Below, piece after piece: positions 1 through 43,087 of a DNA stretch of 43,087 bases. The notes below the pieces were generated by a model that saw only the letters and a list, made by a program, of their open reading frames with translations, did not search any database and was not told where the DNA came from. Source of the stretch: Nitrospirales bacterium (GTDB lineage Bacteria; Nitrospirota; Nitrospiria; Nitrospirales; UBA8639); NCBI GenBank assembly GCA_022825885.1, contig JAJDVY010000047.1:1-43087 (forward strand), written 5' to 3'. A program made the translations under genes and the position numbers. Position 1 is the first letter of the stretch. The number at the start of each line of letters is the position of its first letter.

Positions 1-297
1 CAGAGAAAAACTCTGGATCCTCGCTTTCGCAAGGATGACAGCTTAGGGGATCGAGTGTCTTTGGGTTTTCCTTCGTTGTTTGGAAAGGCACGGGACGACA
101 CCCTTCGGCTCCGCTCAGGGCAGGCTGCAGGTCGTCCCCTACAGAATCGGGGTGGCGCGTAGGGGCGGTGCCCGCCCTGTTTTTTTATTTCATTCGTAAT
201 GGCGAAAGACGCTGGATCCCGGATCAAAGCCGGGATGACAGACAGAGGGGCAGGCATGACCGATAGGATGGGGTCTTGCGTGGATTTCCGCGGCCGG
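1..297. repeat. Intergenic repeat cluster (GGATCC-type and CTTCGCTCAGG-type elements)
   Basis: No gene is seen here. Positions 11-40 and 211-240 are two copies of an imperfect palindromic element that begins CTGGATCC and ends GGATGACA. Positions 102-125 hold one copy of a 24-bp element with the core CTCCGCTCAGGGCAGG. Both families recur through the window, for example at 2903-2980, 3015-3048, 10622-10653 and 31023-31046. Confidence 0.7.
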
Positions 298-942
298 TCA
301 ATCCGTGATGGTGAATTCCATGGTGCCAATCACGTTGGGGTCGTACAGTTCCTGGCCGGGACTTTCGAAATAGAGCTTGACGAGATACTTCCCTTTTTTC
401 CAGCCGTCGTCGGGGCGATAGATTTCCAGGTATCCCGCCTTTTCATTCATTTCCATGAACAGGGCATCGGTACCCGTGAGTTCTTCTGACGGCGTCTTTC
501 CGTCCGGCATGTAAAACCATGCGGCCCGGTATTGCGAGGGCGCATCGAGGGCCGAAACCGCAAAGACGAGGTAGAAGATTTCCGTGTCCGCTGAAAATTC
601 GGACACGCCGGGGTCCACGGGGTCCACGTAGGCGTCATCCGTCATCCATCCTTGTCTGCCGAACGTGTCCCAGGGCACCTTGATGTCCCGGGCCATGGCG
701 ATCCATTTGAAGGCGGATTGCGGGCGCTGCCAATTTTCCTGGTCCAGCGCCATCAGTTCGGTTGTGGTGGTCACGCTTCCTTCACTCTCCTTGGTGGCCG
801 CCTGGGGCGTGAAACTTTTGTCTTCTTTCCCTGCGGCCACCGGGGGCATCCCAAGGGCGAGCAGGAGCATGACGAGCCCGATGCCGCTGAAATACGGGAT
901 CACGCGATGCGCGTGCCTTGCATATGAAGGTTGTTTGCTCAT
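298..942 (-). CDS. Secreted or membrane-anchored hypothetical protein
   Basis: This 214-residue protein is not recognised. After a basic start there is one hydrophobic stretch at about residues 17-36 (GIGLVMLLLALGMPPVAAG), which could be a signal peptide ending near the AAG or an N-terminal anchor. The rest is soluble, rich in acidic and aromatic residues and probably mostly beta. The C-terminal part (GKYLVKLYFESPGQELYD) looks like a small extracytoplasmic beta domain of the kind that describes a change or load on a ligand. The ATG at 940-942 has a weak GAGG-like site upstream. It is isolated from other genes by repeats on both sides. It is probably periplasmic; no enzymatic motif is visible. 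Confidence 0.7.
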   Translation of the reverse strand: MSKQPSYARHAHRVIPYFSGIGLVMLLLALGMPPVAAGKEDKSFTPQAATKESEGSVTTTTELMALDQENWQRPQSAFKWIAMARDIKVPWDTFGRQGWMTDDAYVDPVDPGVSEFSADTEIFYLVFAVSALDAPSQYRAAWFYMPDGKTPSEELTGTDALFMEMNEKAGYLEIYRPDDGWKKGKYLVKLYFESPGQELYDPNVIGTMEFTITD

Positions 943-1238
943 GATTCATCTGCCTCGGCCAAGGCTTGTCTCTAGTCGTACTTTACCGTTCTCGCGGCCT
1001 TTTCGCAATCGTTTGCCGCTGGTTCCGGGTATTCGTAGCAAAGCACCAGCGTGGTCATCCTGAGCGAAGCGAACGGATCTGCGGTTCCGGGGGTGTAACG
1101 ACGAGATTCTTCACTTCGTTCAGAATGACAACAGCGGAGGCCCGGAATGACAAATTAGTTCTCGGAATGACCAATTATGTGCCATCGGTGACAAATAGAG
1201 GGCAGCAGGTTAATTGGTTACGTTGAACAGGGATGTCA
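943..1238. repeat. Intergenic repeats of the GAGCGAAGCGAA / GAATGACA type
   Basis: No gene is seen. Positions about 1052-1134 are a composite repeat: a CATCCTGAGCGAAGCGAA arm and, further on, the inverted arm TTCACTTCGTTCAGAATGAC. It is followed by decayed tandem copies of GGAATGACAA. The same composite occurs at 7260-7345 and half copies occur near 1728 and 27520. Confidence 0.6.
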
Positions 1239-1532
1239 TCATGCTGAAGCTTCCCAGTCTGTTGACAAATCCTTCCATCCAGGATTGTCTGCGTCAATGA
1301 GTTGAAGTTTCTTGGCACGGGTCCAGCCCTTGATCTGTTTTTCTCGGGTCAGCGCCGCCTGGACATCTCGGGTTTCTTCAAAATGAACGAGGCGCGTAAT
1401 GCGATATTTCCTGGTGAATTGGCTACCCACCCCTTGCTTATGCTCAAAGACCCGCCGAATTAGATTGTTAGTGACGCCTGTATACAACGTTTTTGAACGG
1501 CTACTCATAATGTAGACATAATAATGTTTCAT
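1239..1532 (-). CDS. GIY-YIG nuclease superfamily protein (UPF0213-like)
   Basis: A 97-residue single-domain GIY-YIG protein. The start YYVYIMSSRSKTLYTGVTNNL carries the two halves of the family signature (Y-V-Y and Y-T-G), followed by RRVFEHKQG with the conserved Arg and His, and the E-T-R ... A-L-T-R-E-K-Q-I-K-G-W segment typical of the small YhbQ/UPF0213 type. Length matches the family (about 80-100 residues). Such proteins are predicted structure-specific or repair-associated endonucleases, but most are uncharacterised. It stands alone between repeat clusters. GIY-YIG proteins of this size are frequently scattered in several copies per genome, so horizontal spread is possible. Confidence 0.88.
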   Translation of the reverse strand: MKHYYVYIMSSRSKTLYTGVTNNLIRRVFEHKQGVGSQFTRKYRITRLVHFEETRDVQAALTREKQIKGWTRAKKLQLIDADNPGWKDLSTDWEASA

Positions 1533-1597
1533 GGTTCTTCTATTGTTTCAATAGTACTGCCGTCACCTTGCACAAAACACCAAGTGGTTATCCTGAG

Positions 1598-1653
1598 CCT
1601 GTCCTGCCTGTCCTGCCTGTCCTGAGCGAAGCCGAAGGAAGCGAAGCCGAAGG
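1598..1653. repeat. Array of the 24-bp CTTCGCTCAGG element (reverse orientation)
   Basis: Three 9-bp GCCTGTCCT units lead into a full 24-bp element at 1615-1638 and a 15-bp partial unit at 1639-1653 (AAGCGAAGCCGAAGG). The modular 9, 15 and 24 bp structure is the same as in the in-frame array at 6145-6249, in opposite orientation. Confidence 0.75.
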
Positions 1654-1750
1654 AAACGAAATGAAGGGCCTGGCGAAGGAACCCTCAATCAGTGACCGAT
1701 TGCCTACAGAAAGCAGATTCTTCACTTAGCAGATTCTTCACTTCGTTCAG

Positions 1751-1842
1751 AATGACAATGATAATTCAGAATGACAATGATAATTCAGAATGACGATGAT
1801 AATTCAGAATGACGATGGTAATATAGAATGGCGATGATAATG
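1751..1842. repeat. 19-bp tandem repeat, about five copies
   Basis: Units start at 1751, 1770, 1789, 1808 and 1827. The first two are identical (AATGACAATGATAATTCAG); the later ones diverge progressively. The array grows directly out of the AGAATGACA end of a dispersed repeat at about 1728-1758. The whole gap 1533-1896 holds only repeats; no gene is seen. Confidence 0.85.
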
Positions 1843-1896
1843 TGGTCAGCATCTGACTCTGTCAACGCCTGAGTGAACTGAACTCTCTCCTGCTCT

Positions 1897-2775
1897 TCAC
1901 GGCGGAGGGGCGGCGACGCGGGTGGCGGCGATGGCGTGGCGGCGGCGTTCGACGATGCCGTCGGCGATTTCGGTGAGGTGCTGTTCCAGGATCAGGCGGA
2001 GTTGGCTTCCGCTGCGGTAGTCGGCCGGGGCCATGAAATGCACGCGGTCGGCATGGTACGTGAGGTCGTAACATTTTTTGAATGACCGGCGCGTGGGGTC
2101 ATCCGGGTTGTACACGGCCACGGCGAGGCCGCCGTGCTTCTTGATGACGGTGAAACACGGGACGTCGGTGGGACCGTCGCCCACGTAGATCATATGCGGG
2201 AACGGCACGCGCCGGGCTTCTTCGGGCACGTGGTCGTTCACGTCCTGCGCCGGATCCAGCAGGTGTTTGTTGACCCGGAAGAGGTATTGCGTTTTTTGCG
2301 TGTGACTGATGGTGCGCTTGGGGAAACTGATGTGCCCGTCAGCTTCATCGAACTCGCATCCCCAGATGGCCTTGGTCCACTTCGCGATCTCACTGCCTGC
2401 CAGGATCGCTTCCAGCCCCGAACTGACCACGTAATGTTCCACGTGCACGTCCCATTCCTGGTATTTGGGTTGTTGGATGACGCGGTTCAATTCCTCGAAA
2501 CACTCCGGCACACCGGGGAAAAACGTGAGTTGCGCGCCCATGCCTTGCAGGTCCCGGTTGGAGAGGGACCGGATCGCGTCGTGCTCCAGCATCCGCCTCA
2601 TGTAGGCGAGTTCCTGGTCGTAGCCTTGTTGTTTGATGAGCGCGGTACAACTTTGCCAGAACTCCTGCGGGTCGATCCCGGCATGACGCAGGATCGTCTG
2701 ATCCTGCATGTACTGCGGGCTCAGGGTGTGATCGAAGTCGTAGACGACGGCGATGCTGTTTTGTAGTTCGGTCAT
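1897..2775 (-). CDS. HAD-superfamily phosphatase
   Basis: Haloacid dehalogenase-fold hydrolase of about 292 residues. Motif I is DFDHTLS close to the N-terminus (nucleophile first Asp, acid second Asp). The middle contains VVSSGLEAI (motif II-like Ser in a hydrophobic strand) and the C-terminal half has IYVGDGPTDVPCF, the motif IV acidic pair that binds magnesium. The long insert between motifs I and II is a C1-type cap. The start at 2775 is chosen because AAGGGAAGG precedes it at good spacing; the reading frame extends upstream only through repeat sequence. Substrate unknown: phosphoserine-phosphatase-like in layout, but not assignable. It lies downstream of the CbbQ-type gene on the same strand, separated by about 300 bp of repeats. 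Confidence 0.85.
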   Translation of the reverse strand: MTELQNSIAVVYDFDHTLSPQYMQDQTILRHAGIDPQEFWQSCTALIKQQGYDQELAYMRRMLEHDAIRSLSNRDLQGMGAQLTFFPGVPECFEELNRVIQQPKYQEWDVHVEHYVVSSGLEAILAGSEIAKWTKAIWGCEFDEADGHISFPKRTISHTQKTQYLFRVNKHLLDPAQDVNDHVPEEARRVPFPHMIYVGDGPTDVPCFTVIKKHGGLAVAVYNPDDPTRRSFKKCYDLTYHADRVHFMAPADYRSGSQLRLILEQHLTEIADGIVERRRHAIAATRVAAPPP

Positions 2776-2902
2776 GCCTTCCCTTCTTTCACCCTCGACT
2801 ACTCCTTCTGTCATTCCCGATCCTCGATTACAAACGTCAAGGACAGGCGCCGATCGGGAATCCAGAGTCTTTTCTTTTTCCTCGGCGGGTGAAGACAAAG
2901 AT

Positions 2903-2980
2903 CCTGGATCCTCGCGCCTGCCCTGCCTGTCCTGAGCAGAGCCGAAGGAAGCATAGCCGAAGGGTTCGCAAGGATGACAG
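2903..2980. repeat. Composite repeat: 24-bp-type array nested in a GGATCC-type element
   Basis: The flanks CTGGATCCTCGC (2904-2915) and TTCGCAAGGATGACAG are the two halves of the element found intact at 11-41. Between them, about 2916-2964, lies a reverse-oriented array of GCCTGTCCT / CAGAGCCGAAGG units. Removing the array restores an almost exact copy of the 11-41 element. Confidence 0.75.
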
Positions 2981-3014
2981 AAACAGACAACCGCAAAATA
3001 CAGAAGAGAACAAC

Positions 3015-3048
3015 CCTGGATTCCCGATTAAAGATGTCGGGAATGACA
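3015..3048. repeat. GGATTCCCGAT...GGGAATGACA palindromic element
   Basis: A copy of the dispersed element, with outer arms CTGGATTCCCGA and TCGGGAATGACA forming an imperfect hairpin around a short AT-rich loop. Related copies are at 211-240, 10622-10653 and, reversed, 37563-37597. Confidence 0.7.
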
Positions 3049-3084
3049 CAGGGGCAAGTCAGGACCCGTTCGCGGGAGCATTTT

Positions 3085-3897
3085 CTAAAAGATCGCCTTC
3101 ACGAGTTCTTGTATGCTGCGGCGCATGTCGGCGTCGTCCGTGATGGGCTGGATGACCGCCGCGTCGCACGCCCGCTCCGGGGTCACGCCTTGCCGCATGA
3201 GGGTGCCGGCGTAGATGAGCAGTCGCGTACTCACGCCTTCTTCGAGCCCGTGGTTGCGCAGGTTCCGCACCTTGCCTCCGAGTTTGACGAGCCGTTGGGC
3301 CACGTCCGTGGCGACGCCGGCTTCATGTTCGATGATTTTCGTTTCGACGCCGGCGGGCGGATACGTGAACTCGATCGCCATGAACCGCTGTTTGGTGCTT
3401 TGCTTGAGTTCCTTGAGCACGCTCTGGTAGCCGGGGTTGTAGGAAATCACGAGCATGAAGTCATCGACCGCTTCGATCACCTGGCCGCGTTTTTCGACCG
3501 GCAGAAACCGGCGGTCGTCGCCGAGTGGGTGCACGACCACCGTAGTGTCTTTACGGGCTTCGACGATTTCATCCAGATAGACGATGGCCCCGTGTTTCAC
3601 CCCGAGGGTCAGCGGGCCGTCCATCCAGACGGTCTCTTCGCCCTTGAGGAGATACCGGCCCACCAGGTCCGACGCGGTCAGGTCCTCATGGCAGGCCACC
3701 GTGATCAGCGGGCGCTGCAACCGGTAGGCCAGGTGTTGCACGAACCGGGTCTTGCCGCAGCCCGTCGGACCTTTCAGCATCACCGGCAAGTGCTGTTGCG
3801 CCGCGACGTCGGCCAGCCCGATCTCGCCGTTGATTTCCTCATAGAACGGCTCTTCGGTGATCCGGTATTGTTCGACATCGATTTCGTGGCCTTTCAC
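3085..3897 (-). CDS. cbbQ: MoxR-type AAA+ ATPase, CbbQ/NirQ/NorQ family
   Basis: A 270-residue AAA+ ATPase. Walker A is GPTGCGKTR at about residues 43-51, the sensor-like segment [19 protein letters not shown] follows, Walker B is [12 protein letters not shown] at about 105-116, and the C-terminus carries the CbbQ/NorQ pattern [14 protein letters not shown] ... [12 protein letters not shown]. This family remodels metal enzymes: CbbQ with CbbO activates Rubisco, and NirQ/NorQ with NorD matures nitric oxide reductase. No CbbO/NorD (VWA) partner, Rubisco or NO-reductase gene is seen, so the client is unknown. The start is GTG at 3895-3897, preceded by a purine-rich stretch. The symbol is by family only; norQ or nirQ are equally possible. 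Confidence 0.85.
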
Positions 3898-4011
3898 GCG
3901 TGTCCTGCTTCCTTCCTTCGAGGGGTACCTGTTTTTTTTCTTTCTGTCATTCTTGTCTGTGTTCAGGCATTCGTTGACAGCATGATCAGACTAAGGGGCG
4001 CACCCGTGTTC

Positions 4012-4068
4012 TGTTCCTCCCCTTTGTAAGGGCTCTACCTCCCCTCGCCCCTCCTTACAAAGGAGGGG
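4012..4068. repeat. CCCCTC-type repeat (inverted pair)
   Basis: CTCCCCTTTGTAAGGG and CTCCTTACAAAGGAGGGG form an inverted pair around CTCTACCTCCCCTCG. The right half is the intact version of the sequence that is split by a 24-bp element at 31023-31046. Confidence 0.7.
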
Positions 4069-4196
4069 AAAAGGCGAGCCGGAAAGTGTCCGTGAATGCC
4101 TGTCTTGAGCCTGCCGAAGGGACTGAACACAGACAGGGATGACAGATTCGGGGGTGACGTTGGCTCCTCTCATGTCAAGATCCCCGATGTCCGTTC

Positions 4197-5141
4197 CTAG
4201 CGTTTTCCGCCGAAGGCCCCGACGATCCGGTTCCGTTGAAAGATGCCGCCGACTTCTTCGTGGCCGGGCCCGTAGAACCGGCCTTCGATCGTCGGGTCGT
4301 CAAAGCCTCCCCCGAACCGGCCGTTGCTGACCGCCAGGTTCTGCCACGTCATATTGGGATACGTCGCCGGCACCGCCACGTCACGGACGCTCCGGATGTT
4401 GGTAAAGGCCACGTCCACGTCCGCGTTGCCGAAATCATAGGTGAGCGTGGCATCGCCGCGCACGGGGTCCCCAAAATCAGCGGTCTCGCCGATTCTTCCG
4501 CCCAGCATGACGCCCCTCCACGTGGCACTGCCGTCGACCGGATTCGTGTTACTGGCCTGCCCGATTGACACGCCCACGCCATACCGCTGCCCTGTCCAGT
4601 TTCGCTCATAGCTCCTATAACGGACGTAGCCGTGGGTGATGATATTGATTTCCGCGGCAAATTTACTGTACTGCATCCAGCCTTCATACGACAGGATATC
4701 CGTGTCGATTTCAAGAAGAAAGTCGTCGTCAACGTCTTCTTCCCGTTGTTGGCTCCGTACGCGAAACAGGCCCAGGGACAGACCGCGATACCGCTCCAGC
4801 CGAGACCCTTGGACCTCGTCATCATAGGCAAGCCCTTCAAAGTCGGGGTCGCCAGGCTCAGTCAGCCCGTACAGGAGAAACGGGCGGCCCGATACGGTGG
4901 TCCGACACCGCGTCCGGCCACAGGACGTCGCGCCGTGGATCCGCTCGGTCGCGCCGGATGCCGTAAACACGAGATCGCTGACCAGCAGTGAATCTGAGAT
5001 GCTCCTCACGGCACTCAATTCGGCCAGCGCCGTCTCGAAGTCGAGGGGCGGCGGCGGGTCCATGGGCGGAAGATCAACTCCTCCGCAGCCGTTCAGGATG
5101 AGCACAAGGCCCATTGCCATGAGGATTCGGGTTCGTGGCAT
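4197..5141 (-). CDS. Lipoprotein with transferrin-binding-protein-B-like beta-barrel
   Basis: About 314 residues. It begins with a lipoprotein signal peptide (PRTRILMAMGLVLILNGCGG; lipobox L-N-G-C, Cys at about residue 19) followed by a proline-rich linker. The body is beta-rich, and the C-terminus carries IEGRFYGPGHEEVGGIF, the hallmark of the TbpB C-terminal beta-barrel superfamily also seen in many stand-alone surface lipoproteins. The start at 5141 is favoured over the ATG at 5165 because AAAGGAGA lies seven bases upstream. It is expected to be anchored in the outer membrane. No iron or transferrin gene is nearby, so the family's ligand role cannot be transferred. The same barrel motif recurs in the lipoprotein at 33077-34570. 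Confidence 0.82.
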   Translation of the reverse strand: MPRTRILMAMGLVLILNGCGGVDLPPMDPPPPLDFETALAELSAVRSISDSLLVSDLVFTASGATERIHGATSCGRTRCRTTVSGRPFLLYGLTEPGDPDFEGLAYDDEVQGSRLERYRGLSLGLFRVRSQQREEDVDDDFLLEIDTDILSYEGWMQYSKFAAEINIITHGYVRYRSYERNWTGQRYGVGVSIGQASNTNPVDGSATWRGVMLGGRIGETADFGDPVRGDATLTYDFGNADVDVAFTNIRSVRDVAVPATYPNMTWQNLAVSNGRFGGGFDDPTIEGRFYGPGHEEVGGIFQRNRIVGAFGGKR

Positions 5142-5574
5142 CAGGTCGTCTCCTTTGATTTTCATCGTTCGTCCGGTATGGAAGCCAGTTCCTTGGCAAA
5201 CGCCAAGGGTGCATGGTAGCCCACTCGCGTCCCATCGTCAACTCCGGTGGAGGGACGCCAGGGCCTTGTTGATTGTGCATTGTGGATATCAAGAGCCTGC
5301 GTGCGCAGGCATGATGGGGTGATTGTGTACATTTTGTCATATTTTGTACAATTTGTACGTTTTGTACAATTTGTACAATTTTTTACATTTTGTACAATAC
5401 GTACAATACGTGAACACGGACAGGCATAACCGATTGGGCTGCCTCGCTTGTCTCTTTAAAGGGAGGCATGTTATCATTCCATTGTGTCGGGTGTTCCGTT
5501 GCAACCCTGCGAACTCCACCAACGTCCATTCTTCATCCCTTCATCATTACGATCCACTGAGGTATAACGTTTTC
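5142..5574. other. Long intergenic region with hairpins and a tandem array
   Basis: No gene is seen between the divergent genes. Two small inverted repeats are present: CTTGGC/GCCAAG near 5190-5208 and GCCTGCG/CGCAGGC at 5295-5310. The region then runs into the 9-bp array at 5319-5405 and a less repetitive leader. It probably carries promoters for both flanking genes. Confidence 0.5.
5319..5405. repeat. 9-bp tandem array, consensus TTTGTACAA
   Basis: GTAC or near-GTAC cores begin at 5327, 5336 (degenerate), 5346, 5355, 5364, 5373, 5383 (degenerate), 5392 and 5401, that is every 9-10 bp. Each complete unit contains the 8-bp palindrome TTGTACAA or most of it. It lies about 170 bp before the start of the next gene. 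Confidence 0.85.
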
Positions 5575-7242
5575 ATGGCCCACGGCCCGGCGGCAGGTCC
5601 CATGCTTCATCAGTATTCGGATACGACATCCCCTTCCGGCGTCTCTCCCGCGCCTCCGTTGAGCGACGAGGGCCGACGCTGCTCGGCTGTGCATCATGCC
5701 CTTCAAGCGGCGGGCTTGTTCGAGTCTTCGCCCGCCTGGCGCGTCTCACCCGTTCCGTTCCAGTTGACCGCCGACGAGGTGGTGTTCTTCGAGAACCTGG
5801 GGCCCCAACTCTGGTCCTTCTCCAAGGCGCTCAACCGGCTGTACCTGGAGAGCGTCAAGGGCCGGCAACCGTTCTGGGTCCACCAGTATCTGGATCAGGG
5901 CAAACCCCAAGCCCTGCTGGAATATGCGCGTATGAAGCGGTTTCGTGACGCCGTTCCCCACGTGATCCGTCCGGACGTGATTCCGACTGAGACGGGCATG
6001 ATGATCACGGAGTTGGACTCGGTACCCGGCGGGATCGGGATGACGGGCAGTCTGTCCGCCGCCTACGGCGCGTTGGGTGATGCACTCGTCGGCGGGACCG
6101 ACGGCATGATCGACGGGTTTGCCAGGCTGTTCCGGTCCGAGGACCCTTCGGCAGGCTCAGGGCAGGCTCCTTCGGTACGCTCAGGGCAGGCTCCTTCGGC
6201 TTCGCTTCCTTCGGCTTCGCTCAGGACAAGCAGGACAGGCAGGACAAGCGGGGCAGGTTCCGCTCTCGGGGAGGCGGGTTGTCTCGCCATCGTGGTGTCC
6301 GATGAGGCCGAGGATTACCGGACGGAAATGGAGTGGGTGGCGTGCCGGCTCCGGGCCGCGGGCGTGGACGCCTATTGCGTGCATCCGCGTGACCTCCGGT
6401 TTGCCGAAGCGAACCTGTCCCCGCAGCTTGGCCCCGCAGGGGTTAGCGGGGACACGGCGGGAATCCGGGTCATGATGGAGACGCCTTCCGGGGAACGGCC
6501 CGTTTCGCACATCTATCGGTTTTTCGAACTCTTCGACCTGGACAACGTCCCGAAGTCCGAATTGCTGATGTATGGCGCCAAAAAGGGCCGGGTGCGCGTG
6601 ACGCCGCCGTATAAGCCCTGGATGGAGGAAAAGCTGGCCTTCGCGCTCCTGCATCATCCCATGTTGGAGGGGTTCTGGGCGGATGCCCTGGGGACGGACG
6701 TGTTTGCGCATCTCCGGCAGGTCATGCCCAAAACCTGGATCGTGGACCCGCGTCCCCTGCCGCCGTCTGCGATTATCCCGGGGCTCACGCTTGACGGGAA
6801 AGCCGTGTCCGATTGGCGACAGTTGGCCCAAGCCACGCAGAAGCAGCGGCAGTGCGTCCTGAAACCGTCGGGGTTTTCGGAACTGGCCTGGGGCAGCCGC
6901 GGGGTGGTGGTGGGGCATGATATCCCGCAGTCTGCCTGGGCGGCGAAATTGGATCACGCCCTGGATGCCTTTACCACGACGCCTTACGTGTTCCAGGCGT
7001 TTCACAAGGGCCGGCAGTACGAGATGACGTATTGGGACGAACGCACGGGGCAACCGGCCTCCATGGAGGGACGGGCCCGGCTGTCTCCGTATTATTTTGT
7101 GTCGGGCGACGAGGTGACGCTCGGCGGGATTCTGGCGACGGTGTGTCCCAAGGATAAAAAATTGCTGCACGGCATGCGCGATGCCATCCTGGCGCCGTGC
7201 GCCCTTCGACTTCGCTCAGGGCAGGCGCTGCCGGCACGGTAG
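5575..7242 (+). CDS. Large unrecognised protein, possibly ATP-grasp-like
   Basis: A 555-residue soluble protein, not assigned to a family. Features suggest a ligase: EFFIELD-like acidic/hydrophobic segments such as TGMMITELDSVPGGIGMTG in the first third, CVLKPSGFSELAWGSRGV (a Lys-containing strand followed by a Gly/Ser-rich loop, as in ATP-grasp nucleotide sites) and QYEMTYWDERTG near the C-terminus. The start at 5575 follows TGAGG; upstream codons only translate the tandem array. Residues about 191-225 are encoded by an in-frame array of short repeats (6145-6249), and the last residues (7203-7226) by another copy, so both are probably dispensable insertions. It leads a run of same-strand genes with a glutaredoxin-like protein and KamA. 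The ATP-grasp idea is an inference from pattern only. Confidence 0.75.
   Translation: MAHGPAAGPMLHQYSDTTSPSGVSPAPPLSDEGRRCSAVHHALQAAGLFESSPAWRVSPVPFQLTADEVVFFENLGPQLWSFSKALNRLYLESVKGRQPFWVHQYLDQGKPQALLEYARMKRFRDAVPHVIRPDVIPTETGMMITELDSVPGGIGMTGSLSAAYGALGDALVGGTDGMIDGFARLFRSEDPSAGSGQAPSVRSGQAPSASLPSASLRTSRTGRTSGAGSALGEAGCLAIVVSDEAEDYRTEMEWVACRLRAAGVDAYCVHPRDLRFAEANLSPQLGPAGVSGDTAGIRVMMETPSGERPVSHIYRFFELFDLDNVPKSELLMYGAKKGRVRVTPPYKPWMEEKLAFALLHHPMLEGFWADALGTDVFAHLRQVMPKTWIVDPRPLPPSAIIPGLTLDGKAVSDWRQLAQATQKQRQCVLKPSGFSELAWGSRGVVVGHDIPQSAWAAKLDHALDAFTTTPYVFQAFHKGRQYEMTYWDERTGQPASMEGRARLSPYYFVSGDEVTLGGILATVCPKDKKLLHGMRDAILAPCALRLRSGQALPAR
6145..6249 (+). repeat. In-frame array of 24/15/9-bp repeat units inside a gene
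   Basis: Units: 24 bp at 6145-6168, 24 bp at 6169-6192, 15 bp at 6193-6207, 24 bp at 6208-6231, then 9-bp AGGACAGGC and AGGACAAGC. The total of 105 bp equals exactly 35 codons, so the frame is kept. It encodes a low-complexity Pro/Ser/Ala/Gly/Arg stretch (PSAGSGQA, PSVRSGQA, PSASL, ...). Confidence 0.85.
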
Positions 7243-7259
7243 GATGACCTGACGCCTTT

Positions 7260-7385
7260 CTGTCATCCTGAGCGAAGCGAAGGATCTGCTTTTGTGATTG
7301 CTCGGTCGTCCAAACTACGAGATTCCTCGCTTCGCTCGGAATGACAATTTTGGGAATGACGATTTTGGGAATGATAACTTTGGCG
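7260..7385. repeat. GAGCGAAGCGAA inverted repeat with a 15-bp tandem tail
   Basis: CATCCTGAGCGAAGCGAAGG at the left and CCTCGCTTCGCTCGGAATGA at the right form the same composite seen at 1052-1134. After it, GAATGACAATTTTGG-like 15-bp units repeat three times (from about 7340), again growing out of the AATGACA end. Confidence 0.7.
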
Positions 7386-7400
7386 ACAAACGAGCAACCC

Positions 7401-7640
7401 ATGAACTCGATCACGTTGTATCATACTGAATGGTGTCCGGAATGCGCCCTGGTGCGCAGCCGGTTGGATGAGTTGGCCATCGAGTATAAAAGTGTTATGG
7501 TTCCGACGGTCCGCCCGTTCCGCAAACAGGTGTTTGAGGTCTCGGGACAGTATTATGTGCCCGTCCTCGTCGATGGAGACACCGTCCTGACGGAGACACC
7601 GGACATCCTGAACCACCTTGACGACCTGGCGTCCGGGTAG
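7401..7640 (+). CDS. Glutaredoxin / GST-N-like thioredoxin-fold protein
   Basis: A 79-residue thioredoxin-fold protein. It starts ITLYHTEWCPECALVRSRLDEL, with a C-P-E-C active site at about residues 11-14, and contains VPVLVDGDTVLTETPDIL, the cis-Pro and glutathione-binding segment of glutaredoxins and GST N-terminal domains. Length equals one complete glutaredoxin domain. The start at 7401 is chosen because earlier in-frame Met codons come from repeat sequence. It sits between the 555-residue protein and KamA on the same strand and could supply reducing equivalents to either, but that is inference. Confidence 0.85.
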   Translation: MNSITLYHTEWCPECALVRSRLDELAIEYKSVMVPTVRPFRKQVFEVSGQYYVPVLVDGDTVLTETPDILNHLDDLASG

Positions 7641-7700
7641 GGAACCACCATGGTTGTTCCCTGCACATTCGCACCCGCATACCACTTCTAGTCACGAGGC

Positions 7701-8867
7701 ATGCCCATGGATGATTGGAAACGTGTCCTGGCCGAGAGCATCACCAAACCCAAGGATTTGGCGAAGCGGCTCGGCGTGGATCCCCGGGAAGTCGAGGAGG
7801 TCGTCGGCCCGTACCCCATGCGGATCACGCCCACGGTGCTCGCCACGATCAAGGAGCGGGGCGACGCGATCTGGAAACAGGTCGTGCCGGACGCGGTCGA
7901 GATGAACGACTTCGACGCGCCCGACGATCCCCTGGAAGAAGACACCGACAGTCCCGTGCCGCATTTGGTCCATCGCTATCCGGACCGCGTGCTGCTGATG
8001 GTCACGAATCAATGTCCGATCTATTGCCGGTTCTGCACGCGCAAGCGGCTGGTCGGCAAACCCGGGTTTTTGAAGAAGGGCGAACTGGATCAGGCCATCG
8101 CGTATCTCCGCGAGCATACGGAAGTCCGGGACGTCATCCTGTCGGGCGGCGATCCCCTGTTGTTGCCCGATCACCTGATCGAACGCATTTTGAAGGCGCT
8201 CCGGACCATCCCGCATCTTGAACTCATCCGGTTCGGGTCCCGCGTCCCCGGCACGCTGCCCCAACGTATCACGCCGGAGTTGTGCGAGATCGTCAAACGG
8301 TATCATCCGATCTATATGAACCTGCATTTCAATCATCCCGATGAACTGACCCCGGACGTGAAAGCGGCCTGCGGGCGGCTGGCCGACGCCGGCGTGCCGC
8401 TGGGCGCGCAAACGGTGTTGCTGAAAGGAGTGAACGATGACGCGGCCGTCATGAAGCGGCTCATGCATGAACTCCTGCTGGCCCGCGTGAAGCCGTATTA
8501 TCTGTACCAGGCCGACCTGACCAAGGGCACCAACCATTTCCGCACGAGCGTGGAGACGGGCTTGTCCATCATCCAGTCACTGCAAGGGCACACCAGCGGC
8601 ATGGCTGTTCCTCATTTCGTGATTGATGCCCCGGGCGGCGGCGGAAAAATTCCGTTGTTGCCTTCCGACTATCTGCTCAACCTGGATGAAAACGGCGCGG
8701 TGCTGAAAAATTACGAAAACAAGACCTATCACTATCCGCAGCCCGATCCAATCACCCCTCACCCTGGCCCTCTCCCAGAGGGAAATTCGGGTCGCCTCCG
8801 GGAACTGCCCATGGTCGGCACTTCCGCTTCCGAGGGACTCTGTAGCCTGGGCGCCATGGACGAGTAA
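7701..8867 (+). CDS. kamA: KamA-family radical SAM lysine 2,3-aminomutase
   Basis: A 388-residue radical SAM/PLP enzyme of the KamA/EpmB family, which interconverts lysine and beta-lysine. The 4Fe-4S motif is NQCPIYCRFCTRKR (C105, C109, C112), SAM-binding GGDPL follows, and DAPGGGGKIPLLP holds the PLP lysine (K315). The protein is shorter at the N-terminus than clostridial KamA, as usual for Gram-negative members. The ATG at 7707 may be the true start because GAGG lies just before 7701. From about residue 349 the sequence turns into repeat-derived residues (TPHPGPLPEG...), so the last 40 residues come from a CCCCTC-type element. Only two bases separate it from the dCTP deaminase gene. No EF-P ligase EpmA is visible here. 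Confidence 0.88.
   Translation: MPMDDWKRVLAESITKPKDLAKRLGVDPREVEEVVGPYPMRITPTVLATIKERGDAIWKQVVPDAVEMNDFDAPDDPLEEDTDSPVPHLVHRYPDRVLLMVTNQCPIYCRFCTRKRLVGKPGFLKKGELDQAIAYLREHTEVRDVILSGGDPLLLPDHLIERILKALRTIPHLELIRFGSRVPGTLPQRITPELCEIVKRYHPIYMNLHFNHPDELTPDVKAACGRLADAGVPLGAQTVLLKGVNDDAAVMKRLMHELLLARVKPYYLYQADLTKGTNHFRTSVETGLSIIQSLQGHTSGMAVPHFVIDAPGGGGKIPLLPSDYLLNLDENGAVLKNYENKTYHYPQPDPITPHPGPLPEGNSGRLRELPMVGTSASEGLCSLGAMDE
8754..8786. repeat. CCCCTCACCCTGGCCCTCTC element inside the kamA 3' end
   Basis: A copy of the dispersed CCCCTCACCCTG...CCCTCTCCC repeat, followed by GAGGGAAA. It is translated as the start of the non-conserved KamA tail. Related sequence lies in pabC at about 26800-26877 and between genes at about 10550-10600. 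Confidence 0.65.
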
Positions 8868-8869
8868 CG

Positions 8870-10057
8870 ATGGGCGCGACGCGCAAGCACGGGATTCTGC
8901 CTGACACCCACCTGAAACGACTGATTGCCGAAGAATCCATTTCTGCCATCCGTCATATTGACGATGATCAGATTCAACCCGCTAGTCTGGATTTACGGCT
9001 GGGCGACATAGCGTACCGGCTGATCAGCAGCTTCCTCCCGGAACAGTCGGAAAACGGCTCGCGTAATGACTCCCAGCCTCTTCCTCTCCTGAATATGCTG
9101 CATCTGTATTATGATGAGTTGGTCATGTATGAAATTGACCTGACTCAAGACCAGGGCGCCATCCTGGAAAAAGGACATGTCTATCTCGTGCCGCTGTTGG
9201 AACGTGTCGCGCTTCCACCGCATGTCCGAGGCCGGGCCAATCCCAAGAGTTCCACGGGTCGCCTGGATATTTTCACGCGGCTCATCACCGATCTGAACGC
9301 AGGATTTGACGAGATCCCGCTGGGGTACCAGGGGCCGCTCTACCTGGAAATCGTGCCCCGGTCTTTTACCATTCGCGTGCAGACCGGATTGGCGTTAAAC
9401 CAACTGCGGCTCCTGACCGGCCGGCCCACGGTCTCCGATCCGCAACTGCGCACTTTACACCGGTCGAGTAAACTTCTGTACCACAATGATGACGACCCGG
9501 TGGAATCCCGCCCCCTCGCCTCACAGGAGATCCGGGTGGATCACGGCCTCTTTCTCGGGATCGACTTGCGGGGTTCCGATGCGGACCGCGAGATCGTGGG
9601 ATACCGGGCGAAGAAGAACAGTCACGTGGTGGACCTTTCCAGGATCGGCTATTATTCAGCGCTCGACTTCTGGGAACCCATTTACCGGCAGCCCAACAAT
9701 ACGTTGTTGCTCGAGCCCGAGGAGTTTTATATCTTGGCTTCCCATGAGCGCATCAACGTGCCCGCTGGTTACGCGGCTGAAATGGTGGCCTATGAAGCGG
9801 CCTTCGGCGAGTTGCGGACCCATTACGCCGGGTTCTTCGATCCGGGTTTCGGCGCCGGGGACGGGCCGCGCAAAGGCACGAAGGTCGTGCTGGAAGTCCG
9901 GCCGCATGACGTGCCGTTTTTGATTCGCGACGGCCAGACGTTTTTCAAGGTCGTGTACGAGCACATGTTGGACCTGCCGGAACACCTGTACGGGGCCTCC
10001 ATCGGGTCCAATTATCATGAGCAAGGACTCACGCTCAGCAAACATTTCAAACGGTAG
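8870..10057 (+). CDS. dcd: 2'-deoxycytidine 5'-triphosphate deaminase, two-domain type
   Basis: A 395-residue protein matching the long, bimodular dCTP deaminase family found mainly in alphaproteobacteria and some other diderms. The N-terminal half has IQPASLDLRLGDIAYR and the motif RANPKSSTGRLDIFTRLITD, the nucleotide-binding and catalytic Ser/Arg region shared with dUTPase-fold enzymes. The second half repeats the fold (VPAGYAAEMVAYEAAFGELRTHYAGFFDPGF). It would deaminate dCTP to dUTP for dTMP synthesis in the cytoplasm. It is nearly contiguous with kamA (2-bp gap) and is followed 3 bp later by a membrane-protein gene, so it is probably transcribed with them; the functional link is unclear. 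Confidence 0.88.
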   Translation: MGATRKHGILPDTHLKRLIAEESISAIRHIDDDQIQPASLDLRLGDIAYRLISSFLPEQSENGSRNDSQPLPLLNMLHLYYDELVMYEIDLTQDQGAILEKGHVYLVPLLERVALPPHVRGRANPKSSTGRLDIFTRLITDLNAGFDEIPLGYQGPLYLEIVPRSFTIRVQTGLALNQLRLLTGRPTVSDPQLRTLHRSSKLLYHNDDDPVESRPLASQEIRVDHGLFLGIDLRGSDADREIVGYRAKKNSHVVDLSRIGYYSALDFWEPIYRQPNNTLLLEPEEFYILASHERINVPAGYAAEMVAYEAAFGELRTHYAGFFDPGFGAGDGPRKGTKVVLEVRPHDVPFLIRDGQTFFKVVYEHMLDLPEHLYGASIGSNYHEQGLTLSKHFKR

Positions 10058-10060
10058 CGC

Positions 10061-10534
10061 ATGACACCCGAGACGGAACAGCCTGATCCTTCCCGCGTTT
10101 CCGGGCAGCCCGAAGCTCCCGAGCCGCCCAAGCGGCAGGTGCCCGGGGTCCCCGTGGGACCGCCGAGTCAGGATTCGGACGTGGACCAGGAAGCGCACGA
10201 AGCCCTGCAAATGAAAGTGGCCATGAAGATGGTGGGCTCCGCCATGGTCTTCATCGGGTTCATTCAGGTCTTCATGTCCGCCAGTACCGGCGCGGAGATT
10301 TCCATCTTTCCCATGATCCTGTACTTTGCGGGCCTGGCCCTGTGGGCGTATTCGTCCGTCAGGATCCACGTTGTCCGGTATGCGGTCATCGCCTTTTCCC
10401 TCTTCTGCATCGTCGCCTTCATCAACATCGGCGAAGTCCTCTTCTGGCACAAATACGTCATTTACTGGGGCACCATCGCCATGGTGGTCTACTTCATGTT
10501 CCAGAACCCGATGAAACCCTCCAAACCGTCGTAA
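10061..10534 (+). CDS. Small integral membrane protein, unknown
   Basis: A 157-residue protein with a proline-rich, acidic cytoplasmic-looking N-terminus (about 50 residues) followed by four hydrophobic segments at about residues 56-75, 80-97, 103-125 and 133-150. No family motif is recognised. Its start lies 3 bp after the stop of the dCTP deaminase gene, so translational coupling is likely. Short, four-helix, no obvious charged pore residues. Function not predicted. Confidence 0.75.
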   Translation: MTPETEQPDPSRVSGQPEAPEPPKRQVPGVPVGPPSQDSDVDQEAHEALQMKVAMKMVGSAMVFIGFIQVFMSASTGAEISIFPMILYFAGLALWAYSSVRIHVVRYAVIAFSLFCIVAFINIGEVLFWHKYVIYWGTIAMVVYFMFQNPMKPSKPS

Positions 10535-10539
10535 CGGCT

Positions 10540-10653
10540 TGGGCTGCACCACCCCTCTCTCCCCTCCGGCCTAAACAGGGAAAGGGCGGGGGTGAGGGGA
10601 AAGAAGAGAGGTCCGCAAAAGCCCTGGATCCCCGATCGGGGTCGGGGATGACA
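10540..10653. repeat. Two dispersed repeats between genes
   Basis: Positions about 10550-10602 carry a CCTCTCTCCCCTCC ... GGGTGAGGGG inverted pair of the CCCCTC family. Positions 10622-10653 carry a CTGGATCCCCGATCGGGG ... GGGATGACA element. The next gene's ATG (10653) overlaps the end of that element. Confidence 0.7.
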
Positions 10654-11366
10654 TGAGGTACATGCCCACTTCGATTGCCGTTGTGATTCCCACTTTGAAT
10701 GAGGAACGCGTGCTGTCGCGGACGCTGCTTTCGTTGCGACAGTTGCGTTTCGATGAAGTCGTGCTCGTGGATGGGGGGAGCCGGGACCGGACGGTGTCCA
10801 TTGCGGAGGGTCAGTTGCAGGGGCTCAGCCTGCACCCCGCGAAGGTTCTTGTCGCGGAGCAGGGACGCGCGTCACAAATGAACGCCGGCGCCCGGGCCAC
10901 GCGTTCCGACGTGCTGTTGTTCCTGCATGCCGATACGCTGCCGCCGCCGGAGACACGCACCGAGATCGAACGGGTGCTGAAGAATCCCAAGTACGTGGGA
11001 GGCCGGTTCGACGTCCGGTTCGAAGACGACCGCGGGTGGGCGTGGCTGATCAGTCGTCTGATGAATTGGCGCTCGCGCTGGTCGGGCATTGCCACGGGGG
11101 ACCAGGCGCTGTTCGTCCGTCGTTCCGCATTCGACGACCTGGGCGGGTTTGCCGATTTGCCCTTGATGGAAGACATTGAGTTGACGAGGCGCCTCAAACG
11201 CCTGGGGTCCCTTGCGGCCTTGCGCGCCACGGTCACCACGTCGTTCCGGCGATGGCAGCAACTGGGGGTCCTCCGCACCATCCTGCAGATGTGGCTCCTT
11301 CGTCTTTTGTACTGGATCGGCGTCCCGCCCAGCATGTTGCGGCATTGGTATGGCACGATCAGGTAA
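10653..11366 (+). CDS. Glycosyltransferase family 2, TIGR04283-like
   Basis: A 237-residue GT-A fold glycosyltransferase. The start SIAVVIPTLNEERVLSRTL is the classic GT2 N-terminus. VLVDGGSRDRTVSIA follows, then RASQMNAGARATRSDVLLFLHADT with the metal-binding D-x-D-like acidic pair, then GGRFDVRF, and GDQALFVRR...LPLMEDIELTRRLK, all in the order of the TIGR04283 family. That family is named for an arsenosugar biosynthesis context but is widespread without it. Start at 10653 or 10662. The last 17 bases overlap the next gene, and the partner encoded there is the usual neighbour. Confidence 0.87.
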   Translation: MRYMPTSIAVVIPTLNEERVLSRTLLSLRQLRFDEVVLVDGGSRDRTVSIAEGQLQGLSLHPAKVLVAEQGRASQMNAGARATRSDVLLFLHADTLPPPETRTEIERVLKNPKYVGGRFDVRFEDDRGWAWLISRLMNWRSRWSGIATGDQALFVRRSAFDDLGGFADLPLMEDIELTRRLKRLGSLAALRATVTTSFRRWQQLGVLRTILQMWLLRLLYWIGVPPSMLRHWYGTIR

Positions 11367-12141
11367 CGCCGGCTCATCGCGTCGGGACCGACGCAAACGG
11401 AACGGCGGTTCGTCTTCAGGACCGGCTGCCGGACGACGTCCCGCGCCGGCGGAGGGCGCGATTATTCTTTTTGCCAAGGCCCCGGTACCCGGCGCCGTGA
11501 AGACGCGCATGTGCCCGCCCCTGACCTCCGATGAGGCGGCAAGCCTGCACGGGAGCCTGGTCATGGACGCCGTGGAACGCACCCGGTCGTTGCGAGGGTT
11601 CGACGTGTTCCTTGCCTGCGCGCCCGGGATGGCTCATCCGTTTTTTCAAACACTGGCGGCCCGGCACCGTATCCGTTTGTGCGACCAGGTGGGCGAGGAT
11701 CTCGGACAGCGCATGGATCATGCGCTCACGGCTGCGTTCACCCGCGGGTACGCGCACGCCTTGCTTGCCGGCACGGACATTCCCAACTTGGCCGCCCGGC
11801 ACTATGAGCGCGCGAAGTCGCTGTTGCAGACCGCGGACGTGGCGTTGGGGCCTACGGAAGATGGCGGCTATTATCTGGTGGGGGCGAAACACCCCGTGCC
11901 CGCGCTCTTTTCGGATATTCCCTGGTCAACCGGCGACGTCCTGGCTCAAAGCCGGGACCGTGCGGAACGGGCGGGGCTGGTTGTCGGATTGTTGGAACCC
12001 GAACGCGATCTCGATACGTTCGACGACGTGCGGGCCTTCCTGCGCGACAACGCGGGACCAGGCACACAGACGTTATCGACGCGAACGGGCAACGTGTTGC
12101 ACGCGCTGATCCAACGGCACGGGGACGCGTCGTCCGGGTGA
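11350..12141 (+). CDS. Glycosyltransferase/nucleotidyltransferase-like protein, TIGR04282 family
   Basis: A 263-residue protein of the DUF2064/TIGR04282 type, related to the GT-A fold of MobA-like enzymes. Key parts are AIILFAKAPVPGAVKTRMCPPL near the N-terminus, LGQRMDHALTAAF, ALLAGTDIPNL with the conserved Asp, and LGPTEDGGYYLVGAK. It overlaps the preceding glycosyltransferase gene; this TIGR04283-TIGR04282 pairing is common. The first 30 residues are basic and poorly conserved, so the true start could lie further downstream. No arsenic methyltransferase or radical SAM arsenosugar enzyme is in the window, so the product made by the pair is unknown. Confidence 0.87.
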   Translation: MARSGNAGSSRRDRRKRNGGSSSGPAAGRRPAPAEGAIILFAKAPVPGAVKTRMCPPLTSDEAASLHGSLVMDAVERTRSLRGFDVFLACAPGMAHPFFQTLAARHRIRLCDQVGEDLGQRMDHALTAAFTRGYAHALLAGTDIPNLAARHYERAKSLLQTADVALGPTEDGGYYLVGAKHPVPALFSDIPWSTGDVLAQSRDRAERAGLVVGLLEPERDLDTFDDVRAFLRDNAGPGTQTLSTRTGNVLHALIQRHGDASSG

Positions 12142-12150
12142 CAATAATTC

Positions 12151-12185
12151 TTGGGCGTCCCACGGTCATTCCGTGGGTGTCCCAA
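12151..12185. other. Intergenic hairpin
   Basis: TTGGG + CGT + CCCACGG, loop TCATT, then CCGTGGG + TGT + CCCAA: two paired blocks of 7 and 5 bp separated by a 3-base internal loop. No T-run follows, so it does not look like an intrinsic terminator. It lies between the glycosyltransferase and SDR genes. Confidence 0.6.
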
Positions 12186-12223
12186 TTGACATTTCAGCCC
12201 GTTCCTTGAAAGGAGGCACGTGG

Positions 12224-12958
12224 ATGGACCCGAACGTCGCACTCATCACCGGTGGCGCGCGCGGTATCGGAAAAGGCATTGCTCTCGAGTTGGCCGCACG
12301 GGGCTGGTCCGTTGCCATCTGCTATCGAACCAGCGAACAGGACGCCGACGCGACCACCAGGGCTATCGCCGAGCGAGGCGGCCAGGGGTTCGCGGTGCGT
12401 TGCGACGTATCGGACCCCGCGGCCTGCCGGGACCTGGTCAGACAGGTTGAAGCCCGCTGGGGCAGGATCGACGTCCTGGTGAACGGAGCGGGACCGTATC
12501 ACCGGGTCAACCTGTTCGACGAAACACCGGAAGGCTGGTCGGACATGTTCACCAACAACCTGCACCCGATTTTTTATTTGGCCCAAGCGGTGGCGCCCGG
12601 CATGAAGGCGCGTCAGTACGGCCGCATCATCTCGTTCGGCATGGCCAACGCGGATAAGATGGAAGCCCAGCCCATGGTCACGGCGCATTATATCGCGAAG
12701 GCCGGCATCCTGATCCTGACGCGGACTCTGGCAAAACTGTTGGCTCCGCACGGGATTACCGTCAATGCGATTTCACCGGGCTTTATTGATTCGGGAAGCG
12801 CCCCGCCGGGAGAACTCGATGGAATGGCGAAAAAGATTCCGGCCGGAGCCATCGGCGACGTGAGCGATATTGTCTCGACCGTGACGTATCTGTTATCCGA
12901 TGAGGCACGGTACGTGACAGGCACGAACGTGCACGTCAGCGGCGGGTGGGGCCTGTAA
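12224..12958 (+). CDS. Short-chain dehydrogenase/reductase
   Basis: A 244-residue classical SDR. The NAD(P)-binding motif TGGARGIGKGIA is at about residues 9-20, NGAG occurs in the central strand, and SFGMAN ... YIAKAG is the catalytic Ser and YxxxK pair (residues about 133-160). NAISPGFIDSG and the VTGTNVHVSGGWGL end are typical of FabG-like enzymes. The start at 12224 is chosen because AAAGGAGG precedes it by seven bases. The substrate cannot be told from sequence; FabG-like or sugar/polyol reductase roles are both possible. It is followed closely by the convergent lipB gene. Confidence 0.9.
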   Translation: MDPNVALITGGARGIGKGIALELAARGWSVAICYRTSEQDADATTRAIAERGGQGFAVRCDVSDPAACRDLVRQVEARWGRIDVLVNGAGPYHRVNLFDETPEGWSDMFTNNLHPIFYLAQAVAPGMKARQYGRIISFGMANADKMEAQPMVTAHYIAKAGILILTRTLAKLLAPHGITVNAISPGFIDSGSAPPGELDGMAKKIPAGAIGDVSDIVSTVTYLLSDEARYVTGTNVHVSGGWGL

Positions 12959-12964
12959 CGCGGC

Positions 12965-13711
12965 TCACGCCGCGCCCCGCTCATGGCGAGAGTCCTGCCA
13001 ATTCAAGCCGAACACGTCCCCGAAACGGCGCGTGATGCGGTCACGGACTTCGTCGGGCTCAACGTTCCCGCGCAGCACTTCGGCCATTGAGGTCACGCGG
13101 CAGCCTTCAATGCCGCACGGCACGATCCCCGAAAACGGCGCGAGATCGACCGTGACGTTCAACGCAAAGCCGTGCATGGTCACGCCGCGAACGATCTTCA
13201 CGCCCATCGCCGCGATTTTGGCCAACGCCCCCGCCGGGTCGAGGGGATCGTTCACCCACACCCCGACGAACTTGTCCACGCGCCGGCCTTCGATCCCCCA
13301 GTCCGACAACACGCGAATGATCACTTCTTCCAGCATGCGCATGTACGCCTTCGGGCCCGGACAAAAGTGTCTGAGTTTCACGATCGGATACCCGACCACC
13401 TGCCCGGGTCCGTGGTAGGTCACGGACCCGCCACGTTCGGTTTCAATCACCCGAAGATCGCGCCGTCCGGGCACGGCGTCCCCTCCGTTCCAATGTGCGC
13501 GTTTGGTGGTCCGGCCGAGCGTCAGCACCGGCTCATGTTCCAACAATACCAATGTATCCGGCCGAACGTCTGAGACCCGTTCATCATGAAGGCGCCATTG
13601 GAGCCGGCGGGCTGTCTCGTAGTCCATCAGCGGAAGCGAGAGCACCGCACCAGGAAGCTTCGAACGAACACCAGGCTGATGCGGTAACGATCGCAAGGAG
13701 GAAGAATCCAT
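12965..13711 (-). CDS. lipB: Octanoyl-[acyl carrier protein]-protein N-octanoyltransferase LipB
   Basis: A 248-residue lipoate biosynthesis enzyme that moves octanoate from acyl carrier protein to lipoyl domains. GGSVTYHGPGQVVGYPI (about residues 94-110) is the substrate-binding signature, the AKIAAMG segment supplies the conserved Lys (about K165), VTMHGFALNV follows, and the nucleophile Cys lies in PCGIEG (about C199). Length is normal. LipA is not in the window. The gene converges with the SDR gene, with only about 6 bp between the stops, so the two share a transcription end region. Confidence 0.93.
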   Translation of the reverse strand: MDSSSLRSLPHQPGVRSKLPGAVLSLPLMDYETARRLQWRLHDERVSDVRPDTLVLLEHEPVLTLGRTTKRAHWNGGDAVPGRRDLRVIETERGGSVTYHGPGQVVGYPIVKLRHFCPGPKAYMRMLEEVIIRVLSDWGIEGRRVDKFVGVWVNDPLDPAGALAKIAAMGVKIVRGVTMHGFALNVTVDLAPFSGIVPCGIEGCRVTSMAEVLRGNVEPDEVRDRITRRFGDVFGLNWQDSRHERGAA

Positions 13712-13780
13712 GACGGAGCGATCTTACGCCTGCTCCACTGCAGGACGCAAAACCCGGGAACGGATCAAGCGGGCCTTCAA

Positions 13781-13817
13781 AAAAACAACGGCGGAAGAAG
13801 GAGTCCTTCTTCCGCCG
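13781..13817 (-). terminator. Rho-independent terminator (minus strand)
   Basis: A perfect inverted repeat with 14-bp arms (CGGCGGAAGAAGGA and TCCTTCTTCCGCCG) around a single G lies at 13789-13817. Read on the minus strand, the stem is followed by TTGTTTTTTT. It would end transcription of the Lys/Ala/Pro-repeat gene at 13888-14019. Confidence 0.85.
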
Positions 13818-13836
13818 CGTATTGAAGGAGGGCTGA

Positions 13837-13862
13837 CTGGGAGTAGACGGGTCTACTCCCAG
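13837..13862. other. Second perfect hairpin before the terminator
   Basis: CTGGGAGTAGAC and GTCTACTCCCAG are perfect 12-bp arms around GG. It lies between the stop of the small repeat protein and its terminator, without a T-run, so it may act as an mRNA-stabilising 3' stem or belong to another transcript. Confidence 0.75.
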
Positions 13863-13887
13863 CAGTGTCATTGAGCGGAGAACATAT

Positions 13888-14019
<132 letters not shown>

Positions 14020-14098
14020 AAGTCTCACCTCCTTCCAGCGTTGCGGCAATAATGATGAACGGCATTCTTGTTCATCGATTCACGCGCATCCGGACCCG

Positions 14099-14629
14099 TT
14101 ATCCGGACGCGTTCACGGACTTTTCGGTTGATTCCACGTGCGTAAAGGTGTTTGGTCCAACTTTTTTGAAACGGGGGTCTCGTTTGAGTGAGGTCGCAAT
14201 CGAGGTCACCGGTGTTTTTCCTCTGATCTGCATTCCACCCTCAAGGAGACGCTGACACAATTCTTTGGCATGCATGGGTCCCCGCGCTTCGCGGAAAATT
14301 ATGAACGCGGCATCCGGGACGCTCATCCCAACGTACTTGCTACGTCCCAGAAGGATTTCCTTGGATTGATCCGTGACATCCGTGACCGGTAATGGTGGGG
14401 CGCCCGTTTCATCCGAAATGATTTGGCTGGAGAGACTGGCCAATTTCGCTTTGTCTGCTTCAACTCGATATAACGTCTTTGCCAACTCCAAGTATTTCTC
14501 AATGGTCGCAATTTCTTCATTGAGTCTCTCCCTTTTTTTCTTGAAGTCCTTGAGCTTGGTTTCATACGCCGTAATGCGCTGCTCCAAGCCAACGATAATA
14601 TCCCTGATTTCATCTCTGATTTCTTCCAT
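14099..14629 (-). CDS. Coiled-coil protein with C-terminal HARE-HTH-like winged helix
   Basis: A 176-residue protein. Residues about 1-75 form a continuous charged heptad-like helix (IRDIIVGLEQRITAYETKLK ...). After a Pro/Thr linker comes a compact domain, MSVPDAAFIIFREARGPMHAKELCQRLLEGG through RDPRFKKVGPNTF, with the pattern of HARE-HTH / RpoE-delta-like winged helices that sense modified or single-stranded DNA. A DNA-binding, self-associating role is likely; the target is unknown. The minus-strand start is preceded by GGAGC inside an inverted-repeat region (14633-14681), which may be its own operator. Confidence 0.78.
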   Translation of the reverse strand: MEEIRDEIRDIIVGLEQRITAYETKLKDFKKKRERLNEEIATIEKYLELAKTLYRVEADKAKLASLSSQIISDETGAPPLPVTDVTDQSKEILLGRSKYVGMSVPDAAFIIFREARGPMHAKELCQRLLEGGMQIRGKTPVTSIATSLKRDPRFKKVGPNTFTHVESTEKSVNASG

Positions 14630-14632
14630 ATT

Positions 14633-14681
14633 AAAAGCAAGCTCCAGCTTTACTTGCTTTTATCAATTTCTTAAAAGCAAG
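14633..14681 (-). promoter_or_regulatory. Inverted and direct AAAAGCAAG repeats upstream of the winged-helix gene
   Basis: AAAAGCAAG lies at 14633-14641, its inverse CTTGCTTTT at 14653-14661, and AAAAGCAAG again at 14673-14681 (exactly 40 bp from the first). They sit immediately before the start codon on the minus strand and overlap the likely ribosome site, so they may be an autoregulatory operator or a leader hairpin. Confidence 0.6.
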
Positions 14682-15058
14682 TCAATGAAAAATATTTACA
14701 TTTTTGTGAATATATAAATGAGTAAATTTTCATGTCAATTTAATATTTTTATTCAATGTCATAAAATCACTGTATAAATTTGCTGTCATGTAATATTTCA
14801 AAGCCTATATTTGGTGTTATTTCCTTACTCTCTACAAAATAAAGGGCCTTTGAATTTGAAGCCATGTCTTTCACGGTCGAGGCAGCGAATCATGGGACTA
14901 TCTTCTCAATAGTGATTCCGAATCCTGCCAGCCAAACTGCCTGGCCGGCTCGAAACGGAAAAACCGGCCTCTCATAGGTATATTGTCGTACATTTCTCAG
15001 TTATGATAGGGTTTCCGCATGCGTCACCCACCTCTACGCGGAACCCCAGGACCGGCTC
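14682..15058. other. AT-rich intergenic region
   Basis: Markedly AT-rich up to about 14830, then of ordinary composition. No gene is seen. It must carry the promoter of the winged-helix gene (minus) and of rlmN (plus), but no convincing -35/-10 pair was found. Confidence 0.5.
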
Positions 15059-16126
15059 TTGACCACACACCCTAATCTCTGTGCGCTCGACGCGGGGCAC
15101 ATGGCTTCCCTGGTGGAACGGCTGGGTTGGCCCTCCTACCGAACCCGGCAAATACTCCAGTGGATCTACCAACACCGTATCCGCGACATCGCCGGGATGA
15201 GCAATCTTTCACTGATGGACCGGGAGACGCTGGGACGAGAAGCCGTTATGGAACGGTTGGCGTCACCCACGCTTTTCCAAAGCGCGGACGGGACCATGAA
15301 ATTTCTGTTTTCCCTGCAAGACGGGCTGACGGTTGAAAGCGTGCTGATTCCGGATGGGAGGCGGTTGACGCAATGCGTGTCTACCCAGGTCGGGTGTACC
15401 CTGGATTGTGGGTTTTGCGTCACGGGACACATGGGACTCAAACGAAACCTGAAGGCGCATGAAATCGTCGATCAAATCTTGACGGCCCAGGATCACCTTC
15501 GACCCGGCGACCGGATTTCGTCCCTGGTGTTCATGGGCATGGGCGAACCCCTGGCGAATTTCGATGAACTGTCGGAGGCCCTCACCCGGCTGACCGATAC
15601 CGAATGGGGCATGGGCTTTCCCAAACGGCGCATCACGATTTCAACGGCGGGGTTTTCGCCGCGACTCCATGAGGTCGCCAAACTCGGGGTCAACCTGGCG
15701 ATTTCGTTGAACGCCTCGACGTCCGAGCAGCGAGCCCGGCTCATGCCGATGATGAACCGCTTGCACCCCCTGCCCGATCTTCTCGCGGCATGCCGGGCGT
15801 ACCCGATCCCGGCGAACCGGCATTTGACCTTCGAATACGTGTTATTACAAGGAGAGAACGATTCCGCAGACGATGCCGTCCGCCTGAGCCGGCTGCTTCG
15901 CGGCATTCGATGTAAAATCAATCTCATTCCGTTCAACGAATTTCCCGGCAACCCATTCCGGCGGCCGGAGGACCCCGTTATCGCCGCGTTTCAGACGATC
16001 CTGCGACAAAAAGGCTATGACGTGTTCATCAGACACAATCGTGGTCGTGACGTCCTGGGCGCCTGCGGGCAACTGGGCACCCTGCCCGGGCGGACGGGGG
16101 CCGAGTCTCTTTCGATAGGCCCCTGA
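15059..16126 (+). CDS. rlmN: Dual-specificity RNA methyltransferase RlmN
   Basis: A 355-residue radical SAM enzyme that makes 2-methyladenosine in 23S rRNA (A2503) and tRNA (A37). The N-terminal domain has RTRQILQWIYQHRI, the radical SAM motif is GCTLDCGFCVTG (three Cys of C-x3-C-x2-C), then LVFMGMGEPLANFD, and the second catalytic Cys is in DVLGACGQL near the C-terminus, preceded by RHNRGRD. Length is normal. The start appears to be TTG at 15059; no in-frame ATG lies upstream, and the next is at 15101, too late for the conserved N-terminal helix. The stop overlaps the larE start by one base (TGATG), so the two genes are translationally coupled. Confidence 0.93.
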   Translation: MTTHPNLCALDAGHMASLVERLGWPSYRTRQILQWIYQHRIRDIAGMSNLSLMDRETLGREAVMERLASPTLFQSADGTMKFLFSLQDGLTVESVLIPDGRRLTQCVSTQVGCTLDCGFCVTGHMGLKRNLKAHEIVDQILTAQDHLRPGDRISSLVFMGMGEPLANFDELSEALTRLTDTEWGMGFPKRRITISTAGFSPRLHEVAKLGVNLAISLNASTSEQRARLMPMMNRLHPLPDLLAACRAYPIPANRHLTFEYVLLQGENDSADDAVRLSRLLRGIRCKINLIPFNEFPGNPFRRPEDPVIAAFQTILRQKGYDVFIRHNRGRDVLGACGQLGTLPGRTGAESLSIGP

Positions 16127-16968
16127 TGCCGGAGCCGCATCGTCTCTCCATTCCCCGTGACCTGCAGCGCAAAACAGCGAACCTGCGCGATTTCTTTCAG
16201 CGGCTTGATGGCGTCCTGGTCGCATTTTCCGGCGGCGTCGACAGCGCACTCGTGCTCAAAATCGCCACGGAGGTATTGGGCCCCAGGGCGATCGCCGTCA
16301 CCGCGGCGTCACCAACCCTGCCGCGCGAAGAGTTGGAAGACGTCCGGCAACTGAGTCGGGAAATCGGGACGCGGTTGATCGTGGCCTCGACCAATCAATT
16401 GGACAGCGAGGCGTTCGCACGGAACGACGCGACGCGCTGCTATCATTGCAAAACCGATCTGTACCGGCTCCTGGCTCCCATCCAACGGGACACGGGCATT
16501 GCCACGGTCGTCGATGGGGCCCACGTGGACGACCTGGGCGATGACCGGCCGGGGATGCGAGCGGCCCGGGAGTTCGGCGTTCGCAGCCCGCTGATCGAAA
16601 CCGGATTCGGGAAGACCGACGTGCGCACCCTGGCCAAAGCCCTGGGCCTGTCCAACTGGGACAAACCCGCGGCCGCGTGCCTCTCCTCCCGGATTCCGCG
16701 AGGGATACACATTACCGAAGAGAAATTACAACGTGTAGAGGAAGCCGAGCGCGTGCTGAAGAAGGAAGGGTTCCGGCACGTGCGCGTCCGCGCTCATGAA
16801 GACATCGCGCGCATCGAGGTCGACCCGACGGAACTCCCCGAGTTTCTCGATCCCATCCGCCGTGACCGCATCACCCAAAGCCTGCAAGCCCTGGGGTTTC
16901 GATTCGTCACGTTGGACCTGGAAGGCTACCGCTTGGGTGGAGGCGTGAGGTATTCCGTCAAACAATAA
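16126..16968 (+). CDS. larE: ATP-dependent sulfur transferase LarE-like (PP-loop)
   Basis: A 280-residue N-type ATP pyrophosphatase. The PP-loop SGGVDS is at residues 35-40, RCYHCKTDLY gives C105 and C108, and PAAACLSSRIPRG gives C185 at the place of the sacrificial cysteine of LarE (C176 in Lactobacillus). LarE adds sulfur to the nickel-pincer nucleotide cofactor of lactate racemase. LarB and LarC are absent from the window, so it may serve another nickel-pincer enzyme or have a different sulfur-transfer substrate. It is coupled to rlmN by a 1-bp overlap. A 34-bp piece of its 3' end (16919-16952) is duplicated at 17486-17519. Confidence 0.88.
   Translation: MPEPHRLSIPRDLQRKTANLRDFFQRLDGVLVAFSGGVDSALVLKIATEVLGPRAIAVTAASPTLPREELEDVRQLSREIGTRLIVASTNQLDSEAFARNDATRCYHCKTDLYRLLAPIQRDTGIATVVDGAHVDDLGDDRPGMRAAREFGVRSPLIETGFGKTDVRTLAKALGLSNWDKPAAACLSSRIPRGIHITEEKLQRVEEAERVLKKEGFRHVRVRAHEDIARIEVDPTELPEFLDPIRRDRITQSLQALGFRFVTLDLEGYRLGGGVRYSVKQ
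16919..16952 (+). repeat. Left copy of a 34-bp direct repeat in the larE 3' end
   Basis: Thirty-three of 34 bases match 17486-17519 (C versus T at position 12 of the repeat). It codes for the last conserved residues of LarE. Confidence 0.85.
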
Positions 16969-17011
16969 CGTTTGTCTTGCATCGGCGACGCATGATGAGT
17001 ATTCTGTCCGT

Positions 17012-17257
17012 ATGGCGATGATGCTCTCCAAAACCTACGAAGCCCTAAAGGCGGCAGGGGCGCCAGACGACACGGCGCGCGAGGCAGCCGAAGAGATTGC
17101 GGGTCAACAGCGCGAGACCACGGACCTGCGCACGGAAATGCGAACCGGGTTTGCAGATGTTCGTGGCGAACTTAAGCTCGTGAAGTGGATGCTCGGAGTC
17201 AACTTGGCGTTCTCTTTGGCGATCCTGGCAACGATGTTACGCCTGCTGACAACCTGA
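17012..17257 (+). CDS. Small coiled-coil protein with C-terminal membrane anchor
   Basis: An 81-residue protein with an N-terminal acidic/basic helix (TAREAAEEIAGQQRETTDLR...), a coiled-coil-like stretch and one hydrophobic segment at the C-terminus (about residues 59-80, WMLGVNLAFSLAILATMLRL). The layout matches the DUF1640/CCDC90-like family of small tail-anchored coiled-coil proteins, whose function is unknown in bacteria. It lies in the 533 bp between the two copies of the larE-derived repeat and may be a recently acquired or mobile gene. Confidence 0.7.
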   Translation: MAMMLSKTYEALKAAGAPDDTAREAAEEIAGQQRETTDLRTEMRTGFADVRGELKLVKWMLGVNLAFSLAILATMLRLLTT

Positions 17258-17599
17258 TCATCATAGTAGTCACTTGCCCCCCGTTATCCTTTGGGCTGGC
17301 GGCCAAGCTTTCCTCATCAGAGTCGCATGCCTGCGACGGGCCTCAATCAGGGAACGGGCCAAATCCAACTCAGGCTTAAGCTCATCAAAGGCCTTCCGAT
17401 AAAATGTGATTTTTTCTGCAAAAACCGTCAGGGTTGCAGTACCAGAAACACATCAATACACCGAGCCATATCGGTGGAACACACTTGGAAGGCTACTGCT
17501 TGGGTGGAGGCGTGAGGTAACTGGGATTGCCACCAGTTGGTCGTACCGAAAGAACGCAAACTTGGCAGATAAATCCCCTATAGGCGGACAGTGAGGACA
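17258..17599. other. Intergenic region with the second larE-derived repeat
   Basis: No convincing gene is seen. The sequence is less GC-rich than its left neighbour. It carries the right 34-bp repeat at 17486-17519, then the leader of the Abi-alpha-like gene (GTGAGG at about 17591). Confidence 0.5.
17486..17519 (+). repeat. Right copy of the 34-bp direct repeat
   Basis: Matches 16919-16952 with one mismatch. Here it is not part of a larE reading frame; the frame stops shortly after. Confidence 0.85.
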
Positions 17600-18388
17600 A
17601 TGGTTATGGAGCAGAACGACAATCAATACATCACCATGGGCATTGAGGCTTCGAAGGCTGTACAAGAGCTTGCCAAAACCACAGGCCAGGGATTGGGTAT
17701 TATGCAGAAGTCCGGCAAGTTTGTATCCCGGTTCGTAGGTGGTCCTTTGGAGCAAGCATTCGGTATCATAGAGGACAAATTGAAATACCATCGATGGGAA
17801 AGACAGGTTAGATATATGGATCGTGCGAATGCTTTCATGGCCGAGCGTGGTTCTCAAATGCAATTCAGACCGGTTCCTTTGAACGTCGCAATTCCGATTT
17901 TTGAAGCAGCATCGTTGGAAGAGGACGATGATCTTCAGGACCTCTGGGCCAGACTGCTGATAAACGCAGCCGACGCCGAGAGTGGCATTGAGGTAAAACG
18001 AGGATTGGTAAGCATTCTCCAGGATTTCAGTCAGATGGAAGCGCGTCTATTGCAGGCAATACATGATGCCCCGCCAATGCAGAGTAACGTTTCGACCAAA
18101 GAGGTACCCGGCCCACTTGACGTGGATGGGCGAATGATAGCGCGGCCCATGAACGGTGACGTTCCAACCAAAGGGTTGCCAAACGAATATCTCGAACCGG
18201 GAGAAGAGGAAGAAGATCCAGGCTTGCCGCCAGAACCAGTCCAGATCGGCTTATGGAATTTGATGAGACTTGGATGCATTGAATCCGCCGGCACTTGGGA
18301 TAATTTGGTAGGAATTAAAAGAGTCAAGATCACTGCACTCGGCAAAGCACTCATCAAAGCGTGCTCGGCATCACCGGAAAAAGGTTAA
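17600..18388 (+). CDS. Abi-alpha (DUF4393) family abortive-infection protein
   Basis: About 262 residues. The middle has the DUF4393 pattern: KYHRWERQVRYMDRANAFM, then RPVPLNVAIPIFEAASLEED, then DLQDLWARLLINAAD, where a conserved LQ.LWA.LL.NA motif gives the family its Abi-alpha name. The C-terminal part includes IGLWNLMRLGCIES, a small helical domain. Such proteins occur in defence islands and are proposed abortive-infection effectors, but their mechanism is not settled. Starts at GTG 17591, ATG 17600 and ATG 17606 are all possible. It converges on the methyltransferase gene and is AT-richer than the core genes around it. Confidence 0.82.
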   Translation: MVMEQNDNQYITMGIEASKAVQELAKTTGQGLGIMQKSGKFVSRFVGGPLEQAFGIIEDKLKYHRWERQVRYMDRANAFMAERGSQMQFRPVPLNVAIPIFEAASLEEDDDLQDLWARLLINAADAESGIEVKRGLVSILQDFSQMEARLLQAIHDAPPMQSNVSTKEVPGPLDVDGRMIARPMNGDVPTKGLPNEYLEPGEEEEDPGLPPEPVQIGLWNLMRLGCIESAGTWDNLVGIKRVKITALGKALIKACSASPEKG

Positions 18389-18548
18389 AGCAGACTTAAC
18401 AAATTTCCTATGTTGCTGCCATCACCGTCTTTGTGGTCGCATCATATGTTCAAATTATTGGACATCCTCATAGTCAATGGATGTTTCCACTCTTGGCAGG
18501 GACCATTATTTCCATGCGTATCATTATGGTGATGCGTTCACTCCCATG

Positions 18549-19790
18549 TTACCTCCAACGCGCCCTTACATCGAACTCGATCAACTCTTTCTTCGAGTTC
18601 CGTTTCCTCAGGGGGACACATTCCACATTGGAAAATCCGAGTTGGGATAACATCTCCGCATACACCTGCTCGACAGGAACGAGAACGTCATAGAACGTGG
18701 AGTTGCCGACAATATAGTGAAGCTTTGCGCCATTGCTTAATACACCGATTAGGGATTGAAAATGGCTCCACATATCATCGAAATATTTCAACACGTAATT
18801 TGCTAAAAGTTGACCATTCTTGTTCTCGTTATCTCCGATTATCCTTGCTGTTTTTTGTAGAAGCTTTGATTTGAAGCTGTCTGAAGGGTGCCTCCAGTTA
18901 TTTAATCTGCTGGTAGCCACGCCCCATGTTCCGCCAATCGCTTCCCAGTCCATTTCGCCCGCATCACGGCCATTCGTGATATATCCAAGCCAGTACATGT
19001 AGGGGCGAAGTTCACGAATGTATGACATTCGGTTCACATACGGCGGAGAGGTAATGACGCAATCAACCAACCCGATATCTTCCTTTAAAAGCCGACGGGC
19101 ATCAGCGAGTACGACCTTTACCCGACCCGTCGGGTTCTGCCCTGCCCCATCAAGAATGATGTCCAGATATCTGAGAAATACTCGTTTTAAGTCAGTATCG
19201 AAATCAAAAGTGGTTTGGGAATTTGATTTAAAAGACATTGATTGGTGATTAAAAGCGGCATTGGAAAGATCAAGCATCGTCCGACAAAACGCAATCAAGA
19301 GCAAAGAACGGCGCTTATTGTTATAGCTGAATCTGGCATCTATGGCTCCCTTTAATGAACAAAGAAAATCTCGATCGATGGCGCTCCACCACCGCTCAAT
19401 ATTGTGCATATGCGGAGCTTGAATTTTGGGCACTCTTTCATAGCGAATGTCTTCGCATATCGCAAGACCGACCTGCCTCAGATCAGCAATCAACCGTGAA
19501 GAATAAAAGTCGATTTTGGCACGACTGAACCAAACCAAAAAAGGATTGATGTCTGTCGTGACCCCAGTTTGGCCACGGTAAGCCGCACAAAGAGCCGTCG
19601 TACCGGTTCCGCAGAAAGGATCGAGAACGTTGATCTCGGAGAGATCATCGTAAGTAGCAAGAATTTCGTTTACGATCTTGAGCGAATATGCAGGGGTTAG
19701 ACGAAGCCAGCCGTAACGTCCGGATTTGGCGTTATGCGTCTGTGTGTAGTCCGCTCTTCGCGTCAGCGATTTTCGAAGTGTCTCGGTCAT
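18549..19790 (-). CDS. Type II DNA methyltransferase (N6A or N4C)
   Basis: A 413-residue DNA amino-methyltransferase. Motif I, INVLDPFCGTGTTALCA, at about residues 53-69, binds SAM, and motif IV, VITSPPYVNRMSYIRELRPY, at about residue 248, is the catalytic TSPPY form. This motif order (I before IV) and the Thr-Ser-Pro-Pro-Tyr form fit cytosine-N4 or adenine-N6 enzymes; TSPPY slightly favours N4-cytosine. The first residues carry YGWLRLTPAYS, a SAM motif X-like segment. The specificity domain is not recognisable by eye. It starts 3 bp after the stop of the upstream gene (19794-20441), which is probably the cognate endonuclease. Confidence 0.88.
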   Translation of the reverse strand: MTETLRKSLTRRADYTQTHNAKSGRYGWLRLTPAYSLKIVNEILATYDDLSEINVLDPFCGTGTTALCAAYRGQTGVTTDINPFLVWFSRAKIDFYSSRLIADLRQVGLAICEDIRYERVPKIQAPHMHNIERWWSAIDRDFLCSLKGAIDARFSYNNKRRSLLLIAFCRTMLDLSNAAFNHQSMSFKSNSQTTFDFDTDLKRVFLRYLDIILDGAGQNPTGRVKVVLADARRLLKEDIGLVDCVITSPPYVNRMSYIRELRPYMYWLGYITNGRDAGEMDWEAIGGTWGVATSRLNNWRHPSDSFKSKLLQKTARIIGDNENKNGQLLANYVLKYFDDMWSHFQSLIGVLSNGAKLHYIVGNSTFYDVLVPVEQVYAEMLSQLGFSNVECVPLRKRNSKKELIEFDVRARWR

Positions 19791-19793
19791 TAA

Positions 19794-20441
19794 CTAGGGT
19801 TTCAAAAGCTTTCTGAGTACGGAATCGACTTCGTTCTTCAAAATCTCTTGATTGCGGCTAAAAAACGCCGCCAAGTCATAGCCAACGACATCTTCTAGGA
19901 AGTCGTAGGTCGATAACAAGGGCTCTGATGTCCCGGTCACGCCGGTGATGACGGCCCATTTCTCCGCCCGGTAGTGTAGTAAAATATCTGAATCGATCTG
20001 TATCAGACTTGCCGAATCCTTCATCCATTGACGAAATTTCCTGAGAGCAACCTTGTCTTTGATTTTGTCCAAGGGCACTCTCCCATCCAGATGCAGTTTT
20101 CTAACCCTACCATCAGCCGTGTGTGCTTCGTACGACCAGCTAGAGTCCTCCACAGAAAGGCCAAGACAGTCTTGCAAGATGGTACGGAACAGCTTCTCAC
20201 AGCCAATTCCAATCTGTCTATACACACTCGTCATACCACCAGCTACCTTATGGGCAGTGTACATCAGCGGGTTATCGAGACCAAACCAGCAGTAGAATGG
20301 GTCGCTCTGATAAAGGCTTTGGAATTTTTTCAAAGACAAACCTCCGCCTTTGCTCCCTTGACCGAACTCCGGTTTATATTCAGCAGATACTCGAATGGGG
20401 TCGAGCACTATCTTCAAGTATTTTTTGTCATTTTTAGACAA
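19794..20441 (-). CDS. Probable type II restriction endonuclease, family not recognised
   Basis: A 215-residue protein with no family I can name, placed immediately upstream of a DNA methyltransferase gene on the same strand (3-bp gap), which is the standard arrangement for the restriction partner. Segments like LIQIDSDILLHYRAEKWAVITG could hold a nuclease acidic/Lys core, but a clean PD-(D/E)XK motif is not visible. The start is TTG at 20439-20441, preceded by AGGAG at six bases, and an ATG nearby (20431) is out of frame. Alternatives are a specificity or control protein. AT-rich codon use matches the methyltransferase and not the atp genes next door. Confidence 0.6.
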   Translation of the reverse strand: MSKNDKKYLKIVLDPIRVSAEYKPEFGQGSKGGGLSLKKFQSLYQSDPFYCWFGLDNPLMYTAHKVAGGMTSVYRQIGIGCEKLFRTILQDCLGLSVEDSSWSYEAHTADGRVRKLHLDGRVPLDKIKDKVALRKFRQWMKDSASLIQIDSDILLHYRAEKWAVITGVTGTSEPLLSTYDFLEDVVGYDLAAFFSRNQEILKNEVDSVLRKLLKP

Positions 20442-20648
20442 GGATAGCTCCTATCACCGCATCCCGCTTTGGTGAGTTGAGATAGGCCGTAGAAATTGGA
20501 ATGCATGTTGTTTATGAAATTTGCACTCCTTGAGCCCCTGAGGAGAAGGGAAGGACGATGCAGATGTTATGGGGAAGCCAGTTTTCACAGCCACTCTACG
20601 CCAAGAGGGGCAACTGAAACCAGAGACTGCTCAACTGACTATTGAGGG
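20442..20648. other. Intergenic region between the restriction and atp genes
   Basis: No confident gene is seen. A 46-codon open frame begins at 20571 but runs antisense into atpF and is not convincing. This is a plausible right boundary of the restriction insert. Confidence 0.4.
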
Positions 20649-21158
20649 TTACTTCCGGGATTCGCCGGCGGCGACGGCTTGGACGGCTTCTTGGGCGAGA
20701 CGGCGGTGATCGTCGTCCGACAGGCTCCGCGCCAGGACCCGTTCCGCCACCGTCAACGCCAGGTCCGCGGCTTCGTTGCGAATGTCTTGCAGGGCTTTGC
20801 GTCGCTCCCGTTCGATTTCCTGTGCCGTTTCAGCCCGGATCCGCTCCGAATCGGCGCGCAGCCGCTGCTCGTTCTCTTCGAGCAGCCGTTGAGCCTTGAC
20901 TTTGGCTTCCGCCACGATCGCCTCGGCTTCCTGCGCCGCGCCGCTCAGTTTCGCTTCATAGTCGGCGAGGCGTTGCTCGGCCGTCACCCGGTTTTGTTCC
21001 GCTTGCTCGATACTGTCGCGGATCTTGCGTTCACGCGTTTCCAGGGCCTCCATGATCGGCGGGAATGCAAATTTGTACAGGACCCAGAGCAGGATGCCGA
21101 ATGAAATGAGTTCCCAAAAAATCAGGGACGAAAAGAAATGCACGTCAAATTGAGGCAT
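20649..21158 (-). CDS. atpF: ATP synthase F0 subunit b
   Basis: A 169-residue subunit b. An N-terminal membrane helix (SSLIFWELISFGILLWVLYKF) is followed by a long, highly charged coiled coil (RERKIRDSIEQAEQNRVTAEQ ...) that makes the peripheral stalk. The family end, ADLALTVAERVLARSLSDDDH, is the delta-contact region. It is the last gene of the group atpI-B-E-F. In most operons atpH or atpA would follow; here the restriction cassette lies downstream, so the F1 genes must be elsewhere. Confidence 0.93.
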   Translation of the reverse strand: MPQFDVHFFSSLIFWELISFGILLWVLYKFAFPPIMEALETRERKIRDSIEQAEQNRVTAEQRLADYEAKLSGAAQEAEAIVAEAKVKAQRLLEENEQRLRADSERIRAETAQEIERERRKALQDIRNEAADLALTVAERVLARSLSDDDHRRLAQEAVQAVAAGESRK

Positions 21159-21170
21159 GGCGTGCGCGTC

Positions 21171-21401
21171 CTATTTCCGCAGACCCATAATGATGAACGC
21201 GATCACCAGCCCGTAGAGGGCGATCGCTTCCACCAACGCAAACCCGATCCACATGTACTTGCCGACCCGGCCTTCGGCCTCCGGTTGACGGGCAACGGCC
21301 TCGATCATTTTTCCGAAAATATACCCGATGCCCACCCCGGCGCCGGCAAATCCCGCCGCCGCAAGCCCCATGCCCAGTAATGCTGACGCTGCAGAATCCA
21401 T
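21171..21401 (-). CDS. atpE: ATP synthase F0 subunit c
   Basis: A 76-residue two-helix c-ring subunit. Helix 1 (LGMGLAAAGFAGAGVGIGYIFG) and helix 2 (WIGFALVEAIALYGLVIAFIIMG) are joined by the polar loop ARQPEAEGR. The ion-binding carboxylate is E58 in VEAIA. The helix-1 Gln and the ES/T pair that mark sodium-coupled c subunits are absent, so proton coupling is expected. It lies 12 bp upstream of atpF on the same strand. Confidence 0.95.
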   Translation of the reverse strand: MDSAASALLGMGLAAAGFAGAGVGIGYIFGKMIEAVARQPEAEGRVGKYMWIGFALVEAIALYGLVIAFIIMGLRK

Positions 21402-21461
21402 GATGTGTTGTTCTCCCTCGTAAAGTCGTTAATAACGGTATGGCAAACAGATGGTTCGGTG

Positions 21462-22187
21462 TTAATGGAGATGAAAGGCATCTCCCATATAGACACACGT
21501 CAAAATCGTAAAGATATAGGCTTGAATAAAGGCGATCCCGACTTCCAATCCGTAGAGGGCCACCGTAAAGGAAAACGGCAGCCACCCGATCAACAACCCG
21601 CCGCTGATCGCCAAGCCGAAGAGAACCCCGAGAATCACGTGCCCCGCGGTCATGTTGGCGAACAAGCGAACGGACAAGGACACAGGCCTGGCCAATTGGC
21701 TGATGATTTCAATCGGGACCATGAGCGGCAGCAGCCAACCCGGCGTGCCCGACGGAACCAAAATCCCGAGGAACTTCATCCCGTGTATTTTGAGCCCGAC
21801 CAGGATGCTGAGTGCATACACGCCCAAGGCAAACACGCCCGTGACCACGAGTTGACTCGTGACCGTATAGGCACCGGGCATGAGCCCCAGCAGATTGCAG
21901 AACAAAATAAACAGGAACAGGGTGGCGATCAGGGGGAAAAACCGCATCCCCTCCGGACCCATCGTCTCGTGAATCATCCCGCGAATGAACTCCACCAGCA
22001 GTTCAGCGACGCTCTGCAATTTCGTGGGGACCAGGGAGCCGGATGAACGCGCTTTCGTGAGCAACAGGATGACCAGCCCCACCACCAGAAACATCATGAT
22101 GACGGCCTTGTTGATGGACACGTCCAAGCCGAACAGGGACAGGGGGAGAATCGTATGAAGCTCAAAAGGATGCAGTGGATCTTCCAA
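21462..22187 (-). CDS. atpB: ATP synthase F0 subunit a
   Basis: A 241-residue membrane subunit with five or six helices. The proton path Arg is in the helix IEIISQLARPVSLSVRLFANM (R in SVRLFANM) and the family end is AFIQAYIFTILTCVYMGDAF. The start is TTG at 22185-22187, with GAGG six bases upstream; no in-frame ATG fits. It lies between atpI/Z-like and atpE in the normal order. Confidence 0.94.
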   Translation of the reverse strand: MEDPLHPFELHTILPLSLFGLDVSINKAVIMMFLVVGLVILLLTKARSSGSLVPTKLQSVAELLVEFIRGMIHETMGPEGMRFFPLIATLFLFILFCNLLGLMPGAYTVTSQLVVTGVFALGVYALSILVGLKIHGMKFLGILVPSGTPGWLLPLMVPIEIISQLARPVSLSVRLFANMTAGHVILGVLFGLAISGGLLIGWLPFSFTVALYGLEVGIAFIQAYIFTILTCVYMGDAFHLH

Positions 22188-22247
22188 CGGAACCTCGTCT
22201 TCGTGTTCGAGAAAACGTTCAGGGGAAACGCTACGATTGATCTCAGC

Positions 22248-22271
22248 CCTTCGATACGCTCAGGACATGCG
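22248..22271. repeat. Degenerate 24-bp element at the atpI/Z-like 3' end
   Basis: CCTTCGATACGCTCAGGACA followed by TGCG matches the dispersed 24-bp element with several changes, and forms the last codons and stop of the overlapping gene. Confidence 0.65.
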
Positions 22272-22475
22272 TTGGGCAGTATGGTAGGCGTTTCGAATAC
22301 CGGCAATCAGCCCGAGGATCAGACCTCCGACCAAACACCACGGTTCAGTGGGCAACACGTAGGAGTCGATGCTCCACCCCAACCCTCCGCCGACCATCAG
22401 GGTCGCAAGCATATTCGTGCCGATCCGCACGGCTTGCCCCAACCCCGCAAACAATGGATCTGGTGACGAAGGCAT
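22260..22475 (-). CDS. AtpI/AtpZ-like F0F1-ATPase assembly protein
   Basis: A 71-residue protein with two hydrophobic helices (GTNMLATLMVGGGLGWSID and WCLVGGLILGLIAGIRNAY) separated by a short polar loop with PTEPW. This is the short AtpI/AtpZ (PF09527-like) form found at the head of atp operons, implicated in c-ring assembly or in magnesium/calcium uptake. Its final residues (QRMS) are encoded by a degenerate 24-bp repeat (22248-22271) that supplies the stop codon. It is the first gene of the F0 group. Confidence 0.82.
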   Translation of the reverse strand: MPSSPDPLFAGLGQAVRIGTNMLATLMVGGGLGWSIDSYVLPTEPWCLVGGLILGLIAGIRNAYHTAQRMS

Positions 22476-22796
22476 AGGCCCAGCCTCTCGAATCCGGGCA
22501 GGCTATTCAAACAAAATCCCAATTCGACTGTCAAGCCGTTGGTTTCGTGGGTCGTGTCTCAGATTGAAATCGTAAAAAGCATATTTTAGGATTCTTGCCT
22601 GAACGTTGACAGAAGAGTTGTTTTATTCCTTAGGGCCATGGGGAATCTCTATTGCCAAAAATGCGCTTTCTTTCAAGTCTCTCGCCCAATCGGCGAAAAG
22701 CCTCATTGACAACAGGAATTTGACGTGGTTCGATAGAGCAGATAGAATTTTTGGCCCATTTACCAGAAACCGTCATCTTTAACATCGTCATACGTC
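22476..22796. other. Intergenic region between divergent atp and DUF5678 genes
   Basis: No gene is seen. It should contain the atp promoter (minus) on the left; a good plus-strand promoter is at 22720-22748. Confidence 0.5.
22720..22748 (+). promoter_or_regulatory. Sigma70-type promoter for the DUF5678-retropepsin pair
   Basis: -35 TTGACG at 22720-22725, 17-bp spacer, -10 TAGAAT at 22743-22748. The expected start point near 22755 leaves a leader of about 42 bases before the ATG at 22797. Confidence 0.6.
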
Positions 22797-23033
22797 ATGC
22801 TGGACAAAGAATTTCAATATTACAAGGACCATCAAAAAGAATTAGTTCGGCAGTACGATGGTAAATTTCTGGTCATTGTTGATGAAGATGTGATGAGTGT
22901 CCACGACTCTGGGTTAGAGGCCTATGTCTCGGCCGAAGCGACGTATCCTCCTGGAACGTTCCTGATTCAGCAATGCTCTGCCGGTGAAGAGAGTTACACG
23001 CAGACCTATCATTCTCCGCGAGTCCTCTTTTAA
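22797..23033 (+). CDS. DUF5678 family small protein
   Basis: A 78-residue protein. The pattern LDKEFQYYKDHQKELVRQYDGKF, then a hydrophobic strand, ..HDSGLEAY.., then GTFLIQQCSAGEESYTQTYHS is the DUF5678 signature as I know it: a small domain with a conserved Lys/Tyr N-terminal helix and a beta core ending with FLIQ.C. Function unknown. It is followed 8 bp later by a retropepsin-like gene, a pairing that recurs in many genomes, so the two probably act together, for example as partner and protease. It has its own predicted promoter. Confidence 0.8.
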   Translation: MLDKEFQYYKDHQKELVRQYDGKFLVIVDEDVMSVHDSGLEAYVSAEATYPPGTFLIQQCSAGEESYTQTYHSPRVLF

Positions 23034-23041
23034 TAATCGCC

Positions 23042-23629
23042 TTGTCATCAAAATATCTCAATAAGGAAGTGCGGGCGTTTACCACTCGCAGCGAGGGCCT
23101 CGCGATTGAGTTGAGGAACGAGGTCTTGGTGTGCAGAGCGTTTGATCCAACTATTACGGAGGAGAGAGACGCACCCGAACATAGAAAATACGTTGGTTTG
23201 TGGGATACCGGAGCGACGGCAACGGGCATTACTCCTCGTATTGTCAAAGAGCTTGGTCTCACGCCAAGTGGAGTCGTCAACGTTTCTGGGGTTCATGGGT
23301 CTAAGGTCGTTCCCACGTACTATATCAACTTACTGCTCCCAAACAATGTTAGCATTTCTGGGATTCCAGCAACGGAAATTGAGAATATTGGGGCGGCCGA
23401 TGTTCTGATTGGGATGGATATTATTAGGTTTGGGGATTTCGCCATTTCCAATTTCAACAATACAACCGTTTTTAGTTTTCGAACTCCGTCAATTGAAACA
23501 ATCGATTTTGCAAATGAAATAAGGCAGATTACCTCTAAGCCCGGCCCCAAAACATCCGCTTCCGCAAGACAAGAACGAAACCGCAGGAAGCGCGAAAAAC
23601 AAAAAAAGAAGGGAAATTCGCAAGCCTGA
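23042..23629 (+). CDS. Retropepsin-like aspartic protease
   Basis: A 195-residue single-domain aspartic protease of clan AA. The catalytic motif is GLWDTGATATGIT (D55-T-G-A), flanked by the expected hydrophobic strands, and the second signature, ADVLIGMDIIRFGDFAIS (about residues 119-135), is the I-G-x-D segment that closes the retropepsin fold. As with retroviral proteases, it should act as a dimer. The basic C-terminal tail (ARQERNRRKREKQKKKGNS) could bind nucleic acid. Translation appears to start at TTG (23042), 8 bp after the DUF5678 stop, with no clear ribosome site, which suggests coupling. The target is unknown; the DUF5678 partner is a candidate substrate or inhibitor. Confidence 0.83.
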   Translation: MSSKYLNKEVRAFTTRSEGLAIELRNEVLVCRAFDPTITEERDAPEHRKYVGLWDTGATATGITPRIVKELGLTPSGVVNVSGVHGSKVVPTYYINLLLPNNVSISGIPATEIENIGAADVLIGMDIIRFGDFAISNFNNTTVFSFRTPSIETIDFANEIRQITSKPGPKTSASARQERNRRKREKQKKKGNSQA

Positions 23630-23725
23630 TCCTCACGCGGTCAACTCCCTTTACAATAACCGCCTTCTTTCCGCACAACCACCGCAACGGCTATACCGTG
23701 ATTGCACGCCCGGCCGGAATCGTTA

Positions 23726-24790
23726 CTAGAGCCTCCAGCGCAAAGCCGTATGCAGACCGATATCCGGGGCTGCACGCTGCATGCCGTCATCTTCGGTAAC
23801 GGCGATTTCAAGTATCGCGTTTTCGGTCACTTGCACGAAACCGCCGAAGCCAAGGATGACAACCGGGTCGGCAAGCACGTTGACGTTCGAGGACCGATAG
23901 GGCGAGGAATGGACGTCCACCTGCACGGTGAAATGCAAGCGGGACAGGGCACGCCACGTGACGCCGGCGCGTCCGAACCCGACGACCGGGTCGGCCACGT
24001 TCGACAGGCGCTTCGGCGGCTCGGCGACCAGGACCCCCAACGTCGCCGCATACAACCATTCGCGGGACGCGGCCGACCAGGGCAGGGCCCCCGAGGTTTC
24101 CGCCCAGAGTGACGTTGCAAAACGGCCGGACCCCGCGAGCGAGCCGGCGTTCCCGGTCGGGACCTTCAGGGTGCCCCGGACCGTCAAGCCGTCATTCCGG
24201 ACCGGCCACTCCGGAACCGAATACCCAACGCCCAGCACCAGATCGCCCAGCGCGAAGGCATCCCGCCGGATATCGACGCGAGTGCCGGGTCCGTCCCCGT
24301 AGATGAGAGCCAGACGATTGCGCGGAGCCACGTCCCGCCCGCCTTGAGGAAGGCCGAAGAACTCATGCCAACCCTCGATGAACCCGTCGAACAACCCGCC
24401 ATGGTGACCCACGGCGGACAGTTCCAGAAAATATTCCCAACGAGGCCGGAATCCCCGGCGCAGCATGAGGCTGCTCCGGTACGTCTCTCCATCGAGCAAC
24501 AGACGCTCTGCGCCTGAGGAGGCGGCACCCAGATAAGACGCGGTGTCGAGGGCAACGGTGAATTCCGACGACTCCGGTGGCAAGGTTCGCGTGCCAAATG
24601 AAGCGGGGACGCCGTAAGGGATATGAAAAGGGTTCAGGTTGACGATGCGCAGGGGCATGGCCACTGCAACGTCTTCGGCTTGACCCGACGCGGCCGCCGA
24701 CGGCCACAGGACAGAGAGGCCGCACACACACATGAAGGCGATAGTAATCGCGTGGCCCGGCACACATCTCAGACGTAACCGTGTCATCAT
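23726..24790 (-). CDS. DUF3187-like outer membrane beta-barrel protein
   Basis: About 354 residues. After an N-terminal signal (AITIAFMCVCGLSVLWPSAAASGQA) the mature part reads NLNPFHIPYGVPASFGTRTLP, then alternating aromatic/Gly beta strands (WEYFLELSAVGHHGGLFDGFIEGWHEFFGLPQGGRD; LALIYGDG; LGVGYSVPEWPVR), in the style of the DUF3187 outer-membrane family, ending in ALRWRL, a C-terminal aromatic/hydrophobic pattern typical of barrels. The start at 24790 is favoured because AGAAGGA lies 8 bases upstream; a much longer open frame upstream is not supported. Function is unknown. It diverges from the chorismate-enzyme gene. Confidence 0.75.
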   Translation of the reverse strand: MMTRLRLRCVPGHAITIAFMCVCGLSVLWPSAAASGQAEDVAVAMPLRIVNLNPFHIPYGVPASFGTRTLPPESSEFTVALDTASYLGAASSGAERLLLDGETYRSSLMLRRGFRPRWEYFLELSAVGHHGGLFDGFIEGWHEFFGLPQGGRDVAPRNRLALIYGDGPGTRVDIRRDAFALGDLVLGVGYSVPEWPVRNDGLTVRGTLKVPTGNAGSLAGSGRFATSLWAETSGALPWSAASREWLYAATLGVLVAEPPKRLSNVADPVVGFGRAGVTWRALSRLHFTVQVDVHSSPYRSSNVNVLADPVVILGFGGFVQVTENAILEIAVTEDDGMQRAAPDIGLHTALRWRL

Positions 24791-25016
24791 GAGTATGGTC
24801 CTTCTAATGGTTGTGAAAAAAGGGAACCGCCGTTCGCTTCCCCGGTCGGCGGGAAATTGTGGCATTCCAAAAAGTAAATGTCCAACCCCGCATGCCCCGT
24901 AAGCCGGGATGCCAGTCGCCATTTCTCTCCCGCCACGTTTCTCACAGAAAGGCTTTCTCTCCCCCACCCACTCCGCTATGATACATCGACAATCATCCGA
25001 ACCACGTTCCGATACC

Positions 25017-26498
25017 ATGAGCCAGCCCGTTCTTTTTTCAGGTTCTTCCACGCATCCCGACACGGGACGGTTTCCGCTGGTCCGGACCAGGCCCTTGCCG
25101 GCCGACAATCCCTGGAGCGTCTACCGGCGAGTCGCCGTTCCGCACCGGCCCTCCGTACTTCTGGAAAGCGGGAGCCCGTCCTCCGGCTTGGCCCGCTATT
25201 CGATTGTCGCCGGCAACCCGTACCTGATTTTTACCGGAGGCCCGGGACACTATACAGTGGAAACGGCGCACGGTAAGACCCGGCATCCCGGTGACCCGCT
25301 TCCGGCCTTGTTCGAGTGCTTGGGTCCTTCCCTGGTTCCACGTTCCGACTCCCTGCCGCCGTTTGTCGGGGGAGCCGTGGGGTACTTCAGTTACGATGTT
25401 GTCCGGCACTACGAAACGCTTCCGTCGCTGACCCGCCGGGACCTGCCTCTGCCCGATCTGGAGTTTTTGTTTTTCGATCTGGTGATCGTGATCGATCACT
25501 CGACCCGGTTGTTGCATATGATTTTCACGCCGGCTCCCGAGCGACTGCTGTCCGAATCCCACGAGACCTTGCATCAAGAGGGCACCGCGCGTATGGACGA
25601 ACTGGACGGCCGCTTGAGTGCCCCGTGCGCAGATCCGTCAGAGTCTCCGATCGTGGCATCCACCATGGAGGGCACGCATTCGGAACGGGAATACGTGGAA
25701 CGCGTGCAACAATGCCAGTCGTTCATCGGGGCCGGCGACATTTATCAGGCCAACCTGGCCCAACGCTTTTCCGTCGCCTTCAATCCGGCAGAGGACCATG
25801 CGCTGCACACGGTCGGCCAAGGCTTGTACCACCGCCTGCGCAGGGTGAACCCATCGCCGTTTTCCGGATTGTTCGTCACCGACAACCTCGCGTTGGTCTC
25901 CTCCTCGCCTGAACGACTCGTGCAAGTCGCCGGCAACCGGGTGACCGCGCGACCCATTGCCGGCACTCGACCGCGCGGCCGCACCGCCGTGGAAGATCAG
26001 GCCCTGATGGACAATTTGCGTCTCGACGCGAAAGAACGGGCGGAGCACGTCATGCTGGTGGATCTGGCTCGCAATGACCTGGGCCGGGTCTGTAAATACG
26101 GGTCGGTGCACGTCGGGGAATTCATGACGATTGAACGGTATTCGCACGTGGCGCATTTGGTCTCCGAAGTCACGGGGACCCTGAAGCCCGCCTGTTCGCC
26201 GCCGGACCTCATACGATCCGTGTTCCCCGGCGGCACGATCACCGGCGCACCCAAGATCCGCTGTATGGAAATCATCGAGGAACTGGAACCCGTGCGTCGC
26301 GGGCCTTATACCGGGTCCCTGGGGTACGTCAGTTGGACCGGCGACGCGGACTTCAATATCCTGATCCGCACCATGGTGTTGACGCAGCAACGGGCTTACC
26401 TGCAAGTGGGTGCCGGTATCGTTGCGGACTCCGATCCCCGGCGCGAGTATCAGGAAACCCTGTACAAAGCCCAGGCCCTGTTTGAGGCGTTGCAATAA
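25017..26498 (+). CDS. pabB: Chorismate-binding enzyme, PabB/TrpE family
   Basis: About 493 residues, with the whole chorismate-binding domain. Recognisable blocks are GGAVGYFSYDVVR, SREYVERV-like helix followed by IGAGDIYQANLAQRF, VSSSPERL, PIAGTRPRG, MLVDLARNDLGRVC, FPGGTITGAPK and GAGIVADSDPRREYQET. The adjacent pabC-type gene (17 bp downstream) argues for aminodeoxychorismate synthase component I (folate pathway). However, PIAGTRPRG has Ala where E. coli PabB has the covalent-intermediate Lys (PIKGTRPR), an anthranilate-synthase-like state, so TrpE-like activity is possible. No glutamine amidotransferase partner (PabA/TrpG) is seen nearby. The start at 25017 is tentative; ATG at 24978 is an alternative. 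Confidence 0.88.
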   Translation: MSQPVLFSGSSTHPDTGRFPLVRTRPLPADNPWSVYRRVAVPHRPSVLLESGSPSSGLARYSIVAGNPYLIFTGGPGHYTVETAHGKTRHPGDPLPALFECLGPSLVPRSDSLPPFVGGAVGYFSYDVVRHYETLPSLTRRDLPLPDLEFLFFDLVIVIDHSTRLLHMIFTPAPERLLSESHETLHQEGTARMDELDGRLSAPCADPSESPIVASTMEGTHSEREYVERVQQCQSFIGAGDIYQANLAQRFSVAFNPAEDHALHTVGQGLYHRLRRVNPSPFSGLFVTDNLALVSSSPERLVQVAGNRVTARPIAGTRPRGRTAVEDQALMDNLRLDAKERAEHVMLVDLARNDLGRVCKYGSVHVGEFMTIERYSHVAHLVSEVTGTLKPACSPPDLIRSVFPGGTITGAPKIRCMEIIEELEPVRRGPYTGSLGYVSWTGDADFNILIRTMVLTQQRAYLQVGAGIVADSDPRREYQETLYKAQALFEALQ

Positions 26499-26515
26499 AA
26501 CGCCGCAGTGTTCCC

Positions 26516-27421
26516 ATGTGGGTATATCTGAATGACCGGATCATGCAGGCGGAACGGGCGCGGGTCTCCGTCTTCGATCGCGGGTTTCTGTACGGGGACG
26601 GCGTCTTCGAAACCGTCCGGGTCCATGACGGACGACCGGTGTGGCTGGACCGTCATCTCGCACGGCTCGCCGACTCATGTAAGCAGATCGACCTGCCGTT
26701 ACCCGGCAAACCGTGGCCGGCGATTTTTCAGAAGGTTATCGACAAAAATCGCCTGGACCATGCGGCGATCAGGTTGACGCTCTCCCGAGGAACACTGTTC
26801 CCCTCTCCCCTTTCCGCCTTCAGCGAGAAAGAGGGAGAGGGAGAGGGAGAGGGAGAGGGCCAGGGTGAGGGGGGTGAAACCCCGACGGTCGTGCTGTTTC
26901 CGCGACCCCTTCCACACGTGACGCCCTCCCAACGGCGCAAGGGCATCCGGCTCATCCTCACGACGATTCGCAGACCTTCGCCGCGTTCGCATCCGACGCA
27001 GGGCAAAACCCTGAACTACCTGAACAACCTGCTGGCCAAACGGGAGGCTGTGGAACGGGGAGCCTTCGAAGGGTTGATGATTACGACGGGCGGGTACGTG
27101 GCCGAATGCTCGATGAGCAACGTGTTTTTCATCAAAGGCCGAACGCTGTACACGCCGTCACTGGCCTGTGGCGTCCTGCCCGGCGTCACCCGGCAGGTCG
27201 TGCTGGACGCGGCCCCGGCCCTGGGCCTGCAACCCCGGGAAGGCCGCTACCGCCCTGAATTCCTGTACGAAGCGGATGAATGTTTCCTGACGGGGAGCGG
27301 GACCGGCATTCTTCCGGTTGCCACCATCGACGAGCGTGCGTTCCCCAAGCAAACGTCCCGTTCCTGGGTGGCTGTCCTGCGGAGCCGGTACGAACAGCTA
27401 CTTAAAGCCCAAGCTCGATAA
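26516..27421 (+). CDS. pabC: Aminotransferase class IV, PabC (4-amino-4-deoxychorismate lyase)-like
   Basis: A 301-residue fold-type IV PLP enzyme. SVFDRGFLYGDGVFETVRV is the N-terminal family signature. The PLP lysine lies in GKTLNYLNNLLAKREA (K164), and the second half has AECSMSNVFFIKG, then GVLPGVTRQVVLDAA and ADECFLTGSGTGILPV. It would convert aminodeoxychorismate to p-aminobenzoate plus pyruvate, fitting the upstream pabB-like gene, although a branched-chain or D-amino acid aminotransferase cannot be excluded from sequence alone. Residues about 95-121 are not family sequence; they come from an in-frame CCCCTC/GAGAGG repeat. Confidence 0.87.
   Translation: MWVYLNDRIMQAERARVSVFDRGFLYGDGVFETVRVHDGRPVWLDRHLARLADSCKQIDLPLPGKPWPAIFQKVIDKNRLDHAAIRLTLSRGTLFPSPLSAFSEKEGEGEGEGEGQGEGGETPTVVLFPRPLPHVTPSQRRKGIRLILTTIRRPSPRSHPTQGKTLNYLNNLLAKREAVERGAFEGLMITTGGYVAECSMSNVFFIKGRTLYTPSLACGVLPGVTRQVVLDAAPALGLQPREGRYRPEFLYEADECFLTGSGTGILPVATIDERAFPKQTSRSWVAVLRSRYEQLLKAQAR
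26800..26877. repeat. CCCCTC/GGGAGA repeat inside pabC
   Basis: Starts CCCCTCTCCCCTTTCCGCC, continues with GGGAGAGGGAGAGGGAGAGG and ends GGGCCAGGGTGAGGGG, a copy of the dispersed element with an expanded 6-bp GAGAGG (GGGAGA) microsatellite of about four units. It stays in frame and encodes a Gly/Glu-rich linker (EGEGEGEGEGQGEG). Confidence 0.75.
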
Positions 27422-27426
27422 ACGGG

Positions 27427-27471
27427 AAAGCCATCCTGCCCCGATCGGGCATTCGGTGTCTTGGCTTTTTT
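27427..27471 (+). terminator. Possible terminator after pabC
   Basis: AAAGCCA and TGGCTTT pair around a loop that itself contains CCCGATCGGG, with TTTTTT following. The outer stem is short, so this is only moderately supported. Confidence 0.5.
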
Positions 27472-27573
27472 GATACGGAGGTTCGCGCCCTGGCGTGGCC
27501 CCAACGGAAACCGAATGTTGTCATTCTGAACGAAGTGAAGAACCTGCTGCACGTCCCGCCCCCAAGCAGGGAT

Positions 27574-29196
27574 CTACCCGGCCCGCCGCCGGGTTTTGGG
27601 AGACGCATGGAGCGGTTCGTCCAGACGGACTTGGCTGTGCGTTCTCCACGCCTCACCCCGGCAACTCGGAAAATCCTCACGGTAATGCGTGCCCAGGCTG
27701 TTTTCCCTCCATAAGGCGGCTTCGGTCACACATCGCGCCACCTGGATCATGTTCTTGACTTCGAGGTCGGACCGCGTGTGCAGGGCAGCCTGGATTTGCG
27801 GGTCCCACCGTGAGAGTTGCGCCAATGCCTGGATCAAGGAATCGCCGGTCCTGACCAACCCGACCTTGGTCCACATCAGCCGACGTAAGGAGTTCCTGAG
27901 TTTTTCGCTGTCTTCCAACGCGCCGGCCGGTTCCGCGGCGAACCGCGCGGGCAGACCTTTCAGTTGCGTCCTCTTGGGCCCCGCCGGAAGCGACGCCGCC
28001 GACGCGGCGGCACGATAACCAAACACCAGCCCTTCCAACAACGAATTGCTGGCCAACCGGTTCGCCCCATGGACCCCGTTGCAGGCCACCTCCCCGGCGG
28101 CCAGCAGGCCGGGCAGAGTGGTTTCGCCATCGATCCCCGCTTTCAGGCCGCCCATGAAATAGTGGGCGCTCGGCGCAACCGGAATCCATTCTTCCGTGAT
28201 GTCGATGTCGAACCGCAGACAGGTCCGGTAGATCGTCGGGAACCGTTTCTTGATGAAATCTTTTCCCAAATGCGTGACGTCCAAATACACGTGGCGCGAC
28301 CGGGACGCCGCCATTTCCGACCAGATCGCCCGGGCCACGACGTCCCGGGAAGCCATTTCCGCGGCCGGATGATACCGGGACAGAAACGCCTCGCCTTTCC
28401 GGTTGCGAAGCAACCCGCCTTCACCCCGCATGGCTTCGGATAACAGAAACGGGGGGCTTGAAGGAAGGTACAAGGCCGTAGGATGAAACTGGACGAATTC
28501 CATGTCTTCCAACGTCACTCCCGCCCGATAGGCCATCGCCATGCCGTCGCCCGTGGCATTGCCCGTATTGGTGGTTCTCCCGTAAATCTGGCCGGCGCCG
28601 CCGGTGGTCAGAATCACGGCCCCGGCCGGGAGGAGTTTGACGTCCCCCGTGACCTCACTCACCGCCACCGCGCCACCGCACCGGCCATCCACGACCAACA
28701 GGTCCATCGTGAAATGACGATCAAACCATTGAATGTTCTCGTGCTGCCTGGCCCGTTCCAACAGGACGCGGATCATTTCATTTCCCGTGGCGTCGCCCCG
28801 GGCCCGCAGCACCCGGTTCCGGCTGTGAGCCCCTTCCTTGGTGAAGGCGAATTTCCCGCCGACTTTATCGAACTGCGTCCCCCAGGTGATCAGTTCCTGG
28901 ATCCGCGTCGGCCCTTCCTCCACCAGGACCCGCGCCGCGTCTTCCCGGCCGAGTTGATGCCCCGCACGGATCGTATCGGAGAAATGCAGGTTCACGTCGT
29001 CTTCGGCATTCAAGGCGACGGCGACACCACCTTGGGCATAGATTGAATTGCTTTCCAGGCGGCTGCCTTTCGTCACGATCAACACTTTGCCGTGTTGAGC
29101 CAATTCGATCGCCGCACGCAACCCCGCGATCCCGCTCCCGATCACCAGGAAGTCGGCTTCCGGGCCCCACCGGTGCCGTATCGTGTTTTTTTTCAT
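27574..29196 (-). CDS. nadB: L-aspartate oxidase NadB
   Basis: About 540 residues of the succinate dehydrogenase/fumarate reductase flavoprotein family. FLVIGSGIAGLRAAIELAQHGK binds the FAD ADP moiety, SIYAQGGVA follows, and AGHQLGREDAARVLVEEGP, HSRNRVLRARGD, TGGAGQIYGRTTNTGNATGDGMAMAYRAG, FVQFHPTAL, AHYFMGG and ACNGVHGANRLASNSLLEGLVFG are the NadB landmarks. The C-terminal GTHYREDFPS end also fits. It oxidises aspartate to iminoaspartate, the first step of NAD synthesis; NadA and NadC are not in the window. Starts at GTG 29205 and ATG 29196 are possible; 29196 is used. It lies downstream of the lipoprotein gene on the same strand. Confidence 0.94.
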   Translation of the reverse strand: MKKNTIRHRWGPEADFLVIGSGIAGLRAAIELAQHGKVLIVTKGSRLESNSIYAQGGVAVALNAEDDVNLHFSDTIRAGHQLGREDAARVLVEEGPTRIQELITWGTQFDKVGGKFAFTKEGAHSRNRVLRARGDATGNEMIRVLLERARQHENIQWFDRHFTMDLLVVDGRCGGAVAVSEVTGDVKLLPAGAVILTTGGAGQIYGRTTNTGNATGDGMAMAYRAGVTLEDMEFVQFHPTALYLPSSPPFLLSEAMRGEGGLLRNRKGEAFLSRYHPAAEMASRDVVARAIWSEMAASRSRHVYLDVTHLGKDFIKKRFPTIYRTCLRFDIDITEEWIPVAPSAHYFMGGLKAGIDGETTLPGLLAAGEVACNGVHGANRLASNSLLEGLVFGYRAAASAASLPAGPKRTQLKGLPARFAAEPAGALEDSEKLRNSLRRLMWTKVGLVRTGDSLIQALAQLSRWDPQIQAALHTRSDLEVKNMIQVARCVTEAALWRENSLGTHYREDFPSCRGEAWRTHSQVRLDEPLHASPKTRRRAG

Positions 29197-29295
29197 GACT
29201 TTCACGCGTGGTTGGCGCTGAGGACGGCCGGCATCACCGGCACTCTCAAACAGGGAACGTGATGCGCACGTTCACCAGGAAGAGGGAACGGAGGT

Positions 29296-29757
29296 TCAGC
29301 GGTCTGCCTTTCCGAACGGTATCGCGCCTTCCACGCCCGCCAATAAAATGTCCTTGGTGCCGCTCCATACCCATACCCCGTGTCCACTGTCCGTCACCGG
29401 CGCGACTTCGGGGGAGCGTTGCCAGGCCCCTTCCCATCGCACGTTGACTTTGATCCGTTCCCCTTTAATGTAAATTCGCTCAATCGCGACGTGTAAGGAA
29501 ATGGCGGCATACGTGTCGAAGTCCCGTTGGATCTGACCTTCGAGTTCCTGAAAGCCTTGTAACGGCAGCATTAATTTTTGAACCGCGTCGAACTTTTGCT
29601 GTTCATACGCCGAGCGCAGGGTTTCCACCGCCTGCACGATTCGCTCGAAGCGTTCATGGTCGGCGGAAACTTTTTTGTCCGAGGAGAAGAACTGGCACCC
29701 CGAGAGAACCACGACGAGGAGGAGCAGGCTGCACAAAGAGAGGTGAGATCGAATCAT
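29296..29757 (-). CDS. Small lipoprotein, unknown
   Basis: About 153 residues. A lipoprotein signal peptide (SHLSLCSLLLLVVVLSGC) has the lipobox L-S-G-C, followed by a Ser/Lys-rich mature start, a helical region (RFERIVQAVETLRSAYEQQ) and a beta region with HVAIERIYIKGERIKVNVRWEGAW. The pattern resembles nuclear-transport-factor-2-like or DUF4440-like cone folds in which a helix packs on a curved sheet, but no family can be named. It sits between the VapBC-type module and nadB. Confidence 0.75.
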   Translation of the reverse strand: MIRSHLSLCSLLLLVVVLSGCQFFSSDKKVSADHERFERIVQAVETLRSAYEQQKFDAVQKLMLPLQGFQELEGQIQRDFDTYAAISLHVAIERIYIKGERIKVNVRWEGAWQRSPEVAPVTDSGHGVWVWSGTKDILLAGVEGAIPFGKADR

Positions 29758-29804
29758 GGGGCCATTATAGCGAGAGCATATCAAAACCTCAAAAGCCGTC
29801 CTTT

Positions 29805-30203
29805 TTATGCCCGGACTGCCAATGGATGCCCGATCAGATGTCGATCAATGGTCAGGAGTTTGAGGCCCTCTTCCTGGGCCTGAACGAGCAGGATTTCGTC
29901 AAACGGATCTTTATGGGCGACGGGAGTCTCCAGCAACCGGGCTGCGTGACTCGGGATCATCGGCAGGAAGATGACATTCTGGTCTTCAAGCATGCTGAGC
30001 ACAACATTCGGATCGAAGAAACTCTTGCGTCTACCCGACCGGTCCCGGCTTTGAAATTTCAACCGCATCTCCCAGATCGACACCGCGCTCACATAGAGCT
30101 GTATCGCCTGATTTGTGAGAATGAGCCGCTCGGCATCAGATAAACGCGCGGGTTGCGTCGTTATTCGATAGAGATATGAAGTGTCAAGCAGAATCCGCAT
30201 CAT
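29805..30203 (-). CDS. vapC: PIN-domain toxin (VapC type)
   Basis: A 132-residue PIN-domain ribonuclease. ILLDTSYLYRI gives the first acidic residue, VSAVSIWEMRLKF supplies the conserved Glu-containing second block, and HKDPFDEILLVQAQEEGLKLLTID is the third and fourth acidic part, ending in LTID. Type II VapC toxins cleave tRNA or rRNA at defined sites and are neutralised by a partner encoded upstream. The antitoxin gene ends 5 bp before this start, on the same strand. Confidence 0.9.
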   Translation of the reverse strand: MMRILLDTSYLYRITTQPARLSDAERLILTNQAIQLYVSAVSIWEMRLKFQSRDRSGRRKSFFDPNVVLSMLEDQNVIFLPMIPSHAARLLETPVAHKDPFDEILLVQAQEEGLKLLTIDRHLIGHPLAVRA

Positions 30204-30208
30204 CCAGC

Positions 30209-30463
30209 CTATTCGAGCCCGAGAACCTTGCGGCTGAACGCCGGATCATCAAAGTGCTCGGGCCACTCCCTATAGTCGTCTTTAATCCCGAGACGATGAC
30301 GGGCTTCGTTCAGTTTGTCGAAATCAATCCCACCGGGCTTGCGGAAGCGCACGATTTCCACCGCCGGCTCTCCATGCTTCGTGATCACAACACGCTTACC
30401 GCCTTGGGCAGCGGCTACAAGTTCGGAAAGGCGGGCTTTTGCCTGCCGCAGTGCAAATTCCAT
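30209..30463 (-). CDS. Phd/YefM-family antitoxin
   Basis: An 84-residue Phd/YefM-type antitoxin. AKARLSELVAAAQGGKRVVITKHGEPAVEIVRF contains the family N-terminal DNA-binding pattern (A-R-x-x-L-S-E-L ... V-x-I-T-K-x-G-x-P-V-A). The C-terminal tail (WPEHFDDPAFSRKVLGLE) is the toxin-binding part. AGGAGG lies 8 bases before the start. It is the usual partner of the PIN toxin downstream. Its likely operator is the inverted repeat at 30479-30494. Confidence 0.88.
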   Translation of the reverse strand: MEFALRQAKARLSELVAAAQGGKRVVITKHGEPAVEIVRFRKPGGIDFDKLNEARHRLGIKDDYREWPEHFDDPAFSRKVLGLE

Positions 30464-30478
30464 AACAAGACCTCCTGA

Positions 30479-30494
30479 TCATTCACATGAATGA
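30479..30494. promoter_or_regulatory. Inverted repeat, candidate antitoxin operator
   Basis: TCATTCA and TGAATGA are 7-bp perfect arms around CA. It lies 16 bp upstream of the antitoxin start, on the side from which its minus-strand transcript enters. Confidence 0.6.
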
Positions 30495-30862
30495 CAGTAT
30501 GTGCCTTTTTATGGCTACGATCAAGACTACACCGTAACCACAAAGTAAGAAGTATGGCGATGATCATGTGTCAGTCGCCATTGTGGATGGTCCATACCTT
30601 TGACCTGTGTGAGCCATGTCCCCGTCAGTCCAACGCCAGAGCGAGCATTCCGGGCTGCCATGAAGTATCTCGTTGATTCCACGGCTGCCTGACGTCTCAT
30701 ATGGACCAAACCCGCTCGCCTTTTCTTGACACTTCTTGGGACGCTGTGCTACTTCTCCGGTCCCATGTACTTATTCTGATCGGGTGTCTCCAGGCCGCTC
30801 GTGAGACCCGGATCAGCGAAGAGTGACCTGCTTCCGCCTGAGGAAGAACTGAAGGAGTCTGA
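30495..30862. other. Intergenic region before bS22-like gene
   Basis: No gene is seen. It carries the predicted promoter at 30726-30755 and the ribosome site AAGGAG just before the next start; the left part, 30495-30720, shows nothing I can explain. Confidence 0.5.
30726..30755 (+). promoter_or_regulatory. Candidate promoter of the bS22-like gene
   Basis: -35 TTGACA at 30726-30731 with an 18-bp spacer to a weak -10 TACTTC at 30750-30755, preceded by TG (extended -10). The start lies about 105 bp downstream. Confidence 0.5.
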
Positions 30863-30958
30863 ATGGCGAGTGTAGTAAAAAAACGACGAAAAAAAATGCG
30901 GAAGCATAAGCATAAAAAACTTCGCCGACGCATGAAATTCGCCCGTCGGCGGAACTGA
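30863..30958 (+). CDS. AURKAIP1/COX24-domain mini ribosomal protein (bS22/mS38-like)
   Basis: A 31-residue, extremely basic protein: MASVVKKRRKKMRKHKHKKL then RRRMKFARRRN. The S-V-x-K-K-R-R-K-K-M-x-K-H-K-x-K-K-L pattern is the AURKAIP1/COX24 (DUF1713) domain, homologous to mitochondrial small-subunit protein mS38 and to the mycobacterial ribosomal protein bS22. In ribosomes of that type it lies near the decoding centre. AAGGAG lies 5 bases upstream of the ATG, and a promoter-like TTGACA lies about 130 bp upstream, so expression is likely. It is easily missed because of its size. Confidence 0.88.
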   Translation: MASVVKKRRKKMRKHKHKKLRRRMKFARRRN

Positions 30959-30997
30959 GGTTCACGATTCCAGCACCAGGTGGGCGGGGGAAATACT

Positions 30998-31058
30998 CTC
31001 CACCTCCCCCGCCCCTCCTTACCCTTCGACTTCGCTCAGGGCAGGCAAAGGAGGGGAA
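30998..31058. repeat. CCCCTC-type repeat split by a 24-bp element
   Basis: CACCTCCCCCGCCCCTCCTTAC and AAAGGAGGGGAA are the two halves of the element found intact at 4032-4070. Between them, exactly at 31023-31046, sits one full 24-bp element (CCTTCGACTTCGCTCAGGGC plus AGGC). Removal restores the uninterrupted CTCCTTAC-AAAGGAGG sequence. Confidence 0.8.
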
Positions 31059-31160
31059 CAGATGGCATAATCATCCCATTTGTTTTCGAGCCTGCAACGG
31101 CCCATGGTTGCCTGTTTCCCCGTACTTCTTTCCTGCCGCTCCTGACGATTCGCTTTTGCC

Positions 31161-32906
31161 ATGAGTCACTTCTCCCGCCTGCTCCCGTTTGTCCGGCCGC
31201 ATCTTTCTCAATTGGCATTGGCCGGCGTCCTGATCATGGGCGTGGCGGGCCTCAACCTGACGTTGCTCAGACTCGGCGGCACGCTGTGGGATCTCATCAC
31301 GGTTCAACGGGACGTCGAACGCATGACGCAGACGATCCTGCTGTTTCTGTCACTCGCCGTCATCCAAAGCGCCTTGAGCATGGGGCAGAGCTACCTGAGC
31401 ACCCGCCTGTCCCAACTGATCATCGCGGATTTCCGCATCCACCTGTTTCGTCACCTGCAAACGCTGTCTCTTAACTTTTTCGCCAAACGGCGTACCGGGG
31501 AAATTCTTTCACGGCTCATGAACGACGTGGGCGTGATCCAGAACCTGGTAACCGAAACCCCCATTGATTCCGCCAAACAACTGGTGACGCTGGTGGGCGG
31601 TCTCGCGTTCCTGTTGTTCATGAATTGGAAACTCTGCCTGCTGATCGTCCTGTTGCTGCCCCTCCTGATCCTGGTGGCGCGGTTGTTCGGCAGGCGATTG
31701 AAATCCCTCTCCACGCAAATACAGGATCACACCGCCGCGCTGTCCACGCTCATCGAAGAGGTGATTTCGGGGATTCGCGTGGTGAAATCCTTTGTGCGTG
31801 CCGACCGGGAGGAAAGCCGGTTCGGCGTCGCGGTGGACGCGCTGGTGGCCGGGACGCTCCGCCGCGCCAAGATCCTGTCCGTGTTCATTCCCGTCATCAC
31901 CCTCCTGACGTTCATCATGGCCGGGATGGTCCTGTGGTACGGCGGCAAGCAAGTCATCGACGGGGCCATGACCCCCGGGGACCTTCTGGCCTTCGTGTTG
32001 TTCGCGGGGATTCTCATCGGTCCGTTCGGCGCCGCCGCGCGAATCTTTTCCCAGATGAAGGAGGGACAGGGCGCCCTGGAACGCGTCTTCGAATTGCTCG
32101 ACACCGCGCCTGAGGTGACGGACGCCCCACACGCCCACGCGTTGCGCGACGTGCAAGGCCACGTCCGTTTTTCACACGTGAGTTTTGCGTATGACCTGCG
32201 TCATCCGGTCCTGACCGATCTCTCCTTTGAAGTGCAGCCCGGTGAAATCGTGGCGCTGGTAGGCCCGACCGGTTCGGGAAAAAGCACGATCGCCAACCTC
32301 TTGCACCGGTTTTATGATCCGACCGAAGGAGCCGTCACGATCGACCGCCATGACCTGCAGGACGTGCAGTTGGCGGCCTTGTATCGACAACTGGCCATCG
32401 TGCCTCAAGAAACCGTGCTGTTCGGAGACACGATCATGGAGAACATTCGATACGGACGGGAAGACGCCCCGGAAGAGGATATTTTTGCAGCAAGCCGGGC
32501 GGCTCATGCCCATGAATTCATTTCGGCGTTGCCGGACGGGTATGCCACGCTGGTCGGGGAAAAAGGCGTCAACCTGTCGGGCGGTCAACGGCAACGCATT
32601 GCGATTGCCCGGGCCATCCTTAAGAATCCCCGGCTTCTGATCCTGGATGAAGCGACCTCGGCGTTGGACTCCGAATCCGAGTTGTTGGTCCAACGGGCTT
32701 TACAACGACTCATGGCGGGACGCACGACCGTGGTCATCGCCCATCGCCTCACGACCATTCAGGAAGCCGACCGGATTTTCGTGCTCAACAAGGGCAGGAT
32801 CGTCGAGGAGGGCTCGCACGCGGCGCTCATGCAGCAGGACGGCCTGTACCGTCACCTGTATACGCTTCGCATGGTGGAATCGGAAACGCCGGCTGCCGCG
32901 TCGTGA
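31161..32906 (+). CDS. ABC transporter ATP-binding/permease protein, MsbA-like exporter
   Basis: A 581-residue half-transporter. Six membrane helices span residues about 18-285, with the coupling-helix motif RTGEILSRLMNDV. The nucleotide-binding domain has Walker A GPTGSGKST at 368-376, a Q-loop in VPQETVLFGDT, the signature LSGGQRQRIAIARAIL at 472-487 and Walker B LLILDEATSALDSES at 492-506, followed by the H-loop IAHRLTT. This layout fits lipid A/MsbA-type or multidrug exporters, acting as a homodimer or with a partner. It is a single gene with no other transport component nearby. The ATG at 31161 has no strong ribosome site. Confidence 0.9.
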   Translation: MSHFSRLLPFVRPHLSQLALAGVLIMGVAGLNLTLLRLGGTLWDLITVQRDVERMTQTILLFLSLAVIQSALSMGQSYLSTRLSQLIIADFRIHLFRHLQTLSLNFFAKRRTGEILSRLMNDVGVIQNLVTETPIDSAKQLVTLVGGLAFLLFMNWKLCLLIVLLLPLLILVARLFGRRLKSLSTQIQDHTAALSTLIEEVISGIRVVKSFVRADREESRFGVAVDALVAGTLRRAKILSVFIPVITLLTFIMAGMVLWYGGKQVIDGAMTPGDLLAFVLFAGILIGPFGAAARIFSQMKEGQGALERVFELLDTAPEVTDAPHAHALRDVQGHVRFSHVSFAYDLRHPVLTDLSFEVQPGEIVALVGPTGSGKSTIANLLHRFYDPTEGAVTIDRHDLQDVQLAALYRQLAIVPQETVLFGDTIMENIRYGREDAPEEDIFAASRAAHAHEFISALPDGYATLVGEKGVNLSGGQRQRIAIARAILKNPRLLILDEATSALDSESELLVQRALQRLMAGRTTVVIAHRLTTIQEADRIFVLNKGRIVEEGSHAALMQQDGLYRHLYTLRMVESETPAAAS

Positions 32907-33076
32907 GGGAGCAGGCGTCTACCGTGGCAAAACTGGTTGAGGGGGACGTTGACTTGGCGGATGCTAAGCGGCACGGTTGGGATTTGATAACAATGGGTCA
33001 CTGTCTGAAAAAATTTTTCTTAAGATTTTATACATTTCCTTCACGCCACCTTCCTATAACTGAAATTGTGCCGTGT

Positions 33077-34570
33077 CTATCGACTTGCTCCAAACGCTGC
33101 CGTCAGGTCTGAGCGTTCAAGGGTTCCTGTTGCCCCTTCATGATTCTGCCCGGTGAAAATCCCCGTGAGGCTTCCTGTATCCCCTCCCGTTTGTTTGAAC
33201 GTGTTACCGCTCACCGCAATTGAATAGCCCAAATCGCCGTCTTCCCACATCGTGCCGGTTCCCGCGTTGCCCGGTGCTGCGCCGGCAGCCCACTGCTCCA
33301 AGGCTGTGAAATCGGCGCGGCCTTCTAAGGTGCCAAGGTTCACGCCGATTTCCGCATCTCCCGCTACTGGGTTGGCGGACGGCGTGAAGCCGAGCAAGGT
33401 TCCGTTCCAAGTGGCATTTCCGCTCAGGTTCGGGTTGTCGGCGAGGTCCTGGCCGGGAATGGAGCCGTAAGCCCACGGCTCGGCATACCCGTTGCGTAGG
33501 GCTACGCCGTAATGCGCATACGTGCCGTTGCCGACAAGGTGGGCGGACGTGTCGGTCCACGGGCCTAGGTCTCTGACATTGTCGCCGGGCTCAAGGCGAC
33601 TGTAGAGCGCGCGCAACGCTTCCCGATCTACCGAGTAGAGCAGGGAGCGCGGCTGTTGAGTATCCTGGTTCAATTCGTAGATCGTTGCCGTAGCCTCCAT
33701 GATGGTGTCGAAACTCGGGGAAACGTGGTCTAACCCATAGACGCCAAGGGCATGAATGAGTTCATGCGCTAGCAGAATAACGGCGCGGCGGCTGTCCGCG
33801 TCCTGCAACACGTTGGCGGCGCGGCTCATCTGGAGGTAACTGGTCCTTGCAGAATTGCCCGTCCAGTTGTTCCATGTTGTGGCACCAGCATGGGCCTCGT
33901 CGTAGAACTCCCCGGCGGGCACAAATTCCACGTGGATAGTGTTGTTCAGTTCCCTCCCTGACGTGAAGTAGAGACCCCTACTATCCACGGTATTGCGTAA
34001 ACTGAATCCCGGCAATGCTGCGGCTATCTCCATCTTCTTGTCGTCCGGCAAAGCTGCGTTTATTAGACGTACCGCATGAGCAACCATGTTTGCTTCCTCG
34101 GCGCTGGCTGGTCCGATAATGCGGACTTCCGGGCCATTGGCGTAACGACGCGCTACATTTCCCACACCGTCCAGAAGGTAGTCGCTAACCGTGTTGGATC
34201 CTACCCCATCAGCAAGTCTTCCGTGCCGTATCGTGGTCTCCCCGCGTAATCCAACGCTCTGGAGGGTTCCGGTTTGTGTGCCCTGATCCACACCGACGTG
34301 GAGTTGCTCGCCGGAGTGATAGACGGGCATTTGCCGGGCATCCTCCCCGGCTTGGCTCGGGATGCGTGAGGTGCCGAAATGACGCTCGCCGACGAATTGC
34401 CCGCACCCCAGCAGACAGTCAAGGTTCGACAACGGAAATGGCAGGGTCGGGGATGCGGGGGGGGGCTGCTCTGAATCTGGCGGCGCGGGAACGCTCATTG
34501 ATCCGCCTCCGCCTCCGCAAGCCGTGAGAAACAATATGAGACTGATTCCGAGAAGAAAGCGAGTGGTCAT
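33077..34570 (-). CDS. Lipoprotein with metzincin-like domain and TbpB-like barrel
   Basis: About 497 residues. The lipoprotein signal TTRFLLGISLILFLTACGGGG has the lipobox L-T-A-C. The central part contains VILLAHELIHALGVYGLDHV, a zinc-peptidase signature (H-E-x2-H-x2-G) with a candidate third ligand in GLDH, followed by SPSFDTIMEA, which resembles the Met-turn of metzincins. The C-terminal 150 residues are beta-rich and end in TGSLTGIFTGQNHEGATGTLERSDLTAAFG, similar to the transferrin-binding-protein-B barrel end also seen at 4197-5141. A surface-anchored protease is likely. The start at 34570 is chosen because TAGGAG lies 6 bases upstream. Confidence 0.8.
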   Translation of the reverse strand: MTTRFLLGISLILFLTACGGGGGSMSVPAPPDSEQPPPASPTLPFPLSNLDCLLGCGQFVGERHFGTSRIPSQAGEDARQMPVYHSGEQLHVGVDQGTQTGTLQSVGLRGETTIRHGRLADGVGSNTVSDYLLDGVGNVARRYANGPEVRIIGPASAEEANMVAHAVRLINAALPDDKKMEIAAALPGFSLRNTVDSRGLYFTSGRELNNTIHVEFVPAGEFYDEAHAGATTWNNWTGNSARTSYLQMSRAANVLQDADSRRAVILLAHELIHALGVYGLDHVSPSFDTIMEATATIYELNQDTQQPRSLLYSVDREALRALYSRLEPGDNVRDLGPWTDTSAHLVGNGTYAHYGVALRNGYAEPWAYGSIPGQDLADNPNLSGNATWNGTLLGFTPSANPVAGDAEIGVNLGTLEGRADFTALEQWAAGAAPGNAGTGTMWEDGDLGYSIAVSGNTFKQTGGDTGSLTGIFTGQNHEGATGTLERSDLTAAFGASR

Positions 34571-34619
34571 TTTTCTGCTCCTAGGTTGCGGCCGGGTTCC
34601 GGCACGCTGGACAGGTGAT

Positions 34620-35009
34620 TTATTGCGCCTCCACTTCGGCAACGGCGGTCCCCGTGGAAGGATCGTAGACGCAGGTGTAGCCGACGTGGGTCACCCCGCC
34701 GGCGATGCTGAAAATCGCATCGGTGCCGACGTAGGCGTGAAGCGGCGGGTCAGGGGAATCAATGCGGGTGAGGCTGGGTGAGGCCCACGTCTCCCAGGTG
34801 ACACCCCCGGGTGCCAGAGATTCGACGGCGGCCTTGCATTTGTCCTTGGCATCACGGCGCTCAGCCATTATCCGACGAAACTCCGGGGTCTCCGTGGTCC
34901 AGGTGACCGGCTTCTCGGGGGGCGGCGGGTCGTTCCTTATCCGGTCGATCCCGCCATAGATCAACACAGACACGAACACCGAGAGGAAGAATAGCGTGGC
35001 GGGTCTCAT
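34620..35009 (-). CDS. Small membrane-anchored protein, unknown
   Basis: A 129-residue protein with an N-terminal hydrophobic segment (ATLFFLSVFVSVLIYGGI) that should act as an uncleaved anchor or signal, a proline-rich linker and a compact Cys-containing domain (KCKAAVESLAPGGVTWETW ... GGVTHVGYTCVYDPSTGTAVAEVEA) with two conserved-looking Cys that may pair. AAAGGA lies before the ATG. It is encoded 49 bp upstream of the metzincin-like lipoprotein on the same strand, so the two could be transcribed together. No family recognised. Confidence 0.7.
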   Translation of the reverse strand: MRPATLFFLSVFVSVLIYGGIDRIRNDPPPPEKPVTWTTETPEFRRIMAERRDAKDKCKAAVESLAPGGVTWETWASPSLTRIDSPDPPLHAYVGTDAIFSIAGGVTHVGYTCVYDPSTGTAVAEVEAQ

Positions 35010-35133
35010 TTTTGCGTTGTTCCTTTCGACGGGAGATATGGGACCAGGAGGACCGCAAATACAGGCGTGTTTTAGTCATCCGGCCACCAAGCCAGATTTC
35101 CGGACGCGCCCGACTGAGAGGGATCGCCGATCT

Positions 35134-35793
35134 CTACTTGATCGCCGAAAAATCCGCCTCGATCGTGATCAATTTGCCGTCGGGGAAAAATACGACAATG
35201 TTCGTCGCGGCCTGCGGATCAAAATCCTGATAGGCGAAGCGGGCGGAAAACCGGGACACGTAGTCCATCTCCGATCCGGGAATTTTCCGGCCCCGGCTGG
35301 GCTTGCCTTTATCCACGGCCATGACGTTCGTCGCCCCCTGTTGTAAGGCCACGTCGGCCCCTTCGGCAAAAAATTCCTCCTGCCCGCACAGCCCGATCTC
35401 CATTTCAAGATTGGGCATACTCAGAATTTCCTGGATTTTGGCTTCCGGCATGCGGACTTCCTGCTTCGCGACCTTGGACCGCCGGCCTTCCTCGCGTCCG
35501 AAATATTCGAACCAATAAGTCCTGGTTCGAAGGATGGCGCTGCTCCCACAGGGTTTGACGGCGGGATCATCCCCGATACGCGAGGTCTTGTCCGCGGCTT
35601 TGATGATGGCGAACATTTCGTCATTGGACGCCGCTTGCTCCATGGGTTCCCGGGCCGAGGCCATGATCTGTTTGGCTTGTTCCAACGTCAATTCGACGTC
35701 GATCGCCAACGCCGGCGACCCCATCGCTGCCCACATGACCAACATGAGCCCGAATGCCTTTTTCCGGTGGTGGTATCGTTCACGTGAACTCAT
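35134..35793 (-). CDS. Secreted protein of unknown function
   Basis: About 219 residues with a signal peptide (KKAFGLMLVMWAAMGSPALAI, likely cleaved after ALA). The mature part starts DVELTLEQAKQIMASAREPMEQA and ends with a repeated beta pattern (SRFSARFAYQDFDPQAATNIVVFFPDGKLITIEADFSAI). Three Cys are spread through it. The start at 35793 is favoured because AAAGGAGAG lies 6 bases before the ATG; the longer open frame upstream has no ribosome site. Not recognised; probably periplasmic. Same strand as the small anchored protein downstream. Confidence 0.75.
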   Translation of the reverse strand: MSSRERYHHRKKAFGLMLVMWAAMGSPALAIDVELTLEQAKQIMASAREPMEQAASNDEMFAIIKAADKTSRIGDDPAVKPCGSSAILRTRTYWFEYFGREEGRRSKVAKQEVRMPEAKIQEILSMPNLEMEIGLCGQEEFFAEGADVALQQGATNVMAVDKGKPSRGRKIPGSEMDYVSRFSARFAYQDFDPQAATNIVVFFPDGKLITIEADFSAIK

Positions 35794-36111
35794 GCGGTCT
35801 CTCCTTTTGGCTTCAGATTGGCATGGATGACGCAGGGATCTCTGTAGACCCGACGGCACGGCTGAATTGTAAGAAACCTCCCTGCCACTTTTCAATGTCT
35901 TTCAGCCGCCCGGCGGGCCTCCCGACCCGGTGATGACGGGAAACCAAATGGTTGACTCATTACCGGCGTAGTGCTAAATTCCCCACCCTATTCTGCCAGC
36001 TTCAGATGGGCTTTCCAACGATTGTCGGGCGGAACGCCGCCTCGCGCTCTCCTGAATGAACGTTCGTGTAGTTGCGAGTGAACCGGTCGCTCAACCAGCA
36101 AGGGGTGTGCC
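35794..36111. other. Intergenic region between divergent genes
   Basis: No gene is seen. It carries the ribosome site of the secreted protein (minus) at about 35795 and a strong plus-strand promoter at 35952-35980 for the methyltransferase gene. Confidence 0.5.
35952..35980 (+). promoter_or_regulatory. Sigma70-type promoter
   Basis: -35 TTGACT at 35952-35957, 17-bp spacer, -10 TAAATT at 35975-35980. It would give a leader of about 125 bases before the methyltransferase start at 36112. Confidence 0.6.
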
Positions 36112-36780
36112 ATGGGAAATGGGATCAACCAACAGGAACAGGCCATGAACCTTGAAAGCCTGGAGCGCGTCTACACGAATTATTCTTCGGTCTATGACCA
36201 AACCTTCGGGAAGGCTTTTGATCAATCACGCGAATCAGCCGTCAAAGGGCTGAAGATCGCCACTGACGAGCACGTGCTGGAGGTCGGCGTGGGCACGGGC
36301 ATGGCCTTGCCCCTGTATCCGACCCACTGCCGCATCACGGGCATCGACCTCTCGGAGGGCATGCTGAAAAAGGCCGAGGAGCGCATTGCGAAACATGGCC
36401 TCAAGCACGTCACGCTCCAGCGCATGGACGCGGGAGAGATGTCGTTCCCGGACGATTCCTTCGACCTGGTGATGGCCGCCTACGTCGTGACCGCGGTCCC
36501 GGACTATCGAAAAGTCGTGGCGGAAATGATTCGCGTCTGTCGCGCGGGCGGGCGCATCGTCATGTTGAACCACTTCAGCAACGGCAATAAATTCATCGCC
36601 GCCGTGGAGAAACTGATTTCCCCCATCTGCCAGCGGATCGGGTTCCGCACGGACTTGTCCCTCCATCACGTGCTCGAAGGCACGACCCTCCAGGTCACGA
36701 AACAGGAAAAAATGAATCCTTTCCAATATTGGTACCTGGTAGAATGCGTGAACGCCAAGAACGGATATTCTCACTCATAG
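36112..36780 (+). CDS. Class I SAM-dependent methyltransferase (PmtA/UbiE-like)
   Basis: A 222-residue methyltransferase. Motif I is LEVGVGTGMALPLYP, ITGIDLSEGMLKKAEERI is motif II, RMDAGEMSFPDDSFDLVMAAYVVTAVPDYRKVV contains motifs III and IV, and RAGGRIVMLNHFSNG is the motif V region. The late HLF-like segment and the DDSFD-VVT pattern resemble phosphatidylethanolamine N-methyltransferases (PmtA) and UbiE-like enzymes. A phospholipid or quinone substrate is plausible but not proved. A strong promoter (35952-35980) precedes it; the glutamine amidotransferase gene follows by 37 bp. Confidence 0.87.
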   Translation: MGNGINQQEQAMNLESLERVYTNYSSVYDQTFGKAFDQSRESAVKGLKIATDEHVLEVGVGTGMALPLYPTHCRITGIDLSEGMLKKAEERIAKHGLKHVTLQRMDAGEMSFPDDSFDLVMAAYVVTAVPDYRKVVAEMIRVCRAGGRIVMLNHFSNGNKFIAAVEKLISPICQRIGFRTDLSLHHVLEGTTLQVTKQEKMNPFQYWYLVECVNAKNGYSHS

Positions 36781-36817
36781 TCGTCCCGACGCATTTCCCC
36801 CTCGACCCATTGTTCCC

Positions 36818-37489
36818 ATGAAGCAGGCCCTGTGCCTCCAACACGTTCCCTTCGAAGGCCCCGGCGCCTTTCGGCAGGCATTGGAGAACCGTCACTACCA
36901 GGTCGACACACTGCTGGTCCCTCAAGACGACCTTCCCGCCACACCGCCGGATTTCCTGTTGGTCATGGGCGGCCCCATGTCCGTGAATGACCCTGATCCC
37001 TGGATTGAAAAAGAACTGCGGTTCATTCGCCACGCGATCGAGGCGGGCATTCCGGTGTTGGGCGTGTGCCTAGGCTCCCAATTCATGGCCAAGGCCCTGG
37101 GCGGAGAGGTGCGTCCCGGCCCGCGACTGGAAATCGGGCCTGTTCCGGTGACGCGGACCGTCGAGGAAGACGCTGTGTTCGGAACGTGCCCCCGAGACTT
37201 CACGGTGTTTCAATGGCACGGCGAAGGGTTGACCCTGCCGCCGGGGGCCTGTGTACTTGTCTCGTCCGAGTTCTATCCGGTCCAAGCCTTCCGGTACGGG
37301 GACCGCGCCTACGGACTCCTGTTTCACTTGGAATTGGAGATCGGCGGCGTCAAAGCCCTCTGCCGCGAATGCACCACCGACGTGCAACGGGCCCACACCA
37401 CGACCGAAGCCCTGTTGGCATCGGCGGAGCACGTGCTTCCCGAATCCCACCGGCTCGCCGACCGCCTCATCGGCCACCTGGCTAGCTGA
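36818..37489 (+). CDS. Class I glutamine amidotransferase (GMP-synthase GATase-like)
   Basis: A 223-residue stand-alone class I glutamine amidotransferase. The nucleophile elbow is GVCLGSQFMAKALGG (Cys in G-V-C-L-G), with FTVFQWHGEGLTLPPGA holding the family His neighbourhood and a downstream Glu. N-terminal FLLVMGGPMSVND is the oxyanion loop. Closest in style to the small GuaA-domain-like proteins of unknown role. It is 37 bp downstream of the methyltransferase gene on the same strand, so probably cotranscribed. Confidence 0.9.
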   Translation: MKQALCLQHVPFEGPGAFRQALENRHYQVDTLLVPQDDLPATPPDFLLVMGGPMSVNDPDPWIEKELRFIRHAIEAGIPVLGVCLGSQFMAKALGGEVRPGPRLEIGPVPVTRTVEEDAVFGTCPRDFTVFQWHGEGLTLPPGACVLVSSEFYPVQAFRYGDRAYGLLFHLELEIGGVKALCRECTTDVQRAHTTTEALLASAEHVLPESHRLADRLIGHLAS

Positions 37490-37562
37490 CCAAAAAGCTA
37501 GTCCCATGGCTCCTTACTGGGCGCCTGCTCTGTCCCTACTACGAAATCAATGCACCCTGAAC

Positions 37563-37597
37563 GGTCATTCCCGACATTTGCAATCGGGAATCCAGAG
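37563..37597. repeat. GGATTCCCGAT-type palindromic element (reversed)
   Basis: GTCATTCCCGA and TCGGGAATCCAGAG with a short AT-rich loop, the reverse orientation of the element at 3015-3048. Confidence 0.7.
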
Positions 37598-37624
37598 TCT
37601 TTCTCTTCCCTTTTATCACTTTTT

Positions 37625-37651
37625 ATAAACAGTAATTGAATTACTGTTTAT
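37625..37651. promoter_or_regulatory. 27-bp perfect palindrome upstream of the type I operon
   Basis: ATAAACAGTAATT and AATTACTGTTTAT are perfect 13-bp arms around one G. It lies 42 bp before the first ATG of the short hsdS gene and just before TTGACT (37656-37661). A dimeric regulator site or a terminator-like hairpin (T-rich tail TTTTATT) are both possible. Confidence 0.7.
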
Positions 37652-37692
37652 TTTATTGACTTATGGCATGAAGATGTGATTTGCTTATTGAT

Positions 37693-38262
37693 ATGATGCT
37701 TTTCATAAAAGAGATTGCCGAGTTGAGCATGGGCGCAAATTTCAGGCCCCACCATGAAGCTTCTGGCTCGGACGACCTGTTTGTCGTTCAAATGAAAGAT
37801 CTCGACAACACCTCCGTCAACATTGACACCCTGGAAAAGCTTAACCTGAAAACGCCACGCAACGTGACTTTCCTGAAGCCCGGAGACATCATATTCAGGT
37901 CACGGGGCCGGACAACCACCGCCGTCATCGTGCCAAGAAACATAGGAAAGGCGGTTTTGTCGGCCCCTCTATTCCTGATCCGGGCAAAAGACACCTCCCG
38001 CGTCCTGCCGGGGTACCTGTGTTGGTACATCAACCAAACTCCCGCGCAGCGGTTTCTCTACCAAAGAACGGAAGGCTCGGCCCTGAAAATGATAACCTTG
38101 AAGCACTTGGGCGACCTGGAAATTCCCCTGCCCGCCTTGGACGTGCAGAGCAAAATTGAAAAAATAGTAGCTATGCAGACGAAGGAAACCGCCCTGTTTG
38201 AAGAGATCAAACAAAAGCGAGCGAAGTACGTAGAAAAAATCCTAATACAAGCCGCCTCCTGA
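37693..38262 (+). CDS. hsdS: Short type I restriction specificity protein (single target-recognition domain)
   Basis: About 190 residues. It has one target-recognition domain: FIKEIAELSMGANFRPH, then FVVQMKDLDN, then FLKPGDIIFRSRGRTTTAVI and GSALKMITLKHLGDLEIPLPAL, followed by a coiled helix (DVQSKIEKIVAMQTKETALFEEIKQKRAKYVEKILIQ). This is half of an ordinary HsdS; such half-subunits can dimerise to rebuild a full one. It lies 19 bp before hsdM. The start is uncertain (ATG 37693 or 37696, TTG 37681). Confidence 0.82.
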   Translation: MMLFIKEIAELSMGANFRPHHEASGSDDLFVVQMKDLDNTSVNIDTLEKLNLKTPRNVTFLKPGDIIFRSRGRTTTAVIVPRNIGKAVLSAPLFLIRAKDTSRVLPGYLCWYINQTPAQRFLYQRTEGSALKMITLKHLGDLEIPLPALDVQSKIEKIVAMQTKETALFEEIKQKRAKYVEKILIQAAS

Positions 38263-38281
38263 CCTCGGAGAGGAATGCAAA

Positions 38282-39796
38282 ATGGGTAAAGAAGAAATCA
38301 AACAGCAAGACATTAACAATACTGCCTGGAAGGCCTGTGACACTTTCCGCGGCGTGATGGATGCCACGGACTATAAAGACTACATCCTGGTCATGCTGTT
38401 CGTGAAGTACATATCGGACACCTGGAAGGCGCATCTTGAGGAATACCAGAAGTGCTTCGGTGGTGACGATACCAGAATTCGCCGGAGACTGGAACGCGAA
38501 CGGTTTGTGCTGCCCGAAGGCGCCGGGTTCTACGAGCTTTACGAAAAGCGCAACGAATCCAACATCGGCGAGTTGATCAACGTGGCCCTGGAGTCCATTG
38601 AAGAAAAGAACCGGACAAAGTTGGAAGGCGTGTTCCGCAACATCAATTTCAATTCGGAAGCCAAACTGGGCAGGACCAAGGACCGCAACCGGCGATTGAA
38701 AATGTTGCTGGAAGATTTCAATAGACCCGAGCTTGACCTGAACCCGAACCGGGTATCCGAAGACGTGATCGGCAATACCTACATCTATCTGATTGAAAAA
38801 TTTGCCTCCGACGCGGGAAAGAAAGCCGGAGAATTCTATACGCCCCACAAGGTATCGCAACTCGCGGCGCGCCTGTGTGCGCCGAAATCCGGTGCCCGTA
38901 TTTGCGACCCAGCCTGCGGGTCCGGCGGCTTGCTGATTGAAGCCGCACGACAAATAGGCGACAAAAATTTCTCGTTGTCCGGCATGGAAGTGAACGGCGG
39001 CACGTGGGCGTTGTGCCGCATGAACATGTTTCTCCACGGCATGGATTCAGCCTGGATTGAATGGTGCAATACCCTCACGGGACCGACCTTGGTGGAGAAA
39101 GACCGTTTGATGAAATTCGACAACATCGTCGCCAACCCGCCGTTTTCCCTGGACAAATGGGGGGTGGAAGAAGCCATGGACGACCGCTTCAATCGCTTCT
39201 GGCGCGGGATCCCACCCAAATCCAAAGGAGATTTCGCCTTTATCACGCACATGATCGAAGTCGCGCTGGAAAAGAAAGGACGTGTGGCGGTCGTGGTGCC
39301 GCACGGAGTGTTATTCCGCGGCTCGGCCGAAGGACGCATTCGCCGGAAGCTGATCGAAGAAAACCTGCTGGACGCGGTCGTCGGCCTTCCGGGAAACCTG
39401 TTTCCGACCACGTCCATCCCGGTCGCCATTCTCATCTTCGACCGTTCCCGAGAAAAAGGCGGCGCAAACGAATCACGCAAAGACGTGCTGTTTATTGACG
39501 CAAGCAGGGAATACCAGCCGGGCAAAAACCAGAACACGCTGCTTGACGAGCACCTGGACAAAATCGTTCTGACGTATGAGAAACGAAAATCTATTGAGAA
39601 ATATGCGCATCTGGCCGGCTTGGCGGAGATCGAAGAGAACGATTTCAACCTCAACATCCCACGCTACGTGGACACTTTCGAGGAAGAGGAGCCGATTGAT
39701 ATTCACGCGGTAGAGAAGGAAATTGAGCAGTTGGAAGCGGAATTGACCGAAGTCCGCCGCAAGATGCGCAAAATGCTGAAGGAACTTGAGAGATAA
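38282..39796 (+). CDS. hsdM: Type I restriction-modification DNA methyltransferase
   Basis: A 504-residue HsdM. The N-terminal domain ends before GEFYTPHKVSQLAARL (the HsdM F-Y-T-P signature, about residues 184-199). Motif I is ICDPACGSGGLLIEAA (DPACGSGG at 209-216) and motif IV NPPFSLDKW (NPPF at 285-288), the adenine-N6 form. The C-terminus ends in an acidic helix (VEKEIEQLEAELTEVRRKMRKMLKELE), as usual. GAGAGGA lies upstream of the ATG. It follows the short hsdS by 19 bp. hsdR is not in the window. Confidence 0.95.
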   Translation: MGKEEIKQQDINNTAWKACDTFRGVMDATDYKDYILVMLFVKYISDTWKAHLEEYQKCFGGDDTRIRRRLERERFVLPEGAGFYELYEKRNESNIGELINVALESIEEKNRTKLEGVFRNINFNSEAKLGRTKDRNRRLKMLLEDFNRPELDLNPNRVSEDVIGNTYIYLIEKFASDAGKKAGEFYTPHKVSQLAARLCAPKSGARICDPACGSGGLLIEAARQIGDKNFSLSGMEVNGGTWALCRMNMFLHGMDSAWIEWCNTLTGPTLVEKDRLMKFDNIVANPPFSLDKWGVEEAMDDRFNRFWRGIPPKSKGDFAFITHMIEVALEKKGRVAVVVPHGVLFRGSAEGRIRRKLIEENLLDAVVGLPGNLFPTTSIPVAILIFDRSREKGGANESRKDVLFIDASREYQPGKNQNTLLDEHLDKIVLTYEKRKSIEKYAHLAGLAEIEENDFNLNIPRYVDTFEEEEPIDIHAVEKEIEQLEAELTEVRRKMRKMLKELER

Positions 39797-39882
39797 ATCC
39801 GCTGACAACGGATCTATTCAGCCGATATTGAAAAAACGGCACCGGAGAAGGGCCAAACGAGGTTCAGGTTGGGGAAAGAGCC

Positions 39883-40860
39883 ATGAAGAGAACGGGAAGC
39901 AATAAAACGAATGTAGTCATATACCAAGCCAAAAACGGACAAATTGAATTCCGCGGGGATTTCAAGCGCGATACGGTTTGGGGGAATCTCAACCAGATCG
40001 CGGAGTTGTTTGGTAGAGATAAATCTGTCGTTTCACGTCATATCAAAAACATATTTAAATCTCAGGAATTAGAACCAAGCTCAGTTGTTGCAAAAATTGC
40101 AACAACTGCCTCCGACGGTAAAACATACCAAGTCGATTACTATAATTTAGACGTGATCCTCTCGGTCGGCTATCGAGTGGATTCAAAACAAGCCACCCTA
40201 TTCCGCATCTGGGCCACCAAGACACTCAGGCAACATCTGCTTGAAGGCTACACCATCAACAAGAAACGCATTGCCCTGAATTACGAGCGGTTCTTGCGGG
40301 CAGTTGGTGATCTCAAAACACTACTGCCCAAAGACAATAAAATCCAGACACAAGACGTTCTGGAACTCGTGGAAGCTTTTGCCGGCACATGGTTTTCCCT
40401 GGATGCCTATGACACGCAAAACTTCCCAAAAAGCGGAGCGACGAAAAAAGAAGTCACGTTTACGGCCGATGAACTGACGCAGGCCCTGCACGAGTTCAAG
40501 CATGAACTACTCGTGCGAAAACAGGCAACGGATCTCTTCGGTCAGGAAAAGAGCAAAGATGCCGTGCACGGGATCGTCGGCAACGTGTTTCAATCCTTTG
40601 GCAAGCAAGACGTGTATCCGACGGTCGAAGAAAAAGCCTCACACCTCCTCTACTTCATGGTGAAAAATCATCCCTTCGTGGACGGCAACAAACGAAGCGG
40701 TGCATTCGCGTTCGTCTGGTTTTTGCGTAAGGCAGGACTCCTCCGGGCGAGTCTCACCCCGGAAGCCCTGACGGCGTTGACGCTATTGGTGGCGGAGAGT
40801 CATGCGAAAGAGAAGGAAAAGATCATTGGGTTAATCCTGTTGTTGTTACAAGAAAGATAA
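39883..40860 (+). CDS. RhuM-Fic fusion protein
   Basis: A 325-residue two-part protein. Residues about 10-130 form a RhuM-type DNA-binding domain: LNQIAELFGRDKSVVSRHIKNIF is a helix-turn-helix, and DYYNLDVILSVGYRVDSKQATLFRIWATKTLRQHLLEGY is the conserved second half. Residues about 200-320 form a Fic domain with the active motif HPFVDGNKRSGAF (263-275; H-P-F-x2-G-N-K-R), which transfers AMP or a related group to target proteins. No inhibitory helix is obvious by eye. It sits inside the type I restriction operon, 86 bp after hsdM. Residues 67-76 are encoded by a 27-bp perfect inverted repeat (40082-40108). Confidence 0.9.
   Translation: MKRTGSNKTNVVIYQAKNGQIEFRGDFKRDTVWGNLNQIAELFGRDKSVVSRHIKNIFKSQELEPSSVVAKIATTASDGKTYQVDYYNLDVILSVGYRVDSKQATLFRIWATKTLRQHLLEGYTINKKRIALNYERFLRAVGDLKTLLPKDNKIQTQDVLELVEAFAGTWFSLDAYDTQNFPKSGATKKEVTFTADELTQALHEFKHELLVRKQATDLFGQEKSKDAVHGIVGNVFQSFGKQDVYPTVEEKASHLLYFMVKNHPFVDGNKRSGAFAFVWFLRKAGLLRASLTPEALTALTLLVAESHAKEKEKIIGLILLLLQER
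40082..40108. repeat. Perfect inverted repeat inside the RhuM-Fic gene
   Basis: Arms CAGTTGTTGCAA and TTGCAACAACTG (12 bp each, perfect) around AAA. The repeat lies between the helix-turn-helix and the conserved Y-N-L-D block and is translated as SVVAKIATTA. Confidence 0.92.
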
Positions 40861-40864
40861 AGGC

Positions 40865-41308
40865 ATGAGCGACAAGCCCTCCAAAAGCCTCACTATCCGT
40901 AACAGCACTGCGGAATTTCTCATCTTCACCAATCAAGCCGGCGAGGATGGTATCGAAGTACGTTACCAGGACGAATCCATCTGGCTTACGCAAAAGCTCA
41001 TGGCGGAGTTGTTTGATACGACAAAATCCACGATCAGCGAGCATTTGCGCAATATTTACACTTCTAAGGAACTGAACAAGCGTTCAACTGTTCGGAATTT
41101 CCGAACGGTTCGGAAAGAAGGCAATCGCAACGTGGAAAGAGAGTTGGAGTTCTACAACCTCGATGCCATCATCTCGGTTGGGTACCGGGTAAACTCCAAA
41201 CGGGCCACACAGTTCCGCCAATGGGCGACCCGTATCCTGCGGGAATTTGCCGTCAAGGGCTATGTGCTGGATAAGAAGCGCCTGGAACAGGGCGCGTTCC
41301 TTGGCTAA
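40865..41308 (+). pseudogene. Truncated RhuM-family protein
   Basis: 147 residues that match only the N-terminal half of RhuM proteins: WLTQKLMAELFDTTKSTISEHLRNIY is the helix-turn-helix and FYNLDAIISVGYRVNSKRATQFRQWATRILREFAVKGYVLDKKRLE the conserved block. The reading frame then stops (TAA at 41306-41308), right after EQGAFLG, where full-length members continue for about 150-180 residues. It could still act as a DNA-binding protein. It starts 4 bp after the RhuM-Fic stop. Residues 76-84 come from a triple-arm inverted repeat at 41090-41115. Confidence 0.85.
41090..41115. repeat. Triple-arm inverted repeat inside the truncated RhuM gene
   Basis: GTTCGGAA, T, TTCCGAAC, G, GTTCGGAA: the same 8-bp arm appears three times in alternating orientation with single-base spacers. 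Same relative place in the protein as the inverted repeat in the upstream RhuM-Fic gene. Confidence 0.9.
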
Positions 41309-41356
41309 CACCGCCTGATAGGGCGTTGAAGAAAAAGGAACCTGAGAGAAATAGAT

Positions 41357-41671
41357 ATGGCCAAATCCCTCCTGACCCCTCATCACATTAAGCAGCGTAT
41401 TTTTGTCCTCCGCGGCACGCAAGTAATGATAGATAGAGATTTGGCAATGCTGTATCAGGTGCCAACCAAAAGATTAAATGAGCAAGTCAGGCGTAATAGA
41501 GAACGTTTTCCTGATTCGTTTAGATTTCAACTAACAAGAGAAGAAAAAAATGAACTGGTCGCAAATTGCGACCGGTTCGAGAGCATGAAACATTCATCAA
41601 CGCGTCCCTACGCCTTCACAAAAAGCGAAGCGGCACATCGGAATCAGAAACAACCGGAGATCAGTGAATGA
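41357..41671 (+). pseudogene. Truncated ORF6N-domain protein
   Basis: 104 residues. The ORF6N domain reads IKQRIFVLRGTQVMIDRDLAMLYQVPTKRLNEQVRRNRERFPDSF through FQLTREEKNEL, then VANCDRF, then KHSSTRPYAFTKSE. Intact members continue after the P-Y-A-F-T segment with about 100-150 more residues; here the frame changes to AAHRNQKQPEISE and stops, overlapping the next hsdS start by 4 bp (ATGA). ORF6N domains bind DNA and are common in phages and next to restriction genes. Residues 66-74 are encoded by a near-perfect inverted repeat (41552-41578). Confidence 0.84.
41552..41578. repeat. Inverted repeat inside the ORF6N gene
   Basis: Perfect 8-bp core arms GGTCGCAA and TTGCGACC around A (41557-41573). 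The pairing extends to 13 bp per arm (GAACT...GGTTC) with one T/G mismatch that could wobble in RNA. The core GGTCGC-AAA-TTGCGACC gives V-A-N-C-D-R in this frame and S-Q-I-A-T in the next frame. Confidence 0.9.
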
Positions 41672-42828
41672 AGCATGGTTGGCCCCTGAAAAAGATCGGA
41701 GAACTTTTTGATGTGCAGTTGGGAAAGATGCTAAGCCCCAAGGCCAGGGAAGGAGAACAATTTCCTTACTTGGCAAATTTCAACGTTCAATGGGGGAAAT
41801 TCAACCTCGAAAACGTCAAGTCAATGCATTTCACCGAAAGTGAAAGAGAGAAATACTCTCTCGAGCAAGGCGATATATTGATGTGCGAAGGAGGCGAAGT
41901 AGGTCGCTGTGCGATTTGGAATCAACGCCCAACGAACTTCTATTACCAAAAGGCGTTACACAGGTTACGGCCCAAAGACAAAAACGCGATCAATCCTTAC
42001 TTTCTGTGCATCTATATGGAATACGTCACGGCGAACAATGGAGTAACGAAAATTGTCGGCGAAACCAGTATTGCTCACCTTACCCGAGAAAAACTTTGCG
42101 CATTAACGATCCCATGTCCACTCAAAGAAAAGCAGGACGAGATCGTCAAAACAATAAGCACTTGGGATGCTGCAATAGAAAAAACTGAACGCCTCATCGC
42201 CGCCAAGGAGAAGCGGTTTAGATGGGTGGTCGTATCACTGATAAATAAAACCAGCCATCACGAAAGAGAGGTTTCAGATTTCACTATCGAAGTCTCAACA
42301 CAAAATCGCGACAATGCTATTGAGCGCGTACTTAGCGTCACAAATCATAGTGGGTTTATTCTTCCGGAAGACCAATTTGAACGCCGCGTAGCCAGCACAA
42401 ATTTATCAAACTATAAAATCGTCAATTGTGGTGAGTATGCCTACAACCCTTCACGTATAAACGTCGGCTCCATTGCACGCCTAGAAGATTGGGAGATTGG
42501 TGCACTTAGTCCGATGTATATCGTTTTTAAGTTGGACGAAACCAAGATTGCCAGCGATTACTTCTTGCACTGGCTTTCATCTTATGAAGCAAAACAACGA
42601 ATCAAAAATAGCGCACAAGGTAGTGTGCGAGAAACAGTGAGCTTTGGTGATTTGGGGGCAATACCAATTCCCCTACCTTCCATGGAGAAGCAGAGGGAAA
42701 TTACCGGCAAGCTGAATACGATCAAACACGAAATCACACTTCTTCAGCAACTTGCCGAAAAATACCGCACGCAAAAACGCGGATTGACGCAGAAACTGTT
42801 GATAGGCGAATGGAAGGTCCAAGCATAA
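41668..42828 (+). CDS. hsdS: Type I restriction specificity subunit (two target-recognition domains)
   Basis: A 386-residue HsdS with the full two-domain design. TRD1: WPLKKIGELFDVQLGKMLSPKA ... FPYLANFNVQWGKF ... LEQGDILMCEGGEVGRCAIW, ending in the conserved helix KEKQDEIVKTISTWDAAIEKTERLI. TRD2: VSDFTIEVSTQNRDNAIERVLSVTNHSGF ... NCGEYAYNPSRINVGSIARL ... FGDLGAIPIPLPSMEKQREITGKLNTIKHEITLLQQL. The two halves recognise the two parts of a split target. It starts by overlapping the ORF6N stop, in the same operon as hsdM. The IS element begins 18 bp downstream. Confidence 0.93.
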   Translation: MKHGWPLKKIGELFDVQLGKMLSPKAREGEQFPYLANFNVQWGKFNLENVKSMHFTESEREKYSLEQGDILMCEGGEVGRCAIWNQRPTNFYYQKALHRLRPKDKNAINPYFLCIYMEYVTANNGVTKIVGETSIAHLTREKLCALTIPCPLKEKQDEIVKTISTWDAAIEKTERLIAAKEKRFRWVVVSLINKTSHHEREVSDFTIEVSTQNRDNAIERVLSVTNHSGFILPEDQFERRVASTNLSNYKIVNCGEYAYNPSRINVGSIARLEDWEIGALSPMYIVFKLDETKIASDYFLHWLSSYEAKQRIKNSAQGSVRETVSFGDLGAIPIPLPSMEKQREITGKLNTIKHEITLLQQLAEKYRTQKRGLTQKLLIGEWKVQA

Positions 42829-42846
42829 TGGAGTTGGGATAAAAGA

Positions 42847-43087
42847 TGGTCCTGCCCCCGAAGTTGGTCCAGTTTCTATGCGATTTTTCTGGCCTCGTGA
42901 GCTTGGCGCGCGAAGGCCCTCGGCGTCAAATTGCCGAGCGCCGAGTGCGGCCGAGCGGTGTTGTAGTCCTGTCTCCAACGTTCGAGCCGATCTTTGGCAT
43001 CGTGCATCGATAAGAACCAGGAGGCATTCACGCATTCGGCCCGAAGTCGCGCATTGAACGCCTCAATATACGCGTTATCCGTGGGTT
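42847..43087 (-). mobile_element. IS3-family-like insertion sequence, incomplete
   Basis: The left end appears to be at about 42847, where TGGTCCTGCCCCCGAAGTTG begins, as in terminal repeats of several IS3-type elements. The reading frame of the transposase (42876-43087) ends just inside it. The right end lies beyond the window. Confidence 0.75.
42876..43087 (-). CDS. IS3-type transposase (OrfB-like), 3' part
   Basis: About 70 C-terminal residues of a DDE transposase/integrase: PTDNAYIEAFNARLRAECVN, then WFLSMHDAKDRLERWRQDYN, then TARPHSALGNLTPRAFARQA. The D-N-A-Y-I-E-A-F-N segment holds the last catalytic acidic Glu, and R-P-H-S-A-L-G is the family C-terminal motif. The gene starts outside the window. 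It would cut the type I operon from anything downstream, including a possible hsdR. Confidence 0.88.
   Translation of the reverse strand, partial: PTDNAYIEAFNARLRAECVNASWFLSMHDAKDRLERWRQDYNTARPHSALGNLTPRAFARQAHEARKIA

Follow-up and report, generated by a model that had tools for sequence, protein, structure and literature searches.

How units of about 24 bp that carry neither genes nor obvious ends are copied in bacterial genomes is a general question. Judged by size, nesting, and context, the closest known kind to the element described here would be the SDR elements of cyanobacteria. These are reportedly dispersed, non-coding units of 21-27 nt in Nostoc punctiforme and its relatives, for which recent mobility is said to have been inferred, and they are said to occur inside other repeats and inside their own copies. 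The SDR work (Elhai et al. 2008, Genome Res 18:1484) is cited in PMC3116915 and PMC3733652. The element examined herein, which we call E, resembles SDRs in its size, its dispersal, its lack of coding capacity, and its nesting in both itself and other repeats. However, the SDRs, compared here by description, are found in a different phylum and are apparently unrelated in sequence. Moreover, comparison of empty and filled orthologous sites across several species makes the mobility of E evident, and these sites include in-frame nested insertions within genes.

REP repeats, which include GTAG- and CGTC-tagged palindromes (PMC3733652) and have been discussed with RAYTs (PMC2817692) and REPINs (PMC3116915), offer a second comparison. 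Like REP/RAYT repeats, E is dispersed, falls within a size range of 20-40 bp, is partially palindromic, and is mostly extragenic. In contrast, E carries no GTAG or CGTC tag, forms a weak hairpin at best, resides in a genome with no Y1 gene, and is also intragenic and self-nested. Specific insertion into palindromic repeats is also a feature of certain insertion sequences whose targets are REP palindromes (PMC1525189). However, these are complete elements that encode a transposase of their own, whereas E measures 24 bp. Rickettsia palindromic elements (RPEs), of about 100-150 bp, lie in frame in protein genes, and the GC-rich elements of yeast mitochondrial DNA are short, mobile, non-coding palindromic repeats. 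E likewise lies in frame in protein genes but, unlike RPEs, contributes only 24 bp or eight codons per copy, and the yeast elements belong to organelle DNA and differ from E in sequence, target rule, and size. RPEs are mentioned in PMC10969869 and mobile GC-rich short elements in PMC4478555. No match to the sequence of E or to the peptides it encodes was found in the open-access papers searched. What is new here is the demonstration of base-exact gains from orthologous evidence polarised by outgroups, together with in-frame nested growth inside a gene.

The window, a stretch of 43,087 nucleotides, constitutes contig 10 of a 2.38-Mb MAG that is 95.5% complete (G000). We conclude, with a probability of roughly 80%, that E is a non-autonomous and very small mobile element, copied precisely and as a unit to new locations without duplicating its target. 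This places E among the smallest mobile DNA elements described to date. The supporting observations are exact presence and absence at orthologous sites, the polarity of two of these sites (C and D), the retention of host arms, the occurrence of different E variants at one point of the host, self-nesting, and in-frame copies.

An exact copy of E (CCTTCGACTTCGCTCAGGGCAGGC, 24 bp) matches the plus strand of the window at 31023-31046, and the family to which it belongs has the consensus YCCTTCGRC-NNN-GCTCAGGRCAGG with a unit length of 23-24 bp. Its boundary carries a one-base ambiguity (TTA/CCC...CAGG/CAAA or TTAC/CCT...AGGC/AAA), such that 31022-31045 is equally possible. The initial annotation placed this unit exactly inside a second repeat, and indeed it splits the 3-nt loop of a 21-bp hairpin, which we call the CTCC element (CCCCTCCTTACAAAGGAGGGG). 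On the plus strand, the 5′ stem CCCCTCCTT spans 31012-31020, the 3′ stem AAGGAGGGG spans 31048-31056, and the loop ACA is now divided between 31021-31022 and 31047, with E located between A and C or between C and A. The empty hairpin folds into a 9-bp stem capped by the ACA loop (DNA -8.7 kcal/mol, z -4.9; RNA -14.8, z -4.2). Together with a left part, CTCCACCTCCCCCG, the hairpin and E make up a composite repeat at 30998-31058 (plus strand). Close copies of this composite of approximately 61 bp are dispersed in related genomes, where the region (query 139-200) matches many places, mostly at 80-98% identity.

Removal of the 24 bp restores an intact target, as had been proposed. When joined, the flanks CTCCTTAC and AAAGGAGG give CTCCTTACAAAGGAGG, a sequence found a single time in the window (0.01 expected by chance) at 4051-4066, one base away from the previously assigned 4052-4067, within an intact and empty CTCC hairpin at 4048-4068 (plus strand). 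This paralogue of the target is a family member only and not the parent of the window site. Its presence in the same window was initially considered a rare catch, but is less remarkable given that G000 carries about 20 exact copies of the empty form (CTCCTTACAAAGGAG) and that composites recur, with 5 exact E-in-CTCC composites in G000 and 51 in 11 of the 14 genomes of the genus. The real evidence for mobility is provided by orthologous empty sites rather than by the window paralogue.

The search for further copies in this genome and its relatives, also suggested at the outset, revealed 95 matches to a strict E pattern in G000, compared to none for a reversed-pattern control. This census rests on strict pattern searches and on the stretches around the matches, from which 93 distinct E contexts were read. 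The unit length, dispersal, and high copy number of E are thus all SDR-like. Within the window, a second exact E is present at 7203-7226 along with three further copies having no more than three mismatches, whereas shuffled sequences predict none.

The orthologous window site lies between an open reading frame (ORF) for a COX24_C-like protein of 31 residues and an ABC transporter gene, and both flanks are conserved. The same two genes identify the empty alleles as orthologous, and relatives do not all carry the composite. Specifically, the site is filled in G000 and G003 and empty in the sister species G009 and G011 (CTCCTTACAAAGG), which provides the contrast between relatives with and without the 24 bp that the initial annotation had called for. 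The element is truncated in G010 and G004 and replaced in G005, and the CTCC element is entirely lacking from G001, G006, G008, and G012. This last finding indicates that the CTCC hairpin arrived first, within the ingroup, and that E followed later.

Several minor features of this locus were also observed. The COX24_C-like basic ORF (window 30863-30955; Pfam PF08213) is highly conserved upstream of the ABC transporter throughout the genus. A hairpin upstream of E (window 30985-31014) exhibits a paired change, being GGGCGAGGG/CCCCTCGCCC in G009 and G011 and GGGCGGGGG/CCCCCGCCC in G000. The filled allele of G003 includes a further 25-bp hairpin in its left arm, and this second hairpin, RACTTTTCCCTCTTCGGAAAAAGTY, is carried in that arm by the CTCC elements of two G003 sites (L011/L076 and L301), where it may represent a small insert.

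In a species tree based on about 6 kb and on MAG assemblies, G000 branches before the split between (G003, G010) and (G004, G011, G009, G005) with only 70-85% support. The window site alone therefore cannot separate two insertions from one insertion and one loss, which are equally parsimonious on the tree alone. One might propose that composites are ancestral and that empty forms reflect precise deletion of 24 bp, given that either scenario calls for two events at the window site. To examine additional sites, the joined flanks of four other G000 composites (A to D) were searched in the genus, and orthologous stretches were aligned. G000 is the sole filled genome at site C, where G001, G006, and G011 are empty, and again at site D, where G005, G008, and G009 are empty and the unusual arms CCACCTAACCTCCCC are kept. 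The empty genomes include outgroup species (G001 and G006 at site C, G008 at site D; 85% support in the tree), and therefore E was gained at these sites rather than lost. Furthermore, an HtrA-like gene described below (S5) lacks all 48 bp of its E insert in G004 and G005, and the match length in the outgroup G006 also fits an empty state. Nor is E flanked by any direct repeat of more than 1 bp that could guide slippage. Given these findings, we regard precise deletion as highly improbable.

Site A is likewise filled in G000 alone and empty in G010 and G011. A locus-specific arm, CTTCTACCTCCCCTTCACCCC, is common to the filled G000 and the empty G011, and the resident arm in the orientation of E reads CTTCTACCTCCCCTTCACCCCTCCTTAC in both. 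At sites A and D, the resident arms do not differ between filled and empty alleles, and so E entered resident hairpins without bringing foreign arms. At site B, G011 carries a truncated element, and at three other sites (S1, S2, and S4) the whole intergenic stretch differs, such that no clean empty allele is available. Precise presence or absence at the window site, A, C, D, S5, and S6 (a gene site also described below) is another SDR-like characteristic and bears out the mobility that was initially proposed. A target duplication, another of the signs to be sought, was found at none of the orthologous sites beyond the one-base ambiguity, and so the target-site duplication expected of a MITE is lacking. 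Some junctions are not perfectly clean, as CCTTA has become CCTGA beside E at sites C and D and in the G003 window site. After this change, CCTG can pair with the CAGG end of E, an outcome that quasi-palindrome correction following insertion might produce.

Different composites have unrelated flanks, and the composite of approximately 61 bp is itself dispersed as a repeat. Another possibility is that E itself is immobile and that an old 61-bp composite converts resident empty CTCC hairpins through ectopic gene conversion or recombination. Dispersal of the composite as a unit in the genus is consistent with this proposal, as are the recurrence of the CCTGA variant in several composites and the replaced left arm of the G003 window site, which matches the arm of another G003 CTCC copy. 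However, conversion does not readily explain the locus-specific arms retained beside E at sites A and D, and the homology available on the short side is only about 10-12 bp. In addition, E is found alone and precisely inserted in genes and other repeats that have orthologous empty sites. Gene conversion is thus already disfavoured for E in general, and we judge it to be quite improbable. Across the composites of the genus, many E sequence variants are found at one and the same point of the CTCC loop.

Sites where E stands alone add to the case for a mobile 24-bp unit. At site C, G001 carries a 23-bp E variant (CCTTCGACAGGCTCAGGACAGGC) within TCATTC^GTTGACG (where the caret marks the insertion point) of a non-CTCC repeat, and this position is empty in G000, G006, and G011. 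In the gene at S5, whose HtrA-like assignment was made by eye and whose fragment gave no Pfam match, the insert measures 0 bp in G004 and G005, 48 bp (E in E) in G000 and G003, and 72 bp (E in E in E) in G010, always in frame. The encoded proteins accordingly contain 0, 16, or 24 extra residues among species. The gene (G000 C49:41125-41547; L265, L313, L314, L315, and L316) appears to encode a secreted protein, with the E series located after the signal peptide.

The exact E at 7203-7226 (S6; plus strand) lies in frame at the 3′ end of ORF 5323-7242 and adds LRLRSGQA to the C-terminus of its product. These 24 bp are present only in G000 and G009 and are absent from G003, G004, G006, G010, and G011. 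Three more E units, tandem or nested, lie in frame in the same ORF at 6145-6231 (plus strand). This ORF, for which no Pfam family was found, therefore contains four in-frame E units (SGQAPS..., LRLRSGQA), and its C-terminus varies between species by E.

E is nested both in itself and in other repeats, as is characteristic of SDR-like elements. In the window, an E variant occupies the loop of another hairpin repeat, GGGACGAC...GTCGTCCC, at 102-125 (plus strand). E-in-E arrangements are found on the minus strand at 1597-1654, with extra left and right half-units, and at 2916-2963, within a GTCATCCTTGCG...GCGAGGATCC repeat. Half-units (left CCTTCGGCTNCGCTT, right AGGACAGGC) flank E on both sides in 30 cases, on the left only in 6, on the right only in 4, and on neither side in 53. 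This co-occurrence (Fisher p 2.8e-14) is as expected for E inserting into the middle of E. The host context GGGACGAC^GTCGTCCC is filled in 10 and empty in 3 of the instances seen, and further contexts include GTCATT^CGTTGAC, ATCCTTGCG^CGAGGAT, and CCCCAGC^CCTCTCCC.

Insertion occurs at the stem apex in CTCC, GGGACGAC, GTCA, and self hosts. Some other hosts, among them CCCCAGC^CCTCTCCC and the S5 gene, show no stem, and so loop targeting is not a general rule. In the test by host family, the mean flanking stem exceeds that of permutations (p 0.0005), but the count of stems of at least 5 bp does not clearly do so (p 0.06). The first base of E covaries with the R of CAGGR (C-G 29, T-A 43, C-A 17, T-G 3; p 1e-8), as would be expected of a YCCT/AGGR stem, although shared descent within subfamilies may also play a part. 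A strong hairpin formed by E itself was also considered, but the folding energy of E alone is no better than that of shuffled sequence. The RNA folds of E are more stable than its DNA folds.

Regarding the enzyme, we lean towards insertion in trans, either into single strands that become exposed or by way of RNA, and place little confidence in one route or the other. Two proposals can be accommodated within the main reading and are not exclusive of it. First, E might be the REP of a RAYT that moves it through single-stranded DNA. The insertion of E without target duplication, in hairpin loops, and at TTAC or TGAC in the CTCC target is reminiscent of IS200/IS605-type chemistry, and G004 encodes a Y1-type protein of RAYT-like size. 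However, no Y1_Tnp (IS200-like, Y1/RAYT) gene was found in G000 despite its 95.5% completeness and about 95 E copies, and such genes are patchy and rare in the genus. None of the six Y1 loci in relatives is flanked by strict E, with one degenerate E-like match being all that lies nearby. Likewise, no conserved GTAG or CGTC tag was seen by eye beside E in the 93 copies read, and E lacks a strong hairpin. We consider this proposal unlikely.

Second, E might move by way of an RNA copy that a reverse transcriptase (RT) makes, a route reportedly suggested for the SDR elements of cyanobacteria as well. A retron-type RT is encoded in G000 (C25:99109-99750; L337), whose best PADLOC match is RT-Toprim I-C, and the greater stability of E RNA folds is in keeping with this route. 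On the other hand, RTs are common, this one shows no link to E, no strict E is present in the RT loci examined, and the insertion of short hairpins is not a known activity of retron RTs. The involvement of an RT is therefore about as unlikely as that of a RAYT. The RT open frame itself apparently lacks a C-terminal domain.

For E as a mobile unit, events at the window site can be pictured as follows. E would have inserted at 31023-31046 into a hairpin repeat that was older and already resident, splitting its 3-nt loop. The donor was probably another genomic E copy, because about 95 exist. Insertion might target DNA that is exposed as a single strand, for instance at the apex of a lagging-strand hairpin or in a cruciform, or proceed through an RNA copy, and the enzyme presumably acts in trans. 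It is possible, although we lean slightly against the proposal in its entirety, that E, at a size close to the minimum for mobile DNA, is actively spreading, that it enters exposed loops including its own by a single-strand- or RNA-based mechanism, and that it extends proteins in frame. If so, its 8-codon length would allow proteins to grow in frame by 8, 16, or 24 residues. The 14 genomes of the genus provide base-exact insertions of known polarity, a host loop that stays fixed, and one gene in which self-nesting has produced a series of 0, 48, and 72 bp. Such material makes the target rule, the donor, and the enzyme testable, for units of approximately 24 bp that also lengthen proteins in frame.

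Strict E is present in 27 of 148 Nitrospirota genomes by pattern count. High counts in this search were confined to this genus (85 in G000, 61 in G010), one other genus of the same family (26), and one distant family (19). This patchy distribution suggests horizontal spread or repeated amplification. The related records Nitrospira sp. SB0662_bin_26, RHO3_bin_20, and bin75 and the Nitrospirales MAGs are sponge symbionts. A comparison of the counts from two patterns suggests that a C directly follows E in roughly 9/10 of copies. The stricter rule that E always inserts 5′ of a C is weakened, since the first search pattern itself required that C.

Other repeat arrays were also observed. In G000 (C13:11759-11873; L227), five E units follow one another head to tail with a period of 23 bp, which indicates that E also expands in tandem. 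Short tandem arrays are present in the window at 1727-1840, with 19-bp units (TTCAGAATGACGATGATAA), and at 5326-5404, with 9-10-bp units (TGTACAATTT).
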